From: Candidatus Poribacteria bacterium | GTDB lineage: Bacteria; Poribacteria; WGA-4E; WGA-3G | NCBI GenBank assembly: GCA_026702755.1 | Contig: JAPPBX010000080.1 | Coordinates: forward strand, 1-64,000 | Length of the DNA: 64,000 nt | Reading direction: 5' to 3' | Shown here: in pieces, positions 1 to 64,000 of the stretch | How positions within the stretch are numbered: position 1 is the first letter of the stretch | Layout of the letters: each line of letters starts with the position of its first letter | Notes under the pieces: model-generated | Told to the model about the DNA's origin: nothing | Database searches by the model: none | What the model saw: the letters and a program-made list of their open reading frames with translations, nothing else | Program-made: the position numbers and the translations under genes

Positions 1-39
1 TGAAGGATACCCAGTATCCTGACTTTTGGCAACTATTAT

Positions 40-1635
40 TTATGAAACACCCTCATTTAAATACAAGGAACTATAGCGAAACCCCTCTTTTAGGAGGTCC
101 CTTTTCTCCTTGAAACGACGATTGCCTAACTCTGAATTGCGTCCGGTAAGCGTGAGATTCCCAATGTCGTTACAATACAATTCATGCACTCTTTGATAAT
201 CGTCTCCTAAATCCTGTTCCCACTCGTTAGTGAGTGTCTGTGGCATTATATGCTCAATGGTATACTCCTTGAGATTAATAGGTTCCCTACGCTGACAATT
301 CTCCAGTTTTCGGAGCAGATAATCTAGACGGGAAAAGTTAGACATATCTTTACTCGTAAACACGCGCTTGAATTCCCTATTTCTCGGAAAACGTCTATGC
401 GCCTGCAATTCTAAGAAAGTCTCATTTAGATTCTCAAGATAATTGTTTTCATCATCCGTGTCCATTTCGGACAAAATATCGACAAATATATGGTTTAGAA
501 ATTTGTCGGACAGTCCACATACGGCGCGTCGGAAGATGTAACTCTCTATCAATCGCAAGGTTTCTATCACTTCTGATTTTTTAATTTTGTCGCTTACGTA
601 ATAGTCATAGACCTTAAGCAGAAATGGATAGGCAGTGTCTGCTTTGAGTTCATGTAGATCTGCCAAACACGCCTTTAGTTGCGTATCTTCTTCATCAAGC
701 ATTGCGATGTTACGGTAGTACTTTGAATAACGAGAAACTTCTTTGACGATTTCCTCTACCTCTAACTTGTCTGAAGATTGTCCTGTTTCAACATAGATTC
801 TAAAGTTCTTGTAAATATCACTCAGTTTCGGAATTTTCCGAGTTTTTAACGTTAGGTAATGCCTCATGAAACGCTTAAAGTGCTGATCCTCATTCCGAAA
901 ACGTTGCTCTATAGGATACCATAAATCGTTATACAATCTTGTTTGGGAATCAAGGTCTTTTCCCATCAGCAAATAGTTACGAATCTTGTCCGTTTCAGAA
1001 AGCTCAAGTCCCTTTGTGTTAAGCGTCTCAAAAATCAATTGCGGATTATCTTGAGCAGGTTCCAGCACAATACTGACAATCTCTAATCTTTCAATACCTC
1101 TATACACGATTTCAAGATTTGCTTTTTTGCATTGGGAATAAAAAAATCGGTAATTTTTTTCTAAGAGTGGAGCGTAAGGTGTAGGAAGTTCTCTATCTTC
1201 TTCCAAGAGGCAAATCAACGTTTCTTTATCGCTTTCAGTGAGAATCTGTTTGTAGCGTGCCTCTCCCATTTTATTGTCATTGAAAAGATAACGATTTGAT
1301 AATTCTTTTGGACTGATGCCAATATCAACGCCTTGCTCTTGAATAACTCTGCTGAGTGCCGAAATTAAAAGCGATAAGGTCGTCAATCGTTGTTGTCCAT
1401 CAATCACCAAAAATTCTTGGACGTCTCCAATGTTCTGAGGTTCTTCTGGATCCATGTAGACGATTGAGCCGAAAAAATGGGGTTTAGGTTCTGTGTTTCC
1501 GCCAATATATAGGACATCGTCCCAGAATAGCGAACACTGCTCTCTTTTCCATTCATACGTGCGTTGATAGATTGGAATTACAAATTGTCTGGCACCTTCT
1601 AAAAATGTCAAAATAGATGTTACCGTAGATTTCAT
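40..1635 (-). CDS. DUF262 / DUF1524 (GmrSD-like) restriction-type protein
   Basis: A 531-residue protein with two diagnostic parts. The N-terminal DUF262 (ParB/Srx-like nucleotide-binding) region carries IPIYQRTYEW near residue 20-29 and the DGQQR motif at 79-83. The C-terminal DUF1524 HNH-type nuclease region carries IEHIMPQ around 460-466, followed by the usual IGNLTL...N..LGN block. I chose the ATG at 1635 because AGGAGG lies just upstream; an upstream extension to 1725 has no ribosome site. Proteins with this architecture include GmrSD type IV restriction enzymes, BrxU and SspE-like phage-defence nucleases, so a role in cleaving modified or foreign DNA is likely but inferred. It sits alone at the window edge, with no methylase next to it. 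Confidence 0.88.
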   Translation of the reverse strand: MKSTVTSILTFLEGARQFVIPIYQRTYEWKREQCSLFWDDVLYIGGNTEPKPHFFGSIVYMDPEEPQNIGDVQEFLVIDGQQRLTTLSLLISALSRVIQEQGVDIGISPKELSNRYLFNDNKMGEARYKQILTESDKETLICLLEEDRELPTPYAPLLEKNYRFFYSQCKKANLEIVYRGIERLEIVSIVLEPAQDNPQLIFETLNTKGLELSETDKIRNYLLMGKDLDSQTRLYNDLWYPIEQRFRNEDQHFKRFMRHYLTLKTRKIPKLSDIYKNFRIYVETGQSSDKLEVEEIVKEVSRYSKYYRNIAMLDEEDTQLKACLADLHELKADTAYPFLLKVYDYYVSDKIKKSEVIETLRLIESYIFRRAVCGLSDKFLNHIFVDILSEMDTDDENNYLENLNETFLELQAHRRFPRNREFKRVFTSKDMSNFSRLDYLLRKLENCQRREPINLKEYTIEHIMPQTLTNEWEQDLGDDYQRVHELYCNDIGNLTLTGRNSELGNRRFKEKRDLLKEGFRYSSLYLNEGVS

Positions 1636-1833
1636 AGATCCTCCTTTTGTAAAAGCAGGCTGTTGCTCTGAGCCCTCGTACAACCTATAAAGCGAGGCTC
1701 CGAAAAAGAATTGAATTCGCTCCAATAGACTGCTTGGAGGCAGATAGGCAACAACAAGGCACGTTTAGTAAAACCTATCCGTGCGTTGAATCAGTGTGCG
1801 TGTTTCTGTTTACAGCTGATATTATTGTAAATT

Positions 1834-1968
1834 GCGGCCCGTAGGGGGCCGCGTCAAAAAACAGGTTCGCGATTGAGGTTCTTTTCATTTCAAGAAAGGA
1901 AATTCTGGTTGAATCTGACAAAGCCTCACGGTTTCAATCTCGCGATCAAGATTCTTTTTATTTCAAGA
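1834..1968. repeat. Hairpin plus imperfect direct repeat in spacer
   Basis: The 472-bp spacer between the DUF262 gene start and the tRNA holds no gene. It has a 7-bp GC stem-loop, GCGGCCC (1834-1840) pairing with GGGCCGC (1846-1852). It also has a 29-bp imperfect direct repeat at 1867-1895 and 1940-1968, both beginning TCGCGAT and ending ATTTCAAGA, with 25 of 29 positions matching by eye. The repeat resembles the AATCTCGATC hairpin at about 49.4 kb, so it may be a dispersed element. Function is unknown. Confidence 0.5.
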
Positions 1969-2033
1969 TAATCATAACAAATTAATAAGATAAAGTCAAA
2001 TATCAGTTTCCAATCGCAATCGCAAGAAAATGC

Positions 2034-2062
2034 TTGACTTTTTTGGTAATATATGTTATACT
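2034..2062 (+). promoter_or_regulatory. Strong sigma70-type promoter for the tRNA (and possibly tilS-hpt)
   Basis: TTGACT at 2034-2039 and TATACT at 2057-2062 are separated by 17 bp, close to consensus. The site lies about 45 bp before the tRNA. Transcription could read on into tilS, which begins 76 bp after the tRNA with no clear terminator between. Confidence 0.75.
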
Positions 2063-2107
2063 TAATGTAGATTTTAGGGCAAAGTTTGTAAGCCCATCCA
2101 GACACGC

Positions 2108-2181
2108 GCCGGTGTAGCTCAGTGGTTTAGAGCACACGACTCATAATCGTGCTGTCCGGAGTTCGAATCTCCGCACCGGCA
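2108..2181 (+). tRNA. tRNA with CAU anticodon (probably elongator Met, Ile2 not excluded)
   Basis: A complete cloverleaf can be drawn. The acceptor stem is GCCGGTG/CACCGGC and the D stem GCTC/GAGC. The anticodon stem CACGA/TCGTG encloses the loop CTCATAA (anticodon CAT), and the T stem CGGAG/CTCCG encloses TTCGAAT. The discriminator is A at 2181, and CCA is not encoded. Initiator identity is unlikely because positions 1 and 72 pair as G-C and the anticodon stem lacks the GGG/CCC signature. The acceptor and D arm look like elongator tRNA-Met, while the CGA/TCG part of the anticodon stem resembles tRNA-Ile2. The next gene is tilS, the enzyme that modifies C34 of tRNA-Ile(CAU), so identity deserves a check. 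Confidence 0.95.
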
Positions 2182-2257
2182 TTGCTCTTTTTGACACAAC
2201 TTGCAGCCCAGTTAATATTCCAACGGCATAATTTGCTGTCAAAAATAGGCACACCTC

Positions 2258-3745
2258 ATGAAAGCCGACTTCGTGCGACAGATGCACCGCTTCATTTTGC
2301 GGCACGCGATGATCGAAAATGGCGAAACGGTAATTGTTGCGGTCTCAGGCGGTGCGGATTCTCTCGCACTCCTATACGGTTTACATGCCTTACGTACCCA
2401 ACTCAATTGTCAACTTCATGTCGCGCATTTAAATCACTGTCTTCGTTCGGATGCGGATGCGGATGCGGACTTTGTGCAGCAACATGCAACGAACTTAGAA
2501 TTGCCGTGCACCATTGGACGTGCGGACGTTCCTCTTTTAATGAAGCAGTGGAAGCTTTCTGTAGAGGCAAGTGCGCGTAGGGCACGGTATCAATTTTATG
2601 AAGACATCTGTACACAAATTCGAGCGACCAAAGTCGCTTTGGGACACCATCGGGACGATACTGCCGAGACGGTTTTGATGAACCTCATCCGCGGGAGCGG
2701 AACCACTGGATTGAAAGGCATTGCCCCTGTTAGAGATGTCAAGTTTATTCGACCGCTCGCAGATTTTACCCGACAACAGATTGAGGCGTTTCTTACGTCC
2801 ATGGGGCTGGTGCAGCGACAGGATTCAACCAACACGGATACACGTTACCTTCGTAACCGTATCCGCCACGAATTGATCCCGCTACTTGAAAGGGACTATA
2901 ATCCGAACATCAAGACCGGATTAAGCCGTACGGCGGATGTGTTGGGCACTGAATCGGAATACCTTGATACGGTCGCGCGGGAGGCGTTTGAGGTGTGTCG
3001 GATACAAGATTCGACTGAAATTGAGACATCTATAAAGTCAGGAAGCGTTGTCTTAGACAGTGCGAAACTTCGGCAGTACCATATCGCGGTACAGAGACGG
3101 GTGCTGCGGCGGAGCTTCGCTGAGATGTCAGGGTACACGGGCGATCTCTATTTCACACACTGTGAAGCGATGCTAAGCATCGTCGAGGGAGAATCCCCCA
3201 ATACTGTGTTAGCACTTCCGAACGGCTTGCGATTCCGACGTGTGTATCAGTACCTTATCTTTGAGGCGAACGCGGGTTCCAGATCGCCGGTTCCCGCTGA
3301 GATGGAAAATTTTGCGTATCCACTCGCTGTTCCGGGTAAAGTGTCTATTACTCCTTTAAAAGCAGAAATCACCGTAGAACTGGGTAATATCCAATCTCGT
3401 GAAGCACCTACGTTACCAGACGGGAAATTTGAAGCAGTGTTCGATTATGAAAAGTTAAAGGAGATGTTTGCAAATCCATCTTTAGACACATTACCACTCA
3501 CGGTACGCAATCGACGGCAAGGTGATCGGTTTCGACCCTACGGTATGCAGGGAACGAAAAAGCTTAAGGATTTTTTGATGGACGCTAAGGTGCCTCGCTA
3601 TGAACGGGATAGCGTCCCACTACTCGTTTGTGGTGATGAAATGCTCTGGATCGTTGGTTATACCACCAGTGAACGGTTCAAGATTCATCCCGGTACGCAG
3701 CAATATCTTTATTTACGTTATGTCAGCAACGAAACCTCTCCCTGA
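2258..3745 (+). CDS. tilS: tRNA(Ile)-lysidine synthase
   Basis: A 495-residue cytosolic enzyme that adenylates C34 of tRNA-Ile(CAU) and replaces it with lysidine, switching the codon read from AUG to AUA. The N-type ATP pyrophosphatase PP-loop SGGADS is at residues 30-35, followed by HLNHCLRSD, the GHHRDDTAET block and NRIRHELIP, all typical of TilS. The C-terminal region has NRRQGDRFRPYGMQGTKKLKDF, the usual TilS substrate-binding domain. The length fits the longer two-domain form. The start is ATG at 2258 with only a weak AGG upstream. The 3' end overlaps hpt by 26 bp, implying translational coupling, and tilS-hpt adjacency is a widespread arrangement. Confidence 0.95.
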   Translation: MKADFVRQMHRFILRHAMIENGETVIVAVSGGADSLALLYGLHALRTQLNCQLHVAHLNHCLRSDADADADFVQQHATNLELPCTIGRADVPLLMKQWKLSVEASARRARYQFYEDICTQIRATKVALGHHRDDTAETVLMNLIRGSGTTGLKGIAPVRDVKFIRPLADFTRQQIEAFLTSMGLVQRQDSTNTDTRYLRNRIRHELIPLLERDYNPNIKTGLSRTADVLGTESEYLDTVAREAFEVCRIQDSTEIETSIKSGSVVLDSAKLRQYHIAVQRRVLRRSFAEMSGYTGDLYFTHCEAMLSIVEGESPNTVLALPNGLRFRRVYQYLIFEANAGSRSPVPAEMENFAYPLAVPGKVSITPLKAEITVELGNIQSREAPTLPDGKFEAVFDYEKLKEMFANPSLDTLPLTVRNRRQGDRFRPYGMQGTKKLKDFLMDAKVPRYERDSVPLLVCGDEMLWIVGYTTSERFKIHPGTQQYLYLRYVSNETSP

Positions 3746-4283
3746 ATCTGTTCTTATATCCGAATCCCGCCTCCAGAGCCGAATTCAGGAACTTGGTGCT
3801 CAGATATTTACCGATTACGAGAACCAAGAACTGGTCTTACTTGGTGTACTTAGGGGAAGTGTTCTGTTTTTCGCAGACCTTGCGCGTGCCATCTTTAGGG
3901 CGCAACTTGCGGATCAAGGAAGAGAAGTCGCACTTCGCTTTGAATTTGTGCAACTTGTGAGTTACCACAATAGCACAAAACCATCAGCAGTTCAACTTAT
4001 TCGTGGTGGTAGTGATTACCTTAAACAACGGCACATCCTGATTGTGGAGGACATTATTGATACAGGACGGACTTTGGAGTTTCTACATGAACATCTCAAG
4101 CCGTTGAATCCGAAGACTGTTAAGGTTTGCACACTGCTTGATAAGCCTGTTCAACGTCAAGTATCCGTTGCTGTCGATTATATTGGCTTTGAAATTCCGG
4201 ATGCTTTCGTTGTTGGATATGGACTTGACTATGCGCAACAGTATCGGAATTTACCCTACATTGCTGTTTTGGAGTCAACCTAA
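3720..4283 (+). CDS. hpt: Hypoxanthine phosphoribosyltransferase
   Basis: A 187-residue purine salvage enzyme that converts hypoxanthine or guanine plus PRPP to IMP or GMP. The PRPP-binding signature VEDIIDTGRT is at residues 109-118, the LGVLRGSVLFFADL loop at about 41-54, and the C-terminal DFVVGYGLDY-like motif reads DAFVVGYGLDYAQQYRNLP. I chose the ATG at 3720, inside the tilS 3' end, because it gives the normal family length of about 180 residues; the frame stays open further upstream within tilS. It is coupled to tilS as in many bacteria. Confidence 0.95.
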   Translation: MSATKPLPESVLISESRLQSRIQELGAQIFTDYENQELVLLGVLRGSVLFFADLARAIFRAQLADQGREVALRFEFVQLVSYHNSTKPSAVQLIRGGSDYLKQRHILIVEDIIDTGRTLEFLHEHLKPLNPKTVKVCTLLDKPVQRQVSVAVDYIGFEIPDAFVVGYGLDYAQQYRNLPYIAVLEST

Positions 4284-4303
4284 ATGCCTTTTGGAGCGTT
4301 GAA

Positions 4304-4320
4304 GCTATACAGTGTATAGC
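4304..4320 (+). terminator. Possible hairpin terminator after hpt
   Basis: GCTATAC (4304-4310) pairs perfectly with GTATAGC (4314-4320) across a 3-nt loop, 21 bp after the hpt stop. No clear T-run follows, so rho-independent termination is only a possibility. Confidence 0.35.
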
Positions 4321-4349
4321 ATTCAAGATAAAAAAACCTGGATTTTTTA

Positions 4350-4378
4350 TTGACAATAAATTATACATTTGATAAAAT
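4350..4378 (+). promoter_or_regulatory. Promoter for the diheme cytochrome gene
   Basis: TTGACA (4350-4355), then 17 bp, then TAAAAT (4373-4378), about 32 bp before the ATG at 4410. Confidence 0.65.
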
Positions 4379-4409
4379 ACTTAGAATATACATCAAAAGG
4401 AGATTCATA

Positions 4410-5201
4410 ATGCGTAAATTTGTTTCGTTTTCCCTTTGCAGCGTTTTGATTATAGGATTTATCCTTCTGGCATACGCCCAAATGTCACAAATGTCGGACA
4501 AAGCGAAGCTGGGACGCGAACTTTTCCACGATCCAACTTTCAAAGGAACAATTAAACCAGGTCCATCCAGATCAGGTTACGCGACTGGGCTTTCCTGTGC
4601 GAACTGCCACGCCGATTTTGACGACAAAGCAAACCCAGACGGTCTGATTCGTGCAGGGCACAGCGTTGTCGGTGTTCCACACCGCGGAGAAGCTAAAGGC
4701 GGGATGATCAAAGGCGCAGATTTCGCACGCGCAGCGGGTGGCGGCGGGTTCTGTTATGAGCATTTCTTACAGCGGGTCGCACACGATAAAGTGAATCCTA
4801 CCGCGATTCCAGCAGAACATGCTGAAGCACTCATGGCTTATTTTGAATTTATCTCTGGGGACAACAAAGGTCCCGAGTTTGAAATTGCGATGCTGGATGA
4901 AACTGCGAAAAAGGCAGCGGGTGAGAAACTCGCCGCTATGAGTGGCGATGCGCAAAAGGGATGGGAACTTTTTGGGCGCGCTTGTGTTGTGTGCCATCCA
5001 ACCCCTTACAAAGCTGGCATCGGGTCGCAAGTTATCCGTTCCAGAGCTCCTCGCAATATTGACGCAGCGATAGAACGTTGGGCTATTAAAATTCGCGGTG
5101 GTGGCTCTCTTATGCCATTCTATGCCCCCGATATCCTTAGTGATCAGGACATCGCGGACATTCTCGCGTTCCTGCGTCAAGAATTAGAAAACATAAAATA
5201 A
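4410..5201 (+). CDS. Secreted diheme cytochrome c
   Basis: A 263-residue periplasmic electron carrier. A signal peptide covers residues 1-23 (a Lys/Arg start, hydrophobic SVLIIGFILL, then AYA). Heme attachment sites are CANCH at 63-67 and CVVCH at 192-196. LMPF at about 234-237 offers a likely distal Met ligand for the second heme. The fold looks like two fused cytochrome-c domains, with resemblance to the MauG/cytochrome-peroxidase superfamily in the N-terminal half (LGRELFHDPTF), but it is shorter than true MauG or CcpA proteins. The ATG at 4410 follows AAAGGAG, and a promoter precedes it. It stands alone in a single-gene unit ending in a hairpin. Its redox partner is not evident. Confidence 0.88.
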   Translation: MRKFVSFSLCSVLIIGFILLAYAQMSQMSDKAKLGRELFHDPTFKGTIKPGPSRSGYATGLSCANCHADFDDKANPDGLIRAGHSVVGVPHRGEAKGGMIKGADFARAAGGGGFCYEHFLQRVAHDKVNPTAIPAEHAEALMAYFEFISGDNKGPEFEIAMLDETAKKAAGEKLAAMSGDAQKGWELFGRACVVCHPTPYKAGIGSQVIRSRAPRNIDAAIERWAIKIRGGGSLMPFYAPDILSDQDIADILAFLRQELENIK

Positions 5202-5213
5202 TAATCAAATGTT

Positions 5214-5240
5214 TAGGCTGGGAAAATTCATCTCAGCCTA
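5214..5240 (+). terminator. Terminator-like hairpin after cytochrome gene
   Basis: TAGGCTG (5214-5220) pairs with CAGCCTA (5234-5240), with inner GA/TC pairing possible. It starts 13 bp after the stop codon and is followed by a T-containing but not uniform stretch. Confidence 0.5.
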
Positions 5241-5380
5241 ATACCCTATTTCTAAACCTACTTGATTGTTTGTAACCAAACTCTCTTCTTATCCGTTTCT
5301 GTTAGTGGAAATAGATGTTCTATTGGGCATGCCCCGTATAAGTGTTTTTACTGACCTGAATATGAAGAGAGGATGGTACC

Positions 5381-5911
5381 ATGAGAGTATATCGATTCCT
5401 TGGAGTGTTTTTTTATATTCTCGTAGTGGGTTTCGTATTAAGTTTCGCGAGTTGCGGTGGTAGCAACCTAAACAATCCTGTGTCCGAGACAGATACAACG
5501 GCAACGGATAGTGAAGCCACTGGTGATATCATTGAACTTACAGAAAACCCAGATGCTGCGGAGACGACGGAGCAAGTTACCGATCTTGACGTAAAGATCA
5601 CCGTTACAAAGAAAACGGTGGAACCTGGCGAAGAGGTGGAACTGACTGCTTCGGTGAAAGGGGTTAGAGGTACCAGTGTCACGTTAAACTGGCTGAATAT
5701 TACCCAGTTTGGGGTGCTTTCCAATTCTAACGAAAATTCAGTTACTTGGACTGCCCCACAGACGCTAAATGGAGAGAGCGTTCAAGTTGAAGTTATTCAA
5801 CTTGTTGTAACCGTAATTAGCGAGGTTGTTTCGGTCGGAGCCTCTGGAATTGATACCGATACCCAAATTTTTTCGGAAACAAAAACGGTTTTGCTAACCG
5901 TTAGAGATTAG
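5381..5911 (+). CDS. Lipoprotein with one Ig-like domain
   Basis: A 176-residue predicted lipoprotein. A hydrophobic signal is followed by the lipobox LSFASC with the lipidated Cys at residue 25. A Thr/Glu/Asp-rich linker (about 30-65) leads into one beta-rich domain (about 70-176). That domain starts with KITVTKKTVEPGEEVELTAS and contains LNW and VTWTAP, typical of Ig-like or PKD-type surface modules. GAGAGGATGG lies before the ATG. It precedes two cell-wall enzymes on the same strand and may share an envelope role with them. No enzymatic motif is visible, so the exact function is unknown. Confidence 0.75.
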   Translation: MRVYRFLGVFFYILVVGFVLSFASCGGSNLNNPVSETDTTATDSEATGDIIELTENPDAAETTEQVTDLDVKITVTKKTVEPGEEVELTASVKGVRGTSVTLNWLNITQFGVLSNSNENSVTWTAPQTLNGESVQVEVIQLVVTVISEVVSVGASGIDTDTQIFSETKTVLLTVRD

Positions 5912-6004
5912 TTTGTAAAAGTTAATTCTGTCCTGAAAGTGGTGTTCGCTTTGCTTGGCATGCTGGTAGAATTTACTTTTGCTTATATTGTCTTAGGGTA
6001 TCAA

Positions 6005-6793
6005 ATGAAGAGGAAGTTAATTCATATTTCTATAGCTGTTGTGTTTGTGGTAGCGTTCTCTGGAATGAGACTTGATGCTGGTGGGCACCAGCATCTGGTG
6101 AAAAAAGGAGATACGTTGTGGGGCATTTCTCGGAAATATAAAGTCCCACTCAAATCGATTATCCAAGCGAATAGCATTCAGCCAACAGAATCGTTGCAAA
6201 TCGGGAAAAAGCTGCTGATTCCTGGAGCCCCTGTCCCTGTTGAGGGAACTTGGTACCGAGTAAAAGCAGGAGATACGTTGTGGAGTATCGCACGTCGCCA
6301 TAACGTTGAATCACGGGACCTTCAGAGAATCAACGGTATCTCTTCACCTCGCAGCCTCCAGATTGGCACAAGAATTCGCATTCGACAGGATGGCAGTCCC
6401 AGTTTTGGAAAGCCCCTTCGGGTACCTTTGGTTGTTACTTCAAGATACGGGTACCGTCCTCACCCTGTAACGGGCAGATACCAGTTTCATGAAGGTATAG
6501 ATTTCCGTGCTGCTACAGGGACGCGTGTTTATGCTTCTAAAGCTGGCAGAGTTATCGCTGCCGGTCGACGGGGTGGATACGGTAAAATTGTAGGCATTGA
6601 ACACGATGACGATTTTACCACGTGGTATGGACATTTATCTCGTATTCGGGTGAAGAAGGGTCAAACCGTCTCCAAGGGGCAAGTAATTGGTCTTTCCGGG
6701 AATACAGGTGTTTCAACAGGACCCCATTTACATTTTGAAATTAGGTACAAAGGCAGAAGTGAAAAACCAACTAAATACCTTATTATACCGTAA
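6005..6793 (+). CDS. LysM / M23 peptidoglycan endopeptidase
   Basis: A 262-residue exported cell-wall hydrolase or hydrolase activator. A signal sequence (1-25) precedes two LysM repeats at about 28-73 and 84-127, each opening with KGDTLW or AGDTLW. The C-terminal M23 (LytM) domain has its zinc ligands intact: H162 and D166 in FHEGIDF, and H243 in GPHLHFE, with H241 and H210 as likely catalytic His residues. It is therefore probably an active zinc endopeptidase that cuts peptide cross-links, rather than a degenerate EnvC/NlpD activator. I prefer the ATG at 6005; an earlier in-frame start at 5939 would add a second hydrophobic stretch. The 3' end overlaps the next gene by about 35 bp. Confidence 0.9.
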   Translation: MKRKLIHISIAVVFVVAFSGMRLDAGGHQHLVKKGDTLWGISRKYKVPLKSIIQANSIQPTESLQIGKKLLIPGAPVPVEGTWYRVKAGDTLWSIARRHNVESRDLQRINGISSPRSLQIGTRIRIRQDGSPSFGKPLRVPLVVTSRYGYRPHPVTGRYQFHEGIDFRAATGTRVYASKAGRVIAAGRRGGYGKIVGIEHDDDFTTWYGHLSRIRVKKGQTVSKGQVIGLSGNTGVSTGPHLHFEIRYKGRSEKPTKYLIIP

Positions 6794-8267
6794 ACGGGGC
6801 TGGCTCCTCATAGCGACTGTTCTTCTTTTAATAGCGTATCTCCTGAGTCAAACAAACACATTATCAAATCCACCCAATCTAAGACCTGAGGTCGGAACGC
6901 GTGGACTTGGACTGAGCGGCGCGTTTATCAGCAGTGCCGATGATGCAACAAGTCCACTCTGGAATCCTGCTGGGCTTGCAATGCTGCAACGCGGAAATCT
7001 CATCTATGACCTGTCCCAAGGTGCAGTTTCTCTCGCGTATCCTATTAAACCGATCGGAACATTCGGTATAAATTTCTTGGATTTAAATAGCAACGACCGA
7101 TTTCTCGTGGAGCACACCGCGAACCCGATTGGTAGTTTTGAACTTGGTAACAATCAAGCACTGTTTTCTTATGCAAGGAAATTCGGGACTTTACAACTCG
7201 GTGCAAGCACAGGCTATAGTCGTGCCCCGTATCACGGTAGCCTCTGGGCACAAAATTATGATGTCGGTGTGGTAACAGATGTTAATTCCTACCTTACCCT
7301 TGGCATCCGGTTCCGCGATATTTCTGGTGTGACCATCCGCCACCAAAATGGGCAGGTTTTACAAACTTTCGACCAGCAGCTTGCGTTCGGTGCAGTCCTA
7401 ACTCCCCATCCAATTATTCGATGGCATAATCGCTTTGATATTACCACACCCGGTTTCGGAACCAGTGTAGAAGTCGGGAATGAGTCAATTATGGCTCGGT
7501 TCGGTTCAGCGTTCTCCTTTACCGACAAAACCCTCCCGCAGTCTTGGAGCATCGGGTTCTCACTTAACCAATTGGGAAAACAGTTCCATTACACCTATCT
7601 CAATCACGGTGATTTTGACCGTAAACATCTCGCTTCAGTAGGAATGTATTTTGGCGGAGAGCACTCTATTTCACAGAGATCGAATGATGGAACGCAGTTT
7701 ACCTCACAGAAACCTCAGATTACAGACGGTTTAACGACACAACCACCAGTAACGGAATCAGAAGTTCAAACACGACAATCAAAGCAGACAGATTCCGTAT
7801 ACAAGAGCGTCCAAATCTCAAAAGAATATGATATTGATGTCGAACTCATGCTTTCCATCATTCACACTGAGTCCAACTTTAACCCGCTCGCTGTGTCGAA
7901 GAATGGAGCAGCAGGGTTGATGCAGCTAATGCCTGCTGCCGCAAGAGAACTTGGACTCAAGGTGCCACGGTACGAAAATAAACGCAAGCCGAATTTTGAT
8001 CCGAACATAGATGAACGGTTTGACCCACACAAAAACTTGCACGCTGGTTTAACTTATTTCAAGAGGCTGTATAAAAAACATTTGAATAATTTGACTTTGG
8101 CACTCGGCGCGTATAACGTCGGTCCCGGTAAGGTGAGGATACGCGGTCCCCTTATCAGCAGAGGTAAAAGATATGCGAATAAGGTCATTAATCGTTCCCA
8201 AATGTACCGAGATAATGAGACACAAATGAAAGTTGATCTTAAGCGGTTAGAAGCGGTCCTTGATTAA
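6759..8267 (+). CDS. Fusion of outer-membrane barrel-like domain with SLT lytic transglycosylase
   Basis: About 502 residues. After an N-terminal hydrophobic signal (about residues 10-30), residues 40-305 resemble PorV/UPF0164-type outer-membrane proteins. They open with RGLGLSGAFISSADDATSPLWNPAGLA and continue with alternating beta strands such as GIRFRDISG and WSIGFSLNQLG. A low-complexity linker (about 305-345) leads to a C-terminal SLT domain with the catalytic Glu at about 371 in SIIHTESNFNP, followed by GAAGLMQLMPAAA and LALGAYNVGPGKV. SLT enzymes cut glycan strands between MurNAc and GlcNAc. I chose the GTG at 6759, preceded by AAAGG-like sequence, but the frame is open to 6687. Overlap with the M23 gene suggests a coupled wall-remodelling pair. 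The fusion is unusual. Confidence 0.75.
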   Translation: MKNQLNTLLYRKRGWLLIATVLLLIAYLLSQTNTLSNPPNLRPEVGTRGLGLSGAFISSADDATSPLWNPAGLAMLQRGNLIYDLSQGAVSLAYPIKPIGTFGINFLDLNSNDRFLVEHTANPIGSFELGNNQALFSYARKFGTLQLGASTGYSRAPYHGSLWAQNYDVGVVTDVNSYLTLGIRFRDISGVTIRHQNGQVLQTFDQQLAFGAVLTPHPIIRWHNRFDITTPGFGTSVEVGNESIMARFGSAFSFTDKTLPQSWSIGFSLNQLGKQFHYTYLNHGDFDRKHLASVGMYFGGEHSISQRSNDGTQFTSQKPQITDGLTTQPPVTESEVQTRQSKQTDSVYKSVQISKEYDIDVELMLSIIHTESNFNPLAVSKNGAAGLMQLMPAAARELGLKVPRYENKRKPNFDPNIDERFDPHKNLHAGLTYFKRLYKKHLNNLTLALGAYNVGPGKVRIRGPLISRGKRYANKVINRSQMYRDNETQMKVDLKRLEAVLD

Positions 8268-8312
8268 ACGGAGGGTGCTTGCAAGACGCACCGTCAGCTG
8301 CAGGGGGATAAC

Positions 8313-9569
8313 ATGGATAAAATTAGATTGGCAATTGTTGGATGCGGCGGGATGGGACACCGACACATGTACGGATTGGCAGAACTCCATCGGGTAGGGT
8401 GGCCACGTTTTGACCTCGTCGGTGCTTGTGATCCGGTTCTTGACAATGCTGAGTCACTCGCGGCACAGGCAGAAGAACGTTTCGGTCAAAAGCCTGCTGT
8501 TGTTGGAAGTCTGGAAGAACTCGCTGAAGTCGGCGTAGATGCTGTAGATGTGACGACCACGCCACCGTATCATCACACCGTCGCTGTTGAGACCCTTGAA
8601 CGCGGTTGGCATACTATGGTTGAAAAGCCGATGGGGTTGACGGTTCGGGCGTGCAATCTCATCCGTCGTGCGGCTGATGCTTCTGAGGCAATCCTCAGCG
8701 TTGCAGAGAACTATCGACGCGATCCAATGAACCGGCTTGCTAAGGCACTGCTGGACGCGGAAGTCATTGGCACCCCACGTTTCCTCATCCACCATGCAAT
8801 TGGTGGCGCAAATCGTATGACTATCTCCGTCTGGCGACACCAAAAGGATCAGAGTGGTGTGTTGCTTGATGTCGGTGTTCACTATGCTGACATGATGGAA
8901 TACCTACTCGGTGAAATTGATACTGTCTACGCGCAAACCCGTCTTCATGAACCTATTCGGCATAATTCTGCCGCAGTGACCGGTGAATCTGGTTCTAACC
9001 CCGCTGGTGTCTACACCAAATGGCAGCGCGAGATGCCTGCTGAATTTGAGGCAACAGCGGAGGATGCCGCTTACGCAACGATCACTTTCAAAAACGGTGT
9101 TGTCGGGCAATATATTGAGGAGCACGCGGCATGGGGACAAGGCGGTTGGCTCCGCAAAATCCATGGATCCCGAGGTTCTATGACGCTCCCTGGTGACCGG
9201 AGCGGTGGGACTATTACCCTCAATATTGACGGACAAGAAACGATTAATGACCAACGGGTTTTGGACCTCGTCCCAGACTTTCATTTAGATGCTGTCACAG
9301 CGGACCTTTTCGGCGGCGACCGATTGTGGAACTACAAGTTTACGCAAGGGGACGCGAAAAATATTGCTATTGAATACGGTGAATTTGCTGAAATTATTGC
9401 CGGAAACCGAGAAGTTGAAGTCAACGCCTATCAAGGCACACGCTCTGTCGCTGTCTCTTATGCAATCCTTGAGTCTGGTGCAACGGGCAAGATTGTTCAA
9501 ATGGATCAGATGCTGGACGAATCGATTAACACGTATCAGCGTGAGATTGACGAAGGGTTAGGTATTTAA
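8313..9569 (+). CDS. Gfo/Idh/MocA-family oxidoreductase
   Basis: A 418-residue cytosolic NAD(P)-dependent dehydrogenase of the sugar or cyclitol type. The Rossmann motif VGCGGMGHRH is near the N terminus and the family EKP motif lies in VEKPMGLT. The C-terminal GFO_IDH_MocA_C region includes DVGVHYADMMEYLLG, with the His characteristic of the active site. AGGGGGA precedes the ATG. The next gene encodes a second family member 32 bp away on the same strand, suggesting a small operon for oxidation or epimerisation of a sugar, inositol or N-acetyl sugar. The substrate cannot be read from sequence. Confidence 0.9.
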   Translation: MDKIRLAIVGCGGMGHRHMYGLAELHRVGWPRFDLVGACDPVLDNAESLAAQAEERFGQKPAVVGSLEELAEVGVDAVDVTTTPPYHHTVAVETLERGWHTMVEKPMGLTVRACNLIRRAADASEAILSVAENYRRDPMNRLAKALLDAEVIGTPRFLIHHAIGGANRMTISVWRHQKDQSGVLLDVGVHYADMMEYLLGEIDTVYAQTRLHEPIRHNSAAVTGESGSNPAGVYTKWQREMPAEFEATAEDAAYATITFKNGVVGQYIEEHAAWGQGGWLRKIHGSRGSMTLPGDRSGGTITLNIDGQETINDQRVLDLVPDFHLDAVTADLFGGDRLWNYKFTQGDAKNIAIEYGEFAEIIAGNREVEVNAYQGTRSVAVSYAILESGATGKIVQMDQMLDESINTYQREIDEGLGI

Positions 9570-9601
9570 GTATTTCGCATGCATTGGGGGCAATCGAAAC
9601 A

Positions 9602-10666
9602 GTGGCAGACAATCGAGAATTCGGCATCGGTTTGATTGGGTTAGGGATTGGACAGCAGCATCTGCTCGGTTATCAACGTCAAGGTTTACGCGTTGCTGCA
9701 ATCTGTGACAAGGATGCTACACGCCTTAACGAGGTCGGCGACAAGTTTGATATTGATAAACGCTACACCCGTATTGTTGATTTAATTGCCGATGTCGATG
9801 TTGACGTGGTTGACATGGCAGTGCAACCGTGGATCCGTTCTCCTATCGTTAAAGCTGCTGCTGAGGCTGGCAAGCATATCCTCTGTCAAAAACCCTTCTC
9901 GATGTCGATGCAACAAGCCGTTGAGATGGTGGAAACCTGTGAACGACACAACGTGCAGCTCATGGTAAACCAAAATTCCTGTTTTGTTCCCGGCTTCCTC
10001 GCTATTGAACCCTACATCAATGCTGAACACCTCGGCGAAATCTATCATGTCTCAATAACTTGCAACGGGTTTTACACGGAGTTCCCCGAACGCCACTTGA
10101 TTCCGGCGATGCAAGTACACCACGTCGGACTCGTCCATAAATGGTTTGGCGAGTATGAGAGCGTTTATTGCCAAGCGCACGGACATAACAGATCTATTGA
10201 AGACGGAGAAACTGTTTCTTTAGCACTTTTCAAGAGTCGGAGCGGCATACAAGGATTGCTTTCGTGTAACTGGGCGTCTCTCGCCAATCCCGGACGCAAT
10301 TTGCAGCACCCGCACGAGGAGATTCGCATCCAAGGCACTAAAGGCGCGATCTACGGAAATAGCGATGATATGACCGTTCACCTCACGGAGCCGGAGCCTC
10401 GCGAAATTAAACCGTCGATAGAGGGAACTTGGTTTCCAGATGCCTTCGGTAACGTGATGGCTCACTTTTTGGAATGCTTGCGTACTGGAGAGAAGTCTAT
10501 CACTAATGGGCGTGGCAACCTACACGTTGTTAAAACCCTTTTCGCCATGCACCAATCCGCCACATCAGGCGAGGTCGTTATGCTTGACGATATTTCACTG
10601 GATGGCGACTACGATCTGAACCCTCACCCTGTCCACAGCGCGGATGATACAATCATCCTACGATGA
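9602..10666 (+). CDS. Gfo/Idh/MocA-family oxidoreductase
   Basis: A 354-residue NAD(P)-binding oxidoreductase. IGLIGLGIGQQHL forms the nucleotide-binding loop and CQKPFSMS stands in for the family EKP motif (Glu replaced by Gln). Active-site region MQVHHVGLVHKWFG follows. No ATG is available. GTG at 9602 is preceded by GGGGG at 9586-9590 and is preferred over TTG at 9584, which has no ribosome site. The stop lies only 2 bp from the convergent stop of the large helicase gene. It is probably co-transcribed with the upstream paralogue. Confidence 0.88.
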   Translation: MADNREFGIGLIGLGIGQQHLLGYQRQGLRVAAICDKDATRLNEVGDKFDIDKRYTRIVDLIADVDVDVVDMAVQPWIRSPIVKAAAEAGKHILCQKPFSMSMQQAVEMVETCERHNVQLMVNQNSCFVPGFLAIEPYINAEHLGEIYHVSITCNGFYTEFPERHLIPAMQVHHVGLVHKWFGEYESVYCQAHGHNRSIEDGETVSLALFKSRSGIQGLLSCNWASLANPGRNLQHPHEEIRIQGTKGAIYGNSDDMTVHLTEPEPREIKPSIEGTWFPDAFGNVMAHFLECLRTGEKSITNGRGNLHVVKTLFAMHQSATSGEVVMLDDISLDGDYDLNPHPVHSADDTIILR

Positions 10667-10668
10667 CA

Positions 10669-13600
10669 TCATGATAGTTGCACCCTACTGTTCGGTAAGA
10701 TCTGGAATTCACCGGCTTTGACGAGCTTGTCCAAAAGCGGTTTCATTTTCTCCATAACAGTCTTCCGTGCAGATTTGTAACCGAAAAGTTTAGCAGTTTC
10801 AGTTATAAGGGACTTATCAGGCATTGCCCCTTGTGAAGTTAGAACAAATTTCATTGCCTCAACAATTTCCTCTTCACATATCCACTCAATTTTAGGTTTT
10901 GTTCGACAACGAACCTTTATCTCCCTATTGTCTGCTGCCCACAGAAAATCTCCATTCTGATGGATAAGTTTGTCTCTTTGGGCAGCTGCTATGCCTGCCT
11001 CAATCGCATTTTTAATTCGTTCCCCTGCTCGTTTTAATCCCCAGAGTTGGCGGATTCGGCGGGCAACCAAGTCAGTATGAACAGGGCTCTCAATTTTTAC
11101 AACCTCTCTCACAGCTTTGGCGAGTTGGAATGTAGTTTGCAGGTGTAACTCACCCTGCATTGGGATTTTTAGATCTTTACAAGTTTGGTAATCCTGAACA
11201 TGGTCTGCAATAGAAAGAGAATTTGAGGGATTGAAATTGGATTCAGAAGAACGGGCTGGCTCGGATGGTTTTGGCGGATCGATAGGTTCTGGTATTGGAA
11301 CCGGTGACAATTTTTCAGCCTTAGCACGCTCAACAGCTTCCAAAAGTCGTCGTCTTGTTTCTGCACGATTGCGATACCAGTCTGTTGACCAGATACGATG
11401 GAGTTTCCATCCTAACCTTTCAAGTTGCTGCTGTCTTAATCTATCCCTATCTCTTGCTATAGGTGAACTGTGGTAAGGTGCACCATCGCATTCAATGCCA
11501 ATAAGATAACGTCCAAGGGCGGTTGAATCGACCACTGCCAAATCAATCCGATAGCCTGCACACCCAACCTGTTTACTGACCTTACAACCTTGGCTTTTCA
11601 GGAATTCATACACAGATTCTTCAAACGGAGACTCAGGATCTACCAGTGGATTGTTAGATTCAGGCACTGGTAGATTCCCAGTTTCGGCATAATCAAGAAA
11701 AGTCTTCAGTGCCCTCACTCCAAAAGGCGCATCAATATCTAATTGAAGATCACTTGCACGAAAATTTGAAAAGACGACACACTTCTCACGAGCACGCGTG
11801 ATGAGAACATTCAAACGGCGTTCCCCACCATCGCTGCTAAGAGGACCGAAATTTTTATGGAGTTTTCCATCCTTGCCGAATCCATAGCCGACACTTATGA
11901 AAATAACGTCGCGCTCATCACCCTGAATTGTTTCTAAATTTTTAACGAAAAAATATTCCTCTCGGTTGCTCGCAAAAAATTCTACCATTTCTGGTTGCTG
12001 CTGGAATTGGACTTCAAATTCGTCAAGAATTGCTTGTTGTTGTTTTATGCCAAAGGTGCCTATGCCAAGACTTTTATTTGGATAATTTCGGTAATGCGCA
12101 AACGCAGCTTTAACAACAGCTTGTGCCTCTTGCCGATTAGTAGAACTTTTACCACGGTCATAGACAGCATCAGGAATGTGTTCAAACTTAAGTCCCAAAT
12201 GTTCTGCTTTATCAATAGCCGATGGAAAGACATACAAGTTATTGTCATAAAACTCCTGATTAGAAACAGCGATGAGAGACTCGTGCCGACTTCGATAGTG
12301 CCATTTCAACTCCTTCATAGGAACACTTTGCCTACACAGATCTAAAATGCTTACCACACCAACGATTGGGTTTGTAAAATCATCTTCATCTTTTTCCTCA
12401 TCATCTTCAACGATACCATCAAAAAAACGAGTGGGCGGTAGTTGCCGAGTGTCGCCAATTACGATGGCTTGCTTGCCACGCAAAAGCGCGCCAAGCGCGT
12501 CTTCCAGACGAATTTGGCTTGCTTCATCAAATACAACTACGTCAAATTGAACCATCTGCGGATCGCAGAACTGCGCTATAGAGAGCGGACTCATCATAAA
12601 GCAAGGTTTGATTTTTTGGATTAAGCCTCCTGCTTGTGTTAAGAGATCGCGAATAGACATGTGCCCACGTTCTCGACTGAATTGCTTTTGTAGAATACCG
12701 ATTTCTGAATCAGAAGATGCACCGCTAAAAAGACGAGGACGGTTCTGATGCAATTGAGTGATGAGACGTAGTCGATTCAATTCAATGATTTCGCTGTCAA
12801 GTTTTCGGAAACCTACTATTTTTTCTTCATGCAGATTAAAAACAAAATCGCGTAGTTCAGATCGTCCCCGAAATGCTTTGTCAAGAAAAGCATCTGCCAA
12901 ATTTCCCTCAAAGCATGGAACTATATCCTCTGGTTCAAGCAGATCGTTCTCAATTCTACTAATTAATGGTTGTGCAATTGTTTGTTGGCAAGTGTCGCGC
13001 AACCTAACAAATTGCTCCCATGCTTGAAGGCGAGTTAGTCCCTGTTCCCATAATTCGAGGCGCGAACGTAGTTCAGTGAAAGAAACTTTTTTAGTTTCTA
13101 CACCAAATAAGGCATTGGCATCGGTTCCAAGATGATTGAATAAAGCGGCACGTTTCTGTACGAAACGAATTTTAGCGGTTTCAACCTGTTTCGCAAGATG
13201 TTCAATTTGTTCTTGATTCACGCCAGTCCCAACTATATCAATAGCTTGTTCTGTAAGCACATCTCCGATCAATTGTTTGCGAAACTCAACAATCCACTCT
13301 TTAGACTCGCGTAATCGTTTTGGATCGCTATCCTCACCACGCCAGTACCTACCAAATAAATCCTGTCCTGTTTGTTCCATATCTTGAATCTCTGTTCGGA
13401 TGTCAGTACATTGTGACAATTTCGCGAGGTCTGTAATAAGTTGCTCCGGTTTTTCAGACAGTTCACCAACATTGCCGTGAACGAATTGTATCCATGAATC
13501 AAATAACGGTAGTTCTGCTTTCCACATTTCAAGTTGTGAAGAGAGTTTGCCAAAAAATACATCTTCTGCATCTAAACCGAATACAGTTTTAGAATCAATT

Positions 13601-16200
13601 TCAAGTTGGCTAAGAAGTGTTCCGCGTTCTTTCACAAAACTCTCGCGTTGAGTTATAGCCTGCCTAATAAGGTCTTTCAGGTGTTCACTTGCAATTCCTT
13701 CACTAACAAGGTCTACTGCCCTGTTAGTCAGTGTGCCATCAAGAAATTCTTTCCGAAACAGCATAATCCATTTCGCAAACTGGCGGAGTTGGTCTGTATC
13801 GCTCTCCTCTGCTTTCCAATGCGATCCAAATAAAGAGCGGCCCGTCTGCTCCAACGCTTTTATCTCTTTTCGTTTGTTAATACAGTGCGCGAGTTCATCA
13901 AGGGATGTGAGAATCGCTTCAATTTTACGGGGTGGTTTGTCTTTGTAAAGACTACGAATCTGCTTTTTAATAGAATTGTATTTAGAGTGGAAGAATCGAA
14001 CGGGTGGAAAGATCCCACATAATTCTTTGTACTCATCCTGTAGTAAGTCAATATCATCCCGCTCTAAAACTACTGACTCGAAAGTAATTCGTGCCTTAGT
14101 TAGAATATTCTGAACGTTTTCGACTTGCTTAATGAGTTTTTCCACCTCAGGGTTGGCATGATTCCAGTCTTCATTCAATAGGACTTCCCGCTCAACTGGG
14201 ATTGAATTGACCATTACATTTGCTGCATTAAGCACGCGCCGGAGATCTTTAGGTGTACTAATGGATTGAATACCGCAAATTTCCTTTATATCATGGACTT
14301 TGTCTTCTAAAGCGCGTAATGCTTCCAAAGTAACGATGAGCTGTTCTTTGTTAAACTTAGCACGGGCTTCTATAATGCCTTTCTGCACGTCTTCAATTTT
14401 TTTGATTAATGTGTCAGACTCGCGATTTGGACGATTCCAAGCATCGTTTAATAATACCTCTCGTTCAACAGGGATCGCTTTTGACATCACACTAACACCT
14501 TTTAAGGCTTGTGGTAAAGTTGCTAGCATCGTAGGAATCTGGATCGCACAAACGTCAGCGAGATCGTGAATCACTTTTTCCAAAGCATCCAATGCATTAA
14601 TGCATGTTCCAATTAACGCTTTCGTATTTTTTATGTAGGCAGGTGTTACGATGTCAGGTTTGCAACCACGCCAAGGATTATTTGCTACAGGAGTTACAAG
14701 AGGCAGTATAGTTGCGAGTTCTTCAAGACTTTGCTTTGTTTTCGTCCAACAATCCGGTGTAGTTTCGGTTGGATTGGCAAACGTAATCAGCGGCATGTCG
14801 CGCTCAACATTTTCAAAATGACATTGCGCCATTTCGCGAACACCGAAAAGCGTAAAAGGAGATTTTTGTGTCTGGTTGATAGGTTCATGGAGTGCGTTGA
14901 CATAGGCGTTGAGACTCTCTTTACGGGAATCAATTTGATCGAAGATATGATTCTGCTCCGTTTTTTGCGGAGGGCCTACAGCAAGCGAACGTTCAAGTTC
15001 TTTCAATACTTCACGTTTATTGGACTTATGACTGTGCAACTCCAAACAAAAATCACCAAGACCAACACTGTCAAGTCGCTCTTTTACAACTTCAAGTGCA
15101 GCCATCTTCTCACTGACAAAAAGGACTTTTTTGCCAGCAGCGAGAAGTTCAGCAATCATATTTGCGATAGTTTGAGACTTGCCAGTTCCTGGTGGACCTT
15201 CAACTACCAAGTTACGCTTTTTTTTAACTTCTTCTATGACTGCAATCTGAGAAGAATCTGCGTCCATCACATGATAAAAATTGCGACTCGGCACTTGGTC
15301 AACCTCTTCTGGTTTAAACTCATCGACTTTATGTGCTTGGGGTGATTCTCCAAGAATCTCCCCAAGCAAAGGATGGTCACCTATTACCCAGCCTGCCGGA
15401 TTCAAATCTCTGTACATTACAAATTTGGTGAAACTAAAAAAATCAAGATAGATGTCTGGTACAACGCGCCAGTTTTTCTGATGGGATATTGCTTCGGTCA
15501 CGGACTGAAAATAGGCATCAACGACAGTTTTTTCCTCAAGCATTTTAAGAATTTTAAGATCAGGAAGTTCAACGCCTTGTTCTTTGAGCTTAGCTTCCAG
15601 AGATATGTTCGGAAATAATTCCGCTCCACTCCAACAGAGGCTGAATCGGGTCCGAACCTTTTGCTGTTTTAGCTCAACTGGTATGAGTATTAATGGTGCC
15701 CTATTTAACTGATTGGCATGTTCTATTTCCGTCCATTCGAGAAAGCCAAGGGCAAGATATAGAATGGAATAACCCTGCTCTCTAAAGACTGTTTCAGCCT
15801 GTCGATGAACATAGGATAACTTTTTGTAGAGTTCTTCCTTTGTCAAATCAGTCTGTAAAAGCCGATCAGTGTGGTGCTTCGGAAGTTCAGCATTTTGCAG
15901 GTTGAGGAAAGGTGAATACTCATCTAGCTCTTCCTCCTTAAAAAGTGACCGAATTTCTTCTTCGGAAATTTCTGATGGTTTAAATTGCATCGTCTTTGGT
16001 TGCAAAACGAGAATGTCAAAAATTTCTCTCGGAATTTCATCAACCACTTGAATAGTTCGCCGTCTGCTTGGCCGATAGTTCAGGAGACGATTGTTCAACG
16101 TCAAGTCAAGAAGGCGTTGACGTGCCATCCGCACCGCTTCTTCAATCTTGGACTTGACAGAAGTACTTTTTTCGTTCAAAACATTGTTTTCGTTGTTCAT
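10669..16200 (-). CDS. Giant DUF4011 superfamily I helicase with DUF559/REase-like nuclease and DUF3320
   Basis: An 1843-residue multidomain protein (COG1112 type). Residues 15-300 are the DUF4011 region (RQRLLDLTLNNRLLNY near 28-42). Walker A GPPGTGKS is at 335-342 and Walker B VVVFDEASQI has D1225-E1226. The 880 residues between the two halves of the helicase are mostly helical, with two tandem duplications (IPVEREVLLN-type and EQTG..LFG.W-type units). After the helicase motifs QGDERDVIF and LNVLITRAREK comes a Vsr/MTES_1575-like nuclease with IECDGAPYHSS (E1570, D1572), then DUF3320 at about 1680-1740. The architecture suggests a nucleic-acid-processing or phage-defence enzyme, but no substrate is known. 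The ATG follows GGAGAATTAACTTT. Confidence 0.85.
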   Translation of the reverse strand: MNNENNVLNEKSTSVKSKIEEAVRMARQRLLDLTLNNRLLNYRPSRRRTIQVVDEIPREIFDILVLQPKTMQFKPSEISEEEIRSLFKEEELDEYSPFLNLQNAELPKHHTDRLLQTDLTKEELYKKLSYVHRQAETVFREQGYSILYLALGFLEWTEIEHANQLNRAPLILIPVELKQQKVRTRFSLCWSGAELFPNISLEAKLKEQGVELPDLKILKMLEEKTVVDAYFQSVTEAISHQKNWRVVPDIYLDFFSFTKFVMYRDLNPAGWVIGDHPLLGEILGESPQAHKVDEFKPEEVDQVPSRNFYHVMDADSSQIAVIEEVKKKRNLVVEGPPGTGKSQTIANMIAELLAAGKKVLFVSEKMAALEVVKERLDSVGLGDFCLELHSHKSNKREVLKELERSLAVGPPQKTEQNHIFDQIDSRKESLNAYVNALHEPINQTQKSPFTLFGVREMAQCHFENVERDMPLITFANPTETTPDCWTKTKQSLEELATILPLVTPVANNPWRGCKPDIVTPAYIKNTKALIGTCINALDALEKVIHDLADVCAIQIPTMLATLPQALKGVSVMSKAIPVEREVLLNDAWNRPNRESDTLIKKIEDVQKGIIEARAKFNKEQLIVTLEALRALEDKVHDIKEICGIQSISTPKDLRRVLNAANVMVNSIPVEREVLLNEDWNHANPEVEKLIKQVENVQNILTKARITFESVVLERDDIDLLQDEYKELCGIFPPVRFFHSKYNSIKKQIRSLYKDKPPRKIEAILTSLDELAHCINKRKEIKALEQTGRSLFGSHWKAEESDTDQLRQFAKWIMLFRKEFLDGTLTNRAVDLVSEGIASEHLKDLIRQAITQRESFVKERGTLLSQLEIDSKTVFGLDAEDVFFGKLSSQLEMWKAELPLFDSWIQFVHGNVGELSEKPEQLITDLAKLSQCTDIRTEIQDMEQTGQDLFGRYWRGEDSDPKRLRESKEWIVEFRKQLIGDVLTEQAIDIVGTGVNQEQIEHLAKQVETAKIRFVQKRAALFNHLGTDANALFGVETKKVSFTELRSRLELWEQGLTRLQAWEQFVRLRDTCQQTIAQPLISRIENDLLEPEDIVPCFEGNLADAFLDKAFRGRSELRDFVFNLHEEKIVGFRKLDSEIIELNRLRLITQLHQNRPRLFSGASSDSEIGILQKQFSRERGHMSIRDLLTQAGGLIQKIKPCFMMSPLSIAQFCDPQMVQFDVVVFDEASQIRLEDALGALLRGKQAIVIGDTRQLPPTRFFDGIVEDDEEKDEDDFTNPIVGVVSILDLCRQSVPMKELKWHYRSRHESLIAVSNQEFYDNNLYVFPSAIDKAEHLGLKFEHIPDAVYDRGKSSTNRQEAQAVVKAAFAHYRNYPNKSLGIGTFGIKQQQAILDEFEVQFQQQPEMVEFFASNREEYFFVKNLETIQGDERDVIFISVGYGFGKDGKLHKNFGPLSSDGGERRLNVLITRAREKCVVFSNFRASDLQLDIDAPFGVRALKTFLDYAETGNLPVPESNNPLVDPESPFEESVYEFLKSQGCKVSKQVGCAGYRIDLAVVDSTALGRYLIGIECDGAPYHSSPIARDRDRLRQQQLERLGWKLHRIWSTDWYRNRAETRRRLLEAVERAKAEKLSPVPIPEPIDPPKPSEPARSSESNFNPSNSLSIADHVQDYQTCKDLKIPMQGELHLQTTFQLAKAVREVVKIESPVHTDLVARRIRQLWGLKRAGERIKNAIEAGIAAAQRDKLIHQNGDFLWAADNREIKVRCRTKPKIEWICEEEIVEAMKFVLTSQGAMPDKSLITETAKLFGYKSARKTVMEKMKPLLDKLVKAGEFQILPNSRVQLS

Positions 16201-16248
16201 AAAGTTAATTCTCCTGTTTGCGTTCAGATAACTCCCATGTAAGTATTA

Positions 16249-17436
16249 TTACCATTCTCCTCTCCGATCAGGCCAAGGATGTGCCTTGGCAACTTCCTCA
16301 TTGAGTTCGGTGCCCCACCCCGGACGCGTCGGGATCTTCATGTAGCCATCCGTAATGTCTGGGACGTGTGTCGTCAAGTCGTCTTTCCAAGGGACATCAT
16401 CAATATCAATTTCCATGATTCGCACATTGGGCAGCACGGCACAAAGACTCGCGCTCATATAAGTGGCGAGGTGGCTATAGTAGTTATGCGGCGCGACGTT
16501 GAGTTGAAACACGTTCGCCAAGTCCCCAATCTTTTTTGAGGGTGCGAATCCGTTCCACGGTACGTCTATCATGAACACATCAGCGGCACGACATTCAAAA
16601 TAGGGGAGGTATTCGCGCATGTAATAGAGGTTTTCGCCGGTACATATCTTCGTCGTTGTGGAATCCTTGATTTGACGGATAGCCTCGTGGTCGTACATAT
16701 CGATCTCCAGCCACAGCATGTCGAACTGCTCAAGTACTTTGGCGATACGCATGCACGCCTCCGGTTTGAAGTTGAAGTTCAGATCAAGGTTGATACCAAC
16801 ATCGGGCCCCACTGCTTCTCTAAAAGTACCGATTAAGGTTTCGATGTGCCGTAGGACTTGAGGCGTTACGTTTCCGTCGGTCGTACCGGGTCCACCACCG
16901 AAACCACCGAAATGGACAGACGCGGTGTCACCGGGAAAAATGACATTGGTTTTAAGCGCGGTGAAGCCTCTTTCAACGACTTCACGACCTAATGCGGCGA
17001 TGTCATCCATGCTTTTTAAGGGTGGCACACCAATCAGTTCATAATTGCGGGCACGAGAGCTACCACAGTGCGACCAATAGACACGCACGTCATCACGTGT
17101 CGGTCCACCGAACAACTCAACAACAGAGATTCCCAAGGCTTTCGCTTTAATGTCTACCAAGGCACACTCGATTCCAGCGATCGCCTTCGCTGCAATGCCG
17201 CCAGGACTTTGCCGAGAACCGCGAATCATGTCCCAGAACCGCATCTCATAAGCACGTGGATCTCGTCCAATCATCAGCGGTGTGAAATCCTTGATAGTTC
17301 CGACCACGCCGTTGGGGTTTCTGCCGTCGCTACATTCCCCATAACCGGTGATCCCTTCGTCTGTTTCAACCTTAACGAAAGTCCATGGGCGCCACCCTGC
17401 ATCCACAATAAACGTTTCAATATTTGTAATTTTCAT
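16249..17436 (-). CDS. Mandelate racemase / enolase-superfamily dehydratase
   Basis: A 395-residue Mg-dependent enzyme that abstracts the proton alpha to a carboxylate, probably acting on a sugar acid. The N-terminal capping domain begins MKITNIETFIVD. In the barrel, LKTN holds K162. The metal ligands appear as D218 (LDLNFNF), E244 (LWLEID) and E268 (TGENL), and H317 sits in APHNYYS. The layout is closest to galactonate/gluconate dehydratase-like members, but assigning a substrate would be a guess. The ATG at 17436 follows AAAAGGATAACT. It lies 28 bp after the stop of an upstream Gfo/Idh/MocA gene and 48 bp before the DUF4011 helicase start, so the first two at least look co-transcribed for sugar catabolism. 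Confidence 0.88.
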   Translation of the reverse strand: MKITNIETFIVDAGWRPWTFVKVETDEGITGYGECSDGRNPNGVVGTIKDFTPLMIGRDPRAYEMRFWDMIRGSRQSPGGIAAKAIAGIECALVDIKAKALGISVVELFGGPTRDDVRVYWSHCGSSRARNYELIGVPPLKSMDDIAALGREVVERGFTALKTNVIFPGDTASVHFGGFGGGPGTTDGNVTPQVLRHIETLIGTFREAVGPDVGINLDLNFNFKPEACMRIAKVLEQFDMLWLEIDMYDHEAIRQIKDSTTTKICTGENLYYMREYLPYFECRAADVFMIDVPWNGFAPSKKIGDLANVFQLNVAPHNYYSHLATYMSASLCAVLPNVRIMEIDIDDVPWKDDLTTHVPDITDGYMKIPTRPGWGTELNEEVAKAHPWPDRRGEW

Positions 17437-17464
17437 AGTTATCCTTTTCGTTCTATAGGGGCGA

Positions 17465-18466
17465 TTACAACTTGACGACTTCTTTGCGTCGATTCGATTC
17501 AAGAAGCGCGTCACAGATGCGCGTTGTATTTACGGCTACTTCGGACCATTTTTCTTCAAGGTTCCCAGATTGCACAATCTGAGAGAACCGCTCAATCATT
17601 GTAACTTCCTGAATACACCCATCAATAGTGTTCCGTTCGTTTCCGTCCGGTCCGTGAATCCAGAATCGGGCAGTCTCTTCAGACGTAGGGACGGTGAAAT
17701 CATCACAGACGATTGAGGCGCGCGTGCCAGCAACTTCAAACCACTTCCGAAGTCCTGTGTCAAACCCACAATCTAAGGTCGCAATGCGTTCGTCCTCAAA
17801 CCAGAGGATACCAGTGAGATTAAAGTCCACCCCAACTTTGTAACGCGCTGTCGCGAAGACCTGTGTCGGCATCTGCTCGAATGCCCAGAGAATCGCACGG
17901 ACACAGTAGTAGCCTAAATCTCCGAGACTTCCGCCTGCGAATTCCTTCATTGCTCGGATATTGCCGACAGGGATTGTGTCCCAATTAAAGGTGAACGCAG
18001 CTGTCACTCGGCGGAGGTGCCCGAGGGTCCCGTCTGTTAGTTTCTGCTTCATTGCCGCGGTGCGTTCATGATGCACCCACATGACCCCGTCCATCAGTTG
18101 CACACCATTTTGTCGACAGGCATCTGCCATAGCAGTGGCTTCATCAGCATTTGCGGCAAGCGGTTTCTCACAAAGGACGTGTTTACCGCGTTCTGCCGCT
18201 TTGATTGTCCATTCGGCGTGGAGTGAGGGGGGTAAAGGGATATAGATGGCATCAAGTGAGTCATCAGCGAGAAGCGCGTCGTAGGTGCCGTAGGTCGTAG
18301 GAGCATTATGCTCTTGTCCCCATGTAGTAGCACGTTCTTCAGTCCGACTCGCAACCGCAATTAAGTCAGCGTTCCGGGCGAGATGGATCGCATGGGCAAC
18401 CTTTGTCGCAATATTTGCTGTGCTGAGGATTCCCCAGCGGACAGGTGATTTCGTTTCAGTGGTCAT
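17465..18466 (-). CDS. Gfo/Idh/MocA-family oxidoreductase
   Basis: A 333-residue NAD(P)-dependent dehydrogenase. WGILSTANIATKVAHAI provides the nucleotide-binding turn, and the family motif is intact as LCEKPLA. GSLGDLGYYCVRAILW holds the active-site Asp and the Tyr that often replaces His in trans-1,2-dihydrobenzenediol/xylose dehydrogenase-like members. ATG start with a weak GGAAC site. It heads a minus-strand unit with the mandelate-racemase-type gene, which suggests a shared sugar/sugar-acid pathway. The substrate is unknown. Confidence 0.9.
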   Translation of the reverse strand: MTTETKSPVRWGILSTANIATKVAHAIHLARNADLIAVASRTEERATTWGQEHNAPTTYGTYDALLADDSLDAIYIPLPPSLHAEWTIKAAERGKHVLCEKPLAANADEATAMADACRQNGVQLMDGVMWVHHERTAAMKQKLTDGTLGHLRRVTAAFTFNWDTIPVGNIRAMKEFAGGSLGDLGYYCVRAILWAFEQMPTQVFATARYKVGVDFNLTGILWFEDERIATLDCGFDTGLRKWFEVAGTRASIVCDDFTVPTSEETARFWIHGPDGNERNTIDGCIQEVTMIERFSQIVQSGNLEEKWSEVAVNTTRICDALLESNRRKEVVKL

Positions 18467-18579
18467 GTTGTTCCATCTGATGTAAGGTTGTTGTTTTTGC
18501 CTGTTAGGCTTATCATAATATATCGTATAATGGAAAATAGATCAAGTATATTAGATGTCCGGATCGAATCGGTTTTAAC

Positions 18580-18607
18580 TTGATTTTCAGTGTGAAAATG
18601 ATATAAT
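18580..18607 (+). promoter_or_regulatory. Promoter for the first substrate-binding lipoprotein
   Basis: TTGATT (18580-18585), 16 bp, TATAAT (18602-18607), about 54 bp before the ATG at 18661. Confidence 0.55.
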
Positions 18608-18660
18608 GCGATAAGCACCGCGTCTGCTGCCAATAGACCGAAGTATACACAAGGAGTTTT

Positions 18661-19827
18661 ATGAATACGAAAAAATTCATACGATGCGTATTTCTATTCG
18701 CGATTGTTGCCCTAATTATCGGATTTTCCGCGTGTGAACGAGTTTCCCAGATTACCCAACCTGCAACATCTCAGATGCCGGAAGTCGGTGAAGATATTTC
18801 TATCGGGGTCGTTTTACCATTGACGGGTCGGTTCAGTTACGTGTCTGGCAGCCCACTCTTGCAAAGTTTTGAGTTGGCACTCAGTGAAATTAACGCCGCC
18901 CGACCTCATGGTGTGGAACTCAAGCTTATCATCGAAGACGATCAAAGCACCACAGAAGGCGCAATCGCAGCTTTCAATAAACTGATCCACCAAGACGGGG
19001 TGTCCGTTATTCTTGGACCTGTTAATTCAGATCAAACGAAGGAAGCTTTTCCGATCGCACAAGAAAATGAGGTGGTCGCAATAAGTCCGACATCTTCTGC
19101 CCGCGGTCTCAGCGCGATCGGAGATTTTGTCTTTCGCGTCGCGTTGACTACAGATATACTTATCCCCAGGGGCATTGAAGTCACACAGACACACCTCGGT
19201 TATCAACGCGTCGCTACACTATATGATGAAACTGATCTTTTCTCCACCGATAGCGACACAGCAGTGCGGGAGGTCCTCAAGGCGCGCGGTATTGAAGTGG
19301 TCGCCACTGAAACCTTCCAAGGTGGAGATACCGACTTTTCCGAACAGTTAACCCGAATCCAGATACTGGACCCTGATGTTATCTTTGTTTCATCTCAACC
19401 CCCAGAAAAGCCTGACATACTCACCCAAGGGCACGCACTCGGCATATCTGCTCCGTTCATCGTGCGCACATTAACCGGAGCAGATGTGCAAGCCGCAGGC
19501 GCAGCCGCCGAGGGCGCGATGACTTTTATCGGATGGGGTGCCGTTGTTGATACGCCACAAAATCAAGCGTTTGTGGAGAACTATACCACCCAATTCGGCA
19601 TGGCACCCAGCAACTTCGCGGCGCGCGCGTATGCCGCATTTCATATTCTCGCGGAGGCGATCGAGAGGGCACACGCAACCGATGCTGTAGCGATTCGAGA
19701 CGCGCTCGCAAGTATCAGAGATTTTGACACAATTTTAGGGAAATTCTCTTTTGATGCTAACGGGGACGCGGTCTACGACCCGAAGGTTCTGATTGTCAAA
19801 GACGGCGAATTGCTCCTCTTTCAGTAG
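18661..19827 (+). CDS. ABC-type branched-chain amino-acid-like substrate-binding lipoprotein (copy 1)
   Basis: A 388-residue periplasmic-binding-protein fold type I receptor (Leu/Ile/Val-binding, ANF receptor family). The signal ends in lipobox IGFSAC with the lipidated Cys at 25. The mature domain opens with ISIGVVLPLTG and contains SVILGPVNSDQT, AISPTSSARGLSA and ARAYAAFHILAEAI, all typical of LivJ/amide-binding proteins. AAGGAG precedes the ATG. No permease or ATPase gene is nearby, so it either serves a transporter encoded elsewhere or acts as a sensor. A close paralogue follows 191 bp downstream, with long identical nucleotide stretches indicating a recent tandem duplication. Confidence 0.9.
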   Translation: MNTKKFIRCVFLFAIVALIIGFSACERVSQITQPATSQMPEVGEDISIGVVLPLTGRFSYVSGSPLLQSFELALSEINAARPHGVELKLIIEDDQSTTEGAIAAFNKLIHQDGVSVILGPVNSDQTKEAFPIAQENEVVAISPTSSARGLSAIGDFVFRVALTTDILIPRGIEVTQTHLGYQRVATLYDETDLFSTDSDTAVREVLKARGIEVVATETFQGGDTDFSEQLTRIQILDPDVIFVSSQPPEKPDILTQGHALGISAPFIVRTLTGADVQAAGAAAEGAMTFIGWGAVVDTPQNQAFVENYTTQFGMAPSNFAARAYAAFHILAEAIERAHATDAVAIRDALASIRDFDTILGKFSFDANGDAVYDPKVLIVKDGELLLFQ

Positions 19828-20018
19828 CCATGATAATAGGTTGATTTTCTCGTTCACGTAAAGTATAATCATCCAACGTGAGTTCAACTTAAGCGTGCAG
19901 GTTGGGTGGTGTACCTGAGAACGCAAGATAGAAGTGTGCGCTACAAAATCCCGTGGACATCAACACCTTTGCGTGGAAAACAAGGGCTACATATCTAAAA
20001 TCTGATAGGAACTTTATT

Positions 20019-21182
20019 ATGAATACTAAAAAATTCACACTTTTCGCATTTCTACTTGTAATTACTGGACTAATCGGATTCTCCGCGTGTGAGCGAGTTT
20101 CCCAGATTGTTCAACCTACCACACCCCAGATGACGGAGACCAGTGAAGAAATTTCCGTCGGTGTCGTTTTACCTCTGACAGGACGACTTACGGATTCATT
20201 TGGTAAACCAATACAGCAAGGCTTTGAATTAGCACTCAGCGAAATTAACGCTGCGTATCCCAGTGGAGCAAAACTCAATCTTATTATTAAAGATGGTCAG
20301 AGCACTATAGACGGGGCAGTTGAAGCCTTCAATAAACTGATTCACCAGGACGGGGTATCTGTTATTCTCGGACCTGCTACCTCAAGTCAAACTGAGATGG
20401 TTTTTCCGATAGCGCAAGAAAATCAGGTTGTGGCGATTAGCCCGACATCTTCTGCCCGCGGTCTCAGCGCGCTGGGGGATTTCGTTTTTCGCGTCGCGCT
20501 GACTACAGATATACTTATCCCCAGGGGCATTGAGGTAACACACACAAAACTTGGTTATCAACGCGCCGCTACACTATATGATGAAACCGATCTTTTCTCC
20601 ACCGATAGCGACGCGTCCGTACAGGAAGTCCTTGCTGCGAAAGGGGTTGAGGTGATAGCTACTGAAACCTTCCAAGGTGGGGATACCGACTTTTCTGAAC
20701 AATTAACCCGAATACAGACCCTGAATCCCGATGTTATTTTTGTCTCTTGCTTATCGCCGGAAAAGCCTGGGCTTCTCATGCAAGGGCATGAGCTCGGTAT
20801 ATCCGCTCCCTTTATCGTGCGCACATTGACTGCAACAGAGGTGCAGGCCGCAGGTGTAGCTGCCGAAGGGGCGATGACTTTTGTCGGGTGGGGTGCCGCT
20901 GTTGATACACCGACAAATAAAGCCTTCGTGGAGAATTATAGTGCCAAATTCGATATGGAACCGAGCAACTACGCCGCGCGTGCGTATGCTACACTTCATA
21001 TTCTCGCGGAGGCGATCGCGAATGCACACGCAATCGATTCTGCAGCGATTCGAGACGCGCTCGCAAGTATCAAAGATTTTGACACAATTTTAGGGAAATT
21101 CTCTTTTGATGCTCACGGGGACGCGGTTTACGATGAGAAGGTTTTGATTGTCAAAGATGGTAAATTGGTACGCTTTGAGTAA
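20019..21182 (+). CDS. ABC-type branched-chain amino-acid-like substrate-binding lipoprotein (copy 2)
   Basis: A 387-residue paralogue of the preceding gene with the same plan: lipobox IGFSAC (lipidated Cys at 24) and ISVGVVLPLTG at the start of the mature domain. The SSARGLSALGDFVFRVALTT core is shared with copy 1. Differences cluster in the first lobe (LTDSFGKPIQQ versus FSYVSGSPLLQ), near the ligand-binding cleft, which could mean altered specificity. The ATG at 20019 is preceded by GATAGGA. An intact 191-bp spacer separates the copies, so this is a genuine second gene and not a frameshifted duplicate. Confidence 0.9.
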   Translation: MNTKKFTLFAFLLVITGLIGFSACERVSQIVQPTTPQMTETSEEISVGVVLPLTGRLTDSFGKPIQQGFELALSEINAAYPSGAKLNLIIKDGQSTIDGAVEAFNKLIHQDGVSVILGPATSSQTEMVFPIAQENQVVAISPTSSARGLSALGDFVFRVALTTDILIPRGIEVTHTKLGYQRAATLYDETDLFSTDSDASVQEVLAAKGVEVIATETFQGGDTDFSEQLTRIQTLNPDVIFVSCLSPEKPGLLMQGHELGISAPFIVRTLTATEVQAAGVAAEGAMTFVGWGAAVDTPTNKAFVENYSAKFDMEPSNYAARAYATLHILAEAIANAHAIDSAAIRDALASIKDFDTILGKFSFDAHGDAVYDEKVLIVKDGKLVRFE

Positions 21183-21238
21183 TCCTCGGCTGCATGTATT
21201 GAAACGGGCTGCCTTGAAAGATGCCGAAATGCTAAAGG

Positions 21239-22105
21239 ATGGAAGGTTTGGAGAATGTATTAGGTCAGTTTTACACTAAATCAGAGGTCGCGGGAGTCTG
21301 TTGGGAGCATTTCACGAACACACTTTCAACCCTAAATCTGAATCTCAGCGACCTCTTTTTCGTGGAACCTGCTGCTGGCACGGGTGCGTTTTACAAACTC
21401 TTACCCCCTAAGAAACGATTCGGCATCGATCTCGTGCCGAAATATAAGGATGTAAAATCCCAAGACTTTTTTAGCATCACCGGTTTCCCATCCGCCCGCA
21501 GAGATACTGCAGTTATTGGCAACCCCCCATTTGGCAAACGTGGAAAGTTAGCCATAGCCTTTTTCAATCATGCTGCCCATTTGGCGGACATCATCGCGTT
21601 TATTGTACCTGTTAATTTCCGTAAGTTTACAACTCACAAACAACTTGATTCGAGCATGCGCTTCATCAGCAAATTGCCACTCCCAAGAGATGCTTTCCAC
21701 CTTGATACAGGCAAGTCCTACTCAGTAAATACAGAATTCCAGATATGGACACGTTTGACAAGCACGCACCAAGATATGCGTCAGTATAAACCCTTACCGA
21801 TTCAGCACCCAGATTTTCAGATGTGGCAGTACAACAACACACCCGATGCTTTGAAAGTTTTTCAGAACCCCTTTGATTTTGCTGTGCCGTGTCAAGGGTG
21901 GCAGGATTATTCCCGTAGGGAAACAGATGAAAAGCGGTGTGAACGGAATAAGCAGTGGATGCTTTTGAAAGCAAACAATTCCGGTGTTCTAAAACGATTG
22001 ATGCATATAGACTATGAAAGTTTAGCACAAGAGTGTGCCACGGCTGTTCCGGGTTTCCGGAAGGGGGACTTAGTGAAGGCGTATGCAGATTACTATGGGA
22101 AATAG
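21239..22105 (+). CDS. Orphan class I SAM-dependent DNA-methyltransferase-like protein
   Basis: A 288-residue protein with the adenine-methylase pattern: SAM motif I as VEPAAGTGAF (about 42-51), FGIDL, and catalytic motif IV NPPF at 95-98 followed by GKRGKLAIAFFNHA. The alpha-helix-rich C-terminal part (about 180-288) would be the target-recognition region but is short. It could methylate DNA (N6-adenine) or another nucleic acid; NPPF alone does not decide. There is no restriction endonuclease beside it, so it is an orphan. The ATG at 21239 has AAAGG immediately upstream, which is very close, and a TTG nine bases later is an alternative. It follows the binding-protein pair by 56 bp. Confidence 0.75.
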   Translation: MEGLENVLGQFYTKSEVAGVCWEHFTNTLSTLNLNLSDLFFVEPAAGTGAFYKLLPPKKRFGIDLVPKYKDVKSQDFFSITGFPSARRDTAVIGNPPFGKRGKLAIAFFNHAAHLADIIAFIVPVNFRKFTTHKQLDSSMRFISKLPLPRDAFHLDTGKSYSVNTEFQIWTRLTSTHQDMRQYKPLPIQHPDFQMWQYNNTPDALKVFQNPFDFAVPCQGWQDYSRRETDEKRCERNKQWMLLKANNSGVLKRLMHIDYESLAQECATAVPGFRKGDLVKAYADYYGK

Positions 22106-22282
22106 AATCTACTGCGAGGATAATCTCTAAATCCTAATGTAGAGTTATTCATCACAACGACGTGAAACCTAACTTCTTCATCATCGTTATTTTATTACCA
22201 GAAGAATGCGCGGTCCCAGAGTGATGGCAGGGCAATGATATAGCCAATTCTTTTGATTATATTGGTACTTTACTTTTTAATT

Positions 22283-22311
22283 TTGACAAATTACCTGATT
22301 TATGTTAACAT
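22283..22311 (+). promoter_or_regulatory. Promoter for the unknown two-gene cassette
   Basis: TTGACA (22283-22288), 17 bp, TAACAT (22306-22311), in an AT-rich 305-bp spacer that holds no gene. It lies about 100 bp before the ATG at 22411, leaving an untranslated leader with no obvious structure. Confidence 0.55.
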
Positions 22312-22410
22312 ATTGTTGGAGATTTCGGTTCACTTCATTTTTTAGGTAAAGTTGAGACTACAACAGAATTTTGCTTGAAACTTCGATTTTTTCACATGAA
22401 AGGTTGATTG

Positions 22411-23394
22411 ATGCTCACGTATAAGGTTAACCCGAATACACATCAAGATTATCGCTCGCTCCTTCAAAAAGCTGTGCGCCGTAGTGATGATACTCTTGTT
22501 ACTAAGGTTGTTGACCAGCTTTATAAGGTAGATGATGCAGCGTGGCTAAAGAGACGGACTGGTGTAATTATTGCTGAAGAGTGTTGGCCACTCATGGCAA
22601 AATGGGAATTGCCTAAAAAACTAGAGGAACAGCAGGCGGCGATAAAAGATATTCTTAGTCAGGTTGCTTTATCAAAAAAGTTTAAGGATGCTGCTGGATT
22701 AGGATCTCTGGCATATGCCCTGTCAGAAGGCGATAGTTCGGTACTAACCGGTTCTGACGAAGATTATTATATCAAACGTATTAGGGACGCCATTAAAGAT
22801 GGGAAAACATATTGGAAGTGGGCTATTTCTCAATGTTCAAACGATCCTGTAACTAGGTTGGTTACACAAGCAGAAAGGGCTTATCGAAAAGCCGGATGGC
22901 CTTGGGATAAAGCTTTTATTCAAGCAACCGCATATTTAGCAATTAGGGATGGAATTCCTAAATGGAGACCGGTTCCTAATGTTAAAGCGAAGTTCCCATT
23001 TTGGGTCGCATTGGATAAGCACACCCCACAAGGAAAAATGGCTCTTCGCGAAGTTTCAAAGAAGACTGGAGTTTCTTGGAGGCAGCTGAATTGGGTCAGT
23101 TTTTACTGTGAAAGTGGCCATGTTGATAATTCAATACCTTCCCGATGGTGGGATAGAGAAGTAGAATGGCGACTCAGTAAAGTAGGTTTATCATTCAACA
23201 TGGCAAAATCAATGTGGACAGAAGCGCGACCGGAATTTATTAAAGCACTACGGGATGAGCCCGCACGCCTTGAAGAAATTTTCGGAGATAGTATTCCTTA
23301 TAATGTGGGTGGAAATGGACAACTTTGCTTCATTATCCTAAATCCTCGGGAAAAAATCCGTGATAACTGGCAACGACATTCAATCTTTGGTTAA
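22411..23394 (+). CDS. Unknown protein, first gene of a two-gene cassette
   Basis: A 327-residue soluble protein I do not recognise. It has no signal peptide or membrane segment. The N-terminal third is helical with Lys/Asp-rich stretches. The middle has AERAYRKAGWPWDKAFIQA. A conspicuous block, FPFWVALDKHTPQGKMALRE, is followed by many Trp and Arg residues (RQLNWVSFYCESG, PSRWWDREVEWRLS). Such Trp/Arg-rich blocks are seen in nucleic-acid-associated proteins but prove nothing. AAAGG precedes the ATG at 22411. Its 3' end overlaps the next gene by 35 bp, so the two are likely made together, as in toxin-antitoxin or defence pairs. Codon use is more AT-rich than its neighbours, hinting at transfer. 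Confidence 0.75.
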   Translation: MLTYKVNPNTHQDYRSLLQKAVRRSDDTLVTKVVDQLYKVDDAAWLKRRTGVIIAEECWPLMAKWELPKKLEEQQAAIKDILSQVALSKKFKDAAGLGSLAYALSEGDSSVLTGSDEDYYIKRIRDAIKDGKTYWKWAISQCSNDPVTRLVTQAERAYRKAGWPWDKAFIQATAYLAIRDGIPKWRPVPNVKAKFPFWVALDKHTPQGKMALREVSKKTGVSWRQLNWVSFYCESGHVDNSIPSRWWDREVEWRLSKVGLSFNMAKSMWTEARPEFIKALRDEPARLEEIFGDSIPYNVGGNGQLCFIILNPREKIRDNWQRHSIFG

Positions 23395-24268
23395 CTTGTT
23401 TGAGGAACGTCAGGTATTCCTTTATCACGCGTGTCAATTGATTGACTTTCAATCATATCTTCACCTTGGTGGGATTCCCTCACGCGCTCTACTTGAGAGT
23501 AAACAGGCAGAATTTACGAAATTCCAGACTGATGCCATTGATCGTGAAAATAGTGTATGGGATAAAGTGTTTGTAAATTTAGCGGACTTTGGTGAATCGT
23601 TTGCCCGTGGTGATAAGAGCGTACCGAATCCTTATGGACCTATACTTTTCCAAATCTCGCCCTCGGCTTTATTGGAAACATCTGATGTGGCTATATGTCT
23701 TCGGTCCGCCGGAGCACAAGGGTTTAATCGAGAAGGAGAGGCACTCAGGACAGTCGAGCAAATTAATCGACTATTCTTATATCCAAGTAATGTTTACCCC
23801 CTCTCTAAGAGGCGTTTAATTAAGTTTGGAAATAAACTGGAAGTAGAATTTGAAGACCCAAACGCTCAAACACCAGAAATCAGTTGTACAGTGTCAAGCG
23901 GTGTATTGTCAATTCAAAAGGTCCGACTTGTTAGAGTTGCCCCGTATATGGTAAACGGTCGAAGCCTACGAAATTGGGCAGATAGTATCAAAAAAAGACA
24001 TGGTGCTCAATTTTCTATTTACGAGCGTACCCACTTTCAAGATAATTCAAGAAAGCTCCTTTATAACGAAATCGTGGAACAAATTGGTGAGGAAATTCCA
24101 TCATTATATGCTATCACCCAAGATAATACATGTACTCAGCCCTTACGAGAGTGGGCAAGGCAGATCTCCCAAGGAGATTTAGAATGGCAATTCAAAAGAT
24201 ATGCTACATATTTACGTGATGGAACGCTTAAACTAATGCGAACAGCATCTCTGCCTAGCGAACGTTAA
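23360..24268 (+). CDS. Unknown protein with ADP-ribosyltransferase-like (DarT-like) pattern
   Basis: A 302-residue soluble protein. The first 190 residues loosely follow the order seen in DarT/DUF4433-type ADP-ribosyltransferases: VFLYHACQL with H23 early, a GGIPSR turn (about 37-42), then strands YGPILFQIS and DVAICLRSA. A later TPEISC places E173 where the catalytic Glu would be. This is a weak pattern match by eye, not a family assignment. The C-terminal 100 residues (SLRNWADSIKKRHGAQF...) are unlike DarT. It starts with GTG inside the 3' end of the preceding gene; a TTG at 23387 is an alternative. The gene pair could be a toxin with its partner. Confidence 0.7.
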   Translation: MITGNDIQSLVNLFEERQVFLYHACQLIDFQSYLHLGGIPSRALLESKQAEFTKFQTDAIDRENSVWDKVFVNLADFGESFARGDKSVPNPYGPILFQISPSALLETSDVAICLRSAGAQGFNREGEALRTVEQINRLFLYPSNVYPLSKRRLIKFGNKLEVEFEDPNAQTPEISCTVSSGVLSIQKVRLVRVAPYMVNGRSLRNWADSIKKRHGAQFSIYERTHFQDNSRKLLYNEIVEQIGEEIPSLYAITQDNTCTQPLREWARQISQGDLEWQFKRYATYLRDGTLKLMRTASLPSER

Positions 24269-24272
24269 CAAC

Positions 24273-25481
24273 CTACCCAAACCGCTTAGGTCGATAAGGC
24301 GCAAACCAATCCACCCGTGCATCGTCAACAATTTCCAAGGTTGCCATTTCACCTACCAAAGGTGCCAGCGTCACACCGCTGTGCATTAAGGCAATATACA
24401 AATTCTCCACCGCTTCAGTAAATCCGAGTACTGGAAACCCATCAAGCGGCATCGGACGGTAGCCAACCGGTGTTGGGATCGCCTCCGCATCCGCTATCGC
24501 TGGTAGATAGACCCTGGCACGAGCAAGAAGCGCGTCGGCGTGCTGTTGTGAATTATCGCGGTTGATTCCCTCTTGGGTGCCTTGCCCGATTCTAAGACTC
24601 CCATCGGTTAATTGTCGCAGATGCAGGTGCTGATGGTTTTCATCCGTTGATGGCGCATGAATGATTGATACGTTATGTAAAACCTCGGCGCACGGCGTTG
24701 TTTTAATAACGATTCCTGGGCTTCGTTGTTGAGGGATGTGTACCTGCGCTAAGGATGCGAGTTCGGTTGTCTGAATACCGCTCGCTAAGACAACAACATC
24801 ACACGGGAATTCGGCATCGCTGGTTTTGACAGCAGTGATACTGCCGTCGCGAATGACGAACCCTGTGACGTTGGTTTTGGGATGCACGACCGCACCTGCC
24901 TCGCATGCACGCTGAAGGCAGGCATCAATGAATTTATCGGTTTCAATATGAATGTCTGCTTCGGAGAAGGACGCGGCTTCCACGATGCCGGGGTGTAGAT
25001 CGGGTTCAAATGCCAACATCTCGTCACGGGTAATGAGCCGACACGGGTACCCCCAGGTCTGAATTTGTTGGATGCGATCCCGGAGTTGCTGTGCGCGTTG
25101 CGGATTGTTTTCCCATCGCATTTCACCGCCGTAATGGATACCGATATCGGTATCAAGTTGATGTGCCAGTCGGTACCACATATCCAGCGAACGTCGGTTG
25201 AGGGTGTGATACTCACGCGGATCCTTCCCGAAAGCGTTTGCCCACGCAAATGAGTGTCCAGATGCGCCTGCACCGGGGATATCGCGTTCCAGAAACGTTA
25301 CAGCAATGCCGTTTCGTCGGGATAGATGATAACCGAGTGCGGCACCGATGACACCCGCTCCCACTATCACAACGTTTTTCGGCTGGAGACTTGAAAAAAA
25401 AACTGAATTTTTGTTTGGCAATTTTTTAACGACAGTAAAAAGAATTAACAGTTGAAAAATTTTAGCGGTGTGCTGCGACAA
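24273..25481 (-). CDS. FAD-dependent oxidoreductase (DAO family)
   Basis: A 402-residue flavoprotein of the D-amino-acid oxidase/glycine oxidase/sarcosine oxidase group, which oxidises C-N bonds of amino acids or N-methyl amines. The dinucleotide-binding GAGVIG is at 41-46 in VVIVGAGVIGAALGYHL. ATG-like motif VVLASGIQTTELA and the C-terminal GYRPMPLDGFPVLGF and YIALMHSGVTLAPLVGE complete the family pattern. The N terminus before the first strand is unusually long (about 36 residues). The start is TTG at 25481 with AGGAT just upstream, or possibly TTG at 25421. It overlaps the 3' end of the upstream membrane-protein gene by 20 bp and is likely in its operon. Confidence 0.85.
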   Translation of the reverse strand: MSQHTAKIFQLLILFTVVKKLPNKNSVFFSSLQPKNVVIVGAGVIGAALGYHLSRRNGIAVTFLERDIPGAGASGHSFAWANAFGKDPREYHTLNRRSLDMWYRLAHQLDTDIGIHYGGEMRWENNPQRAQQLRDRIQQIQTWGYPCRLITRDEMLAFEPDLHPGIVEAASFSEADIHIETDKFIDACLQRACEAGAVVHPKTNVTGFVIRDGSITAVKTSDAEFPCDVVVLASGIQTTELASLAQVHIPQQRSPGIVIKTTPCAEVLHNVSIIHAPSTDENHQHLHLRQLTDGSLRIGQGTQEGINRDNSQQHADALLARARVYLPAIADAEAIPTPVGYRPMPLDGFPVLGFTEAVENLYIALMHSGVTLAPLVGEMATLEIVDDARVDWFAPYRPKRFG

Positions 25482-26082
25482 TAAATCCTGTTAAACCGGT
25501 AAGTAACAGTTGAAAGCCTGTTTGATAGAATAATATTAGAAACGGTTGGCAGAGTGCTATCAAGCCCAGCGCGATTAAACCGACAGAGATTTGTTCACAC
25601 AAGGTTTTCTGTGAAAAAACAATCGAGAAAACGGTTACTCCGGGCAGCAGCAGGTGTAGAGCGGTACTATTAAGTGATGGAGAGAAAGGTTGGTAAAGGA
25701 AAACAATACCGGCGCATGCGAAGAGTGCTGAGACAATACTTACCGGACGCTTCGCGGTTGTTGTCATGCCGAACGCAATAGCACAGGCGAAAAGTATATG
25801 AAAAGTTGAGCCGCGCAGGATTGAGGGCACAGGTAGATAGAGAAACCCGAGACCGATCACTAAACCTATACCGGATATAACGGAGATTCGTTGTTTATTC
25901 TCAAAAGCGGTACCAGCAAGAATCGCAGCAATACTCAGCAGCACCAACGAGATCCCCTTCAATAGAACGGCATTTTGAATAATACGCGGCGGGAGCAGTG
26001 AAATACCTTCTACATAAAGAAATATAATACCAAATACGAAGAATCCGATTGCAAGCAGCTGATTCCGTTTTTCTTTTGCCAT
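25462..26082 (-). CDS. Small multispanning membrane protein of unknown function
   Basis: A 206-residue integral membrane protein. It has about seven hydrophobic stretches, among them LAIGFFVFGIIFLYVEGI, GISLVLLSIAAILAGTAF and VISGIGLVIGLGFLYLP, separated by short charged loops such as ENKQR and TTAKR. No transport or enzyme motif is visible. It is followed by the overlapping FAD oxidoreductase gene, so the two are probably translated together. A link to export or sensing of the oxidase substrate is only a guess. Confidence 0.7.
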   Translation of the reverse strand: MAKEKRNQLLAIGFFVFGIIFLYVEGISLLPPRIIQNAVLLKGISLVLLSIAAILAGTAFENKQRISVISGIGLVIGLGFLYLPVPSILRGSTFHILFACAIAFGMTTTAKRPVSIVSALFACAGIVFLYQPFSPSLNSTALHLLLPGVTVFSIVFSQKTLCEQISVGLIALGLIALCQPFLILFYQTGFQLLLTGLTGFIVAAHR

Positions 26083-26137
26083 AGCAATTTTTCGATACCT
26101 ATGGAGGCGGCACCTTTAACCTCGTTGTCTGTGCCCA

Positions 26138-26602
26138 TCAATCTTTGCGTTTTAGCAGGCGGTTTACCCAAGTTTTGGATTGTTCCTCTGTTAATTGACT
26201 TTTCAGCTTGTCAACTTCCGCTGACAACTCCTGTTTTTCAACTTGAAAGGATTCAATTGTTTCCTGGAGTTGCGTATTTTCGGCAACAAGTGCTTGCTTC
26301 TCCCCTTCCAATTTGTCGCAGGTTTCCCGTAGGTGTGTTATATGAAAAACTTGACAACTGAGGTTTTCGATGATGTCATCTGTTGGAATGTTATAGGTAA
26401 GTTTTTTTATCAGCAGTGCGAGACCGTCAATGCGTAACTCAATTTGTGGTTTTGGACTATCTCCTGGTTTTTCGGATCGGGCAGAGACGACACGTAGATA
26501 CGGTTCAATATCGACATCTCTCCGCTCTAACGTTCGATTGATGATTTCTTTTTCCACACCTATTATTTCAGTGATTTTGGAAGGATTCAGATAGAGGTCC
26601 AT
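26138..26602 (-). CDS. Coiled-coil protein of unknown function
   Basis: A 154-residue cytosolic protein in two parts. Residues 1-80 (MDLYLNPSKITEIIG..., then DIEPYLRVVSARSE and IELRIDGLALLIKKLTY) look like a small globular or DNA-binding-like domain. Residues 85-140 form a clear heptad coiled coil (CDKLEGEKQALVAENTQLQ and onward), ending in basic NRLLKRKD. The ATG at 26602 has AGGA 10 bases upstream; a TTG at 26608 is also possible. A good minus-strand promoter precedes it. I do not recognise the family. Confidence 0.65.
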   Translation of the reverse strand: MDLYLNPSKITEIIGVEKEIINRTLERRDVDIEPYLRVVSARSEKPGDSPKPQIELRIDGLALLIKKLTYNIPTDDIIENLSCQVFHITHLRETCDKLEGEKQALVAENTQLQETIESFQVEKQELSAEVDKLKSQLTEEQSKTWVNRLLKRKD

Positions 26603-26677
26603 TCCCAAATTTCCTAAGTATATTTTTATGTATGAAGATGAATACTGTTGTCTGCTTTGAAAATAGAGTAAAAAGCA

Positions 26678-26706
26678 ATCATAACATCTGTCAGAATATT
26701 TAGCAA
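26678..26706 (-). promoter_or_regulatory. Promoter for the coiled-coil gene
   Basis: On the minus strand TTGCTA (26706-26701), 17 bp, TATGAT (26683-26678), about 75 bp before the ATG at 26602. Confidence 0.5.
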
Positions 26707-26738
26707 GTTAAAGTTTCAGAGTGTCTGTAGGAGCGGTT

Positions 26739-26763
26739 TCGGCGCGCTTACGAAGCGCGCCGA
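26739..26763 (-). terminator. GC-rich hairpin after the PhyH gene
   Basis: TCGGCGCGCTT (26739-26749) pairs perfectly with AAGCGCGCCGA (26753-26763) across a 3-nt loop. It lies 37 bp past the stop of the minus-strand PhyH gene and may terminate it. The flanking GTAGGAGCGG and GCGCGC core resemble the hairpin at 53326-53360, so it may belong to a dispersed palindromic family. Confidence 0.5.
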
Positions 26764-26799
26764 CAAAACAAATTCGAGACGCTGCGAAAAAACGAGATT

Positions 26800-27537
26800 C
26801 TATGAAATCCCATCCCAATATTTCCACATATCGTCGGGAGTCTCAAACTTAATCTGGTCCAAATCTTTTCGGCGGTACCGAGAGATGAGTGCGATTCGGA
26901 CGTTGCGACCACAGTTGGATCCAGCCGTGTGGCTCATTTGATGATGCCAGAAACAGACATCACCTGCCCCGCCTGTGAATTCGTAACTCGGTCCCAAATC
27001 AAACGGAGCGATACCACCCGGAAGGCTATCCAAGTCGTGATGTCTAAAGTATTCTGCCCAAATCCGGTGGCTTCCGGGCCAAACCGTAAACCCGCCACCC
27101 TGTTCTTCAACTGTGTCGAGATAGACGGTAGCACCGAGCGTGAAGGCACCGACAACACCTTTAGGCACCCCGTTCGTGGGGGTATGGTAACCGTCAAGAT
27201 GTCCCCTGGGTTCGCTCCATTTTCTGTCTGGGTCTGGAAAATTGATATGCGGTCCTGCTCCGCCGCTGGCGTTCAATTTGCCCTCACCGACGAGTTCTTC
27301 TGCCATAGCGAAGACTCGGTTGTTATATGTTGTCCCGCTGATAACATCTTCGCTGCCAACAGGCACTGTACGATAACCTTTACGAATCCAGGACTCTGGG
27401 TCGTTCCGATCTTCTTCCAGCTCTTCCCAAAGTCTGTCAAGTGCGGCATCAATCGCTTCCTGTTCCAGCGCGCCGCGGACGACCAAATAGCCATTTTCTT
27501 TAAAGAACGTTCTGTCTGCTTCCGTTAAATATGCCAT
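26800..27537 (-). CDS. Phytanoyl-CoA dioxygenase (PhyH) family protein
   Basis: A 245-residue Fe(II)/2-oxoglutarate-dependent oxygenase. The double-stranded beta-helix metal triad is visible: H113 and D115 in GHLDGYH, and H203 in MSHTAGSN, with the 2-oxoglutarate-binding Arg at about 214 in RNVRIALISRY. FFKENGYLVVRGAL at the N terminus is the standard family opening. Members hydroxylate varied small molecules, and the substrate here is unknown. GGGAGAAACGGAACC precedes the ATG. An enolase-superfamily gene lies 209 bp upstream on the same strand and may share its pathway. Confidence 0.92.
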   Translation of the reverse strand: MAYLTEADRTFFKENGYLVVRGALEQEAIDAALDRLWEELEEDRNDPESWIRKGYRTVPVGSEDVISGTTYNNRVFAMAEELVGEGKLNASGGAGPHINFPDPDRKWSEPRGHLDGYHTPTNGVPKGVVGAFTLGATVYLDTVEEQGGGFTVWPGSHRIWAEYFRHHDLDSLPGGIAPFDLGPSYEFTGGAGDVCFWHHQMSHTAGSNCGRNVRIALISRYRRKDLDQIKFETPDDMWKYWDGIS

Positions 27538-27746
27538 GGTTCCGTTTCTCCCAGAATGTTTTGTGATCTGCCTTCAGGTTCGGAGATCGTTTCTCCTAAC
27601 TTGTGTTGGCTTCAGCAAGTGCTGTGCCTACGGATTTGGAGGGTTGCAATATTTCTCCTATCCTCCAACAAACCACTTTATTAGCATAGCTACTGCTATC
27701 ATACCAACGATGTATATAAGGGTTTCTATCGGTATCCCAATTACCA

Positions 27747-28871
27747 CTATGCACGAACCTCAAATCCATTCTCTTCACGCGCTTTTTGGTAAGGTATCTC
27801 GTCTATATTCAATCCGAAACCCAGACTTTGGGGAACATTCACATAACCGTTGGATATGGAATAACCCGAATCATCTATACCCGGAGTCGTCGCGTGATCC
27901 CACTCGGTGAACTCAAACCGCTCTACCTTCGCTGCAAGGTGACAGGTGACGAAATTGCCATAATAACCACCATAGTGATGTGGTGCTGTGCCAACGTCCA
28001 CCGCATCTAATTCGGGACCGAGTTCAAGCCAGCGTGAGAAACCGGGGTAAAAAATATCGTATTGCACGATGTCAATGAGTCCATCTTTTGCCCAGTCTAC
28101 CAAATTCGGTGAGGCACCACCTTCGCCATCTGCGATACGCGTTTCTAAACCTTCGGCGTTCAGCCATTCCTTCAGTAGACTATAAACACGGGCATCTTCG
28201 TGAAACGCTTCTTCCATCCAATAGACATTTGCATCAGCAGCTCCACCTAATACCTGCTTTGTAAGATTGAGGTTATAGCCGTTGTTTGCGTCTATCAAAA
28301 TCGAAGCATCGGGTCCGACAGCCTCGCGGACAGCACGAATAACATCAATATCCCGTTGTGTCCCTTTATCGAGTGGCATGTGCATCGCGCCGCGCCCTAC
28401 CTTGATTTTGTAGGCGTTATGTCCGCGTGCCTTCCCCTCTAATGCCTCGGACGCAATAAGTGCCGCCGCTTCAGCATTGTCCTCAAGGTGCAAATCATCG
28501 ATGTAGAGCGAAGTATCATAACACGGGGCGCGAAATTCTCCATTCCCTCCAGAAAGCATCGCATAGACCGGTTTTTGCGCCAAATTTCCCACCAGATCCC
28601 AGAGTGGATACTCCAACATTCTGAATTCTTCGGTGACACCACTTTCTGCCTTGAAAGCATCATTGAGTTGAAACCCAACGATTGCTTCCGCTTTTTCGCG
28701 CGAGATTGGCGAAAACCCAAAACCACTGGCACCATCTGTTGTCGTTAGACGTGCGATGGCGGGACGGACATACAATCCATGTTCACCGAGTCGCGAGTTG
28801 CAGCCAGCTTTACGAGGGCGTTCACCTGTTAAGCGTGCCCATTCAATTCGTTCGATTCTTACATCTTCCAC
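27747..28871 (-). CDS. Mandelate racemase / muconate-lactonizing-type enzyme
   Basis: A 374-residue enolase-superfamily enzyme. The barrel contains the paired Lys motif KIK at 155-157, metal ligands D194 (ILIDANNGYN), E220 (YWMEEAF) and a third in IADGEGG (D248 or E250), and YDIFYPGFSRW in place of the usual KxD/His strand. It is less like the galactonate-type enzyme at 16.2 kb and may belong to a distinct subgroup. AGAGTGGAAG precedes the ATG. The 209-bp gap to the downstream PhyH gene contains no recognisable element. The reaction is probably alpha-proton abstraction on a carboxylate, substrate unknown. Confidence 0.88.
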   Translation of the reverse strand: MEDVRIERIEWARLTGERPRKAGCNSRLGEHGLYVRPAIARLTTTDGASGFGFSPISREKAEAIVGFQLNDAFKAESGVTEEFRMLEYPLWDLVGNLAQKPVYAMLSGGNGEFRAPCYDTSLYIDDLHLEDNAEAAALIASEALEGKARGHNAYKIKVGRGAMHMPLDKGTQRDIDVIRAVREAVGPDASILIDANNGYNLNLTKQVLGGAADANVYWMEEAFHEDARVYSLLKEWLNAEGLETRIADGEGGASPNLVDWAKDGLIDIVQYDIFYPGFSRWLELGPELDAVDVGTAPHHYGGYYGNFVTCHLAAKVERFEFTEWDHATTPGIDDSGYSISNGYVNVPQSLGFGLNIDEIPYQKAREENGFEVRA

Positions 28872-28993
28872 TCTTACTGACCTCCGTAGGTATCGTTTTA
28901 GCAGTGCCGTTTTCGTTAAAAGGAGAGGCGCGATCCTATGTTTATATAGGAAGTTGCGCCTTAAAAAATAATTAAATCTCGTAGAATAAGCCG

Positions 28994-29503
28994 CTATAAT
29001 TGCGTTTCAAGAAGTGCCAGACTTGCGGGGTCCAACCGATGGTAGTTCTCAATTTCGTAGCGATTGCCATCGGCATCTTTAATAAGCACTCGCCCGTTTT
29101 CAAGGCTGACGACATCGTAGCGAGTCCGCATGCCAAAGGTTACGGGACCACGGTTGGTTTCCACGACCCACCGCGTAACACCGAATTCGCCCTCAAGTTC
29201 ATGGATCTTGGTGATTTTCGGCATAAAATATCGCTTCTGCAACTCTGACACGAGGATTTCCGCCGACTCTCGCGGTAACTGTCGGATGTCCTGAATAATA
29301 CCGATTTCTTCGCCTTCGCTATCCAGCAGTGTGATATATTTGTTGGAATCAGTGAGTGGGAAGGATCGGATTGCTTCAACGTTTGTGTGGCTTGTGCCAT
29401 CCGGCAGTTCAACCGTGAGTTCTTCAAACGAATCTCGCGCAATTTTGACCTTGGGGGCATCAAGGAACTGCACCTCATCGGTAATCGGCGTAGCTTCCTG
29501 CAT
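28994..29503 (-). CDS. DUF1854 protein partnered with ABC exporter
   Basis: A 169-residue cytosolic protein with the DUF1854 pattern: RSFPLTDSNKYITLLDSEGEEIG, then RYFMPKITKIHELEGEFG, WVVETNRGP, DVVSLENGRVLIKDADGNRY and a terminal DPASLALLE. DUF1854 proteins are usually encoded next to a type I ABC exporter; in some proteobacteria the pair is linked to cyanophycin metabolism, but no cyanophycin gene is seen here. The ATG at 29503 follows AGGAGAAACC. The gene lies 80 bp after the exporter stop on the same strand. It is probably a regulatory or accessory subunit. Confidence 0.85.
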   Translation of the reverse strand: MQEATPITDEVQFLDAPKVKIARDSFEELTVELPDGTSHTNVEAIRSFPLTDSNKYITLLDSEGEEIGIIQDIRQLPRESAEILVSELQKRYFMPKITKIHELEGEFGVTRWVVETNRGPVTFGMRTRYDVVSLENGRVLIKDADGNRYEIENYHRLDPASLALLETQL

Positions 29504-29583
29504 AACGTGGTTTCTCCTTCTTCTATAGCAGGGAGGGTGCGGTGTGCGCTTTCTAAGCGTACACCGCAAAAATGTGTTATTGC

Positions 29584-32040
29584 CTACAAGGCACGAATCT
29601 TTGACAATTCCGTCTGCTTCTCACACAAGACTGCGTAAGTACCATCTTTGGCAAGAAGTTCTTCATGCGTACCGATTTCGTCAACTTTCCCATCTTTCAG
29701 CACGACTAACCGGTCAGCATACTTGAGCGTAGAGAGTCGGTGCGCGATGGCAAATACAGTACGACCGCGGACGAGCCGTTCCAACGCTTCCTGAATATTC
29801 GACTCGGTTTCTGTGTCTACGGACGATGTCGCTTCGTCTAAGATAAGGATTCTTGGGTCTTTCAGGATCGCGCGGGCGATAGAAATTCGCTGTCGTTCGC
29901 CGCCGGACACGCGAGCACCACGTTCACCGACCATTGTATCGTAACCATCGGTGAATTTGATGATAAATTCATGTGCATTTGCTGCTTTCGCTGCAGCGAT
30001 AATTTCATGCCGAGAAGCCCCCGGTTTCGAGTAACCAATATTTTCGGCTATTGTCCCTTGGAACAGGAATGGATCTTGAAGCACCACACCTACTTGTTGC
30101 CGCAGTGCTTTCAACTTAATGTCTTGGGTATCATGCCCATCAATCTCTATTGAACCTTCACTTGGATCATAGAAGCGGGTAATCAGGTTAATCACGGTGC
30201 TCTTTCCAGCACCGCTGTGTCCGACGAGTCCAATCATCTCACCTGCCTCTGCTCGGAAACTGATACCGTTGATGGCGTTCTTTTCTGTGTCGTAAGAGAA
30301 ATAGACATCCTTGAATTCGACATCGCCTTTGATATTTTCAAGGGTGACCGCACCTTCTCTGTCCGCAACACTTGGGGGGGTGTCTATGATTTCAAATACT
30401 CGTTCGGCAGATGTTGCGGCTCGGATGAATCGTTCGTTCATCTGACAGAGTGTGTAAACAGGTCTGAAGAACCGTCCCATTAATGCCTGGAACATAAAAA
30501 GTTCACCGAGCGTTAACAGTCCATTGAAGATTTGTGAACCACCAATCAACCATATCAAGATAGAACCGGAAAAGATAATAAATTCCATGATCGGGCGGTA
30601 CAGCGTATACAACTTCGCCGCATTCATTTCGCCATCGAACACCTGATACGTCTTTTCGCTAAATCGGTTTACCTCGTAGCGTTCGCGCGCAAAAGCCTTG
30701 ACGACTCGCACGCCTGGAATGGTACTTGCCAGTATTGTGCTAATGTCGGCATGCCGCTTCCATAGCACGGAAAACACTTTGCCCATCTTTTTCCCAAAGA
30801 AGATGGTAAAGAAAATAAGGCAGGGCACCGGAATCAACGTCCACGCAGCCAGTTTCCAATTGGTGAGAAACATAAAGGCGCAGATATAAACGAGCGTTAG
30901 TGAATCACCAATTAAATCTTGCAAGCCACTTGCAATGAACTCGCGGAGCCTTGCTACATCGCTTGTGATTCTTGACATGAGGTTACCGGTGTCACGCTGA
31001 TTGTAAAAATCTAAGGAAAGCGAGTTGAGATGCTCGTATGTTTCGTTCCGAAGTCTGCGCGTGATATTTTGGCCTACCCATGCCATCATATAGCCCCGGA
31101 CAGCACCAGCACCCATCGTGAAAACATTGAAACTAATCATTAAAATGATAATGGTGGTAAGGTGCCCCCAACTTCCAGCAACAGGAAGCGTTAGCCACCC
31201 TGAAACACCTTCAACTATCCCGCTGAGTTGTCCCCATGTCGGATCTGGAATCGGTTCACCAGTTGCGGTTAACGTAGCTCCGCTGACCCTACTTTGTGCT
31301 GGAGAAAGGACATTATCAACGACCTCCTTGCTCAGAACAGCTGGGAACAACGAAACGAGCCGGATAACCATCATCAAAGCAAGAGCAGGAACGGCAACGT
31401 GCCAAAAAGGGAATGAATATCTAATAAGTCGGAAGATGAGTTTCCCTTTTTCAACACAATTAACACAAACGCCAGACCAGCGCGGTAACGGTTGTCCGCA
31501 TTTTTCACACTTGTTTTTATTTTTACCCCAGCCTTGCGGACGGTGTTGTTCCTCATGTTCTACATCCGGGTTCGCGTCTTGGACGAGCGTTTCCAATTCA
31601 GGCGTTGCTAACTCGAATTTTGGCGAGACTCGGCGTGAATAACGTGCAACTTCCGTGGCATCCTCGGACGTTCTGATTTTGAGGATATTGTTGCCGTACA
31701 TTTCAACGATCTCAACAGCCTCAACTGATGTGAGTGGAATCTCACGAACTTGATGCTCAGGAGCACCGTTCTGGTTGAAAGCGAGGAGTCGTCTATCCGT
31801 AGCAATTACCCAATCTTTGCCATAATTGCCATCGAACCGAAGGTCGGTTGAAACAGCGACTTTAATTTCTTCGCCCTTTGCAAGTAACTCATGTGCCCGT
31901 GTTTCCAATTCCTCGGGCATTTCTTCCATTGTTGTTAACTCTTCGTTAGCCTGTTCGTCGGATGCGGGCTGTCCGTTAGAAGGGCCTTTCCGTAGAAATG
32001 TGCGCCTCACATCGGATGACTTCGACATTATCCCGCGCAT
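29584..32040 (-). CDS. ABC exporter half-transporter with N-terminal PH-like domain and zinc ribbon
   Basis: An 818-residue fused permease/ATPase. Residues 50-150 look like a bacterial PH-type domain (WVIATDRRLLAFNQNG, then PLTSVEAVEIVEMYGNNILKI). A zinc ribbon follows with C178-x2-C181 and C192-x2-C195. Six transmembrane helices span about 205-520. The ATPase has Walker A GHSGAGKST, signature VSGGERQRISIARAIL and Walker B ILILDEATSS. The architecture is that of lipid, peptide or drug exporters that dimerise. ATG at 32040 has GGGGGT upstream; an ATG four codons later is possible. It is followed by its DUF1854 partner. The PH and zinc-ribbon additions suggest regulation at the membrane. Confidence 0.9.
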   Translation of the reverse strand: MRGIMSKSSDVRRTFLRKGPSNGQPASDEQANEELTTMEEMPEELETRAHELLAKGEEIKVAVSTDLRFDGNYGKDWVIATDRRLLAFNQNGAPEHQVREIPLTSVEAVEIVEMYGNNILKIRTSEDATEVARYSRRVSPKFELATPELETLVQDANPDVEHEEQHRPQGWGKNKNKCEKCGQPLPRWSGVCVNCVEKGKLIFRLIRYSFPFWHVAVPALALMMVIRLVSLFPAVLSKEVVDNVLSPAQSRVSGATLTATGEPIPDPTWGQLSGIVEGVSGWLTLPVAGSWGHLTTIIILMISFNVFTMGAGAVRGYMMAWVGQNITRRLRNETYEHLNSLSLDFYNQRDTGNLMSRITSDVARLREFIASGLQDLIGDSLTLVYICAFMFLTNWKLAAWTLIPVPCLIFFTIFFGKKMGKVFSVLWKRHADISTILASTIPGVRVVKAFARERYEVNRFSEKTYQVFDGEMNAAKLYTLYRPIMEFIIFSGSILIWLIGGSQIFNGLLTLGELFMFQALMGRFFRPVYTLCQMNERFIRAATSAERVFEIIDTPPSVADREGAVTLENIKGDVEFKDVYFSYDTEKNAINGISFRAEAGEMIGLVGHSGAGKSTVINLITRFYDPSEGSIEIDGHDTQDIKLKALRQQVGVVLQDPFLFQGTIAENIGYSKPGASRHEIIAAAKAANAHEFIIKFTDGYDTMVGERGARVSGGERQRISIARAILKDPRILILDEATSSVDTETESNIQEALERLVRGRTVFAIAHRLSTLKYADRLVVLKDGKVDEIGTHEELLAKDGTYAVLCEKQTELSKIRAL

Positions 32041-32223
32041 AAATTAAAACCCCCACAGATTAAAAGGCGTGGTTTATCAGCCTATATTAAACAATTAAGA
32101 CATTTTATTTAACGTAAAATATAGGAAAAGGGTTAAATTAAAATACAAAAAATTGACGAAAAGATATAAACATGCGCGGAATTGGCGGATTTAATCGTCT
32201 GGGACCTCAATTTGTCAATCAAT

Positions 32224-32640
32224 TTACGGATTCGGGGGCGATGTACAAATCAACACCTCCATAGACTCATCACCTGTATTTTCGATACCATGCTCACACC
32301 AGGGTGGCAGATGGATAAATGTACCCGCCTCAACAGGAACCTTTTCACCAGCAAGAGTCATTACCCCTTTTCCTTTTAGGATAACGTAGCATTCCTCGGT
32401 ATGATGGCTCCCCGGTTCAAGGACGACGTGCGGCGGTACAAAAAATATGACTAACCCCAAGTTTTGTGCGGGCGCGTTCGGGTTTGCTGGATGCACAACC
32501 CGTACGCCGATACCGTCGCAACCCGAGTACTTTACAGGCACACCGTCTTGGACTGTGACAACGTTCGCTTGCACCTGATGCGCAGGTTTCGGAATAGGAG
32601 GTTCTCCTTGATACCCTTTGAACATCGTAATTTTTGCCAT
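32224..32640 (-). CDS. Cupin-domain protein
   Basis: A 138-residue single-cupin protein. The conserved metal-binding strands read EPGSHHTEECYVILKGKGVM and, later, PWCEHGIENTGDE, giving the expected His/His/Glu and distal His set. Such small cupins are dioxygenases, isomerases or sugar-binding sensors, and this sequence does not decide. ATG at 32640 follows AAGGAGAAAAAA. The SDR gene ends 85 bp upstream, separated by two palindromic repeat units, so the two may form one transcription unit. Confidence 0.85.
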   Translation of the reverse strand: MAKITMFKGYQGEPPIPKPAHQVQANVVTVQDGVPVKYSGCDGIGVRVVHPANPNAPAQNLGLVIFFVPPHVVLEPGSHHTEECYVILKGKGVMTLAGEKVPVEAGTFIHLPPWCEHGIENTGDESMEVLICTSPPNP

Positions 32641-32661
32641 TTTTTTCTCCTTAATAGTAGT

Positions 32662-32720
32662 AGGCACACGCCCTGTGCCGTTAAACCCATACATAATAGC
32701 AGGCACACGGCGCGTGCTGT
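32662..32720. repeat. Two copies of a palindromic GGCACACG element
   Basis: Two 20-bp units start AGGCACACG and end GT, at 32662-32681 and 32701-32720, 39 bp apart. Sixteen of 20 positions match, and each contains its own inverted repeat (GGCAC...GTGCC; GCACACG.CGTGC). They fill the spacer between the SDR stop and the cupin start and look like REP-type units. A role in mRNA processing or partial termination is possible. Confidence 0.6.
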
Positions 32721-32725
32721 CATAT

Positions 32726-33544
32726 CTACCAATCTCGTGTATAGCCAGCGGTCCAGCCGCCATCTACCGTGAGGATGGTACCGTTAATATAGCTCGCATC
32801 TGGCGATACAAGAAACAGCACTGCTGCTGCCATTTCTGTCGTTTCTCCGGGTCGCCCCAGTGGAATGTGTGATAGTAGACTTGCGGCGTTCTCGGTGTAA
32901 GCACCGTCGTCTCCATAAAAAAGTGCCTCCGTGCCACGCGTCAGGGTTGAACCGGGCGCAACAGCATTTACCAAAATCCCTTCAGGACCCAATTCCAATG
33001 CCATTGAGCGGGTCAGGTTCGCAACGCCTGCTTTCGCCGCGACGTAAGCACTCTGCAGGCGCAGCGGTACCAATCCGGCGATAGAACTGATATTAACAAT
33101 GCGTCCAGTGGCATTCTCAGAACCAGATCTGCTATGAGATTTAAGGATATAAGGGATAACGGCACGGCTCGTCTTAAAAACGCCTGTGAGGTCTATTTCC
33201 ACGATCCGCTGCCAGTCCTCTAAGGTGTATTGATGGATCGGCACCCTATCGCTTCGGGTATTAACCCCGGCATTGTTTACGAGAATCTCGATTTTCCCGA
33301 AATGCGCCGCAATCTGAGCAGCGACATCCTCCATTTGTGCTGCGTCTGTTACGTTGCCCTCCACGAACAGACAGGTTCCACCCATCTCTTTAATCTCTTC
33401 CGTGGTTTTTATACCTGCTTGTGTGTCAATATCTACAATTGCCACGTGTGCACCGTTGTCGATCAGTGCGTCTACGGTGGCTCGCCCGATGCCATTCGCG
33501 CCCCCCGTAATAACTGCGACCTTTCCTTCAAGTGCAACCTTCAT
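32726..33544 (-). CDS. Short-chain dehydrogenase/reductase
   Basis: A 272-residue classical SDR. The NAD(P)-binding TGGANGIGRA is at about 13-22, the NNAG motif at about 90-93, and the active site S153/S154, Y167, K171 lies in NISSIAGLVP and AYVAAKAGV. D38 and D40 after the second strand suggest NAD preference. The C terminus reads YINGTILTVDGGW, as in 3-oxoacyl-ACP-reductase-like and sugar dehydrogenases. AAGGAGAATGAC precedes the ATG. It lies between the NhaC-type antiporter upstream and a cupin downstream. The substrate is unknown. Confidence 0.92.
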   Translation of the reverse strand: MKVALEGKVAVITGGANGIGRATVDALIDNGAHVAIVDIDTQAGIKTTEEIKEMGGTCLFVEGNVTDAAQMEDVAAQIAAHFGKIEILVNNAGVNTRSDRVPIHQYTLEDWQRIVEIDLTGVFKTSRAVIPYILKSHSRSGSENATGRIVNISSIAGLVPLRLQSAYVAAKAGVANLTRSMALELGPEGILVNAVAPGSTLTRGTEALFYGDDGAYTENAASLLSHIPLGRPGETTEMAAAVLFLVSPDASYINGTILTVDGGWTAGYTRDW

Positions 33545-33603
33545 GTCATTCTCCTTTTCCGTTTCAGGGTTTTTGTAGAGATGATGCTTTTCTCCGTTTC
33601 CAT

Positions 33604-35301
33604 CTACGACGCGGTTGGCGAGACATCACGCGATTCGTGAAACTTACGGAAAGCAGCGACACCATAGAACAACAAGACGATTAAGATTGTACCACCGGCG
33701 ATCCCCATCGCTGAGGAGATTCCAAGCGCGGCAGGGAGATAACCGCAGACCAAAGCGATGGTTGCAACGGTAAGACTGTAGGGGAGTTGTGTTCGGACAT
33801 GGTGCAGCGGATCGCAGCTACTGGCGATGGAGCTGAGAATCGTTGTATCTGAAAGCGGCGAGCAGTGGTCCCCGAAGATAGCACCGTCCAACACCGCACC
33901 GAGGCAAATGATTGTCGTTAATCCGTAACTCCCGTTGTCAAGCGAGAATGCCACTGGAATAGCAGTGGGTATCAGGATTGCCATTGTTCCCCAACTCGTA
34001 CCGGTAGCGAAAGAGGTCACGGACGCGCATATAAAGACGAGGAGTGGAAACCAGAGGGGTGAAACGATGTCACTAAGCATCGTCGCGAGAAATTGACCCG
34101 TCATCAGTCTATCGCAGCTCGCTTTTAAGCCCCATGCCAATAACAGAATACTCAACGGTGTGAGACTCCCTTTTACACCACTCCAAACGACTGGAAGGAT
34201 GTCTGAAAATCGCAGTTTTGAGAGCCAACGTGCACAGACAATTGCAACAATAAACCCGCTCGCGGCGGCACAAGCGAGAATCTTGACGTTGTCTGCCGCT
34301 GAAAGCGCGTTCCGCCATGCAGTGAGTGAGAAGATGGATCCTGTGCCTTTGCCATCTATCCAGAAACCACCTAACAGTAATCCGAAAAGTGTTAGAAGCG
34401 GTAAAACGGCTGAAAAAGGTTGTATAACAGCGTTTGGCAAACTGGTGAAAGACGCGGTATGTCCGAGTGCCTTCGCATCCGGTGCGGCAACATTTCCAGT
34501 TCTCCGCGCACGCGTTTCCGCTTTGTGCATCGCACCATAGTCCCTGCCACTGATTGCATTGACAATGACAAAAATAATGGTCAGGATACAGTAAAATCGG
34601 AAACCGAGTGCATCGAAGAACATCGAATATCCGTCACGTTCAAGTCCGATCGTCTTCGCGATATCTTCAAAAAGCCCCACCTCATAACCGATCCACGTGC
34701 TAACGAACGCGAGACCCGCAATCGGTGCACTCGTGGAATCCACAAGGAACGCCAATTTTTCGCGACTGACGCGATGATGATCGGTGAGTGGACGCATCGT
34801 CGGACCCACGAGCATAGCGTTGGAATAATCCCCAATAAAGATGAGAATGCCCATCAAACCCGTAATGAATTGTGCTGAACGTGGTCCCTTTGCGAACTGA
34901 GAGAGCCATACGATAACCCCACCGATGCCCCCGGATGCTACCACAACAGAGATTGTCGCCATAATGAGACACACGAATAGGACGACCCAGAAGTTAAATA
35001 GATCCACGCCATCATTGCCGATGCTTACAGCACGGGTGAACCATATTACTTCCGTCAAGAGACCACTTAGGGTAGCACCTTTTTGGGTCCACGACAGCAG
35101 GATTCCAACACCTACCGCTATGCCGAGGCTCGGCAGCAATCGGGTTGTCACGATTGCTAATGTGACAGCGAGTAGCGGTGGAAGGACGCTGTACCATACA
35201 AGGGTTTCGGCATCACTCACCTGCTCTGCACGCCACTTAAAAATGAGGCTAAGCCCCAAAAAGATTAAAAAGCCGATAACAAATTTCAGTTTAGAATTCA
35301 T
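33604..35301 (-). CDS. NhaC-family Na+/H+ antiporter-like membrane protein
   Basis: A 565-residue integral membrane protein with about 12-14 hydrophobic helices. Diagnostic stretches are GILIFIGDYSNAMLVGPTMRPL, SFATGTSWGTMAILIPTAIPVAF and LGAVLDGAIFGDHCSPLSDTTILSS, all typical of the NhaC superfamily. Members exchange Na+ for H+ or carry arginine, malate or lactate. I chose the ATG at 35301 because AAGGA sits 5 bases upstream; the ATG at 35316 has GAGGA only two bases away. It is followed after 59 bp by the SDR gene. Confidence 0.9.
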   Translation of the reverse strand: MNSKLKFVIGFLIFLGLSLIFKWRAEQVSDAETLVWYSVLPPLLAVTLAIVTTRLLPSLGIAVGVGILLSWTQKGATLSGLLTEVIWFTRAVSIGNDGVDLFNFWVVLFVCLIMATISVVVASGGIGGVIVWLSQFAKGPRSAQFITGLMGILIFIGDYSNAMLVGPTMRPLTDHHRVSREKLAFLVDSTSAPIAGLAFVSTWIGYEVGLFEDIAKTIGLERDGYSMFFDALGFRFYCILTIIFVIVNAISGRDYGAMHKAETRARRTGNVAAPDAKALGHTASFTSLPNAVIQPFSAVLPLLTLFGLLLGGFWIDGKGTGSIFSLTAWRNALSAADNVKILACAAASGFIVAIVCARWLSKLRFSDILPVVWSGVKGSLTPLSILLLAWGLKASCDRLMTGQFLATMLSDIVSPLWFPLLVFICASVTSFATGTSWGTMAILIPTAIPVAFSLDNGSYGLTTIICLGAVLDGAIFGDHCSPLSDTTILSSIASSCDPLHHVRTQLPYSLTVATIALVCGYLPAALGISSAMGIAGGTILIVLLFYGVAAFRKFHESRDVSPTAS

Positions 35302-35371
35302 CAGCGTCCTTGGCATGTTCCTCTTTAGATTTGTGGGATTTATCTGTTCTCGCTTGTGTGTATCATAGCAG

Positions 35372-35404
35372 TTTTTGGTGTCGCTTGCAAGCCTAAACTT
35401 ACCT
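35372..35404 (-). repeat. Diverged copy of the AGCAAGTTTTGGC palindromic repeat
   Basis: The minus strand reads AGGTAAGTTTAGGCTTGCAA and on to GCGACACCAAAAA. It keeps the 10-bp self-complementary core GCTTGCAAGC of the element at 38503, 44314 and 49420. It lies in the 307-bp spacer between the divergent nhaC-like and sigma-like genes, which otherwise holds only AT-rich sequence with weak promoter-like boxes. Confidence 0.55.
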
Positions 35405-35608
35405 ATGGAGGTATAAATATTTTGTCAAAAGTTACTGACGAAAACCTTTTGAAAGTCTTCGTTGTATCAAGACATACTATGAAAATATATACAAAAAAAA
35501 TACATACAAAAGACCTATTATGTCGGAATTCGCCCCAAATTTTCGTGATCTATATATGAAGGCAATCACACGATCATTTCGGAAAAGATGAGGTGAGCAC
35601 TTGAATAG

Positions 35609-36394
35609 GTGAACAATGTTTGTTTAAATCGATGGTTCGTGGAAACCGATGACAAAGAAGAGGCATGTAGACTTATCTTCAATGCGTATTACAAGGCTGT
35701 CTTCGACGCAGTTATCAGAATGCGGCGGAATCATCCAGATACCGTCGTCGATCCCGATGAAATCACCAGCGATACCTTCATCAAAGCCTTCGAGAAGCGG
35801 AAAGAAATCCAAGAACCGGAGAAGTTGGTAGAGTGGTTGGTAACCGTCGCGGAAAATCTGATGATTGACGAGATAAGAAAATCACGCCAAAAGCGACGCT
35901 TGTCAGCTATATTGGTTGGGACCGTTTTTGATGTTGAAAAAGAGGAACCCTTCGCATCAACGCTCGTGGAAACTGATACCGAGCAATCCGAAGCAGACCA
36001 GTATCTGGTCGCACAACTCCTCCGTCTCCTTCAAGATACGGACAGGGAAATCGCAGAACTTAAGGGTGCTGAGCTTTCTGCCAAAGAGATAGCGGAACTG
36101 ATAGGTTCTACTACACCCGGAGCAGTTCAGAAGAAATGGGAACGACTCCGCAAGTGGTTGGAACCCATCGCCCGCAATTTAGATGCTTTGATCAACTGCC
36201 TCCCCAAGGAGAAAGACAAGTGGATTATGGAACGGTACTTGGATGGACAACCGCTATCGGTGATTACGGAAGCACTTGGTGTCTCTCCCGCCACCGTTGA
36301 GCAAACAGTGAGACGTGTGAGAGCACAGTGGAAGAAAGCTGCGACGGACAATCCCACGGATCCTGTTTCCGCAATGGTTAAGAAGGAGAGATAA
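35609..36394 (+). CDS. Sigma-70-like factor with two C-terminal HTH units
   Basis: A 261-residue regulator. Residues 20-95 match sigma region 2 (LIFNAYYKAVFDAVI, DPDEITSDTFIKAF, LVEWLVTVAENLMIDEIRKS), the part that binds core polymerase and the -10 element. After a linker there are two region-4-like helix-turn-helix units: about 140-180 (LSAKEIAELIGSTTPGAVQKKW) and about 205-245 (PLSVITEALGVSPATVEQTV). A doubled region 4 is unusual for an ECF factor. GTG start at 35609 without a clear ribosome site; GTG at 35639 is an alternative. Two small His-rich envelope proteins follow, likely targets or partners. No anti-sigma gene is obvious. Confidence 0.8.
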   Translation: MNNVCLNRWFVETDDKEEACRLIFNAYYKAVFDAVIRMRRNHPDTVVDPDEITSDTFIKAFEKRKEIQEPEKLVEWLVTVAENLMIDEIRKSRQKRRLSAILVGTVFDVEKEEPFASTLVETDTEQSEADQYLVAQLLRLLQDTDREIAELKGAELSAKEIAELIGSTTPGAVQKKWERLRKWLEPIARNLDALINCLPKEKDKWIMERYLDGQPLSVITEALGVSPATVEQTVRRVRAQWKKAATDNPTDPVSAMVKKER

Positions 36395-36415
36395 TTATTA
36401 ATTTTTCGTTTTGTA

Positions 36416-36444
36416 TTGACTTTTTTGGACGATTTTCATATAAT
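36416..36444 (+). promoter_or_regulatory. Consensus promoter for the small His/Tyr-rich secreted protein
   Basis: TTGACT (36416-36421), 17 bp, TATAAT (36439-36444), 17 bp before the ATG and only 22 bp after the sigma gene stop. It gives a very short leader and makes expression independent of the upstream gene. Confidence 0.7.
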
Positions 36445-36460
36445 CAAAGGAGAAAAAACA

Positions 36461-36826
36461 ATGAAAATGTCTTTACGTCAGATGATTGTAGTTGTAGTGG
36501 TTCTCACCTTGTCAGGTATTTCTCTAACCACAGCACCTGAGGCTACATGGGACCGTGCGTCATCACACCTCGTGACCGTTGATGTTTACAGTGTAAGCGG
36601 TGCATATTGTTACACCTACGGTTACAGTTATTATGTGCCGGATACAACCACACAACACTACAAGTATTACCACAGGGGACCTACTGTGCCAAATACGCAT
36701 CCATATCCACACACGGCGACCCTCACAGGTACACATCAGCATGAAACCGAAGAAGATTTGGACACCTTGTGTGATGGAAGGGATCCTTTCGACAGTTCCG
36801 GCACTATGTACGCTTCGGATTCCTAA
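36461..36826 (+). CDS. Small secreted His/Tyr-rich protein
   Basis: A 121-residue protein with a signal sequence (1-29; QMIVVVVVLTLSGISLTTA). The mature part is rich in Tyr, His, Thr and Pro: YCYTYGYSYYVP, HYKYYHRGP, THPYPHTATLTGTHQHETEE, then an acidic, Cys-containing tail. It has no repeats of known type and no enzyme motif. AAAGGAG precedes the ATG at 36461. The THQHE segment recurs in the next gene product, and both follow a sigma-like gene, so they may form a metal-binding or stress-induced envelope pair. I do not recognise the family. Confidence 0.7.
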   Translation: MKMSLRQMIVVVVVLTLSGISLTTAPEATWDRASSHLVTVDVYSVSGAYCYTYGYSYYVPDTTTQHYKYYHRGPTVPNTHPYPHTATLTGTHQHETEEDLDTLCDGRDPFDSSGTMYASDS

Positions 36827-36892
36827 TCCTGTTGAAACTTAGGGAAGTCATCTATGACTTCCCATCTTCCTAAAAGGTAGAAAGGATTTCTC

Positions 36893-37552
36893 ATGCGACT
36901 CTTTATTATTCCTGTTCTCATTGTTTGTGTCATCTCAATCGCGTTATTTTTTTTTCTGGAACATGACACAAAGAAATTTATCAAAAACCTTTCCCCATCC
37001 CCGGTGCCTACGATAGATAAGGGAAGCGAACATGCAACCGAGACGGCGGATACCCCCTCAATAGATGACACATCTTTGGTTGATACTCAAGAAACCCAAA
37101 GAGTCGTTGAAGCAGAGGAAGTACACCCACATCACCCTCAGGCAGATGGCACCCATCAACACGAGCACACACACTCCCATGAAGATGATACTGAAATTTC
37201 AGAACCGAATCGAATCCCACTCGCCTCGGCAAAATCTAACACGAAGGAGGATGTGAAGGCAAAGCCGCCAAAACCCTTTGAAACTCTCAAAAAGAAGTTG
37301 ATTGAAGAGCACGGTGATATTCCGTTAGTCCATACATACATTGGTTTGAAACAGAAGTTTCTGAATCAAGAACAAATGACAATAGATGAGGTCAGCACTT
37401 ATTGGGAAGCAACAATGGTTTTCAATCCGACCTCTCGGAATCGAAAAACCTATGAGCTAATAAAAAGGCTCTCATCGCAAGCAGATCCTGGCACTTTTGA
37501 AATCATTTATGATCCGAAAAAATTAGAAGAAAAAAAGAGATCGGCTCAATGA
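36893..37552 (+). CDS. Membrane-anchored His-rich protein
   Basis: A 219-residue protein with one N-terminal transmembrane anchor (FIIPVLIVCVISIALFFFL). A disordered acidic/Thr-rich segment (about 28-80) comes next. A histidine cluster at about 88-107 (HPHHPQADGTHQHEHTHSHE) follows, a pattern typical of Zn/Ni/Cu-binding loops. The C-terminal 90 residues are charged and likely helical (KPFETLKKKLIEEHGDIP, IGLKQKFLNQEQMT, TYWEATMVFNP). AAGGTAGAAAGG precedes the ATG. It shares THQHE with the preceding gene. Function unknown; metal binding is inferred from composition only. Confidence 0.7.
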   Translation: MRLFIIPVLIVCVISIALFFFLEHDTKKFIKNLSPSPVPTIDKGSEHATETADTPSIDDTSLVDTQETQRVVEAEEVHPHHPQADGTHQHEHTHSHEDDTEISEPNRIPLASAKSNTKEDVKAKPPKPFETLKKKLIEEHGDIPLVHTYIGLKQKFLNQEQMTIDEVSTYWEATMVFNPTSRNRKTYELIKRLSSQADPGTFEIIYDPKKLEEKKRSAQ

Positions 37553-38040
37553 AAAAGATGCCTTTTTATAGGAACTCATAGCGAGTAAGAGCTAAGAATT
37601 CAAAGTCCATGGAGATCTGAGGCGGAAAGAAAAGGACACAAATTATTTCCCTTTCTTTCCCTATCAGACTACATCATTATGCTTTACTCAATATAACTTC
37701 TAGGACTGTGCCCTCCTCAAGGAATTCGTTTCATAGCAAAAGCCAGAGCATGCGATCCACGGCCATAGTAACGGATTTCGCCCTCACATCACCCGAAAAT
37801 CGGGCGGAATATTCTCTTTATACACGCACAAAACATCCTGCCTATCAAGTACCTCAAATACATCTGAATGCTTGTGGAATCGGTACTGTCCTGTTCATCT
37901 TTTCCTTCTACACTCGTGCCTAACCGATCACAGTACCGATCCCTAATGCATCCGTCACCATAGGAGAATGGATCGCGTAGCGTCCGATTGGAAGCAAATA
38001 TCCTACTGAATTAGAACAGTTAAGAGCGTTTTAGAAATCC
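37553..38040. other. Gene-free spacer of about 490 bp
   Basis: I see no coding signal, tRNA or strong hairpin here. Short open frames are interrupted and have no ribosome sites. Together with the PulC-like relic that follows, this may be the decayed 5' part of an older gene, but I could not recover recognisable protein similarity in any frame. Confidence 0.4.
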
Positions 38041-38331
38041 GACTTCTACCGAACCGTCATAGACAACGACCTCTTCCGTCCCGTGGGGTGGACACCCCCA
38101 CGTCTACAAGAACCCTACCGCTTGCTTGGAACCATCATCCCTACAGACACAAAGATTCCCTCAAGAGCCATCATCCAAAACACCGTAGGAAATCAGACGC
38201 ACATTGTCACTATCGGTGATACTCTTGAGACAGACACGACCGTTACAAATATCCAACCCAAGCGTGTCATCGTTGAGAAAGCAGGACAGCAGAGAACCCT
38301 CACCTTAAACGCAACGCCGCTGATAAAATAA
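38041..38331 (+). pseudogene. Relic of a PulC/GspC-like (type II secretion protein C) domain
   Basis: The frame opens just after a TAG at 38032-38034 and runs to a TAA at 38329-38331. It encodes DFYRTVIDNDLFRPVGW, then YRLLGTIIPTD..., then IGDTLETDTTVTNIQPKRVIVE. This is the pattern of the PulC homology region (NLFRPLGW; LLGTI; GD.I....V..I....VVL). No start codon with a ribosome site precedes it; a GTG at 38083 lies inside the conserved region. It is best read as a 5'-truncated remnant. Confidence 0.55.
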
Positions 38332-38449
38332 TTAGAGATATGGCGATTGCCGGATTTTGACGAAAAACAACAAATCTTGATTCAGACAACTAACGACTGA
38401 CGGCTGATTGCTGAAAACCGAATGCCCATGGAATGAACCCGATAAAATC

Positions 38450-38479
38450 TTGACAATCGCACTGTATGTCAACTATAAT
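38450..38479 (+). promoter_or_regulatory. Near-perfect sigma70 promoter for the ribokinase operon
   Basis: TTGACA (38450-38455), 18 bp, TATAAT (38474-38479). The palindromic repeat at 38503-38533 lies between it and the gene start, in what would be the 5' untranslated region. Confidence 0.75.
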
Positions 38480-38502
38480 TGTCAAAAATCGTTCTTTATA
38501 AT

Positions 38503-38533
38503 AGCAAGTTTTGGCTTGCAAGCTACGCCAAAA
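38503..38533 (+). repeat. Palindromic repeat AGCAAGTTTTGGC... (copy in a 5' leader)
   Basis: A 31-bp element with nested symmetry: outer arms TTTTGGC and GCCAAAA around the self-complementary core GCTTGCAAGC. It matches the copy inside trpC (44314-44344) at 30 of 31 positions, and the inverted copy at 49420-49449 closely. In this position it would fold in the leader RNA of the ribokinase gene. Confidence 0.8.
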
Positions 38534-38557
38534 GAATTAAAAGAATAGGAATGCGTC

Positions 38558-39505
38558 GTGATGAACCATACAACACCGAAAGTTACCGTTGTTGGCAGTT
38601 TGAATGTTGATCTGGTGTGTCACGCGACACACCGACCGAACAAAGGAGAAACGCTCATCGGTGATGCTTTTGATATTTTCACGGGTGGGAAAGGATTTAA
38701 TCAAGCAACTGCTGCCGCACGATTGGGTGCTGAAGTCACGCTTATCGGAAGTGTTGGCGCGGATCTTTTTGGAGATATGCTGCTCACAGCGACAGCAAAT
38801 GAACATATTGACAGCAGGTTTGTCACAAAACGTACGAACGTTGGTACAGGTGTTGCAACTATCGTGATTGAACCGGATGGCGACAATAGCATTATCGTCG
38901 TGCCGCGCGCAAATATGGCACTCACAACAGCGGATATAGATGCCGCTGCCGATTGGATCGCGGACGCGGATGTACTCCTTTTGCAATTAGAAACACCGAT
39001 TGCAGCGTCCGAACATGCTGCAGCAATTGCCAAGAGACACGACACACGGGTAATATTAAATCCCGCACCGGCGCAACCACTACCGGATAGTCTTTTGAGA
39101 TACGTTGATATTCTCACACCAAACCAATCCGAGACGGAGTTACTATCGCGGTTGAAGGTGAGTAATCACGAAGAGGCGTGCCGCGCAGCAGAGGTGCTAC
39201 GCGCTCGGATGGTGGATACCGTAGATGCTGCTGTCGTGCTAACGCTTGGAGAACAGGGTGCATTGATGTTGACAGCCACATCATCTGAACATATCTCCGC
39301 GCTGCCTGTTGAACCTGTAGATACTACAGGCGCAGGCGATGCTTTTTGTGGCGCACTCGCAACCGCCTTGGCGAGCGGTGAAACCTTACATTCAGCAGTT
39401 GCGTTTGCAAATGCCGCTGGCGCGGCAGCGGTCACTGTTACGGGTGCAACACCTTCCATGCCGACACGCGCGAAAATTGAATGTCTATTAGAATCTGAAA
39501 AATAA
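38558..39505 (+). CDS. rbsK: Ribokinase / PfkB-family sugar kinase
   Basis: A 315-residue cytosolic kinase that phosphorylates a sugar or nucleoside 5' hydroxyl with ATP. The PfkB signatures are present: GSLNVDLV, GGKGFNQA at 43-50, and DTTGAGDAFCGALATAL around 250-266, whose Asp is the catalytic base. GGKG.NQA and the NPAP motif (LNPAPAQPL) favour ribokinase over fructokinase. AGGA lies 7 bases before a GTG at 38558; ATG at 38561 is equally plausible. No ribose transporter is nearby. The TPR gene follows on the same strand. Confidence 0.85.
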   Translation: MMNHTTPKVTVVGSLNVDLVCHATHRPNKGETLIGDAFDIFTGGKGFNQATAAARLGAEVTLIGSVGADLFGDMLLTATANEHIDSRFVTKRTNVGTGVATIVIEPDGDNSIIVVPRANMALTTADIDAAADWIADADVLLLQLETPIAASEHAAAIAKRHDTRVILNPAPAQPLPDSLLRYVDILTPNQSETELLSRLKVSNHEEACRAAEVLRARMVDTVDAAVVLTLGEQGALMLTATSSEHISALPVEPVDTTGAGDAFCGALATALASGETLHSAVAFANAAGAAAVTVTGATPSMPTRAKIECLLESEK

Positions 39506-39558
39506 AAACCTTAGGGTAGAGAAACCATATTCTGTAGTTCATCAAAGGAAAAAATAAA

Positions 39559-42516
39559 ATGAAAAAAACAGTGCTAAATCCCACATTTATTGTGCTAATT
39601 GTATGCTTAGGATTCAATACATCTTTCCTACAAATTTCCTCCGCGGCGGAAAAATGGGAATCGAACATGAGAAAAGACTTCTCAAAGATGTTGCGGGAGA
39701 AGAAAAAACCCGCGGAGAAACATCGCGAACTCATCCTCAAGTGGCAGAAAGAGGGACGACTTTCCACACTTCTGACGCTTTATACGGCGGCGAATGAGAA
39801 TCGCCAGGCACAGGAGCCTTCATCCGCCAAAATTGAGGCAGCGTTCTACTACGGTTTAGGCTACGTACATGCCCTCCAAGCTACGGAAACCGGTGAAGAA
39901 CTAAATACTGCAATTACCTATTTGCAACGCGCACTTGAGATTAATCCAGATCTATTTTGGGCGCGCTTCAACCTCGGCGGTATCTATCAGGAACAAGGCA
40001 AAGACGAATTGGCACTTGCTGAATTTGAGTCTTGCATCGATTTAAACCCGAGTTACTACCCTGTTTACTATCGCATCGGTGAGATTCATTTGAAACGGCA
40101 GCACTACCCGGAGGCACTCCACGCCTTCGAGTCAGCACGGAAGTTGAATCGGAAGTGGGAGTATCCGCAATACGGTATCGGTTTAGTCTACTTCGCACAA
40201 GGTGAGATAGACCGCGCCCGAGAGGCATTTGAGAATATTACCCGTCAAAAAAAGAAGTTCGCTCCCGCCTACTTCAAACTTGGACAGGTGCTTGCCATGG
40301 AAGGTTTCTTTGATGATGCATTGAAAGAATACGCCAAAGGGTCCCAACATCAAGACTACTCCGGACAGGTGCTTTACGAGTTGGCGGTTATCTTCGATGA
40401 AAAAGGCAATACAGATGGAGCAATTCGGCTATATCAACGCACAATTGAGGTTGAACCAACCCATGCAAAAGCACATTTCGCGCTTGGAGAAGTCCTCTAT
40501 GCAAGTGGTGATACCGTGACAGCGGTCCAACACTATCTACAAGCATTGGCACTCACGCCAAGCATTACGGACACTTTCTATGAACCGCTTGAACCTTACT
40601 TCGCCGGATTGATGACCCCAGATGAAGCGATGCCACTTTTAGAGAAAGCGATGCTTGTTCTCCCTGACGATCCACGCTCTCACTTTTATGCAGGCATCAT
40701 TAAGGCGGACGTAGGCAACATTGAAAAAGCCATTGAACATTACGAAAAGACGCTTGAAATTATTGAGGCGGACGCGAGTTATCTACAAATTGAACTCACT
40801 TTGGGAAACCTTAACGATGTTTATTTCAAACTTGGTGAACTTTATCACCAACAGGGAGATGTAAACACTGCTGTTGCCTACTTTAAACGTGCCTTGGAAT
40901 TAAATCCAGAATTGGCAGATAGATTTATCACACAGGGACAACGCGCTTTCGATGCAGGCAACTACCAAGAAGCCATTGAGCCGTTAAATACACACCTCCT
41001 ACTGTTTCCAGAAGACATCAGTGCTACCTATCTGCTGGGGCAAAGTTACGAGGCTGATAGCGATACAGATAGCGCACTTGTTTTTTATGAACGCACTTTG
41101 GCATTAGACCCACAGCGACCAGATGTGCTTCTCAAGATGGCTCACATTTATCGTGGACGCGAGGCACATCAACAGGCGGTTAACACCTTACAACGAATTA
41201 TTGAAATCGCGCCTGAAACGACTGAAGCACACTATCTGCTGGCACTCTCTTATCTTTCACTAAAGCAGCCTGATGATGCGTTATCCGCATTTCTTGCTAC
41301 TGTTCGGTTGCGTCCAGACGATGTCGCAGCACACTACCACGCGGCAATCGTTTTTGAGCAGAAGGGCGAGATAGACAACGCCATTGCACATTATGAGAAA
41401 ACGATTACGCTTGATACAACGCTGCTTGAAAACGACATAGGCAGGAGCTTACAAACTCCCTTGCCGGGCGTTGAAGCAACAGAAGCGGAGCCCTTTTTCC
41501 GACTCGGTGCGATCTATCGTGAACGCAACGACGAGGATAATATCATCCGTGTGTATCAACCTGCATTGGAAATAGAGCCTGCGCATCCAGAACTTCATCA
41601 CCTCCTTGCTGTTATTTTTGAGAAGCGGGACGAGCGTGAAGATGCGATTCGGTACTACGGATTAGCGAATCAGTACAACCCGGAAAAATTCGATTGGCAC
41701 TATAGTTATGCACGCGTGCTTGACCGACACGCTGAAACGCTCGGAGATGACTATCATAAACATGCTGAGATGGCTGTTACAGAGTACACGACAACCATTG
41801 CGCTGAATCCGGACTATATAGATGCTTACTTTTATCGCGGGATGCTCACGCTTCGTTATAGGCAGATAGGCAAAACGCTTTATCGCTATAGCCAAATTTT
41901 AGAGGATTTCAGGCAAGTGGCTGAATTCCAACCCAGAAATCGTGAAGCGAACTACCAGCTCGGGGTCATTTACCTTGAAATTGATCGGCATCGTCTCGCC
42001 AAAGAAGTTTTTAAGAAGATGCTCTCTTACGCGCCAAAATATAGGGGCATCCATCTGCACCTGGGACAGATTGCGGAATGGGAGCAGATGTGGAAACAGG
42101 CAATTCAGCACTATGAAGCGGAAGCCGCGCTTATTCAACAACCGCCTGAAGAAAGCGATGATATTGCCGTCAAAACGTATCAACGTCTCGGTAATCTCTA
42201 CTATGCACACGCCTTAGATTACAATGCGGCGAAAGAGACGTTGGAGAAGGCACTTGCTTTAGATGATACACACGTGCAAACGCTGCTCAACTACGGTAAT
42301 AATCTTTTCAGTATGGATTTACTCGGCGCAGCTGCAGAACAATTTGAACGAGTGATACAACTGGAACCGGGCAACTTGACAGCGAACTATAACTTGGCGT
42401 TGATGTATGAATATACAGAAAAGAGCGCACAAGCGAAAGCCCAGTGGCAACGTTTTCTCGATCTTGATCCACCGGAGCAGTGGAAAAATGAGGCAAAAAA
42501 ACACCTGAATCAATAA
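39559..42516 (+). CDS. Large exported tetratricopeptide-repeat protein
   Basis: A 985-residue protein. A signal-like N terminus (MKKTVLNPTFIVLIVCLGF) is followed from about residue 95 by an almost unbroken array of TPR units of 34 residues, for example ALEINPDLFWARFNLGGIYQ, ALELNPELADRFITQG and AIQLEPGN-like units, up to the C terminus. I count roughly 18-20 units by eye. TPR solenoids bind proteins, so this is probably a periplasmic scaffold or an envelope assembly factor. AAAGGA precedes the ATG. It is 5 bp from the biotin-ligase gene, so those two are likely co-transcribed. Confidence 0.85.
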   Translation: MKKTVLNPTFIVLIVCLGFNTSFLQISSAAEKWESNMRKDFSKMLREKKKPAEKHRELILKWQKEGRLSTLLTLYTAANENRQAQEPSSAKIEAAFYYGLGYVHALQATETGEELNTAITYLQRALEINPDLFWARFNLGGIYQEQGKDELALAEFESCIDLNPSYYPVYYRIGEIHLKRQHYPEALHAFESARKLNRKWEYPQYGIGLVYFAQGEIDRAREAFENITRQKKKFAPAYFKLGQVLAMEGFFDDALKEYAKGSQHQDYSGQVLYELAVIFDEKGNTDGAIRLYQRTIEVEPTHAKAHFALGEVLYASGDTVTAVQHYLQALALTPSITDTFYEPLEPYFAGLMTPDEAMPLLEKAMLVLPDDPRSHFYAGIIKADVGNIEKAIEHYEKTLEIIEADASYLQIELTLGNLNDVYFKLGELYHQQGDVNTAVAYFKRALELNPELADRFITQGQRAFDAGNYQEAIEPLNTHLLLFPEDISATYLLGQSYEADSDTDSALVFYERTLALDPQRPDVLLKMAHIYRGREAHQQAVNTLQRIIEIAPETTEAHYLLALSYLSLKQPDDALSAFLATVRLRPDDVAAHYHAAIVFEQKGEIDNAIAHYEKTITLDTTLLENDIGRSLQTPLPGVEATEAEPFFRLGAIYRERNDEDNIIRVYQPALEIEPAHPELHHLLAVIFEKRDEREDAIRYYGLANQYNPEKFDWHYSYARVLDRHAETLGDDYHKHAEMAVTEYTTTIALNPDYIDAYFYRGMLTLRYRQIGKTLYRYSQILEDFRQVAEFQPRNREANYQLGVIYLEIDRHRLAKEVFKKMLSYAPKYRGIHLHLGQIAEWEQMWKQAIQHYEAEAALIQQPPEESDDIAVKTYQRLGNLYYAHALDYNAAKETLEKALALDDTHVQTLLNYGNNLFSMDLLGAAAEQFERVIQLEPGNLTANYNLALMYEYTEKSAQAKAQWQRFLDLDPPEQWKNEAKKHLNQ

Positions 42517-42521
42517 CGCCT

Positions 42522-43199
42522 ATGGATGTTACGCATCTGCGTGCGACGCTTCAGACCGCTTTCATTGGTTGTCAAATCGAACACCATACGCAAGTTGCCT
42601 CTACCAACGACATCGGTATTACGCGTGGGAAAACCGGTGCAGCAGAGGGAACCCTCATCATTGCGGAACATCAGACCGCTGGACGCGGGAGATATGGCAG
42701 GAAATGGAGTGCTCCCCCCAGAAAGAGTCTTCTTGTGTCCGTTGTGCTTAGGCATCGCTTGCTTCGCGATCAAGTTGCGCTTCCCAATCTCATCGGTGCA
42801 ATCGCCATTGCACAGGCACTTCGCACAACACACAAACTTGATGCCCGGATTAAGGTGCCTAACGATGTCCGGATCAAGGGAAAAAAGGTGGCGGGTGTAC
42901 TCACAGAACTTGCTTACGATGACCAGCAGCACCCGTTTTTTGTCTTGGGTTTTGGCGTGAATGTCAATAGCACTTTAGAGGATTTCCCGCCGGAACTGCG
43001 TGAAACGGCAACCTCTGTACGGATAGCAGCTGCCCGTATGGGAAACCAGGACGCTGAGATCTGCCGAACCTCGTTGTTACAAATCATACTTTGTCAATTG
43101 GAAAAAACCTACCAGCAATTGAAAACAGGTGAGACAGATTTAATCATGCGGCAGTTTGAGGCGTTACAGGAAAGGACATCACATGAAGACGATCGTTAG
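42522..43199 (+). CDS. birA: Biotin--[acetyl-CoA-carboxylase] ligase, short form
   Basis: A 225-residue enzyme that activates biotin with ATP and transfers it to a lysine of biotin carboxyl carrier protein. Biotin/ATP-loop GRGRYGRKW is at 54-62 and KVAGVLTE at 122-129. The usual KWPND motif reads KVPND (111-115), an uncommon Trp-to-Val change. There is no N-terminal HTH, so it is not a repressor. The C-terminal SH3-like domain appears very short or missing compared with typical ligases of 240-330 residues. ATG at 42522 starts 5 bp after the TPR gene; its 3' end overlaps the DUF523 gene by 17 bp. Confidence 0.88.
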   Translation: MDVTHLRATLQTAFIGCQIEHHTQVASTNDIGITRGKTGAAEGTLIIAEHQTAGRGRYGRKWSAPPRKSLLVSVVLRHRLLRDQVALPNLIGAIAIAQALRTTHKLDARIKVPNDVRIKGKKVAGVLTELAYDDQQHPFFVLGFGVNVNSTLEDFPPELRETATSVRIAAARMGNQDAEICRTSLLQIILCQLEKTYQQLKTGETDLIMRQFEALQERTSHEDDR

Positions 43200-43620
43200 T
43201 GCTTGTCTCTTGGGTGTGCGCTGTCGATACGACGGCGGCGACAGCCAAAATGAAACAGCGATGAAACAGAAGGAAACGTCCGAACTCATTCCTGTCTGTC
43301 CCGAAGAGTCTGGCGGGTTGCCAACGCCGCGTCCTCCGGCAGAGATTGTCGGCGGCGATGGTGAGGATGTCCTAAACGGTAAGGCAAAAGTTATGACTGT
43401 TGATGGGAGAGATGTGACTGATGCCTATTTAAAGGGTGCCCATCACGCCTTACAAGTCGCACAAGCACACGGGGCAACGCAGGTGATTCTCAAAGCGAGA
43501 AGTCCATCCTGTGGCTGCGGCGACATCTACGACGGTACTTTTTCCGGGACCCTTACGTCCGGCGACGGCGTGACCACAGCACTCCTGAAACGACACGGCA
43601 TTACCGTTACTTCGCTGTAG
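43183..43620 (+). CDS. DUF523 (YbbK-like) protein
   Basis: A 145-residue protein of the DUF523 family. It opens with IVSACLLGVRCRYDGG and has PVCPEESGGLPTPRPPAEI, then LKARSPSCGCGDIYDGTF, the Cys-rich family signature. The biochemical role of the family is not established. The ATG at 43183 follows AAAGGA and overlaps the end of birA, so translation is coupled. Confidence 0.9.
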   Translation: MKTIVSACLLGVRCRYDGGDSQNETAMKQKETSELIPVCPEESGGLPTPRPPAEIVGGDGEDVLNGKAKVMTVDGRDVTDAYLKGAHHALQVAQAHGATQVILKARSPSCGCGDIYDGTFSGTLTSGDGVTTALLKRHGITVTSL

Positions 43621-43647
43621 TTTCTACCGACGGTGTTTAACCCGCGT

Positions 43648-44457
43648 TCAAGAAATTAGACATCGAACCTGTTGTCCAATATCGGGACTCCGCATCAATG
43701 ACTCACCGACAAGCATCGCCTGCACATTTGCTTCCCGCAGCCTCGTAACGTCTTCACGCGAATAGATACCACTTTCACTTACCACAACCCTGTCCGTCGG
43801 GATAGTCTCACGTAATCGGAACGTTGTTGCGATGTCCGTTTCAAACGTGTGCAAATTTCGGTTGTTGATACCGATAATCTGCGCATCAACGTCCAACGCG
43901 ATAGCCAATTCTTCTTGTGTATGTACCTCCACCAGACACGCCAGCGACAACGACTCAGCGACATCCATAAACGTCCGCAATTCTGGTGCTGTCAGTGCTG
44001 CTACAATTAGTAAGATAGCATCCGCCCCGGCGACGCGCGCTTGATAGATGTGGTAAGCATCAATCGTGAAATCTTTTCTGAGCAGTGGTACGTCAACGAC
44101 ATCTCGAATTGCGCACAAATAGGCGAGTTCGCCTGAAAAAAAATGTTTGTCCGTGAGCACAGAAATGGCAGCAGCACCGTTTTCAACGTAGGTTTCGGCA
44201 ATTGACACCGGATCGAAGTCTTCACGGATAATGCCTTTACTCGGTGATTTCTTCTTCACCTCTGCGATAAGCTTAACAGCATCGCTACCCGTAATGGCAT
44301 CACGGCTTTTGACAGCAAGTTTTGGCTTGCAAGCTGCGCCAAAATCCCGCGTTGGTGGTAGGTTCTTAACCTCTGATTCCAACTTCGTAAGCGGCACCTG
44401 TGCCTGTTCAGCTGCTAACTCTTTCCGTTTATGTGCGATGATTGTGTCTAATATCAA
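43648..44457 (-). CDS. trpC: Indole-3-glycerol-phosphate synthase with an in-frame repeat-derived insert
   Basis: A 269-residue tryptophan-biosynthesis enzyme that closes CdRP to indole-3-glycerol phosphate. The barrel motifs IAEVKKKSPSKG (catalytic Lys), VLTDKHFFSGELAYL, LLRKDFTIDAYHIYQA, IGINNRNLHTFETD and VVSESGIYSREDV are all present. TTG at 44457 is preceded by GAGGG and gives the usual family start; GTG at 44472 has no ribosome site. Between RDF and LIAEVK there are about 25 residues where typical TrpC has 10-14. The first part, FGAACKPKLA, is encoded by a copy of the dispersed palindromic repeat. It follows trpD by 25 bp. Confidence 0.92.
   Translation of the reverse strand: MILDTIIAHKRKELAAEQAQVPLTKLESEVKNLPPTRDFGAACKPKLAVKSRDAITGSDAVKLIAEVKKKSPSKGIIREDFDPVSIAETYVENGAAAISVLTDKHFFSGELAYLCAIRDVVDVPLLRKDFTIDAYHIYQARVAGADAILLIVAALTAPELRTFMDVAESLSLACLVEVHTQEELAIALDVDAQIIGINNRNLHTFETDIATTFRLRETIPTDRVVVSESGIYSREDVTRLREANVQAMLVGESLMRSPDIGQQVRCLIS
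44314..44344. repeat. Palindromic repeat copy inside the trpC coding sequence
   Basis: A 31-bp element on the plus strand, starting AGCAAGTTTTGGC and ending GCGCCAAAA. It is identical to the intergenic copy at 38503-38533 at all but one position (A to G in the CTACGCC segment). Read on the minus strand in the trpC frame it encodes FGAACKPKLA without a stop or frameshift. Confidence 0.85.
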
Positions 44458-44482
44458 TGCGTTATCCCTCACCCATAATAGG

Positions 44483-45523
44483 CTAATTGTTGGACACCAA
44501 CTTCAGACCTTCTAACTTCGCGAGTGCCTCGCCTGAGTCGATGGATTCCGATGCAAGTGCGATACCCGCATCAAGGCTATCTGCCTTCCCACCTGCAACA
44601 ATTGCCGCGCCAGCGTTTAGCACAACAATATCGCGCTTGGGTCCTCGTTCGCCTTTCAGCATATTCACTATGATTTCAGCGTTCTCCTCTGGCGCACCGC
44701 CCAAGAGTGCATCAGGTTCCGTTTTCGGAATTCCGAGTGTTGTGGGATCAAGGGTATAAGTTTCAACAGCACCGTTTCGGAGTTCCGAGACGCGTGTCGT
44801 TGTTGTTGTTGTGATGTCATCTAAGCCATCAGCCCCATGCACAATAAACGCGTGCTGGCACCCGAGATTGTTGAGCGCATTTGCGTGCGCTTCAGTCAAT
44901 TCTGGCGCATAGACCCCAATTACTTGTGCTTGTGGCCCCGCTGGATTGGTTAGCGGTGCTATAGCATTGAAAATTGTGCGAATTCCGATTTCTCGCCGCG
45001 GCCCGATGGCATATTTCATCGCGCCGTGCAGCACCGGCGCGAACAGGAAACCGATGCCGACCTCATCAATGCAGTGACCAATTTGTTCAGGTCCAATTTC
45101 AATATTCACACCCAACGCCATCAGTACATTCGCGCTGCCGCTCTGACGTGTTACACCGCGGTTGCCGTGCTTTGCAACCGGTACGCCTGCGCCAGCGGTA
45201 ACAATAGCGGAAGTTGTTGAGATGTTGAAATGGTTCAAACCCGTCCCACCCGTACTGCACGTATCAACAAGTCGGGGAACTATAGGTGTAGCTTGTAAGT
45301 CAGGCGCATGGCGTGTCGGAACAGGCGTGGATTTGGCGCGCATTGCACGCGTTGCCCCTGTAAGCTCTTCTATTGTTTCACCTTTGAGCCGCAGAGCGGT
45401 AAGAAAACACGCAATTTGTGCGTCTGTCGTCTCACCCTCCATGATTTCGTTCATGGTATTAATCATCTCTGCTTCGGTTAGGTTATCTCCTGCTATAACT
45501 TTCTGAATTGCTTCACGAATCAC
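44483..45523 (-). CDS. trpD: Anthranilate phosphoribosyltransferase
   Basis: A 346-residue enzyme that transfers phosphoribose from PRPP to anthranilate. The PRPP loop reads DTCSTGGTGLNHFNIST, a variant of the usual DTCGTGGD...TFNIST. AKHGNRGVTRQSGSANVL matches the second family signature. GPRREIGIRTIFNAIAPLTNPA is the third. GTG start with AGGAGGAATACTGC upstream. trpC follows 25 bp later, so this is a trpDC operon with its own promoter; other trp genes are not in the window. The PRPP-loop changes are notable, but the rest is well conserved. Confidence 0.9.
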   Translation of the reverse strand: MIREAIQKVIAGDNLTEAEMINTMNEIMEGETTDAQIACFLTALRLKGETIEELTGATRAMRAKSTPVPTRHAPDLQATPIVPRLVDTCSTGGTGLNHFNISTTSAIVTAGAGVPVAKHGNRGVTRQSGSANVLMALGVNIEIGPEQIGHCIDEVGIGFLFAPVLHGAMKYAIGPRREIGIRTIFNAIAPLTNPAGPQAQVIGVYAPELTEAHANALNNLGCQHAFIVHGADGLDDITTTTTTRVSELRNGAVETYTLDPTTLGIPKTEPDALLGGAPEENAEIIVNMLKGERGPKRDIVVLNAGAAIVAGGKADSLDAGIALASESIDSGEALAKLEGLKLVSNN

Positions 45524-45554
45524 GCAGTATTCCTCCTAAAATATGATGCCTACA

Positions 45555-45583
45555 ATTATAGCAAATCTTCACAGACATTTCAA
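45555..45583 (-). promoter_or_regulatory. trpD: Promoter of the trpDC operon
   Basis: On the minus strand TTGAAA (45583-45578), 17 bp, TATAAT (45560-45555), about 32 bp before the GTG start of trpD. The short leader leaves no room for a trp attenuator peptide. Confidence 0.7.
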
Positions 45584-45613
45584 GAACGACATCTGAATCC
45601 AATCCAGAAGAAA

Positions 45614-45641
45614 CTTGCAATTTATCTTCAGATGGTATAAT
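45614..45641 (+). promoter_or_regulatory. Possible promoter for the GNAT gene
   Basis: TTGCAA (45614-45619), 16 bp, TATAAT (45636-45641), about 127 bp before the ATG at 45768. Confidence 0.4.
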
Positions 45642-45767
45642 ATATCAAGGCGTGTCCCAGATAAAAAGATAGTTCTCTTGTACCACAAACTGTGAGTTTG
45701 TGGCATTTGGCGTATAATCCTTCAAACTCATCCTTGTATAAACGAATTTATAAAAAGAAACAAAAAG

Positions 45768-46232
45768 ATGATCCGAAACTATAAACCGAACGACCTGCAA
45801 ACCCTTCGAGAGATCACCGCTATCTGTTTCGAGAAAGTGTCCATAGACAAAAACATCGAAGACCAATTTGGACGTATTGGTGATATGGACTGGAAAGAAC
45901 GCAAAATGTCCCATATCAATGACGATACAGAAGCAAACCCAGACGGGGTTTTTGTGGCGGAAGTGGACAGCGAGATTGCTGGTTATATTACAACCCGAAT
46001 TAATCACACAACACGGATTGGCAGTATTCCGAACCTCGCTGTGTTACCACAGTTTCAACGCCGCGGTATCGGCAGACAGTTGATTGAAAAAGCGTTAGCG
46101 TATCTGCAGTCGGAAGGGATGCTTTATGCCCGCATTGAAACTTTGGAACAGAATCCCGTAGGTACAAGTTTTTATCCGTCCATGGGCTTCACAGAAATTG
46201 CAAGGCAGATTCACTACATCCAACCCCTGTAG
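45768..46232 (+). CDS. GNAT-family N-acetyltransferase
   Basis: A 154-residue acetyl-CoA-dependent acetyltransferase. MIRNYKPNDLQTLREI opens the fold, GVFVAEVDSEIAGYITTRI forms the central strands, and the acetyl-CoA loop reads AVLPQFQRRGIGRQLIEKAL (Q/R-x-x-G-x-G). YARIETLEQNPVGTSFYPSMGF is the C-terminal family block. The acceptor could be an amine, antibiotic or protein N terminus. It is a single-gene unit transcribed divergently from trpDC. Confidence 0.9.
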   Translation: MIRNYKPNDLQTLREITAICFEKVSIDKNIEDQFGRIGDMDWKERKMSHINDDTEANPDGVFVAEVDSEIAGYITTRINHTTRIGSIPNLAVLPQFQRRGIGRQLIEKALAYLQSEGMLYARIETLEQNPVGTSFYPSMGFTEIARQIHYIQPL

Positions 46233-46319
46233 GATGCAGTTGTCAGTTAACAGTACACCGTGAAACAAAATGTGATGAGTCAAAGCATCTCTTAATTGCG
46301 TATTGAGTACTGAATACTA

Positions 46320-48245
46320 TTAAAATAGGAACCGGTACATCGGTTGATTTGTCGTAATTCCTATGAGGCTCCAGACGCTGCCGACGATAAATTCACCTAA
46401 GATTAAGCCCAAGAAAAACGGAATAAGTTTTCGATGCGCGCTTACACCACCGTGCCGAAGGATAATCCATTTGATGACTGAACTTACAAAGATCGAAAAC
46501 CAGAACACATTCATCGACCAACTGCTGGAGATAGCGAACCCAGCAGGATGAAAGGGCCACCAAAAAAGCCGCATCCGCATTATCATCAGGAAACCGGTAA
46601 TGAGAAAGCCGATACACATTGCGATGGTTGCTGGTACATCTGGTGCTCTCGGTGAAGTCAGCCAACTTTGAAGTCGGTTGAAGGGTCGCCCTGCGAACCA
46701 GTCCCGCGCCCCCTCAATATAAGAGATATGATAGAATGCCCAAAATGAGGCAAAGGTTCCAATAACGATTGCAACGCACATCGCAATCAGCAACCGTCGG
46801 TTGGAAATTTCTGTCCGTTCCGCTAATTTAAACCCCTCTAAGATGTGTGGCATCGGATGCCCACGATAGGCACGGTTGAAGAAGAAGAGATACGCCATTA
46901 TGGTTAAGTTGTGCGGACCGAGCAGTCGTGTTCCAAAAATGCGAGGCATCATCTCATCGGGTCCAATAAAGTGTAAATCGTGGACAGGCGATCCGAGTTC
47001 CGCACGCATTCGAGTCACTGCTGTGGAGATAGCGTAATAAATACCAAAAAACACGAGGATTACCCAGATAGACATTCCTGCTGTTTTGCAAAAGCCAACA
47101 ATAAAAGCGAGACTTGCGATAAGCCCTAACACTGTCATTCGATAAGACATCGGTTCTTCTGAATCGTCAACACGTGGATCGTTTCTAAATAATTTGCGTC
47201 CAACCTGCGCGAGGTGTTTTCGCGTGGCTACAATTGCGATAACAAACAATCCGAGATATGCCCCGAAGGATTGTTCATCAGTGAAAGGGAAGTTCGGCAT
47301 GCCCCGTACGCCTAAAGCATCTCCGAAGATCCGTTCTGCTTTCCAAAATAGGTAGAAAAACCAGCATGAGAATGACAAGTCAAGTGGAATAAAGAAAGCA
47401 ATGCCTACTGCAAATGGAAACACGGCTATCGGAGTCCATCCGATTGCACTCCACGGTTTCTGTGTAAAGAATGGACGGAGGTCATAAAGCCTCCCACCCA
47501 AACTCGGCACTGTCGGGTAAAGATAGTGAAGCCCATTGAGGATATCAATTGCGCCAGCGAGACCGAAACCGAGCCACATCATCTTGTTTGTCAACAAGTT
47601 TGTTCTGCCACCACTTGTCAATTCAAGCGGTAGTTGGATAATAGGATAACTCAGTTTCTCATGTTCTGTCCACTGTTTCCGGACGAGGCTGTTGATACAC
47701 ACCATCAGGAATACCATAGCGCATAAGAAGCCACCCCAGACAACAGTCGTCGTTAACCACCCTTGAGCAGTTTCCCATTGGTAAAAGGTTGTTTCGCCGC
47801 GGTAGTATTCTGTTAAGAAGGATCTTTCCTTGACAGCCATCCAATCCGGGATATACCGATGAAACAGGTCTGCCCAGTCATTTTCCGGTGTTGCGTACCA
47901 GAAAGCGTACGGAATCATCGGAATCAACACGCGAAGGACATCGTGTCCTGCAAGCGAGGAAGCGATCGACAACATGACGTAAATCGTCAACAATTCACCT
48001 TGCTGTATTGCAACCGCTGGTGCTATCCGTACCAAGAAAAGGTTAACACATACAATAACAAAGATGCAGAAAATGACGTTAAAGTAGAGGGAAATAGTGG
48101 TCGGATACCCTTGCCCAGCAGAGTCCAGAATCCAGTACATATTCGGGATAATAAGGACAGTACCGAGTAGGATTGCTCGCCATGATGCTCCAAATTTGGA
48201 GGGTTGTCTTGATCTATGAGGTTCTGAGGTTAATTCGCTTTTCAA
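46320..48245 (-). CDS. DUF6785/DUF6784-type multispanning membrane protein
   Basis: A 641-residue integral membrane protein with about 12-14 helices, transporter-like (distantly OPT-like). The opening SWRAILLGTVLIIPNMYWI, then GYPTTISLYFNVIFCIFVIV, and the C-terminal MRLFWWPFHPAGFAISSSWS match the DUF6785/DUF6784 pattern that I associate with Planctomycetes and Poribacteria. EHEKLSYPIIQLPLEL is a conserved loop. TTG start at 48245 with GAGGAAG about 13 bases upstream; a later start is possible. Substrate unknown. Confidence 0.8.
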   Translation of the reverse strand: MKSELTSEPHRSRQPSKFGASWRAILLGTVLIIPNMYWILDSAGQGYPTTISLYFNVIFCIFVIVCVNLFLVRIAPAVAIQQGELLTIYVMLSIASSLAGHDVLRVLIPMIPYAFWYATPENDWADLFHRYIPDWMAVKERSFLTEYYRGETTFYQWETAQGWLTTTVVWGGFLCAMVFLMVCINSLVRKQWTEHEKLSYPIIQLPLELTSGGRTNLLTNKMMWLGFGLAGAIDILNGLHYLYPTVPSLGGRLYDLRPFFTQKPWSAIGWTPIAVFPFAVGIAFFIPLDLSFSCWFFYLFWKAERIFGDALGVRGMPNFPFTDEQSFGAYLGLFVIAIVATRKHLAQVGRKLFRNDPRVDDSEEPMSYRMTVLGLIASLAFIVGFCKTAGMSIWVILVFFGIYYAISTAVTRMRAELGSPVHDLHFIGPDEMMPRIFGTRLLGPHNLTIMAYLFFFNRAYRGHPMPHILEGFKLAERTEISNRRLLIAMCVAIVIGTFASFWAFYHISYIEGARDWFAGRPFNRLQSWLTSPRAPDVPATIAMCIGFLITGFLMIMRMRLFWWPFHPAGFAISSSWSMNVFWFSIFVSSVIKWIILRHGGVSAHRKLIPFFLGLILGEFIVGSVWSLIGITTNQPMYRFLF

Positions 48246-48355
48246 ATTGCGTGGTGCTTCCTCTCTATAGCACGTTTATAGGCTCGGAAATAAAAATCAA
48301 ATCGGAGCTTTCGTTAAAGATTATCTCAATGACTGTTGAGAAAAACTCTGCATCG

Positions 48356-49306
48356 TTACGGCTCGATCCCGCTGCCATTTTCCAACATTTGCGCGAAGGT
48401 TTCAAGACTGTACGTTCGTAAAACTTCACGACGCAATTCTTTGAGACGTTGCAGGGTTTCAACACTTTCAAGCATTGGCTTCAACTTTTCCACATCTTTA
48501 GCAGAAAATCGAACCTCCAGTGCCTCAAGAATACCTTCAATGATGCTTTCTCGGGCACCTTGTTCAATGCCTTGTTCAATGCCCAGTTTTTTGAAGTATT
48601 GGACAACATCTGATTGCATGAGGATTTCCTCCGGTATAATTTCACGAATGTCATCAAAGTTGAAGATGACGTTACATAAGATAGCCATAGAGGCAAGATA
48701 ATTCGGCTTGTCCGCCATGTCCATCGGGATAGTTTCTGCAACTTCAATGCAGTGTCGCAACCATTCTTTAGAACCCATCTCCTCTGGCGGCTTCATTAAT
48801 GGTGCGAATGGGATGAGTCCTTTCAACTTTGCCTCCAGAATGTCTTGTCCCTCTATCTCAGAGAGTCTGATTACCTTGTATTTGATGGTAATCTCGTACC
48901 CTGGACCGTCTTGGACGTATTCCCCCGGATCATTGAGACCCGCATCCGGATGAAAATAGATGACATGCGAATAGATAGGTATTCCAAACGTCCGAATCCC
49001 TAAACCAACGTAGCCTGCTACGCGGTGCGGCATCGGTATCTGCCTGCTATCGTGCGTCTGAAGTTCGAGATGCACGATAACTTCTTTTCCGCGGACCCTC
49101 GCGTGTATGAAACTATCGGCACGATACCAATTCACTGTCGGCTGTTCTGTTTCAAGAACCCGAATTACCTCAGCATCCTGTGTGCCAAGACTGAATCTGA
49201 TTAGGTCATTCGGATCCCCTCGAATGACGTTTTTTGCCACTGTATCATATCGACCACTCGGAAAATCGGACGCGTCGGGCTCAGGTTGCTCTATATTTTC
49301 TTCCAT
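48356..49306 (-). CDS. Rpn/COG5464-type PD-(D/E)XK nuclease-like protein
   Basis: A 316-residue protein of the recombination-promoting nuclease (Rpn) or transposase_31-like group. The N-terminal half has the nuclease-like core: DSFIHARVRGKEVIVHLELQTH carries D...E.Q in place of the usual E.K, then PHRVAGYVGLGI. The C-terminal half has YFKKLGIEQGIEQGARESI and a predicted coiled coil, as in many members with IEQG/EEG repeats. Rpn proteins nick DNA and promote recA-independent recombination, and they are often in multigene families. ATG at 49306 follows AAGGAAACTTAAT. Confidence 0.75.
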   Translation of the reverse strand: MEENIEQPEPDASDFPSGRYDTVAKNVIRGDPNDLIRFSLGTQDAEVIRVLETEQPTVNWYRADSFIHARVRGKEVIVHLELQTHDSRQIPMPHRVAGYVGLGIRTFGIPIYSHVIYFHPDAGLNDPGEYVQDGPGYEITIKYKVIRLSEIEGQDILEAKLKGLIPFAPLMKPPEEMGSKEWLRHCIEVAETIPMDMADKPNYLASMAILCNVIFNFDDIREIIPEEILMQSDVVQYFKKLGIEQGIEQGARESIIEGILEALEVRFSAKDVEKLKPMLESVETLQRLKELRREVLRTYSLETFAQMLENGSGIEP

Positions 49307-49348
49307 ATTAAGTTTCCTTACAGAGTCAATTAGAAAAATAAAATTGCT

Positions 49349-49378
49349 TTGAAATTTTTTCGGTATGTCTTGTATAAT
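49349..49378 (+). promoter_or_regulatory. Promoter for the second PhyH gene
   Basis: TTGAAA (49349-49354), 18 bp, TATAAT (49373-49378), about 100 bp before the ATG at 49481. The leader contains a hairpin (CTCGATC at 49397-49403 with GATCGAG at 49408-49414) and a palindromic repeat. Confidence 0.6.
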
Positions 49379-49396
49379 GCATAGCATGATTCAAAT

Positions 49397-49449
49397 CTCG
49401 ATCAGCAGATCGAGGTTACTTTTGGCGAAGCCTGCAAGCCAAACTTGCT
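49397..49449. repeat. Hairpin plus inverted copy of the AGCAAGTTTTGGC repeat
   Basis: CTCGATC/GATCGAG form a perfect 7-bp stem at 49397-49414. Directly after it, 49420-49449 is the dispersed palindromic element in inverted orientation (TTTTGGCGAAGCC...GCAAGCCAAACTTGCT), with about three differences from the 38503 copy. Both would lie in the PhyH leader RNA. Confidence 0.7.
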
Positions 49450-49480
49450 ATCAAAAGCCAACGCACTAAAGGATAACACT

Positions 49481-50317
49481 ATGGATACAATAACAGATCT
49501 TGATCCAGCAACAGTCTTTACACCAGAGCACAAAGAATTTGTCGAAAACAATGGGTATTTGCTGATTAAAAATGCTTTGCCCCCTGATGTTGTCGCGGAA
49601 ATTGATGCTGCTGTTGACGAGGTTTATGCCAAAGAGGAAGCCGCGGACAGACTTGAGAATGGTGGTAAATTAAACCTCCGTAACTGCATCACGCACCACG
49701 AGGCTTTCCTTCAACTCCTTGATTGGCAAAAAACGGTGCCGCTCGCCTACGGCGTGCTCAATTGGAACGTACAGATGATTACGTCACACCTTATTGTACT
49801 CCCCTCAAAAGAGGAGCCGCCTCCTGAGGTGAGGAACCGCATCGGCTTGCACCGCGACGGCGGCACTTCACATGCGGAAATGCAGGAACCCCACCCTCGG
49901 ATCATGCTTAAGATTGCCTACGCTATCAGCGACCAATCCGATCCTGCCTCTGGCGCGACCGTGTTGGTTCCAGGGAGTAACCGGTTGACGGGTAGACCAC
50001 CACTTGATCCAGATACAGGTTGGGCACGCGGTGCCATCTCTATGAATGTCAATGCCGGAGATGCATTTCTCTTTGAGCAACGGACATGGCACGGTATAGG
50101 GCATAACTGGTCTGGCATGCCCCGCAAAACTATTTTTATGGGCTACGCCTACCGCTGGGTCAAACCGATGGATTATATCACGATGCCTGATGAACTGGTT
50201 GCCAAATGCAATCCGATCCAGAAGCAATTGATTGGGGTTGTCAGCGATCCACTCAGTTATTATCTACCGAAAGACCAAGATGTACCGCTGCGAGAATTGC
50301 TCAGTTCGCAAGATTAG
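49481..50317 (+). CDS. Phytanoyl-CoA dioxygenase (PhyH) family protein
   Basis: A 278-residue Fe(II)/2-oxoglutarate oxygenase. The metal triad is visible as H124 and D126 in GLHRDGG and H204 in RTWHGIGHN, with R215 in MPRKTIFMGYAYRW for 2-oxoglutarate. FVENNGYLLIKNAL is the family opening, and ATVLVPGSNRLTGRPPLD is typical of PhyH members that act on small hydrophilic substrates, ectoine-hydroxylase-like in part. ATG at 49481 follows AAAGGA; an upstream TTG frame start at 49445 lies in the repeat and is not used. It differs strongly from the PhyH at 26.8 kb. Confidence 0.92.
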   Translation: MDTITDLDPATVFTPEHKEFVENNGYLLIKNALPPDVVAEIDAAVDEVYAKEEAADRLENGGKLNLRNCITHHEAFLQLLDWQKTVPLAYGVLNWNVQMITSHLIVLPSKEEPPPEVRNRIGLHRDGGTSHAEMQEPHPRIMLKIAYAISDQSDPASGATVLVPGSNRLTGRPPLDPDTGWARGAISMNVNAGDAFLFEQRTWHGIGHNWSGMPRKTIFMGYAYRWVKPMDYITMPDELVAKCNPIQKQLIGVVSDPLSYYLPKDQDVPLRELLSSQD

Positions 50318-50358
50318 TTGGCAAGCCGACACTCCACAATAAGGATGTGTGCTACTCC

Positions 50359-51264
50359 TTATTCAAGTTCGCTTTTGAGTGAAAGGCTATAGTCAAGCAG
50401 CGCGTTGGCATAGGGTATATTGTGGAGTCCGTACCCACTATCGCCTTTAACCATGTCGTAGTTCAGTTTTGCGTCCAGATAGGCTTGCGAAGTTTTATCA
50501 GGTGCAGCGTCAAGTATCTTTTTGACGGCTTGCATCTTCGATTCTATTTCGGCGCGGTATTGTGGTAACTTCGTTTCCATGTTGTTATCAACACTATCGT
50601 GACAGCCTGAAGTACTACATGTCGAGAAGTCTGCGATGAATGTGTGGCCTCCATGTTTCGCAACTGTCTCTGGGTCCTCTTTTGCCATGTGGCAATGTAC
50701 ACATCGTTTCTTCATTGCGCGCACATGCGGCGACGGCATCCGTTTCACACCGGCACCCTCACGTCCAAGGAACATCTCCGATTGTGATTGGTGAACGATA
50801 CCTGCGCCCGCGCACCCACAGTCCATTTTATGGCAGTTGACGCATAATTTTTTTGCAGGCTTCACCAATAAGTGTTCCTCTTTACTTGTGTGGGAATGGC
50901 ACGAAGAACAAGCAACAGCGTTCACCGCTGTCTCTATATTGTAAGTATGCCCTGGATAAACCCGATCACTGAAGACTTCGTAGCCAGAGGAGTGACAACT
51001 CAGACACGAGGTCTGGACTTCGTACGGACCTTCAATCAGGTTGACAAGAGCGTGTGAGTGCCCCGCGTGCTGCCATTCTTGATAGGCGGGTTCGGTTGCA
51101 TGGCATTTGCTGCAACCCTCAGCAAACGGTGTTTTTGCGTTAAGGGCAACGTTCTCTATAGGTGCTGCGTGCAGTGTTCCAATCTGGTCGTAACCACAAA
51201 TCGTAAAAAGGGCAATTGTTCCCATCAGTAGGGATAACCCTAAAAATAAGAAAACCTGTTTCAT
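50359..51264 (-). CDS. Exported multiheme cytochrome c (five CXXCH plus one CX4CH)
   Basis: A 301-residue periplasmic multiheme protein. A signal peptide covers 1-22, perhaps with a lipobox-like TIC. Heme sites are CSKCH 51-55, CLSCH 87-91, CSSCH 119-123, CVNCH 141-145 and CVHCH 188-192. A wider CSTSGCH at 216-222 could take a sixth heme. His residues that may serve as distal ligands lie between the sites (AGHSH, PGHT). The layout resembles cytochrome c554-like or doubled-CXXCH proteins used in nitrogen or metal respiration. The heme-free C-terminal region is helical. ATG at 51264; a strong promoter precedes it. No partner reductase is adjacent. Confidence 0.88.
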   Translation of the reverse strand: MKQVFLFLGLSLLMGTIALFTICGYDQIGTLHAAPIENVALNAKTPFAEGCSKCHATEPAYQEWQHAGHSHALVNLIEGPYEVQTSCLSCHSSGYEVFSDRVYPGHTYNIETAVNAVACSSCHSHTSKEEHLLVKPAKKLCVNCHKMDCGCAGAGIVHQSQSEMFLGREGAGVKRMPSPHVRAMKKRCVHCHMAKEDPETVAKHGGHTFIADFSTCSTSGCHDSVDNNMETKLPQYRAEIESKMQAVKKILDAAPDKTSQAYLDAKLNYDMVKGDSGYGLHNIPYANALLDYSLSLKSELE

Positions 51265-51344
51265 GAGTTTTAATTATCCTCGTCCAATTTCTCTTTTAAA
51301 TCAATGGAGTTCTGTTGCTGACTGAATAGACTTGATGATTAAAT

Positions 51345-51373
51345 ATAGTATCCGATTGTGTGAAATATGTCAA
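51345..51373 (-). promoter_or_regulatory. Strong promoter for the multiheme cytochrome gene
   Basis: On the minus strand TTGACA (51373-51368), 17 bp, TACTAT (51350-51345), about 80 bp before the ATG at 51264. Confidence 0.7.
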
Positions 51374-51473
51374 CACTTTTTAGTGTTAAAAACTCACGAG
51401 TTACGACCTTAAGATTTCGTCAAACTCGCGGGATGACTTCGATCTGGAGATCGCGACTGTAGGAGGGACTTTG

Positions 51474-52139
51474 ATGTCTCAATCTGGAAACGGAATTGAA
51501 CTTTTCAACGGTAAGAATATGAACGGTTGGCTCGCCCGAGGTGGCGCGCCACATCATGAATGGGATGCTGCTGGTAGTGTTGCTCTCAACCCAGACGATG
51601 CGAAACTGCTCGAAACGACAGCCGGTGAAGGGATTTTTTACAACGGTGCTACCGGACGGACGCTTGATATCTACACCGAAGCTGAATACGGTGATTGTGA
51701 ATTACATGTAGAATTTATGGTGCCACAAGGTTCCAACTCCGGCGTTTACCTCATGGGTAGATATGAGATCCAGATATTGGACAGTTGGGGTGAAACGGAA
51801 CTTGGCTACGGCACCTGTGGCGGCGTTTATTGTCGTTGGATCGACAATCAACCGGTGGATGGCGTGCCACCGCGCGTCAACGCCAGCAAACCACCGGGTG
51901 AGTGGCAAACCTACGACATCACCTTCCGCGCACCAAAATTTGATGCCAATGGCAGTAAGATAGCCAACGCTACCTTCGTCAAAGTCGTGTGGAACGGACA
52001 GGTCATCCATGAAGATGTTGAAGTAGTGGGTTGCACACGTGGCGCGATGGTGGAGGAAGAAGCCGCTACCGGTCCAGTGCTGTTGCAGGGCGACCATGGA
52101 CCTGTCGCCTATCGCAATGTTGTGCTAAAACCGATTTAA
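51474..52139 (+). CDS. DUF1080 (3-keto-disaccharide hydrolase-type) protein
   Basis: A 221-residue concanavalin-like beta-sandwich protein. IELFNGKNMNGWLARGG is the classic opening of DUF1080. EYGDCELHVEFMVPQGSNSGVYLMGRYEIQILDSWG is its core, and GPVLLQGDHGPVAYRNVVLKPI its ending. Characterised members hydrolyse 3-keto-glycosides after an oxidoreductase has oxidised the sugar. The lack of a signal peptide fits a cytosolic role. ATG at 51474 follows GTAGGAGGG. A Gfo/Idh/MocA gene follows after 39 bp, the same combination used for 3-keto-sugar routes. Confidence 0.9.
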   Translation: MSQSGNGIELFNGKNMNGWLARGGAPHHEWDAAGSVALNPDDAKLLETTAGEGIFYNGATGRTLDIYTEAEYGDCELHVEFMVPQGSNSGVYLMGRYEIQILDSWGETELGYGTCGGVYCRWIDNQPVDGVPPRVNASKPPGEWQTYDITFRAPKFDANGSKIANATFVKVVWNGQVIHEDVEVVGCTRGAMVEEEAATGPVLLQGDHGPVAYRNVVLKPI

Positions 52140-52178
52140 GCCGTTTTAACTACAAACATACCGGACTAAGGAAATGTT

Positions 52179-53267
52179 ATGCAGAAAATAAAACTTGGTG
52201 TTATCGGTGCAGGCGGTATCGTCTGCCGAATGCACCTGCCCGACCTCGTACAGGGCGACGATTTTGAAGTTAGTGTCATTGGTGGTAGACGCGAACACCG
52301 TCTCAAACATCAATGTCAAGAATTCGATATACCACGCTGGACACAGGATTACGACGCAATCATTGCAGATGATACACTTGATGCCATTCTGGTTGGCACA
52401 CCGCATCCCTTACATGTTTCGTGGGGTGTCAAAGCACTCGAGGCTGGCAAACATGTGCTGATGCAAAAACCGCTTTGCGGCGATATGAATGAGGCGAATC
52501 AATTTGTCGAGGCAACTGAAGCGAGTGGTAAAACAGTCATGTGTCTCCCGCATTTCGGCGCGGCTGTCTATAAGATTCGCCAATTAATTGCCGAGAATGC
52601 GATTGGGCGCGTGTCCGGTGCGAGAATGCGAAGTAGCCATGGAGGTCCCGAAATCTACTATGCAGAGATTCGCGACATCTTCGGTGAATCTGGCGACGAT
52701 CTGTGGTTTTTCGATGCCAAACAAGCGAGTGTCGGCGCACTTTTCGACATGGGCGTTTACGCTGTTTCCAGCCTCGTTGGGATGCTTGGCACCTTCAAAC
52801 GGGTGACGGGTTTCGTTTCTACGTTTGACAAACCGACGGAATTAGAGGATGTCGCAACGCTTGTGCTTGAGATGCAATCGGGGGGAATCGTCACTGCGGA
52901 GACGAGTTGGTGCGATCCAGCACGCACGGGTGAAGGGAGTGTACACGGCACAGCAGGCAAATTTACGATGCCCGGCAAAGATGGCGCGACGCTTAGCCAG
53001 TGGACACCGACCTCTTACACGCGCGAACACGCGCCCGTTGATGTCAAAGCGATTGACTGTTCAGACGCAGCACCGAGTGGAATGCACACACATTTCGCCG
53101 AACATATCCGTGAAGGAACGCAACCACCGCTCTCAAATGTGTATACAGCGCGGCATGTTACTGAAATTTTGCTTGCTGGACTTGAATCTTCCGAAACAGG
53201 TAAGGCAATCGAGCTGACCACAGAAGCAGAAAATTGTGGAGATTGTTCGTCCGCAGACTGTTGTTGA
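52179..53267 (+). CDS. Gfo/Idh/MocA-family oxidoreductase with Cys-rich tail
   Basis: A 362-residue NAD(P)-dependent oxidoreductase. GVIGAGGIVCRMHLPDL forms the nucleotide-binding turn and LMQKPLCG replaces the family EKP with QKP. ALFDMGVYAVSSLVGMLG is the active-site helix, where Tyr stands in for the usual His. The C terminus ends in ENCGDCSSADCC, four Cys in the last ten residues, which is not a family feature and could bind a metal or be a tag-like extension. GGAAATGTT precedes the ATG. It is paired with the DUF1080 gene, suggesting a 3-keto-sugar route. Confidence 0.9.
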   Translation: MQKIKLGVIGAGGIVCRMHLPDLVQGDDFEVSVIGGRREHRLKHQCQEFDIPRWTQDYDAIIADDTLDAILVGTPHPLHVSWGVKALEAGKHVLMQKPLCGDMNEANQFVEATEASGKTVMCLPHFGAAVYKIRQLIAENAIGRVSGARMRSSHGGPEIYYAEIRDIFGESGDDLWFFDAKQASVGALFDMGVYAVSSLVGMLGTFKRVTGFVSTFDKPTELEDVATLVLEMQSGGIVTAETSWCDPARTGEGSVHGTAGKFTMPGKDGATLSQWTPTSYTREHAPVDVKAIDCSDAAPSGMHTHFAEHIREGTQPPLSNVYTARHVTEILLAGLESSETGKAIELTTEAENCGDCSSADCC

Positions 53268-53325
53268 TACGATAATTGAACTAACAGCAGAAGCAGATAG
53301 ATAGTTAGAAAGGAAAAGAGGTGTG

Positions 53326-53360
53326 TTTCATGTAGGCGCGGAAAGCGCGCCTACATGAAA
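53326..53360. terminator. Perfect 15-bp hairpin between convergent genes
   Basis: TTTCATGTAGGCGCG (53326-53340) pairs perfectly with CGCGCCTACATGAAA (53346-53360) around a 5-nt loop. It sits between the Gfo/Idh/MocA stop (53267) and the DUF5069 stop (53372), which face each other. With A/T at the outer ends it can act as a bidirectional terminator. Its GTAGG...GCGCGC core resembles the 26739-26763 hairpin. Confidence 0.7.
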
Positions 53361-53371
53361 TGACGAAACGT

Positions 53372-53818
53372 CTAATCTAAACTGGCGTGAAATTCATACC
53401 AATCATCAAGGTTGTTGAGATTAACAGCGTCCAAGATAGAACCGTCGTCGCCAATACCGCTTGCACCGAGGATGCCCCCACGGGTATCGTCGTCGTGATT
53501 ATAGCCTGAAATTGCAGCGTTCAGTTCGTCGACTGCTGCTTGGTCAAAACTTCCGTTTTCCGAAACCCACGCTTCAAATTGTGGATAGGTGGGCGAATTG
53601 TCGCTGATGTATGCCAGTGTAGCGTCCTTGTCCAGTCCGAGTCCATCTAACACCATCTGATCAAAACCTGCGCCGCATGCCGGATACTCTTCATTTAGTA
53701 CACCCTTGGCATCCATTAGCACTTTCGACCAGAATCGTGGAAGATGCAATACCCCAAGCGGTCCTGCAACTCCGGAACTAATTGTGGGTATCATTGGTGT
53801 TTTCTTCCTTCCAAACAT
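53372..53818 (-). CDS. DUF5069 domain protein
   Basis: A 148-residue protein of the DUF5069 family. GVLHLPRFWSKVLMDAKGVL, then YPACGAGFDQMVLDGLGLDKD, and FEAWVSENGSFDQAAVDELN give the characteristic pattern. The C-terminal DDWYEFHASLD is also typical. The family has no established reaction. ATG at 53818 follows GGGAGGAAAACAGA. It has its own promoter. Confidence 0.82.
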   Translation of the reverse strand: MFGRKKTPMIPTISSGVAGPLGVLHLPRFWSKVLMDAKGVLNEEYPACGAGFDQMVLDGLGLDKDATLAYISDNSPTYPQFEAWVSENGSFDQAAVDELNAAISGYNHDDDTRGGILGASGIGDDGSILDAVNLNNLDDWYEFHASLD

Positions 53819-53909
53819 TCTGTTTTCCTCCCTTACTTTGAACGTTAAGTAATAGGTCGGTATTATCAACATAACAGGTGTTATTGCCTGCCATGCGAAA
53901 TTCTACTCT

Positions 53910-53937
53910 ATTATAGCAGCGCGTACAAAAAAAGCAA
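53910..53937 (-). promoter_or_regulatory. Promoter for the DUF5069 gene
   Basis: On the minus strand TTGCTT (53937-53932), 16 bp, TATAAT (53915-53910), about 92 bp before the ATG at 53818. Confidence 0.55.
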
Positions 53938-53961
53938 GAAAAATTTAAATGCTGTTACGAA

Positions 53962-54249
53962 TCACTTAACATCGTCAGGTTTAGCGACTTTAAACTTGAG
54001 TTCGCCGGGTTTTATATAACCGAGCCGTTTTCTCGCGAGCCGCTCCTTTGTGAGTTCGTCGTTTTTTAGCATTTCGACGCGCTTCTGGAGCCGGTCACGT
54101 TCGGCTTCCAGTTCTCGGATCTCGGCGCGGTAGGCTTCTTCAGCGAGCTGCGCGTGCTGCCAATCGCCATAACCGTTCATGAATTGATCAACGCTAACGA
54201 GGAGTAATCCAACCGCAATAAGAAGTAAAATTGGACGAAGAATACGCAT
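53962..54249 (-). CDS. ftsB: FtsB/DivIC-type septum formation initiator
   Basis: A 95-residue single-pass inner-membrane protein that helps assemble the division machinery with FtsL and FtsQ. After a short basic start, LLLIAVGLLLVSVDQF is the transmembrane helix. A periplasmic coiled coil (AEEAYRAEIRELEAERDRLQ, then KRVEMLKNDE) follows, and the family end is LARKRLGYIKPGE. ATG at 54249 follows AAGGT. It follows the enolase gene by 66 bp, the arrangement seen in many bacteria, which supports the call. Confidence 0.85.
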   Translation of the reverse strand: MRILRPILLLIAVGLLLVSVDQFMNGYGDWQHAQLAEEAYRAEIRELEAERDRLQKRVEMLKNDELTKERLARKRLGYIKPGELKFKVAKPDDVK

Positions 54250-54315
54250 GAAGTGGACCTTAAAAAAAAGCGTTCTGGGACAGCACACAAGCTGTCCCTA
54301 TGCAAATGTAATCGG

Positions 54316-55737
<1,422 letters not shown>

Positions 55738-55774
55738 TTATTTTAGATGTACCTTCCAAACATTTGCGTCAATA

Positions 55775-56467
55775 CTATTCCTCAATGACAGCATCTGCAA
55801 GTAGATACGCAGCTGCCAAAAAAACTAAACTACACCCGATGAGCAGTGCCAGCCAAAATCCGTTATCTAATCCGCCAGTTACCAAAAGCGAGACGGTGCA
55901 TTTCGCTCCGCCCATAATAATTGGGATGACGAGAGGAAGTAAAATAACGGAAAGGAGGCTCTCGCCGCCATTCGCACCTGTGGACATACCAGCTAACAGC
56001 ACACCGACAGCGCAAAAACCGAGTGTCCCGATACCAAGTACACCGGATAATTTCAATAATATACCCACCGTCACCACATCAAGCAGATCCAAAAATTGAA
56101 GTGCGATGGGGGTAATGACGATTTCCAATAGGAATAAAAAAATGACATTGCTAACGACTTTAGAGAGGTAGAGATTACTCGCATCAACGCCGGTCAGGCG
56201 TATGCCCTGCAACGCACCGTGTGAACGTTCTGCTGTGAATGAACGGTTCAAGGTGATAATCCCTGCAAAAACGAATGCCGCCCAGAGGACACTTGCAGTG
56301 AGTTTGCCACGCTCTCCCCTTTCAGGAAAAATCGGGCCAAACGCGAAAGCAAAAATGAGGACAACTAATATGCTGAAGACGAAGACTAATACAAACGTCT
56401 CTTTTGAACGGAATTGAAGCCCAAGGTCTTTGCGAATCAACGCGCCAATTTGACGAAGTGCCTTCAT
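55775..56467 (-). CDS. ccmB: Heme exporter protein B (cytochrome c maturation)
   Basis: A 230-residue inner-membrane permease subunit of the CcmAB complex, which drives heme release for cytochrome c maturation. It opens MKALRQIGALIRKDLGLQFRSKE and has about six helices: TFVLVFVFSILVVLIFAFAF, LWAAFVFAGIITLNRSF and further segments, with ERSHGALQGIRLTGVDAS conserved in the family. It lies 73 bp after ccmA and is co-transcribed with it. ccmC is not adjacent, and a ccmH-like gene is at the right end of the window. Confidence 0.9.
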   Translation of the reverse strand: MKALRQIGALIRKDLGLQFRSKETFVLVFVFSILVVLIFAFAFGPIFPERGERGKLTASVLWAAFVFAGIITLNRSFTAERSHGALQGIRLTGVDASNLYLSKVVSNVIFLFLLEIVITPIALQFLDLLDVVTVGILLKLSGVLGIGTLGFCAVGVLLAGMSTGANGGESLLSVILLPLVIPIIMGGAKCTVSLLVTGGLDNGFWLALLIGCSLVFLAAAYLLADAVIEE

Positions 56468-56540
56468 GTTTGTCTCAATTTTTTGCCAGCCATCAAGTGT
56501 TAGTAGCCAAAAGACGTTTTACGGCACAAGAACCCAACAG

Positions 56541-57242
56541 TTAAGAGCTTAACCTCTCTTCATACATAAACAGCAACGTCTCTGCTGTAATTTCATCTTT
56601 CTGCGCGACTTCCTCCAGTTCTCCCTTTATCATAAAGAAGAACCTTGTGCCTGCGAGATAGCCCAGCTCTGTATTATGTGTTGTGATGACAATACCTTTG
56701 CCGTTTTGTTGTTCTTGTGCAATGCGCTCCAGAGCAAACTGCTTGGCAGAAGCATCCAATCCAGAGAAGGGTTCGTCGAGTAATAAAACTGAAGGTTGAT
56801 GGAGAAGTGCTCTGGCAATCATAAAACGCTGCGTCATGCCCCGTGAGAAGATGTGCAGAGGCTCATGGGCAAAGTGTTGCAAGCCGACTTCCGTGAGGAG
56901 CGTCATACAGCGGTGTTCTAACTGTTTAACGCCGTACATCCGTCCAAAAAACTTGAGATTCTCGTAAGGACTGAACACCGGATAAGCGAGATTTTCATGA
57001 ATAAGGACACCCAATCCGTTACGCACGTCCGAGTAATTTGCGATTGCATCCGCGCCTTCAATCTCAAGTTTCCCGGATGTCGGCTTCAGGAGTGTCGCGA
57101 GAATTTTGATGAGCGTTGTTTTACCAGCACCATTAGGACCGAAAATTGTAACCACTTCGCCCGGATTAACCGAAAGCGTGGCATCTTTGACGATCGCGCG
57201 ATTTCCAAAGTCTTTGGTGAGTTGGGAAGCACGAAGGCGCAT
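56541..57242 (-). CDS. ccmA: Heme exporter ATP-binding protein A (cytochrome c maturation)
   Basis: A 233-residue ABC ATPase. Walker A is GPNGAGKTT, the signature reads FSRGMTQRFMIARAL (a variant of LSGGQ seen in CcmA-like ATPases), and Walker B is VLLLDEPFSGLD, followed by the His-switch ITTHNTELG. The position directly upstream of ccmB supports CcmA over a generic exporter ATPase. ATG at 57242. A hairpin-forming repeat lies between it and korB. Confidence 0.85.
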   Translation of the reverse strand: MRLRASQLTKDFGNRAIVKDATLSVNPGEVVTIFGPNGAGKTTLIKILATLLKPTSGKLEIEGADAIANYSDVRNGLGVLIHENLAYPVFSPYENLKFFGRMYGVKQLEHRCMTLLTEVGLQHFAHEPLHIFSRGMTQRFMIARALLHQPSVLLLDEPFSGLDASAKQFALERIAQEQQNGKGIVITTHNTELGYLAGTRFFFMIKGELEEVAQKDEITAETLLFMYEERLSS

Positions 57243-57305
57243 GGTGTGAGAGATTCCGGACCGGCTGGAAAAGTGGAAGTCCTTCCAACCCTCTATCTTT
57301 CCATT

Positions 57306-57354
57306 TGGAAGGGTGGAAGGGTGGAAGATTGCGGGGCTTCCATCCTTCCATCTT
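57306..57354. repeat. Inverted octamer array forming a 13-bp stem
   Basis: Three plus-strand units TGGAAGGG, TGGAAGGG, TGGAAGAT (57306-57329) are followed by the reverse complement TTCCATCC, TTCCATCT (57339-57354). GGAAGGGTGGAAG (57315-57327) pairs with CTTCCATCCTTCC (57337-57349), with one G-T wobble and a 9-nt loop. It starts 11 bp past the korB stop on the minus strand and could terminate the kor operon. Confidence 0.6.
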
Positions 57355-57364
57355 TCTTCTACTT

Positions 57365-58270
57365 TTACATCATTCTTTGGATGATTGCGTCACCCTGCTC
57401 CTGGGTGATGCCGAGCGGTTGATGCACTATAGGACCTTTTTCCAAAACAGGTTCCATTTGATCCAATGACTGGCGGCTTGTATCATGGTAGAACAACCCA
57501 AGCTGCGTTTCATGCCCCGTCTTGACTGCTTGCGCAAGTGCAGCGGCTCTGTCACTTGTGTCATGATTTTCAAGAGATTGGACTCGCTCCTTCCAATAGT
57601 CGAAAATCTTCATTTTCTCCTTCTTCCAAGTCACACAAGGACTGATAACGTCAATGAACGCAAACCCTTTGTGTTGCATCCCGTTATACATCAATTCCGC
57701 GAGTTGTCTTCCTTCAGAACTAAATGCCCTTGCGACATAAGTCGCACCCGCGACAATTGCCATCGCAACCGGATTGAGAGGTGACTCTAAATTACCGAAC
57801 GGCGTGCTTTTCGTCTGTTCTCCTACTATAGTCGTCGGTGAGGCTTGCCCAACAGTCAACCCATACGTCTCGTTATTCATGACAATGTAGAGGAGATCAA
57901 TATTTTTTCGCATCGTATGAATGAAATGATTTCCGCCGATACCGTAACCATCACCATCACCACCCGTGACGACAACATTCAACTCGTGATTGGCAAATTT
58001 AGCACCCGTTGCGACTGCTAAAGCGCGACCGTGTAGCGTATGCATCCCGTACGTTTTGACATAACCAGGGAGGTTAGAGGAACACCCGATTCCACTTACA
58101 GTCAGGTGATCATGATTGCCACGACCGAGTTTGGCATAAGCGTTTTGTAGCGCATTAAGGACACTAAAATCACCACAACCGGCACACCAATCGGGATTAA
58201 CATCACCTTTAAAATCTCGCGCTGTAGGTGCACCTTGAATAGGTCTTTCTCGTCTTGCTCGTCTCGCCAT
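57365..58270 (-). CDS. korB: 2-oxoacid:ferredoxin oxidoreductase, beta subunit
   Basis: A 301-residue thiamine-diphosphate subunit of a 2-oxoglutarate (or pyruvate) ferredoxin oxidoreductase. PDWCAGCGDFSVLNA places CAGC at 29-32. The thiamine-binding VVVTGGDGDGYGIGGNHF has GDGDG at 104-108 and the later NNETYGLTVGQASPT supplies Mg and ThDP contacts. ATG at 58270 has AGGAGG nine bases upstream; the ATG three codons earlier abuts that site and is not used. Only 18 bp separate it from korA. The complex makes acyl-CoA, CO2 and reduced ferredoxin. Confidence 0.92.
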   Translation of the reverse strand: MARRARRERPIQGAPTARDFKGDVNPDWCAGCGDFSVLNALQNAYAKLGRGNHDHLTVSGIGCSSNLPGYVKTYGMHTLHGRALAVATGAKFANHELNVVVTGGDGDGYGIGGNHFIHTMRKNIDLLYIVMNNETYGLTVGQASPTTIVGEQTKSTPFGNLESPLNPVAMAIVAGATYVARAFSSEGRQLAELMYNGMQHKGFAFIDVISPCVTWKKEKMKIFDYWKERVQSLENHDTSDRAAALAQAVKTGHETQLGLFYHDTSRQSLDQMEPVLEKGPIVHQPLGITQEQGDAIIQRMM

Positions 58271-58288
58271 CTGATTCATCCTCCTTTG

Positions 58289-60073
58289 TTAGACAACAAT
58301 CTCTTGATAGGGGACATAAAGATCTGTTTTACTGTTCAAAAGTTCACGGGTGCCATCAACAACGTGATGCGGCATAAACGGCTCACCGTCGTATTTGCGG
58401 ATGTGCCCATCTGCCTTAAAGCCGGTCTCACCCCGTAAAAACCGAGCGAATTGACCCGTGTAGTTGCACTCAACGATAATCGAATGCGCAGATTTTGCAA
58501 GCACTTCGTTGACGGCATCTTCATCCATTGGATAGAGCCACTTGAAGTGGATATGGTTGGTGGCAATGCCTGCTTCGTTTAACATTTGTGCTGCTTCAGC
58601 GATGACACCATGCGTGGACCCCCACCCAATCAAGGTGACTTCGGCATCTTCAGCTCCCTCCAGAGTCGGAGGCGGGAGCAGTTCAACGATGCCTTCCATC
58701 TTGCGTTGCCGTTTCTCCATAATATCACGACGTTTATGAGGATTCGTGAATTCATCACTAATCAGCCCCCCATCTTCATCATGATCGTCGGTAGCAACAA
58801 CGTGCGTATGCCCAGGCGTGCCAGGGATAGCACGGGGCGAAATTCCGCTGTCTGTGATCTGGTAACGCAGATATTCACCATCTGTCTGTCCTTGTCCGGT
58901 GATTAATTCCCCACGGTCGATTTTAGGTTGCCAGTTGATAGAATCCGGCACGAATGTCGTGTGACCTTCCGCCAGCGACAAATCCGTGAGCACCATGCCG
59001 GGGCACTGAAACTTGTCAATGAGGTTAAAGAGTTCAGGTATTGTATCAAAACCGTCCATCATACTGGTAGGTGAAACAACAATTTTCGGAAAATCACCTT
59101 GGCTCGCGCCGAGAACTTGCCATAAATCTCCCTGCTCGGTTTTGGTAGGTAAACCTGTGGAGGGGCCCCCGCGTTGAACATTAACAACAACGATTGGAAT
59201 TTCCATCATGCCGGCACTGCCAATCGCTTCGGACATGAGTGCGAAACCGCCACCCGATGTGGCACACATTGCGCGTGCACCGGTGTGTGCAGCACCGATT
59301 ACCATATTGACAACGCTGATTTCATCTTCACATTGCCGAACGATAATACCGAGATCGCGAGCGTTTGGGGCCATCCAGTGGAGAATACCTGTTGATGGAC
59401 TCATCGGATATGCAGCATAAAATTTGACACCTGCGGCTGCACCGCCCATCGCCATCAGCATATTACCGCTACCGAACGCCAACGGGGTATCCTGTCTCTC
59501 AAATTGGACATCTAACGGCGTAAAGTGTTCAGCAGCGTAATCGTAACTTGCACGTGCAGCAGCAATATTCGCATCCACTACTGCTTGACCTTTACGTTTG
59601 AGAAATGTCAGAACGATGATGTCCTCAAGCACTGCTAAATCTATCCCTACCAATTGCAAAGCCACACTGGACATACAAACATTCAGCATAAGGGCTTTTC
59701 TATCTGGGTCGTTGGTGAGCTCTTTATAGGAAATAGGACACAATTGGATGTCATCTCGTGTTGGAGGCTCTTTCACATGCTCGCTATTATAGATTAAAGC
59801 ACCACCAGGGGCTACATGTGGCAGATGCTTCTCTACGCTATTGGCATCCAGAGCAATAATCAGATCTATCTTGTCCCCGTGGTTCGCAACAGGTTCAGAA
59901 CTGATCCGGATCGTCAGGAAGGAGTGACCGCCGCGGATGAGGGATTGATAGGCGGTGTAAGTAAAAACGTTCAGCCCATACCGGGCACAGATTTGGCTGA
60001 TGCTTTTGCCTGCAGCTTCTATACCCTGCCCGGGTGCCCCTCCTACAGCGATTGCAAAATCGTACTTTGCCAT
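58289..60073 (-). CDS. korA: 2-oxoacid:ferredoxin oxidoreductase, fused gamma-alpha subunit
   Basis: A 594-residue fusion. Residues 1-190 form the gamma domain (VGGAPGQGIEAAGKSISQIC, then YQSLIRGGHSFLTIRIS). The alpha domain begins at about 205 (SGNMLMAMGGAAAGVKFYAAYPMSPSTGI). EDEISVVNMVIGAAHTGARA and STGLPTKTEQGDL are conserved. The C-terminal domain III has VTLIGWGSTHGVIAEAA. It matches KorA-type enzymes for 2-oxoglutarate, but pyruvate or branched-chain oxoacids are possible. ATG follows GGGAG and a strong promoter. Confidence 0.93.
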   Translation of the reverse strand: MAKYDFAIAVGGAPGQGIEAAGKSISQICARYGLNVFTYTAYQSLIRGGHSFLTIRISSEPVANHGDKIDLIIALDANSVEKHLPHVAPGGALIYNSEHVKEPPTRDDIQLCPISYKELTNDPDRKALMLNVCMSSVALQLVGIDLAVLEDIIVLTFLKRKGQAVVDANIAAARASYDYAAEHFTPLDVQFERQDTPLAFGSGNMLMAMGGAAAGVKFYAAYPMSPSTGILHWMAPNARDLGIIVRQCEDEISVVNMVIGAAHTGARAMCATSGGGFALMSEAIGSAGMMEIPIVVVNVQRGGPSTGLPTKTEQGDLWQVLGASQGDFPKIVVSPTSMMDGFDTIPELFNLIDKFQCPGMVLTDLSLAEGHTTFVPDSINWQPKIDRGELITGQGQTDGEYLRYQITDSGISPRAIPGTPGHTHVVATDDHDEDGGLISDEFTNPHKRRDIMEKRQRKMEGIVELLPPPTLEGAEDAEVTLIGWGSTHGVIAEAAQMLNEAGIATNHIHFKWLYPMDEDAVNEVLAKSAHSIIVECNYTGQFARFLRGETGFKADGHIRKYDGEPFMPHHVVDGTRELLNSKTDLYVPYQEIVV

Positions 60074-60260
60074 CTTGGCTCCCTTCTAATAATTTTTCGT
60101 ATTCCAGTCTGATACCGCAGATACGCCACAGTTGGTCTCAATCAATGTTGCGACATCAGATGGATGGACAAATAAGCAAATTGTTCGTTTGTTAATTACA
60201 TTGCGATATTTGCGCCTTTTTCTTAATATTCATGAACACATATAACATTCTATTTTTTTA

Positions 60261-60289
60261 ATTATACCATGTTTAAGTGATTTTTTCAA
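60261..60289 (-). promoter_or_regulatory. korA: Promoter of the korAB operon
   Basis: On the minus strand TTGAAA (60289-60284), 17 bp, TATAAT (60266-60261), 188 bp before the korA ATG. The leader is long and AT-rich and holds no gene. Confidence 0.7.
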
Positions 60290-60327
60290 GTTTTTTAAAT
60301 CTCTACGAATGCACTATATAGCAGATT

Positions 60328-60855
60328 TTATAAACCTGCTCCCCCGATCATAGTATGCCTCTTCAGATTGCAAGTAGCCATTTCCCACTCCGCCACAATC
60401 ACCTGCCGAGGCAATTTTCCATCTTCTGAATGGTACACCAACACATCGTGCCGATGATATTCGTGCAGTAGGGCAACAAGGGATCGGGAAAAACCTGCTG
60501 GAGAAATCAGGAAAGAATATAAAGGACGCGCAATACGACTATACATCAGAAGTTGGGAAAGGTGTGCCAACGTGAGTTTGGTGTTTTTACACTCGACCAA
60601 AACCAGCTCGGTCGGTTTATTGGCGTGATGGACAAATCCAACAACATCAACTTTTATATTCCATGAACGCCATTCTCCAAGAAAGTTGCCACGGTTATAT
60701 GTGCTAAGAAAACGGGAAATTGGGGTATGCGGAAAGGCATGGATATCAATCTCAACTTGACGAAATCGCCCCTTTAGAAAATTCTCTAACCATTGGCACA
60801 CATCAGGGTACAGGTCCATAACACTCTTCGGACCGACCTTTTCAGGGGTTTTCAT
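60328..60855 (-). CDS. PD-(D/E)XK-nuclease-like protein
   Basis: A 175-residue soluble protein. The restriction-endonuclease core motif is visible: D70 in IKVDVVGFV, then E88 and K90 in LVLVECKN, and downstream LSQLLMYSRIA with a conserved Gln and Tyr. Many such proteins are nucleases or scaffolds, so cleavage activity is unproven. ATG at 60855 follows GGAGAAGTTTCC. It lies 13 bp after the stop of the HEAT protein and ends an operon that begins with ccmH. Why a nuclease-like gene is in a maturation operon is unclear. Confidence 0.75.
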   Translation of the reverse strand: MKTPEKVGPKSVMDLYPDVCQWLENFLKGRFRQVEIDIHAFPHTPISRFLSTYNRGNFLGEWRSWNIKVDVVGFVHHANKPTELVLVECKNTKLTLAHLSQLLMYSRIARPLYSFLISPAGFSRSLVALLHEYHRHDVLVYHSEDGKLPRQVIVAEWEMATCNLKRHTMIGGAGL

Positions 60856-60868
60856 GGAAACTTCTCCA

Positions 60869-61483
60869 TTACGTTTGGCTGAACGCTTCAAGTGCCTGTT
60901 TTGCTTCCGGGGTTCCAATTTTTTCTAATGCAAAAGCGACATAATTTTGGACCTCTTCGGATTCATCGTCAAGTGCCTTGATAAGCGCAGGTACTGCATC
61001 CGCTGCTGCGTCTTCCAGTTTAGCAAGCGTGTACGCAGCATAAGACCGAACATCCTCCGACGGATCGTTCAAAGCATCAATAAGCGCAGGCATCGCACCA
61101 ATTGCCGCGCTCCCCATCAGATTGAGCGCGCGAGCTGCATATTCGCGGAACTCTTCATTGAGTTTGTCAGATAACGCTTCCACCAAAACCGGTATTGCTG
61201 GTTCACCGATGAGGCTAAGCGTATTACCAAGCGCGAGTGCATAGTACCTCTCAGCTATCGCCATCTGATCAATAAGCGCAGGTATTGCCGGTTCACCAAT
61301 GGCAGCCAAGACCTCAGTGGCTTGCTCAACCACATCCCCAAGATTATCAGCGAGTGCCTCAACAAGTTGCGGTATAGCAGGTTCACCGATAGCAACCAAT
61401 TCTTCTCTCGCAGCTTCAAGGATATCGTCATCCAGCTCCGACAAATCCTCGATTAAATCCGCTACGATGTGTTCATCGTCCAT
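60869..61483 (-). CDS. HEAT-repeat protein (larger)
   Basis: A 204-residue helical-repeat protein. About six HEAT/PBS-lyase-type units of roughly 31-37 residues, for example AIPQLVEALADNLGDVVEQA, AIPALIDQMA, AIPVLVEALSDKLNEEFREY and ADAVPALIKALDDESEEVQN, run from residue 15 to the end. Such solenoids bind proteins or help phycobilin-like lyases, but no partner is obvious. It is the larger of two adjacent HEAT genes, likely a duplication. ATG at 61483. Confidence 0.88.
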   Translation of the reverse strand: MDDEHIVADLIEDLSELDDDILEAAREELVAIGEPAIPQLVEALADNLGDVVEQATEVLAAIGEPAIPALIDQMAIAERYYALALGNTLSLIGEPAIPVLVEALSDKLNEEFREYAARALNLMGSAAIGAMPALIDALNDPSEDVRSYAAYTLAKLEDAAADAVPALIKALDDESEEVQNYVAFALEKIGTPEAKQALEAFSQT

Positions 61484-61488
61484 CTATT

Positions 61489-61884
61489 CTATTCGCCTTT
61501 CTTAACATACGCCAACATTGTGATAAGACGGTCGGTTTGTTCGGGTCGTAAATACTTGTAAAACCATTCCGAAAACTCACGCTCGGCTCTGGTGAGCTGA
61601 GCCGTTAGGGTGGGGACGGTGGACTCTCCGATTTCCGCTAAGACCTCCGCAGCGTGGTTCGCCATCTGTTCCATGTAAACAGGAAGTGCGGACTCCTCGA
61701 TATGGGTATAGAACTCGGCACCATATCCAGAGATATGCCAGCATTCCTGAGTAAGGACATCAATGAGCTGTGGAATAGCCGGTCTACCTATCGCAATTAA
61801 TTCTGCTTTCGCGGTGTCCCGAATGTTTTCGTCTATATGACCCAACATGACTATCAAATCAGCGATGTGGTGTTTGCTATGCAT
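61489..61884 (-). CDS. HEAT-repeat protein (smaller)
   Basis: A 131-residue protein with two to three HEAT units (LIAIGRPAIPQLIDVLTQ, EVLAEIGESTVPTLTAQL). Its opening HHIADLIVMLGHIDENI parallels the start of the next gene product (HIVADLIEDLSELDDDI), so the two are paralogues. The C-terminal tail EWFYKYLRPEQTDRLITML is not HEAT but resembles the tail RLRREQTERLTTLLEEQ of the upstream regulatory-domain protein. ATG at 61884 follows AGAGGGGAAACA. It overlaps the upstream gene by 8 bp. Confidence 0.85.
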   Translation of the reverse strand: MHSKHHIADLIVMLGHIDENIRDTAKAELIAIGRPAIPQLIDVLTQECWHISGYGAEFYTHIEESALPVYMEQMANHAAEVLAEIGESTVPTLTAQLTRAEREFSEWFYKYLRPEQTDRLITMLAYVKKGE

Positions 61885-63199
61885 TGTTTCCCCTCTTTTG
61901 TTCTTCTAAGAGTGTGGTAAGGCGTTCGGTTTGTTCTCGGCGCAAGCGTTTGTAGACGCGCTCCGAGATTTCCTGCTTCTCGTACTTATCATCGAGATGC
62001 GTAATGAATTCAAGCCTTGCGACGCGGACATGCTCGCGGTCGTCCGGAGTCAGTTTACGAAGCCATCCGGCGTCTGAAGGTGTTGAGGTATTATCAGTAT
62101 TAGATTCGGTAGTAGTTTTGGCTGTGCGGAGTTTGAAAAGTGCAGCAACGAAAAAACCCCCTGTCAATGCTGCTGCAACAGCGATAAGTATTAGTTGTCC
62201 AAGATTAGATGTCTGCGCTGGTAAGGCACCATGCGCAGTGTCCATATTCACGTCGAATGCTAAGTCGATTGTTTTGCCTGCCTCAAACGGCTTTGGCGCA
62301 GTACTCTGATAATTTAGATAAATGACCCCGTGGATTTGTTCGCGTCTGGGTGCCCCGAAAAACTTGGCACGCGGCATAAGACCAACACCTTCAGGGACTA
62401 AAAATGAGAGTTTTGATGTGGTGAAATTCAGGCGACGGGATAAATCCAGTCCGTCTTTCTCGACATGAAAAATATAAGTGTAGCCTAAGATCGTTCCTCC
62501 AGGCGGTAATGGCGTTGTCAGGATGGCGTGATTAGTGGCAGTATCCATCGTAAGGGCTACTGACGAATGCGGTTGAAAAGCCTCAACACCTTTTGGAAGC
62601 GCGAAAAGTGCCCCAACCTTTTGTGTGCCGTGTGTTGTTCTAAAAGGTAGATCGCTTAGGTTTTCGATCTCAAATACTTCAATAACTGTAACAGCACCGT
62701 CTGGCGGGTGGTCCTCAGGTGGAGGTCCAATAAAGAGACTATGCGTCTTGACACGGACGTGCGTTTTGTCTTCTGTAAACGCCCCAATTTCAAAGTTGAT
62801 TTTGATATTCGGAGCCCAGGTTGACAGCACCAGATCTTTCTCAATGTAGTCTGTGCCTTCGTAGATAGTTGAAACCGTGTAGTGAACACTGGGATTAAGT
62901 GGTAGATTCCCGAAACGGTAGTCCCCATTTTCATCCGTTGTCGTTTCTTGTGTTTCAGCGGTGTCAGCCTTATGTACCGTCAGGGTTACAGGTTGCGAGG
63001 CGATGGGTTTCTCGCGTTTTCTGTCAATGACTGTGCCTTGAATGTCGCCCGAATCTGTTGTTTGCTGGGCATGGAGGGTGGAAAGCCAAAAGAGAAGGGT
63101 CAAGGCAACCGTTAGTAAGCTACCGATGCGCCACGCGGGAACATAGCGAATCTGCATGTTGCGTTTTGAACGGTTGTATAAAGATGTGTTAGTGTACAT
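61877..63199 (-). CDS. Membrane protein with carboxypeptidase-regulatory-like domain
   Basis: A 440-residue envelope protein. After a signal-like segment (GSLLTVALTLLFWLSTLHA) comes a CarboxypepD-regulatory-like domain at about 55-125 (GDIQGTVIDRKREKPIASQP, then DENGDYRFGNLPLNPSVHYTV). A large beta-rich periplasmic region follows. One transmembrane helix (LILIAVAAALTGGFFVAALF) sits near 345, before a cytosolic coiled-coil tail ending in RREQTERLTTLLEEQKRG. ATG at 63199 comes directly after the previous stop; ATG at 63157 is an alternative. It lies in the ccmH/ccmI-like operon. Confidence 0.72.
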   Translation of the reverse strand: MYTNTSLYNRSKRNMQIRYVPAWRIGSLLTVALTLLFWLSTLHAQQTTDSGDIQGTVIDRKREKPIASQPVTLTVHKADTAETQETTTDENGDYRFGNLPLNPSVHYTVSTIYEGTDYIEKDLVLSTWAPNIKINFEIGAFTEDKTHVRVKTHSLFIGPPPEDHPPDGAVTVIEVFEIENLSDLPFRTTHGTQKVGALFALPKGVEAFQPHSSVALTMDTATNHAILTTPLPPGGTILGYTYIFHVEKDGLDLSRRLNFTTSKLSFLVPEGVGLMPRAKFFGAPRREQIHGVIYLNYQSTAPKPFEAGKTIDLAFDVNMDTAHGALPAQTSNLGQLILIAVAAALTGGFFVAALFKLRTAKTTTESNTDNTSTPSDAGWLRKLTPDDREHVRVARLEFITHLDDKYEKQEISERVYKRLRREQTERLTTLLEEQKRGNNA

Positions 63200-63200
63200 A

Positions 63201-63548
63201 TTATGTTTCACGTTGTTGCTGTTTAAATCTCTCAATTTCTGCTTCTACATCTGACAAGGATTCGTTTTCGAGTTGCATGATGACGCGCGCAGTCTCTTGC
63301 AAGAGTTCTTCACGTAATTCTTGGTAGTCGGCATCTGAGAGTTTTCCGGTTTCGTAATCTTCGTCAAGGTCTGCAAGTGCGGCGTAACTGTTTTCGCGTT
63401 CCTGAAAGAGGGTTCGCCGCCGTTCTTCAACAATTTCCTCTGACGACGCAATAGCTTGCGGACCTGTTTTCGAGAAAATCGGGAATCCCAGATAGATAAG
63501 AAGCAGGATCCCAAAAATTACCATCCATAAAAGTACAAGGAAAGACAT
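63201..63548 (-). CDS. CcmI-like small membrane protein
   Basis: A 115-residue protein. One N-terminal helix (FLVLLWMVIFGILLLIYLGF) is followed by a charged coiled-coil-like region containing YAALADLDEDYETGKLSDADYQEL, which matches the N-terminal part of CcmI/CycH (about L..DL..G.LS..EY..L). The large C-terminal TPR part of CcmI is absent. ATG at 63548 follows AAAGGGG. It lies directly downstream of the ccmH-like gene, which fits the call. In other bacteria CcmI is a chaperone for apocytochrome c. Confidence 0.65.
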   Translation of the reverse strand: MSFLVLLWMVIFGILLLIYLGFPIFSKTGPQAIASSEEIVEERRRTLFQERENSYAALADLDEDYETGKLSDADYQELREELLQETARVIMQLENESLSDVEAEIERFKQQQRET

Positions 63549-63613
63549 AACAACCCCTTTTGTAAAGTCGTACACACGTGAAAATCAATTCCGTCGCGAA
63601 AAACCTGCTGAGT

Positions 63614-64000
63614 CTAACTCTCCCGTTTGTACCTTTCAAGTTCAGTCTCAACCTGCTTGACTGCTTCATCCGAAGGTTGTGATTCCAATGCTACCTGCGC
63701 GTCCACTGTTACTGATGCCCTCTGCCTTGACTTTCGGAGCACAACAAAGACAATCCCACCAATTACAATCAGAATGACAGCAGGCATAATGTAGGCAAGT
63801 ATGTTAATACCTTCTACAGGCATGACTGCATAATATTGCGGTCCGTAAGTGTCAAGGTAATCCGTGCGAATTTGCTCAACGGCCTCACCAGCAAGCAACC
63901 GATCGCGAAAATTGTTCTCAATATTCATTGCCGTGCTGCACGTACACACTTCAATTGTCTCCCTTACACATCCGCAGTAACAGTAGACTGTAGTTAGCAG
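63614..64000 (-). CDS. ccmH: CcmH-like cytochrome c maturation protein (5' end off the window)
   Basis: The frame stays open to the window edge, giving 128 visible C-terminal residues. The visible N-terminal segment YCYCGCVRETIEVCTCST is Cys-rich, in the place of the CcmH redox motif (LRCPxCQ in proteobacteria). It is followed by the family pattern FRDRLLAGEAVEQIRTDYLDTYG, then AVMPVEGINILAYIMPAVIL (a transmembrane helix) and a cytosolic tail. A GTG at 63949 would give 111 residues but lies inside the Cys motif, so it is not the start. CcmH reduces apocytochrome Cys for heme attachment. It heads the module on the right edge. Confidence 0.75.
   Translation of the reverse strand: MLTTVYCYCGCVRETIEVCTCSTAMNIENNFRDRLLAGEAVEQIRTDYLDTYGPQYYAVMPVEGINILAYIMPAVILIVIGGIVFVVLRKSRQRASVTVDAQVALESQPSDEAVKQVETELERYKRES

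Follow-up and report, generated by a model that had tools for sequence, protein, structure and literature searches.

ECF sigma factors of the SigW/RpoE type (5wuq and 1or7) stop after a single region 4, and a membrane anti-sigma factor holds them. ECF groups with a C-terminal extension include ECF41 (SnoaL), ECF42 (TPR) and ECF238/CorE (Cys-rich), and metal-responsive CorE-like members pair their Cys-rich extension with a CXC linker motif (PMC8999054). Here we describe an ECF-like sigma gene with a duplicated region 4 on contig JAPPBX010000080.1 (C80) of a 5.8-Mb Candidatus Poribacteria genome (G000); the window is the 64,000-nucleotide stretch of this contig that was analysed. Like ECF41, ECF42 and ECF238/CorE, the protein joins region 2 to region 4, lacks a recognisable anti-sigma factor and bears a C-terminal extension that may regulate its activity, but this extension is a second region 4 and not a SnoaL, TPR, WD40 or Cys-rich domain; its sequence holds neither the Cys-rich extension nor the CXC motif of the CorE-like factors. 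A literature search (the main ECF reclassification excepted) returned no paper describing a second region 4 as an ECF extension, and none joining Poribacteria with an ECF sigma factor or with an oligosaccharyltransferase; the Poribacteria single-cell genome paper makes no mention of sigma factors.

A sigma factor with two region 4 units

The sigma gene (35609–36394, forward strand) opens with GTG and encodes 261 residues. A first-pass annotation of the sequence had read the product as region 2 followed by two helix-turn-helix units, and profile searches place all three: region 2 (residues ~18–95, 35660–35893; Sigma70_r2 at 24–93), a first region 4 (residues ~140–185, 36026–36163) covered by a Sigma70_ECF match that extends to residue 185, and a second (residues 189–239, 36173–36325) matched by Sigma70_r4_2 at 36.7 bits. 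PF07638, PF04542, PF08281 and TIGR02937 are all above their cut-offs, with no Pfam or NCBIfam match to region 3. The protein thus has the region 2 plus region 4 layout of ECF factors, save that these have a single region 4, whereas here the second is kept across the family.

An AlphaFold model built from 20 orthologues (mean pLDDT 81), the check proposed with the annotation, displays two helical sigma4-like units (helices 143–196 and 201–247, pLDDT mostly 86–95), with a linker of low confidence between them and region 2. Residues ~11–185 align to SigW (E 5.1e-17). A profile of the C-terminal half matches region 4 and LuxR-type domains unit by unit; none of the matches listed is a solved chain covering both units. 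The second region 4 could serve as a second DNA contact or as a regulatory extension; the protein poses a question of promoter recognition—two DNA contacts versus self-regulation by a duplicated domain.

The closest Foldseek match is the RpoE of an RNA-guided transcription complex (9n9q, E 2.4e-4), itself 261 residues long and matched by profile over residues 10–233, which raises the idea that the sigma factor works with a nuclease-dead Cas12f/TnpB-like protein. We regard this as extremely improbable and set it aside. At a TM-score of just 0.28 the match is local, and 9n9q is not among the matches listed for the C-terminal profile. The genome has 21 Zn-ribbon matches of the TnpB/Cas12f-like kind, none of them on C80, and the four loci scanned with Rfam gave no match and hence no guide-like RNA.

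A narrow family with a conserved upstream site

Poribacteria live mainly in marine sponges. At E ≤ 1e-30, the sigma family is represented in 31 of the 59 genomes from the GTDB family to which the window belongs; the 26 other Poribacteria genomes have no copy at this threshold, and all 27 relatives found among GTDB contigs come from Poribacteria assemblies. Both region 4 units are kept in 20 to 27 orthologues. Against its closest relative, in the sister genome G055 (80% protein identity), the gene shows purifying selection (omega 0.36), with the second region 4 alone (0.31) as constrained as the rest. Judged by sequence, this is a genuine, narrow, Poribacteria-specific family. About nine copies are broken, by a split, a truncation or a stop; the relatives are mostly metagenome-assembled genomes, and assembly errors may account for some of the split genes.

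Sigma-like domains also occur in other contexts. The genome of the window holds more than 60 paralogous sigma domains at about 60 places, mostly within open frames of 400–1100 residues (for example, G000:C17:143970-144401). In relatives elsewhere, long C-terminal parts are joined to ECF regions 2 and 4; a sigma-like N-terminus precedes WD40 repeats in L219 and BNR/PQQ-like repeats in L214.

A promoter-like site, TGTCGGAATTCGCCCCAAATTTTCGTGA (35521–35548, forward strand), lies 60 bp 5′ of the sigma start, and its motif, TGTCGGAAT-N14-YGTSA, stands upstream of nearly all sigma copies. Across 59 genomes the exact motif precedes the sigma gene at ~34 loci, with only occasional hits for a reversed control pattern. 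The genome of the window has exactly one exact copy, this one, with none ahead of the cargo, and 100 shuffles of the window yielded none. We take the GGAAT/CGTSA layout to resemble that of ECF promoters in general, and on this likeness autoregulation is proposed; recurrence at the sigma loci and the single genomic copy make it likely that the factor transcribes its own gene from this predicted promoter. Extending the motif to a regulon failed: with up to two mismatches, the genome has 177 sites versus 73 for reversed controls, too noisy for prediction. The motif as a signal before other cassettes was also set aside: in G008 and G006, the additional exact copies mostly adjoin non-cassette genes (L201–L204).

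Cargo is exchanged behind a fixed sigma gene

Comparison with G055 reveals a sharp boundary. The two sequences are 86–92% identical over 33001–36399, save for a small gap 5′ of the sigma gene, until homology ends five bases past the sigma stop. For 1.6 kb (36400–38028) there is no alignable DNA between flanks that are 84–92% identical, and homology resumes at 38029, at the GspC-like remnant, with 84–89% identity. The slot in G055 is occupied by genes for a secreted protein of unrelated sequence, a CxCC protein and STT3, and then by a GspC-like gene. On either side lie a Na+/H+ antiporter family gene (33604–35316, reverse strand; PF03553), conserved beside several sigma loci, and a conserved PfkB-family (ribokinase-like) carbohydrate kinase gene (38558–39505, forward strand; PF00294). 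Thus, the cargo has been swapped while the sigma gene stays at a fixed chromosomal station.

The window slot contains only the first two cargo genes and a dead GspC-like remnant, all on the forward strand, and is a shortened version of the cassette. S2 (36461–36826) encodes a small Tyr/His-rich secreted protein of 121 residues with TGTHQHE at 36725–36745; S3 (36893–37552) encodes a single-span membrane-anchored protein of 219 residues with a His-rich segment (37124–37183), a conserved C-terminal domain (~37268–37510) and almost nothing on the cytoplasmic side of the span. Both had been described from the letters, the latter by its stretch DGTHQHEHTHSHE, and both descriptions hold. Neither belongs to a known family. 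S3 is under purifying selection (omega 0.33) and has a 50% identical homologue in G022; S2 has a decayed copy there (42% identity) and a weak match in G016, and an L096 protein has a similar N-terminus. The G022 pair, the closest relative of S2 and S3, sits beside unrelated genes and away from any sigma gene of this family. The remnant (37990–38331) is a GspC-like pseudogene with a lost or degenerate N-terminal part and an in-frame TAG (38032–38034); it shares 74% identity with the L094 protein and other GspC-like proteins (tblastn), and an intact homologue matches Pfam T2SSC.

Evidence against a metal-sensing cassette

The first-pass annotation had proposed a metal-sensing or envelope-stress cassette, in which the two His-rich envelope proteins convey a metal signal to the sigma factor and are in turn under its control. 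Parts of its description stand: an ECF-like sigma gene does adjoin envelope genes, HxHxH stretches occur in S3 of the window and its homologue in G022, as well as in the linkers of a few other S3 proteins, and no anti-sigma family was found by Pfam or NCBIfam among the neighbouring proteins, so that the adjacent anti-sigma gene of canonical ECF loci is missing as stated. A sigma gene without the His-rich genes in related genomes had been named beforehand as the refuting case, and here the proposal fails. Many genomes carry the sigma gene away from His-rich neighbours, including G055 with its unrelated cargo, and in G022 homologues of both His-rich genes persist where the sigma gene is absent.

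The hexamer GTHQHE common to the pair is real (it arises in 13 of 20,000 shuffles of the pair), but the wider form THxHE is absent from 546 open reading frames of related loci, which rules out THQHE as a conserved motif. Histidine content is mildly raised over a 2.5% background in S2 (7 of 121; binomial P 0.035) and S3 (12 of 219; P 0.011). No metal-protein family in Pfam or NCBIfam is above its cut-off: the only metal-related Pfam match is to Zip, on the His-rich stretch of S3 (20 bits against 35.1), which is probably compositional and does not identify a Zip transporter. With the cargo different in G055, the pair alone in G022 and the motif unconserved, we reject the metal-sensing cassette as very improbable.

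A separate promoter ahead of the cargo

Between the sigma and S2 genes lies a sigma70-type promoter, TTGACT-17-TATAAT (36416–36444, forward strand). It had been called perfect; the site is where it was placed, directly after the sigma gene, but agrees with consensus at 11 of 12 positions. A scan of 3.3 kb gave seven promoter-like sites, of which this is one of the two best; shuffles gave 5.2 ± 2.4, and such sites are therefore common here. Several relatives have comparable TTGACA/TATAAT-like sites upstream of their cargo. We assign 36416–36444 as a predicted housekeeping-type promoter, separate from the upstream ECF-type site. A consensus-perfect sigma70 promoter, TTGACA-18-TATAAT, is found at 38450–38479, 5′ of the PfkB-family gene.

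The sigma–S2 gap has features of its own elsewhere. Ten loci (L094, L095, L099, L100, L102, L108, L115, L117, L119 and L124) have a conserved three-hairpin element between the sigma stop and S2, with 30 pairs, four of them changed on both sides (alignment A3). It is missing from the 66-bp gap of the window, and Rfam gave no match in the loci scanned. Loci of the other genus (L118, L120–L122 and L128) have a different long hairpin in this gap.

The sigma gene heads an STT3 cassette at many loci

Elsewhere the cargo is fuller: a small secreted, often Cys-containing protein (S2), a single-span protein (S3), a small CxCC membrane protein, an STT3-type oligosaccharyltransferase (or else a PMT-type glycosyltransferase) and a protein resembling GspC. 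The usual order at sigma loci is S2, S3, CxCC, STT3, then GspC-like or CDP-alcohol phosphotransferase. Among 35 other sigma loci, an STT3 gene lies downstream of the sigma gene at 16 (at 15 of the 28 for which 5 kb or more of sequence is available) and a PMT-like gene at two; about half of the sigma loci, including the window with no STT3 in its slot, are without one. One S2 subtype, with the common leader MTNTLTW..KPI..LPK and a Cys/Gly-rich C-terminus, pairs with one S3 subtype.

The cassette STT3 matches both archaeal-type models, PF02516 (1.1e-14) and TIGR04154, but is far under the cut-off of the latter (61.6 of 450 bits), and differs from the archaeal type in being bacterial, present in many copies per genome and absent from the window itself. 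Likewise, the C-terminal part of the GspC-like protein exceeds the Pfam cut-off for type II secretion GspC (PF11356, 2.3e-7; 31.2 bits against 27), yet the protein is far under the NCBIfam GspC cut-offs and its gene sits in a small-protein/STT3 cassette, as a pseudogene in the window. N-glycosylation sequons show no excess in S2 proteins (21 versus 21.2 in shuffles), which leaves STT3 action on S2 unsupported.

Our preferred reading, which we put at about an even chance, is that an autoregulated ECF-like sigma factor with a double region 4 heads an exchangeable envelope or secreted-protein module, possibly for glycoprotein export. The factor would drive its own transcription from a dedicated promoter upstream, with 35521–35548 the candidate site, at a fixed station ahead of an exchangeable cargo slot, and may raise cargo expression by read-through. 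The module would probably make, modify and export a variable surface or secreted protein; that this product is a glycoprotein is suggested by the STT3, PMT and GspC-like genes of the cassette.

Control of the cargo by the sigma factor is plausible on present sequence data, although two observations suggest that the cargo may escape such control: it is preceded by a sigma70-like promoter of its own, and it stays open where the sigma gene is split or truncated (L119, L128, L205 and L289). The same observations fit a selfish or purely self-regulating station resident beside which unrelated, housekeeping-driven cargo merely inserts, as do the single, sigma-only exact motif in the genome and similar cassettes elsewhere that lack a sigma gene of this family. 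Such a resident does not explain why STT3 cassettes lie behind the sigma gene far more often than chance placement would allow, nor why the cassette, where present, begins directly behind it on the same strand; purifying selection on the sigma gene also speaks against it, and sigma54-activator genes in other such cassettes suggest regulated units. On balance we consider it rather unlikely.

Returning to the module headed by an autoregulated sigma factor, 40 further STT3 loci indicate how far its plan extends. The order small Cys protein, S3, CxCC, STT3 and CDP/GspC recurs at many, whole or in part, and a sigma54-activator gene lies near 11 of the 40, so that cassettes of this kind are associated with two or more types of regulator, the sigma factor being one. 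A more ambitious reading, which we hold to be doubtful, is a polymorphic system of sponge symbionts: a self-activating factor with two sigma4 units, or a sigma54 activator, would head exchangeable modules whose variable small secreted protein is modified and exported by its own STT3 and GspC-like adaptor. If so, the modules would be strain-specific surface or secreted glycoproteins directed towards host, phage or rivals. The slot and the abundance of STT3 genes in single genomes suggest that dominant sponge symbionts hold a large, uncharacterised repertoire of secreted-protein modules, and native promoter and cargo sequences are available for surrogate-host testing.

STT3 genes range from about 0 to 21 per genome, and G025, G032 and G004, with at least 20 matches each, have unusually many oligosaccharyltransferase genes for bacteria. 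The genome of the window has a paralogous cassette of its own at G000:C68:14930-18610 (L158:6930-10611), comprising a small secreted Cys protein, an S3 protein 36% identical to an S3 reference, a PMT-type mannosyltransferase (PF13231) and an apparent family-2 glycosyltransferase.
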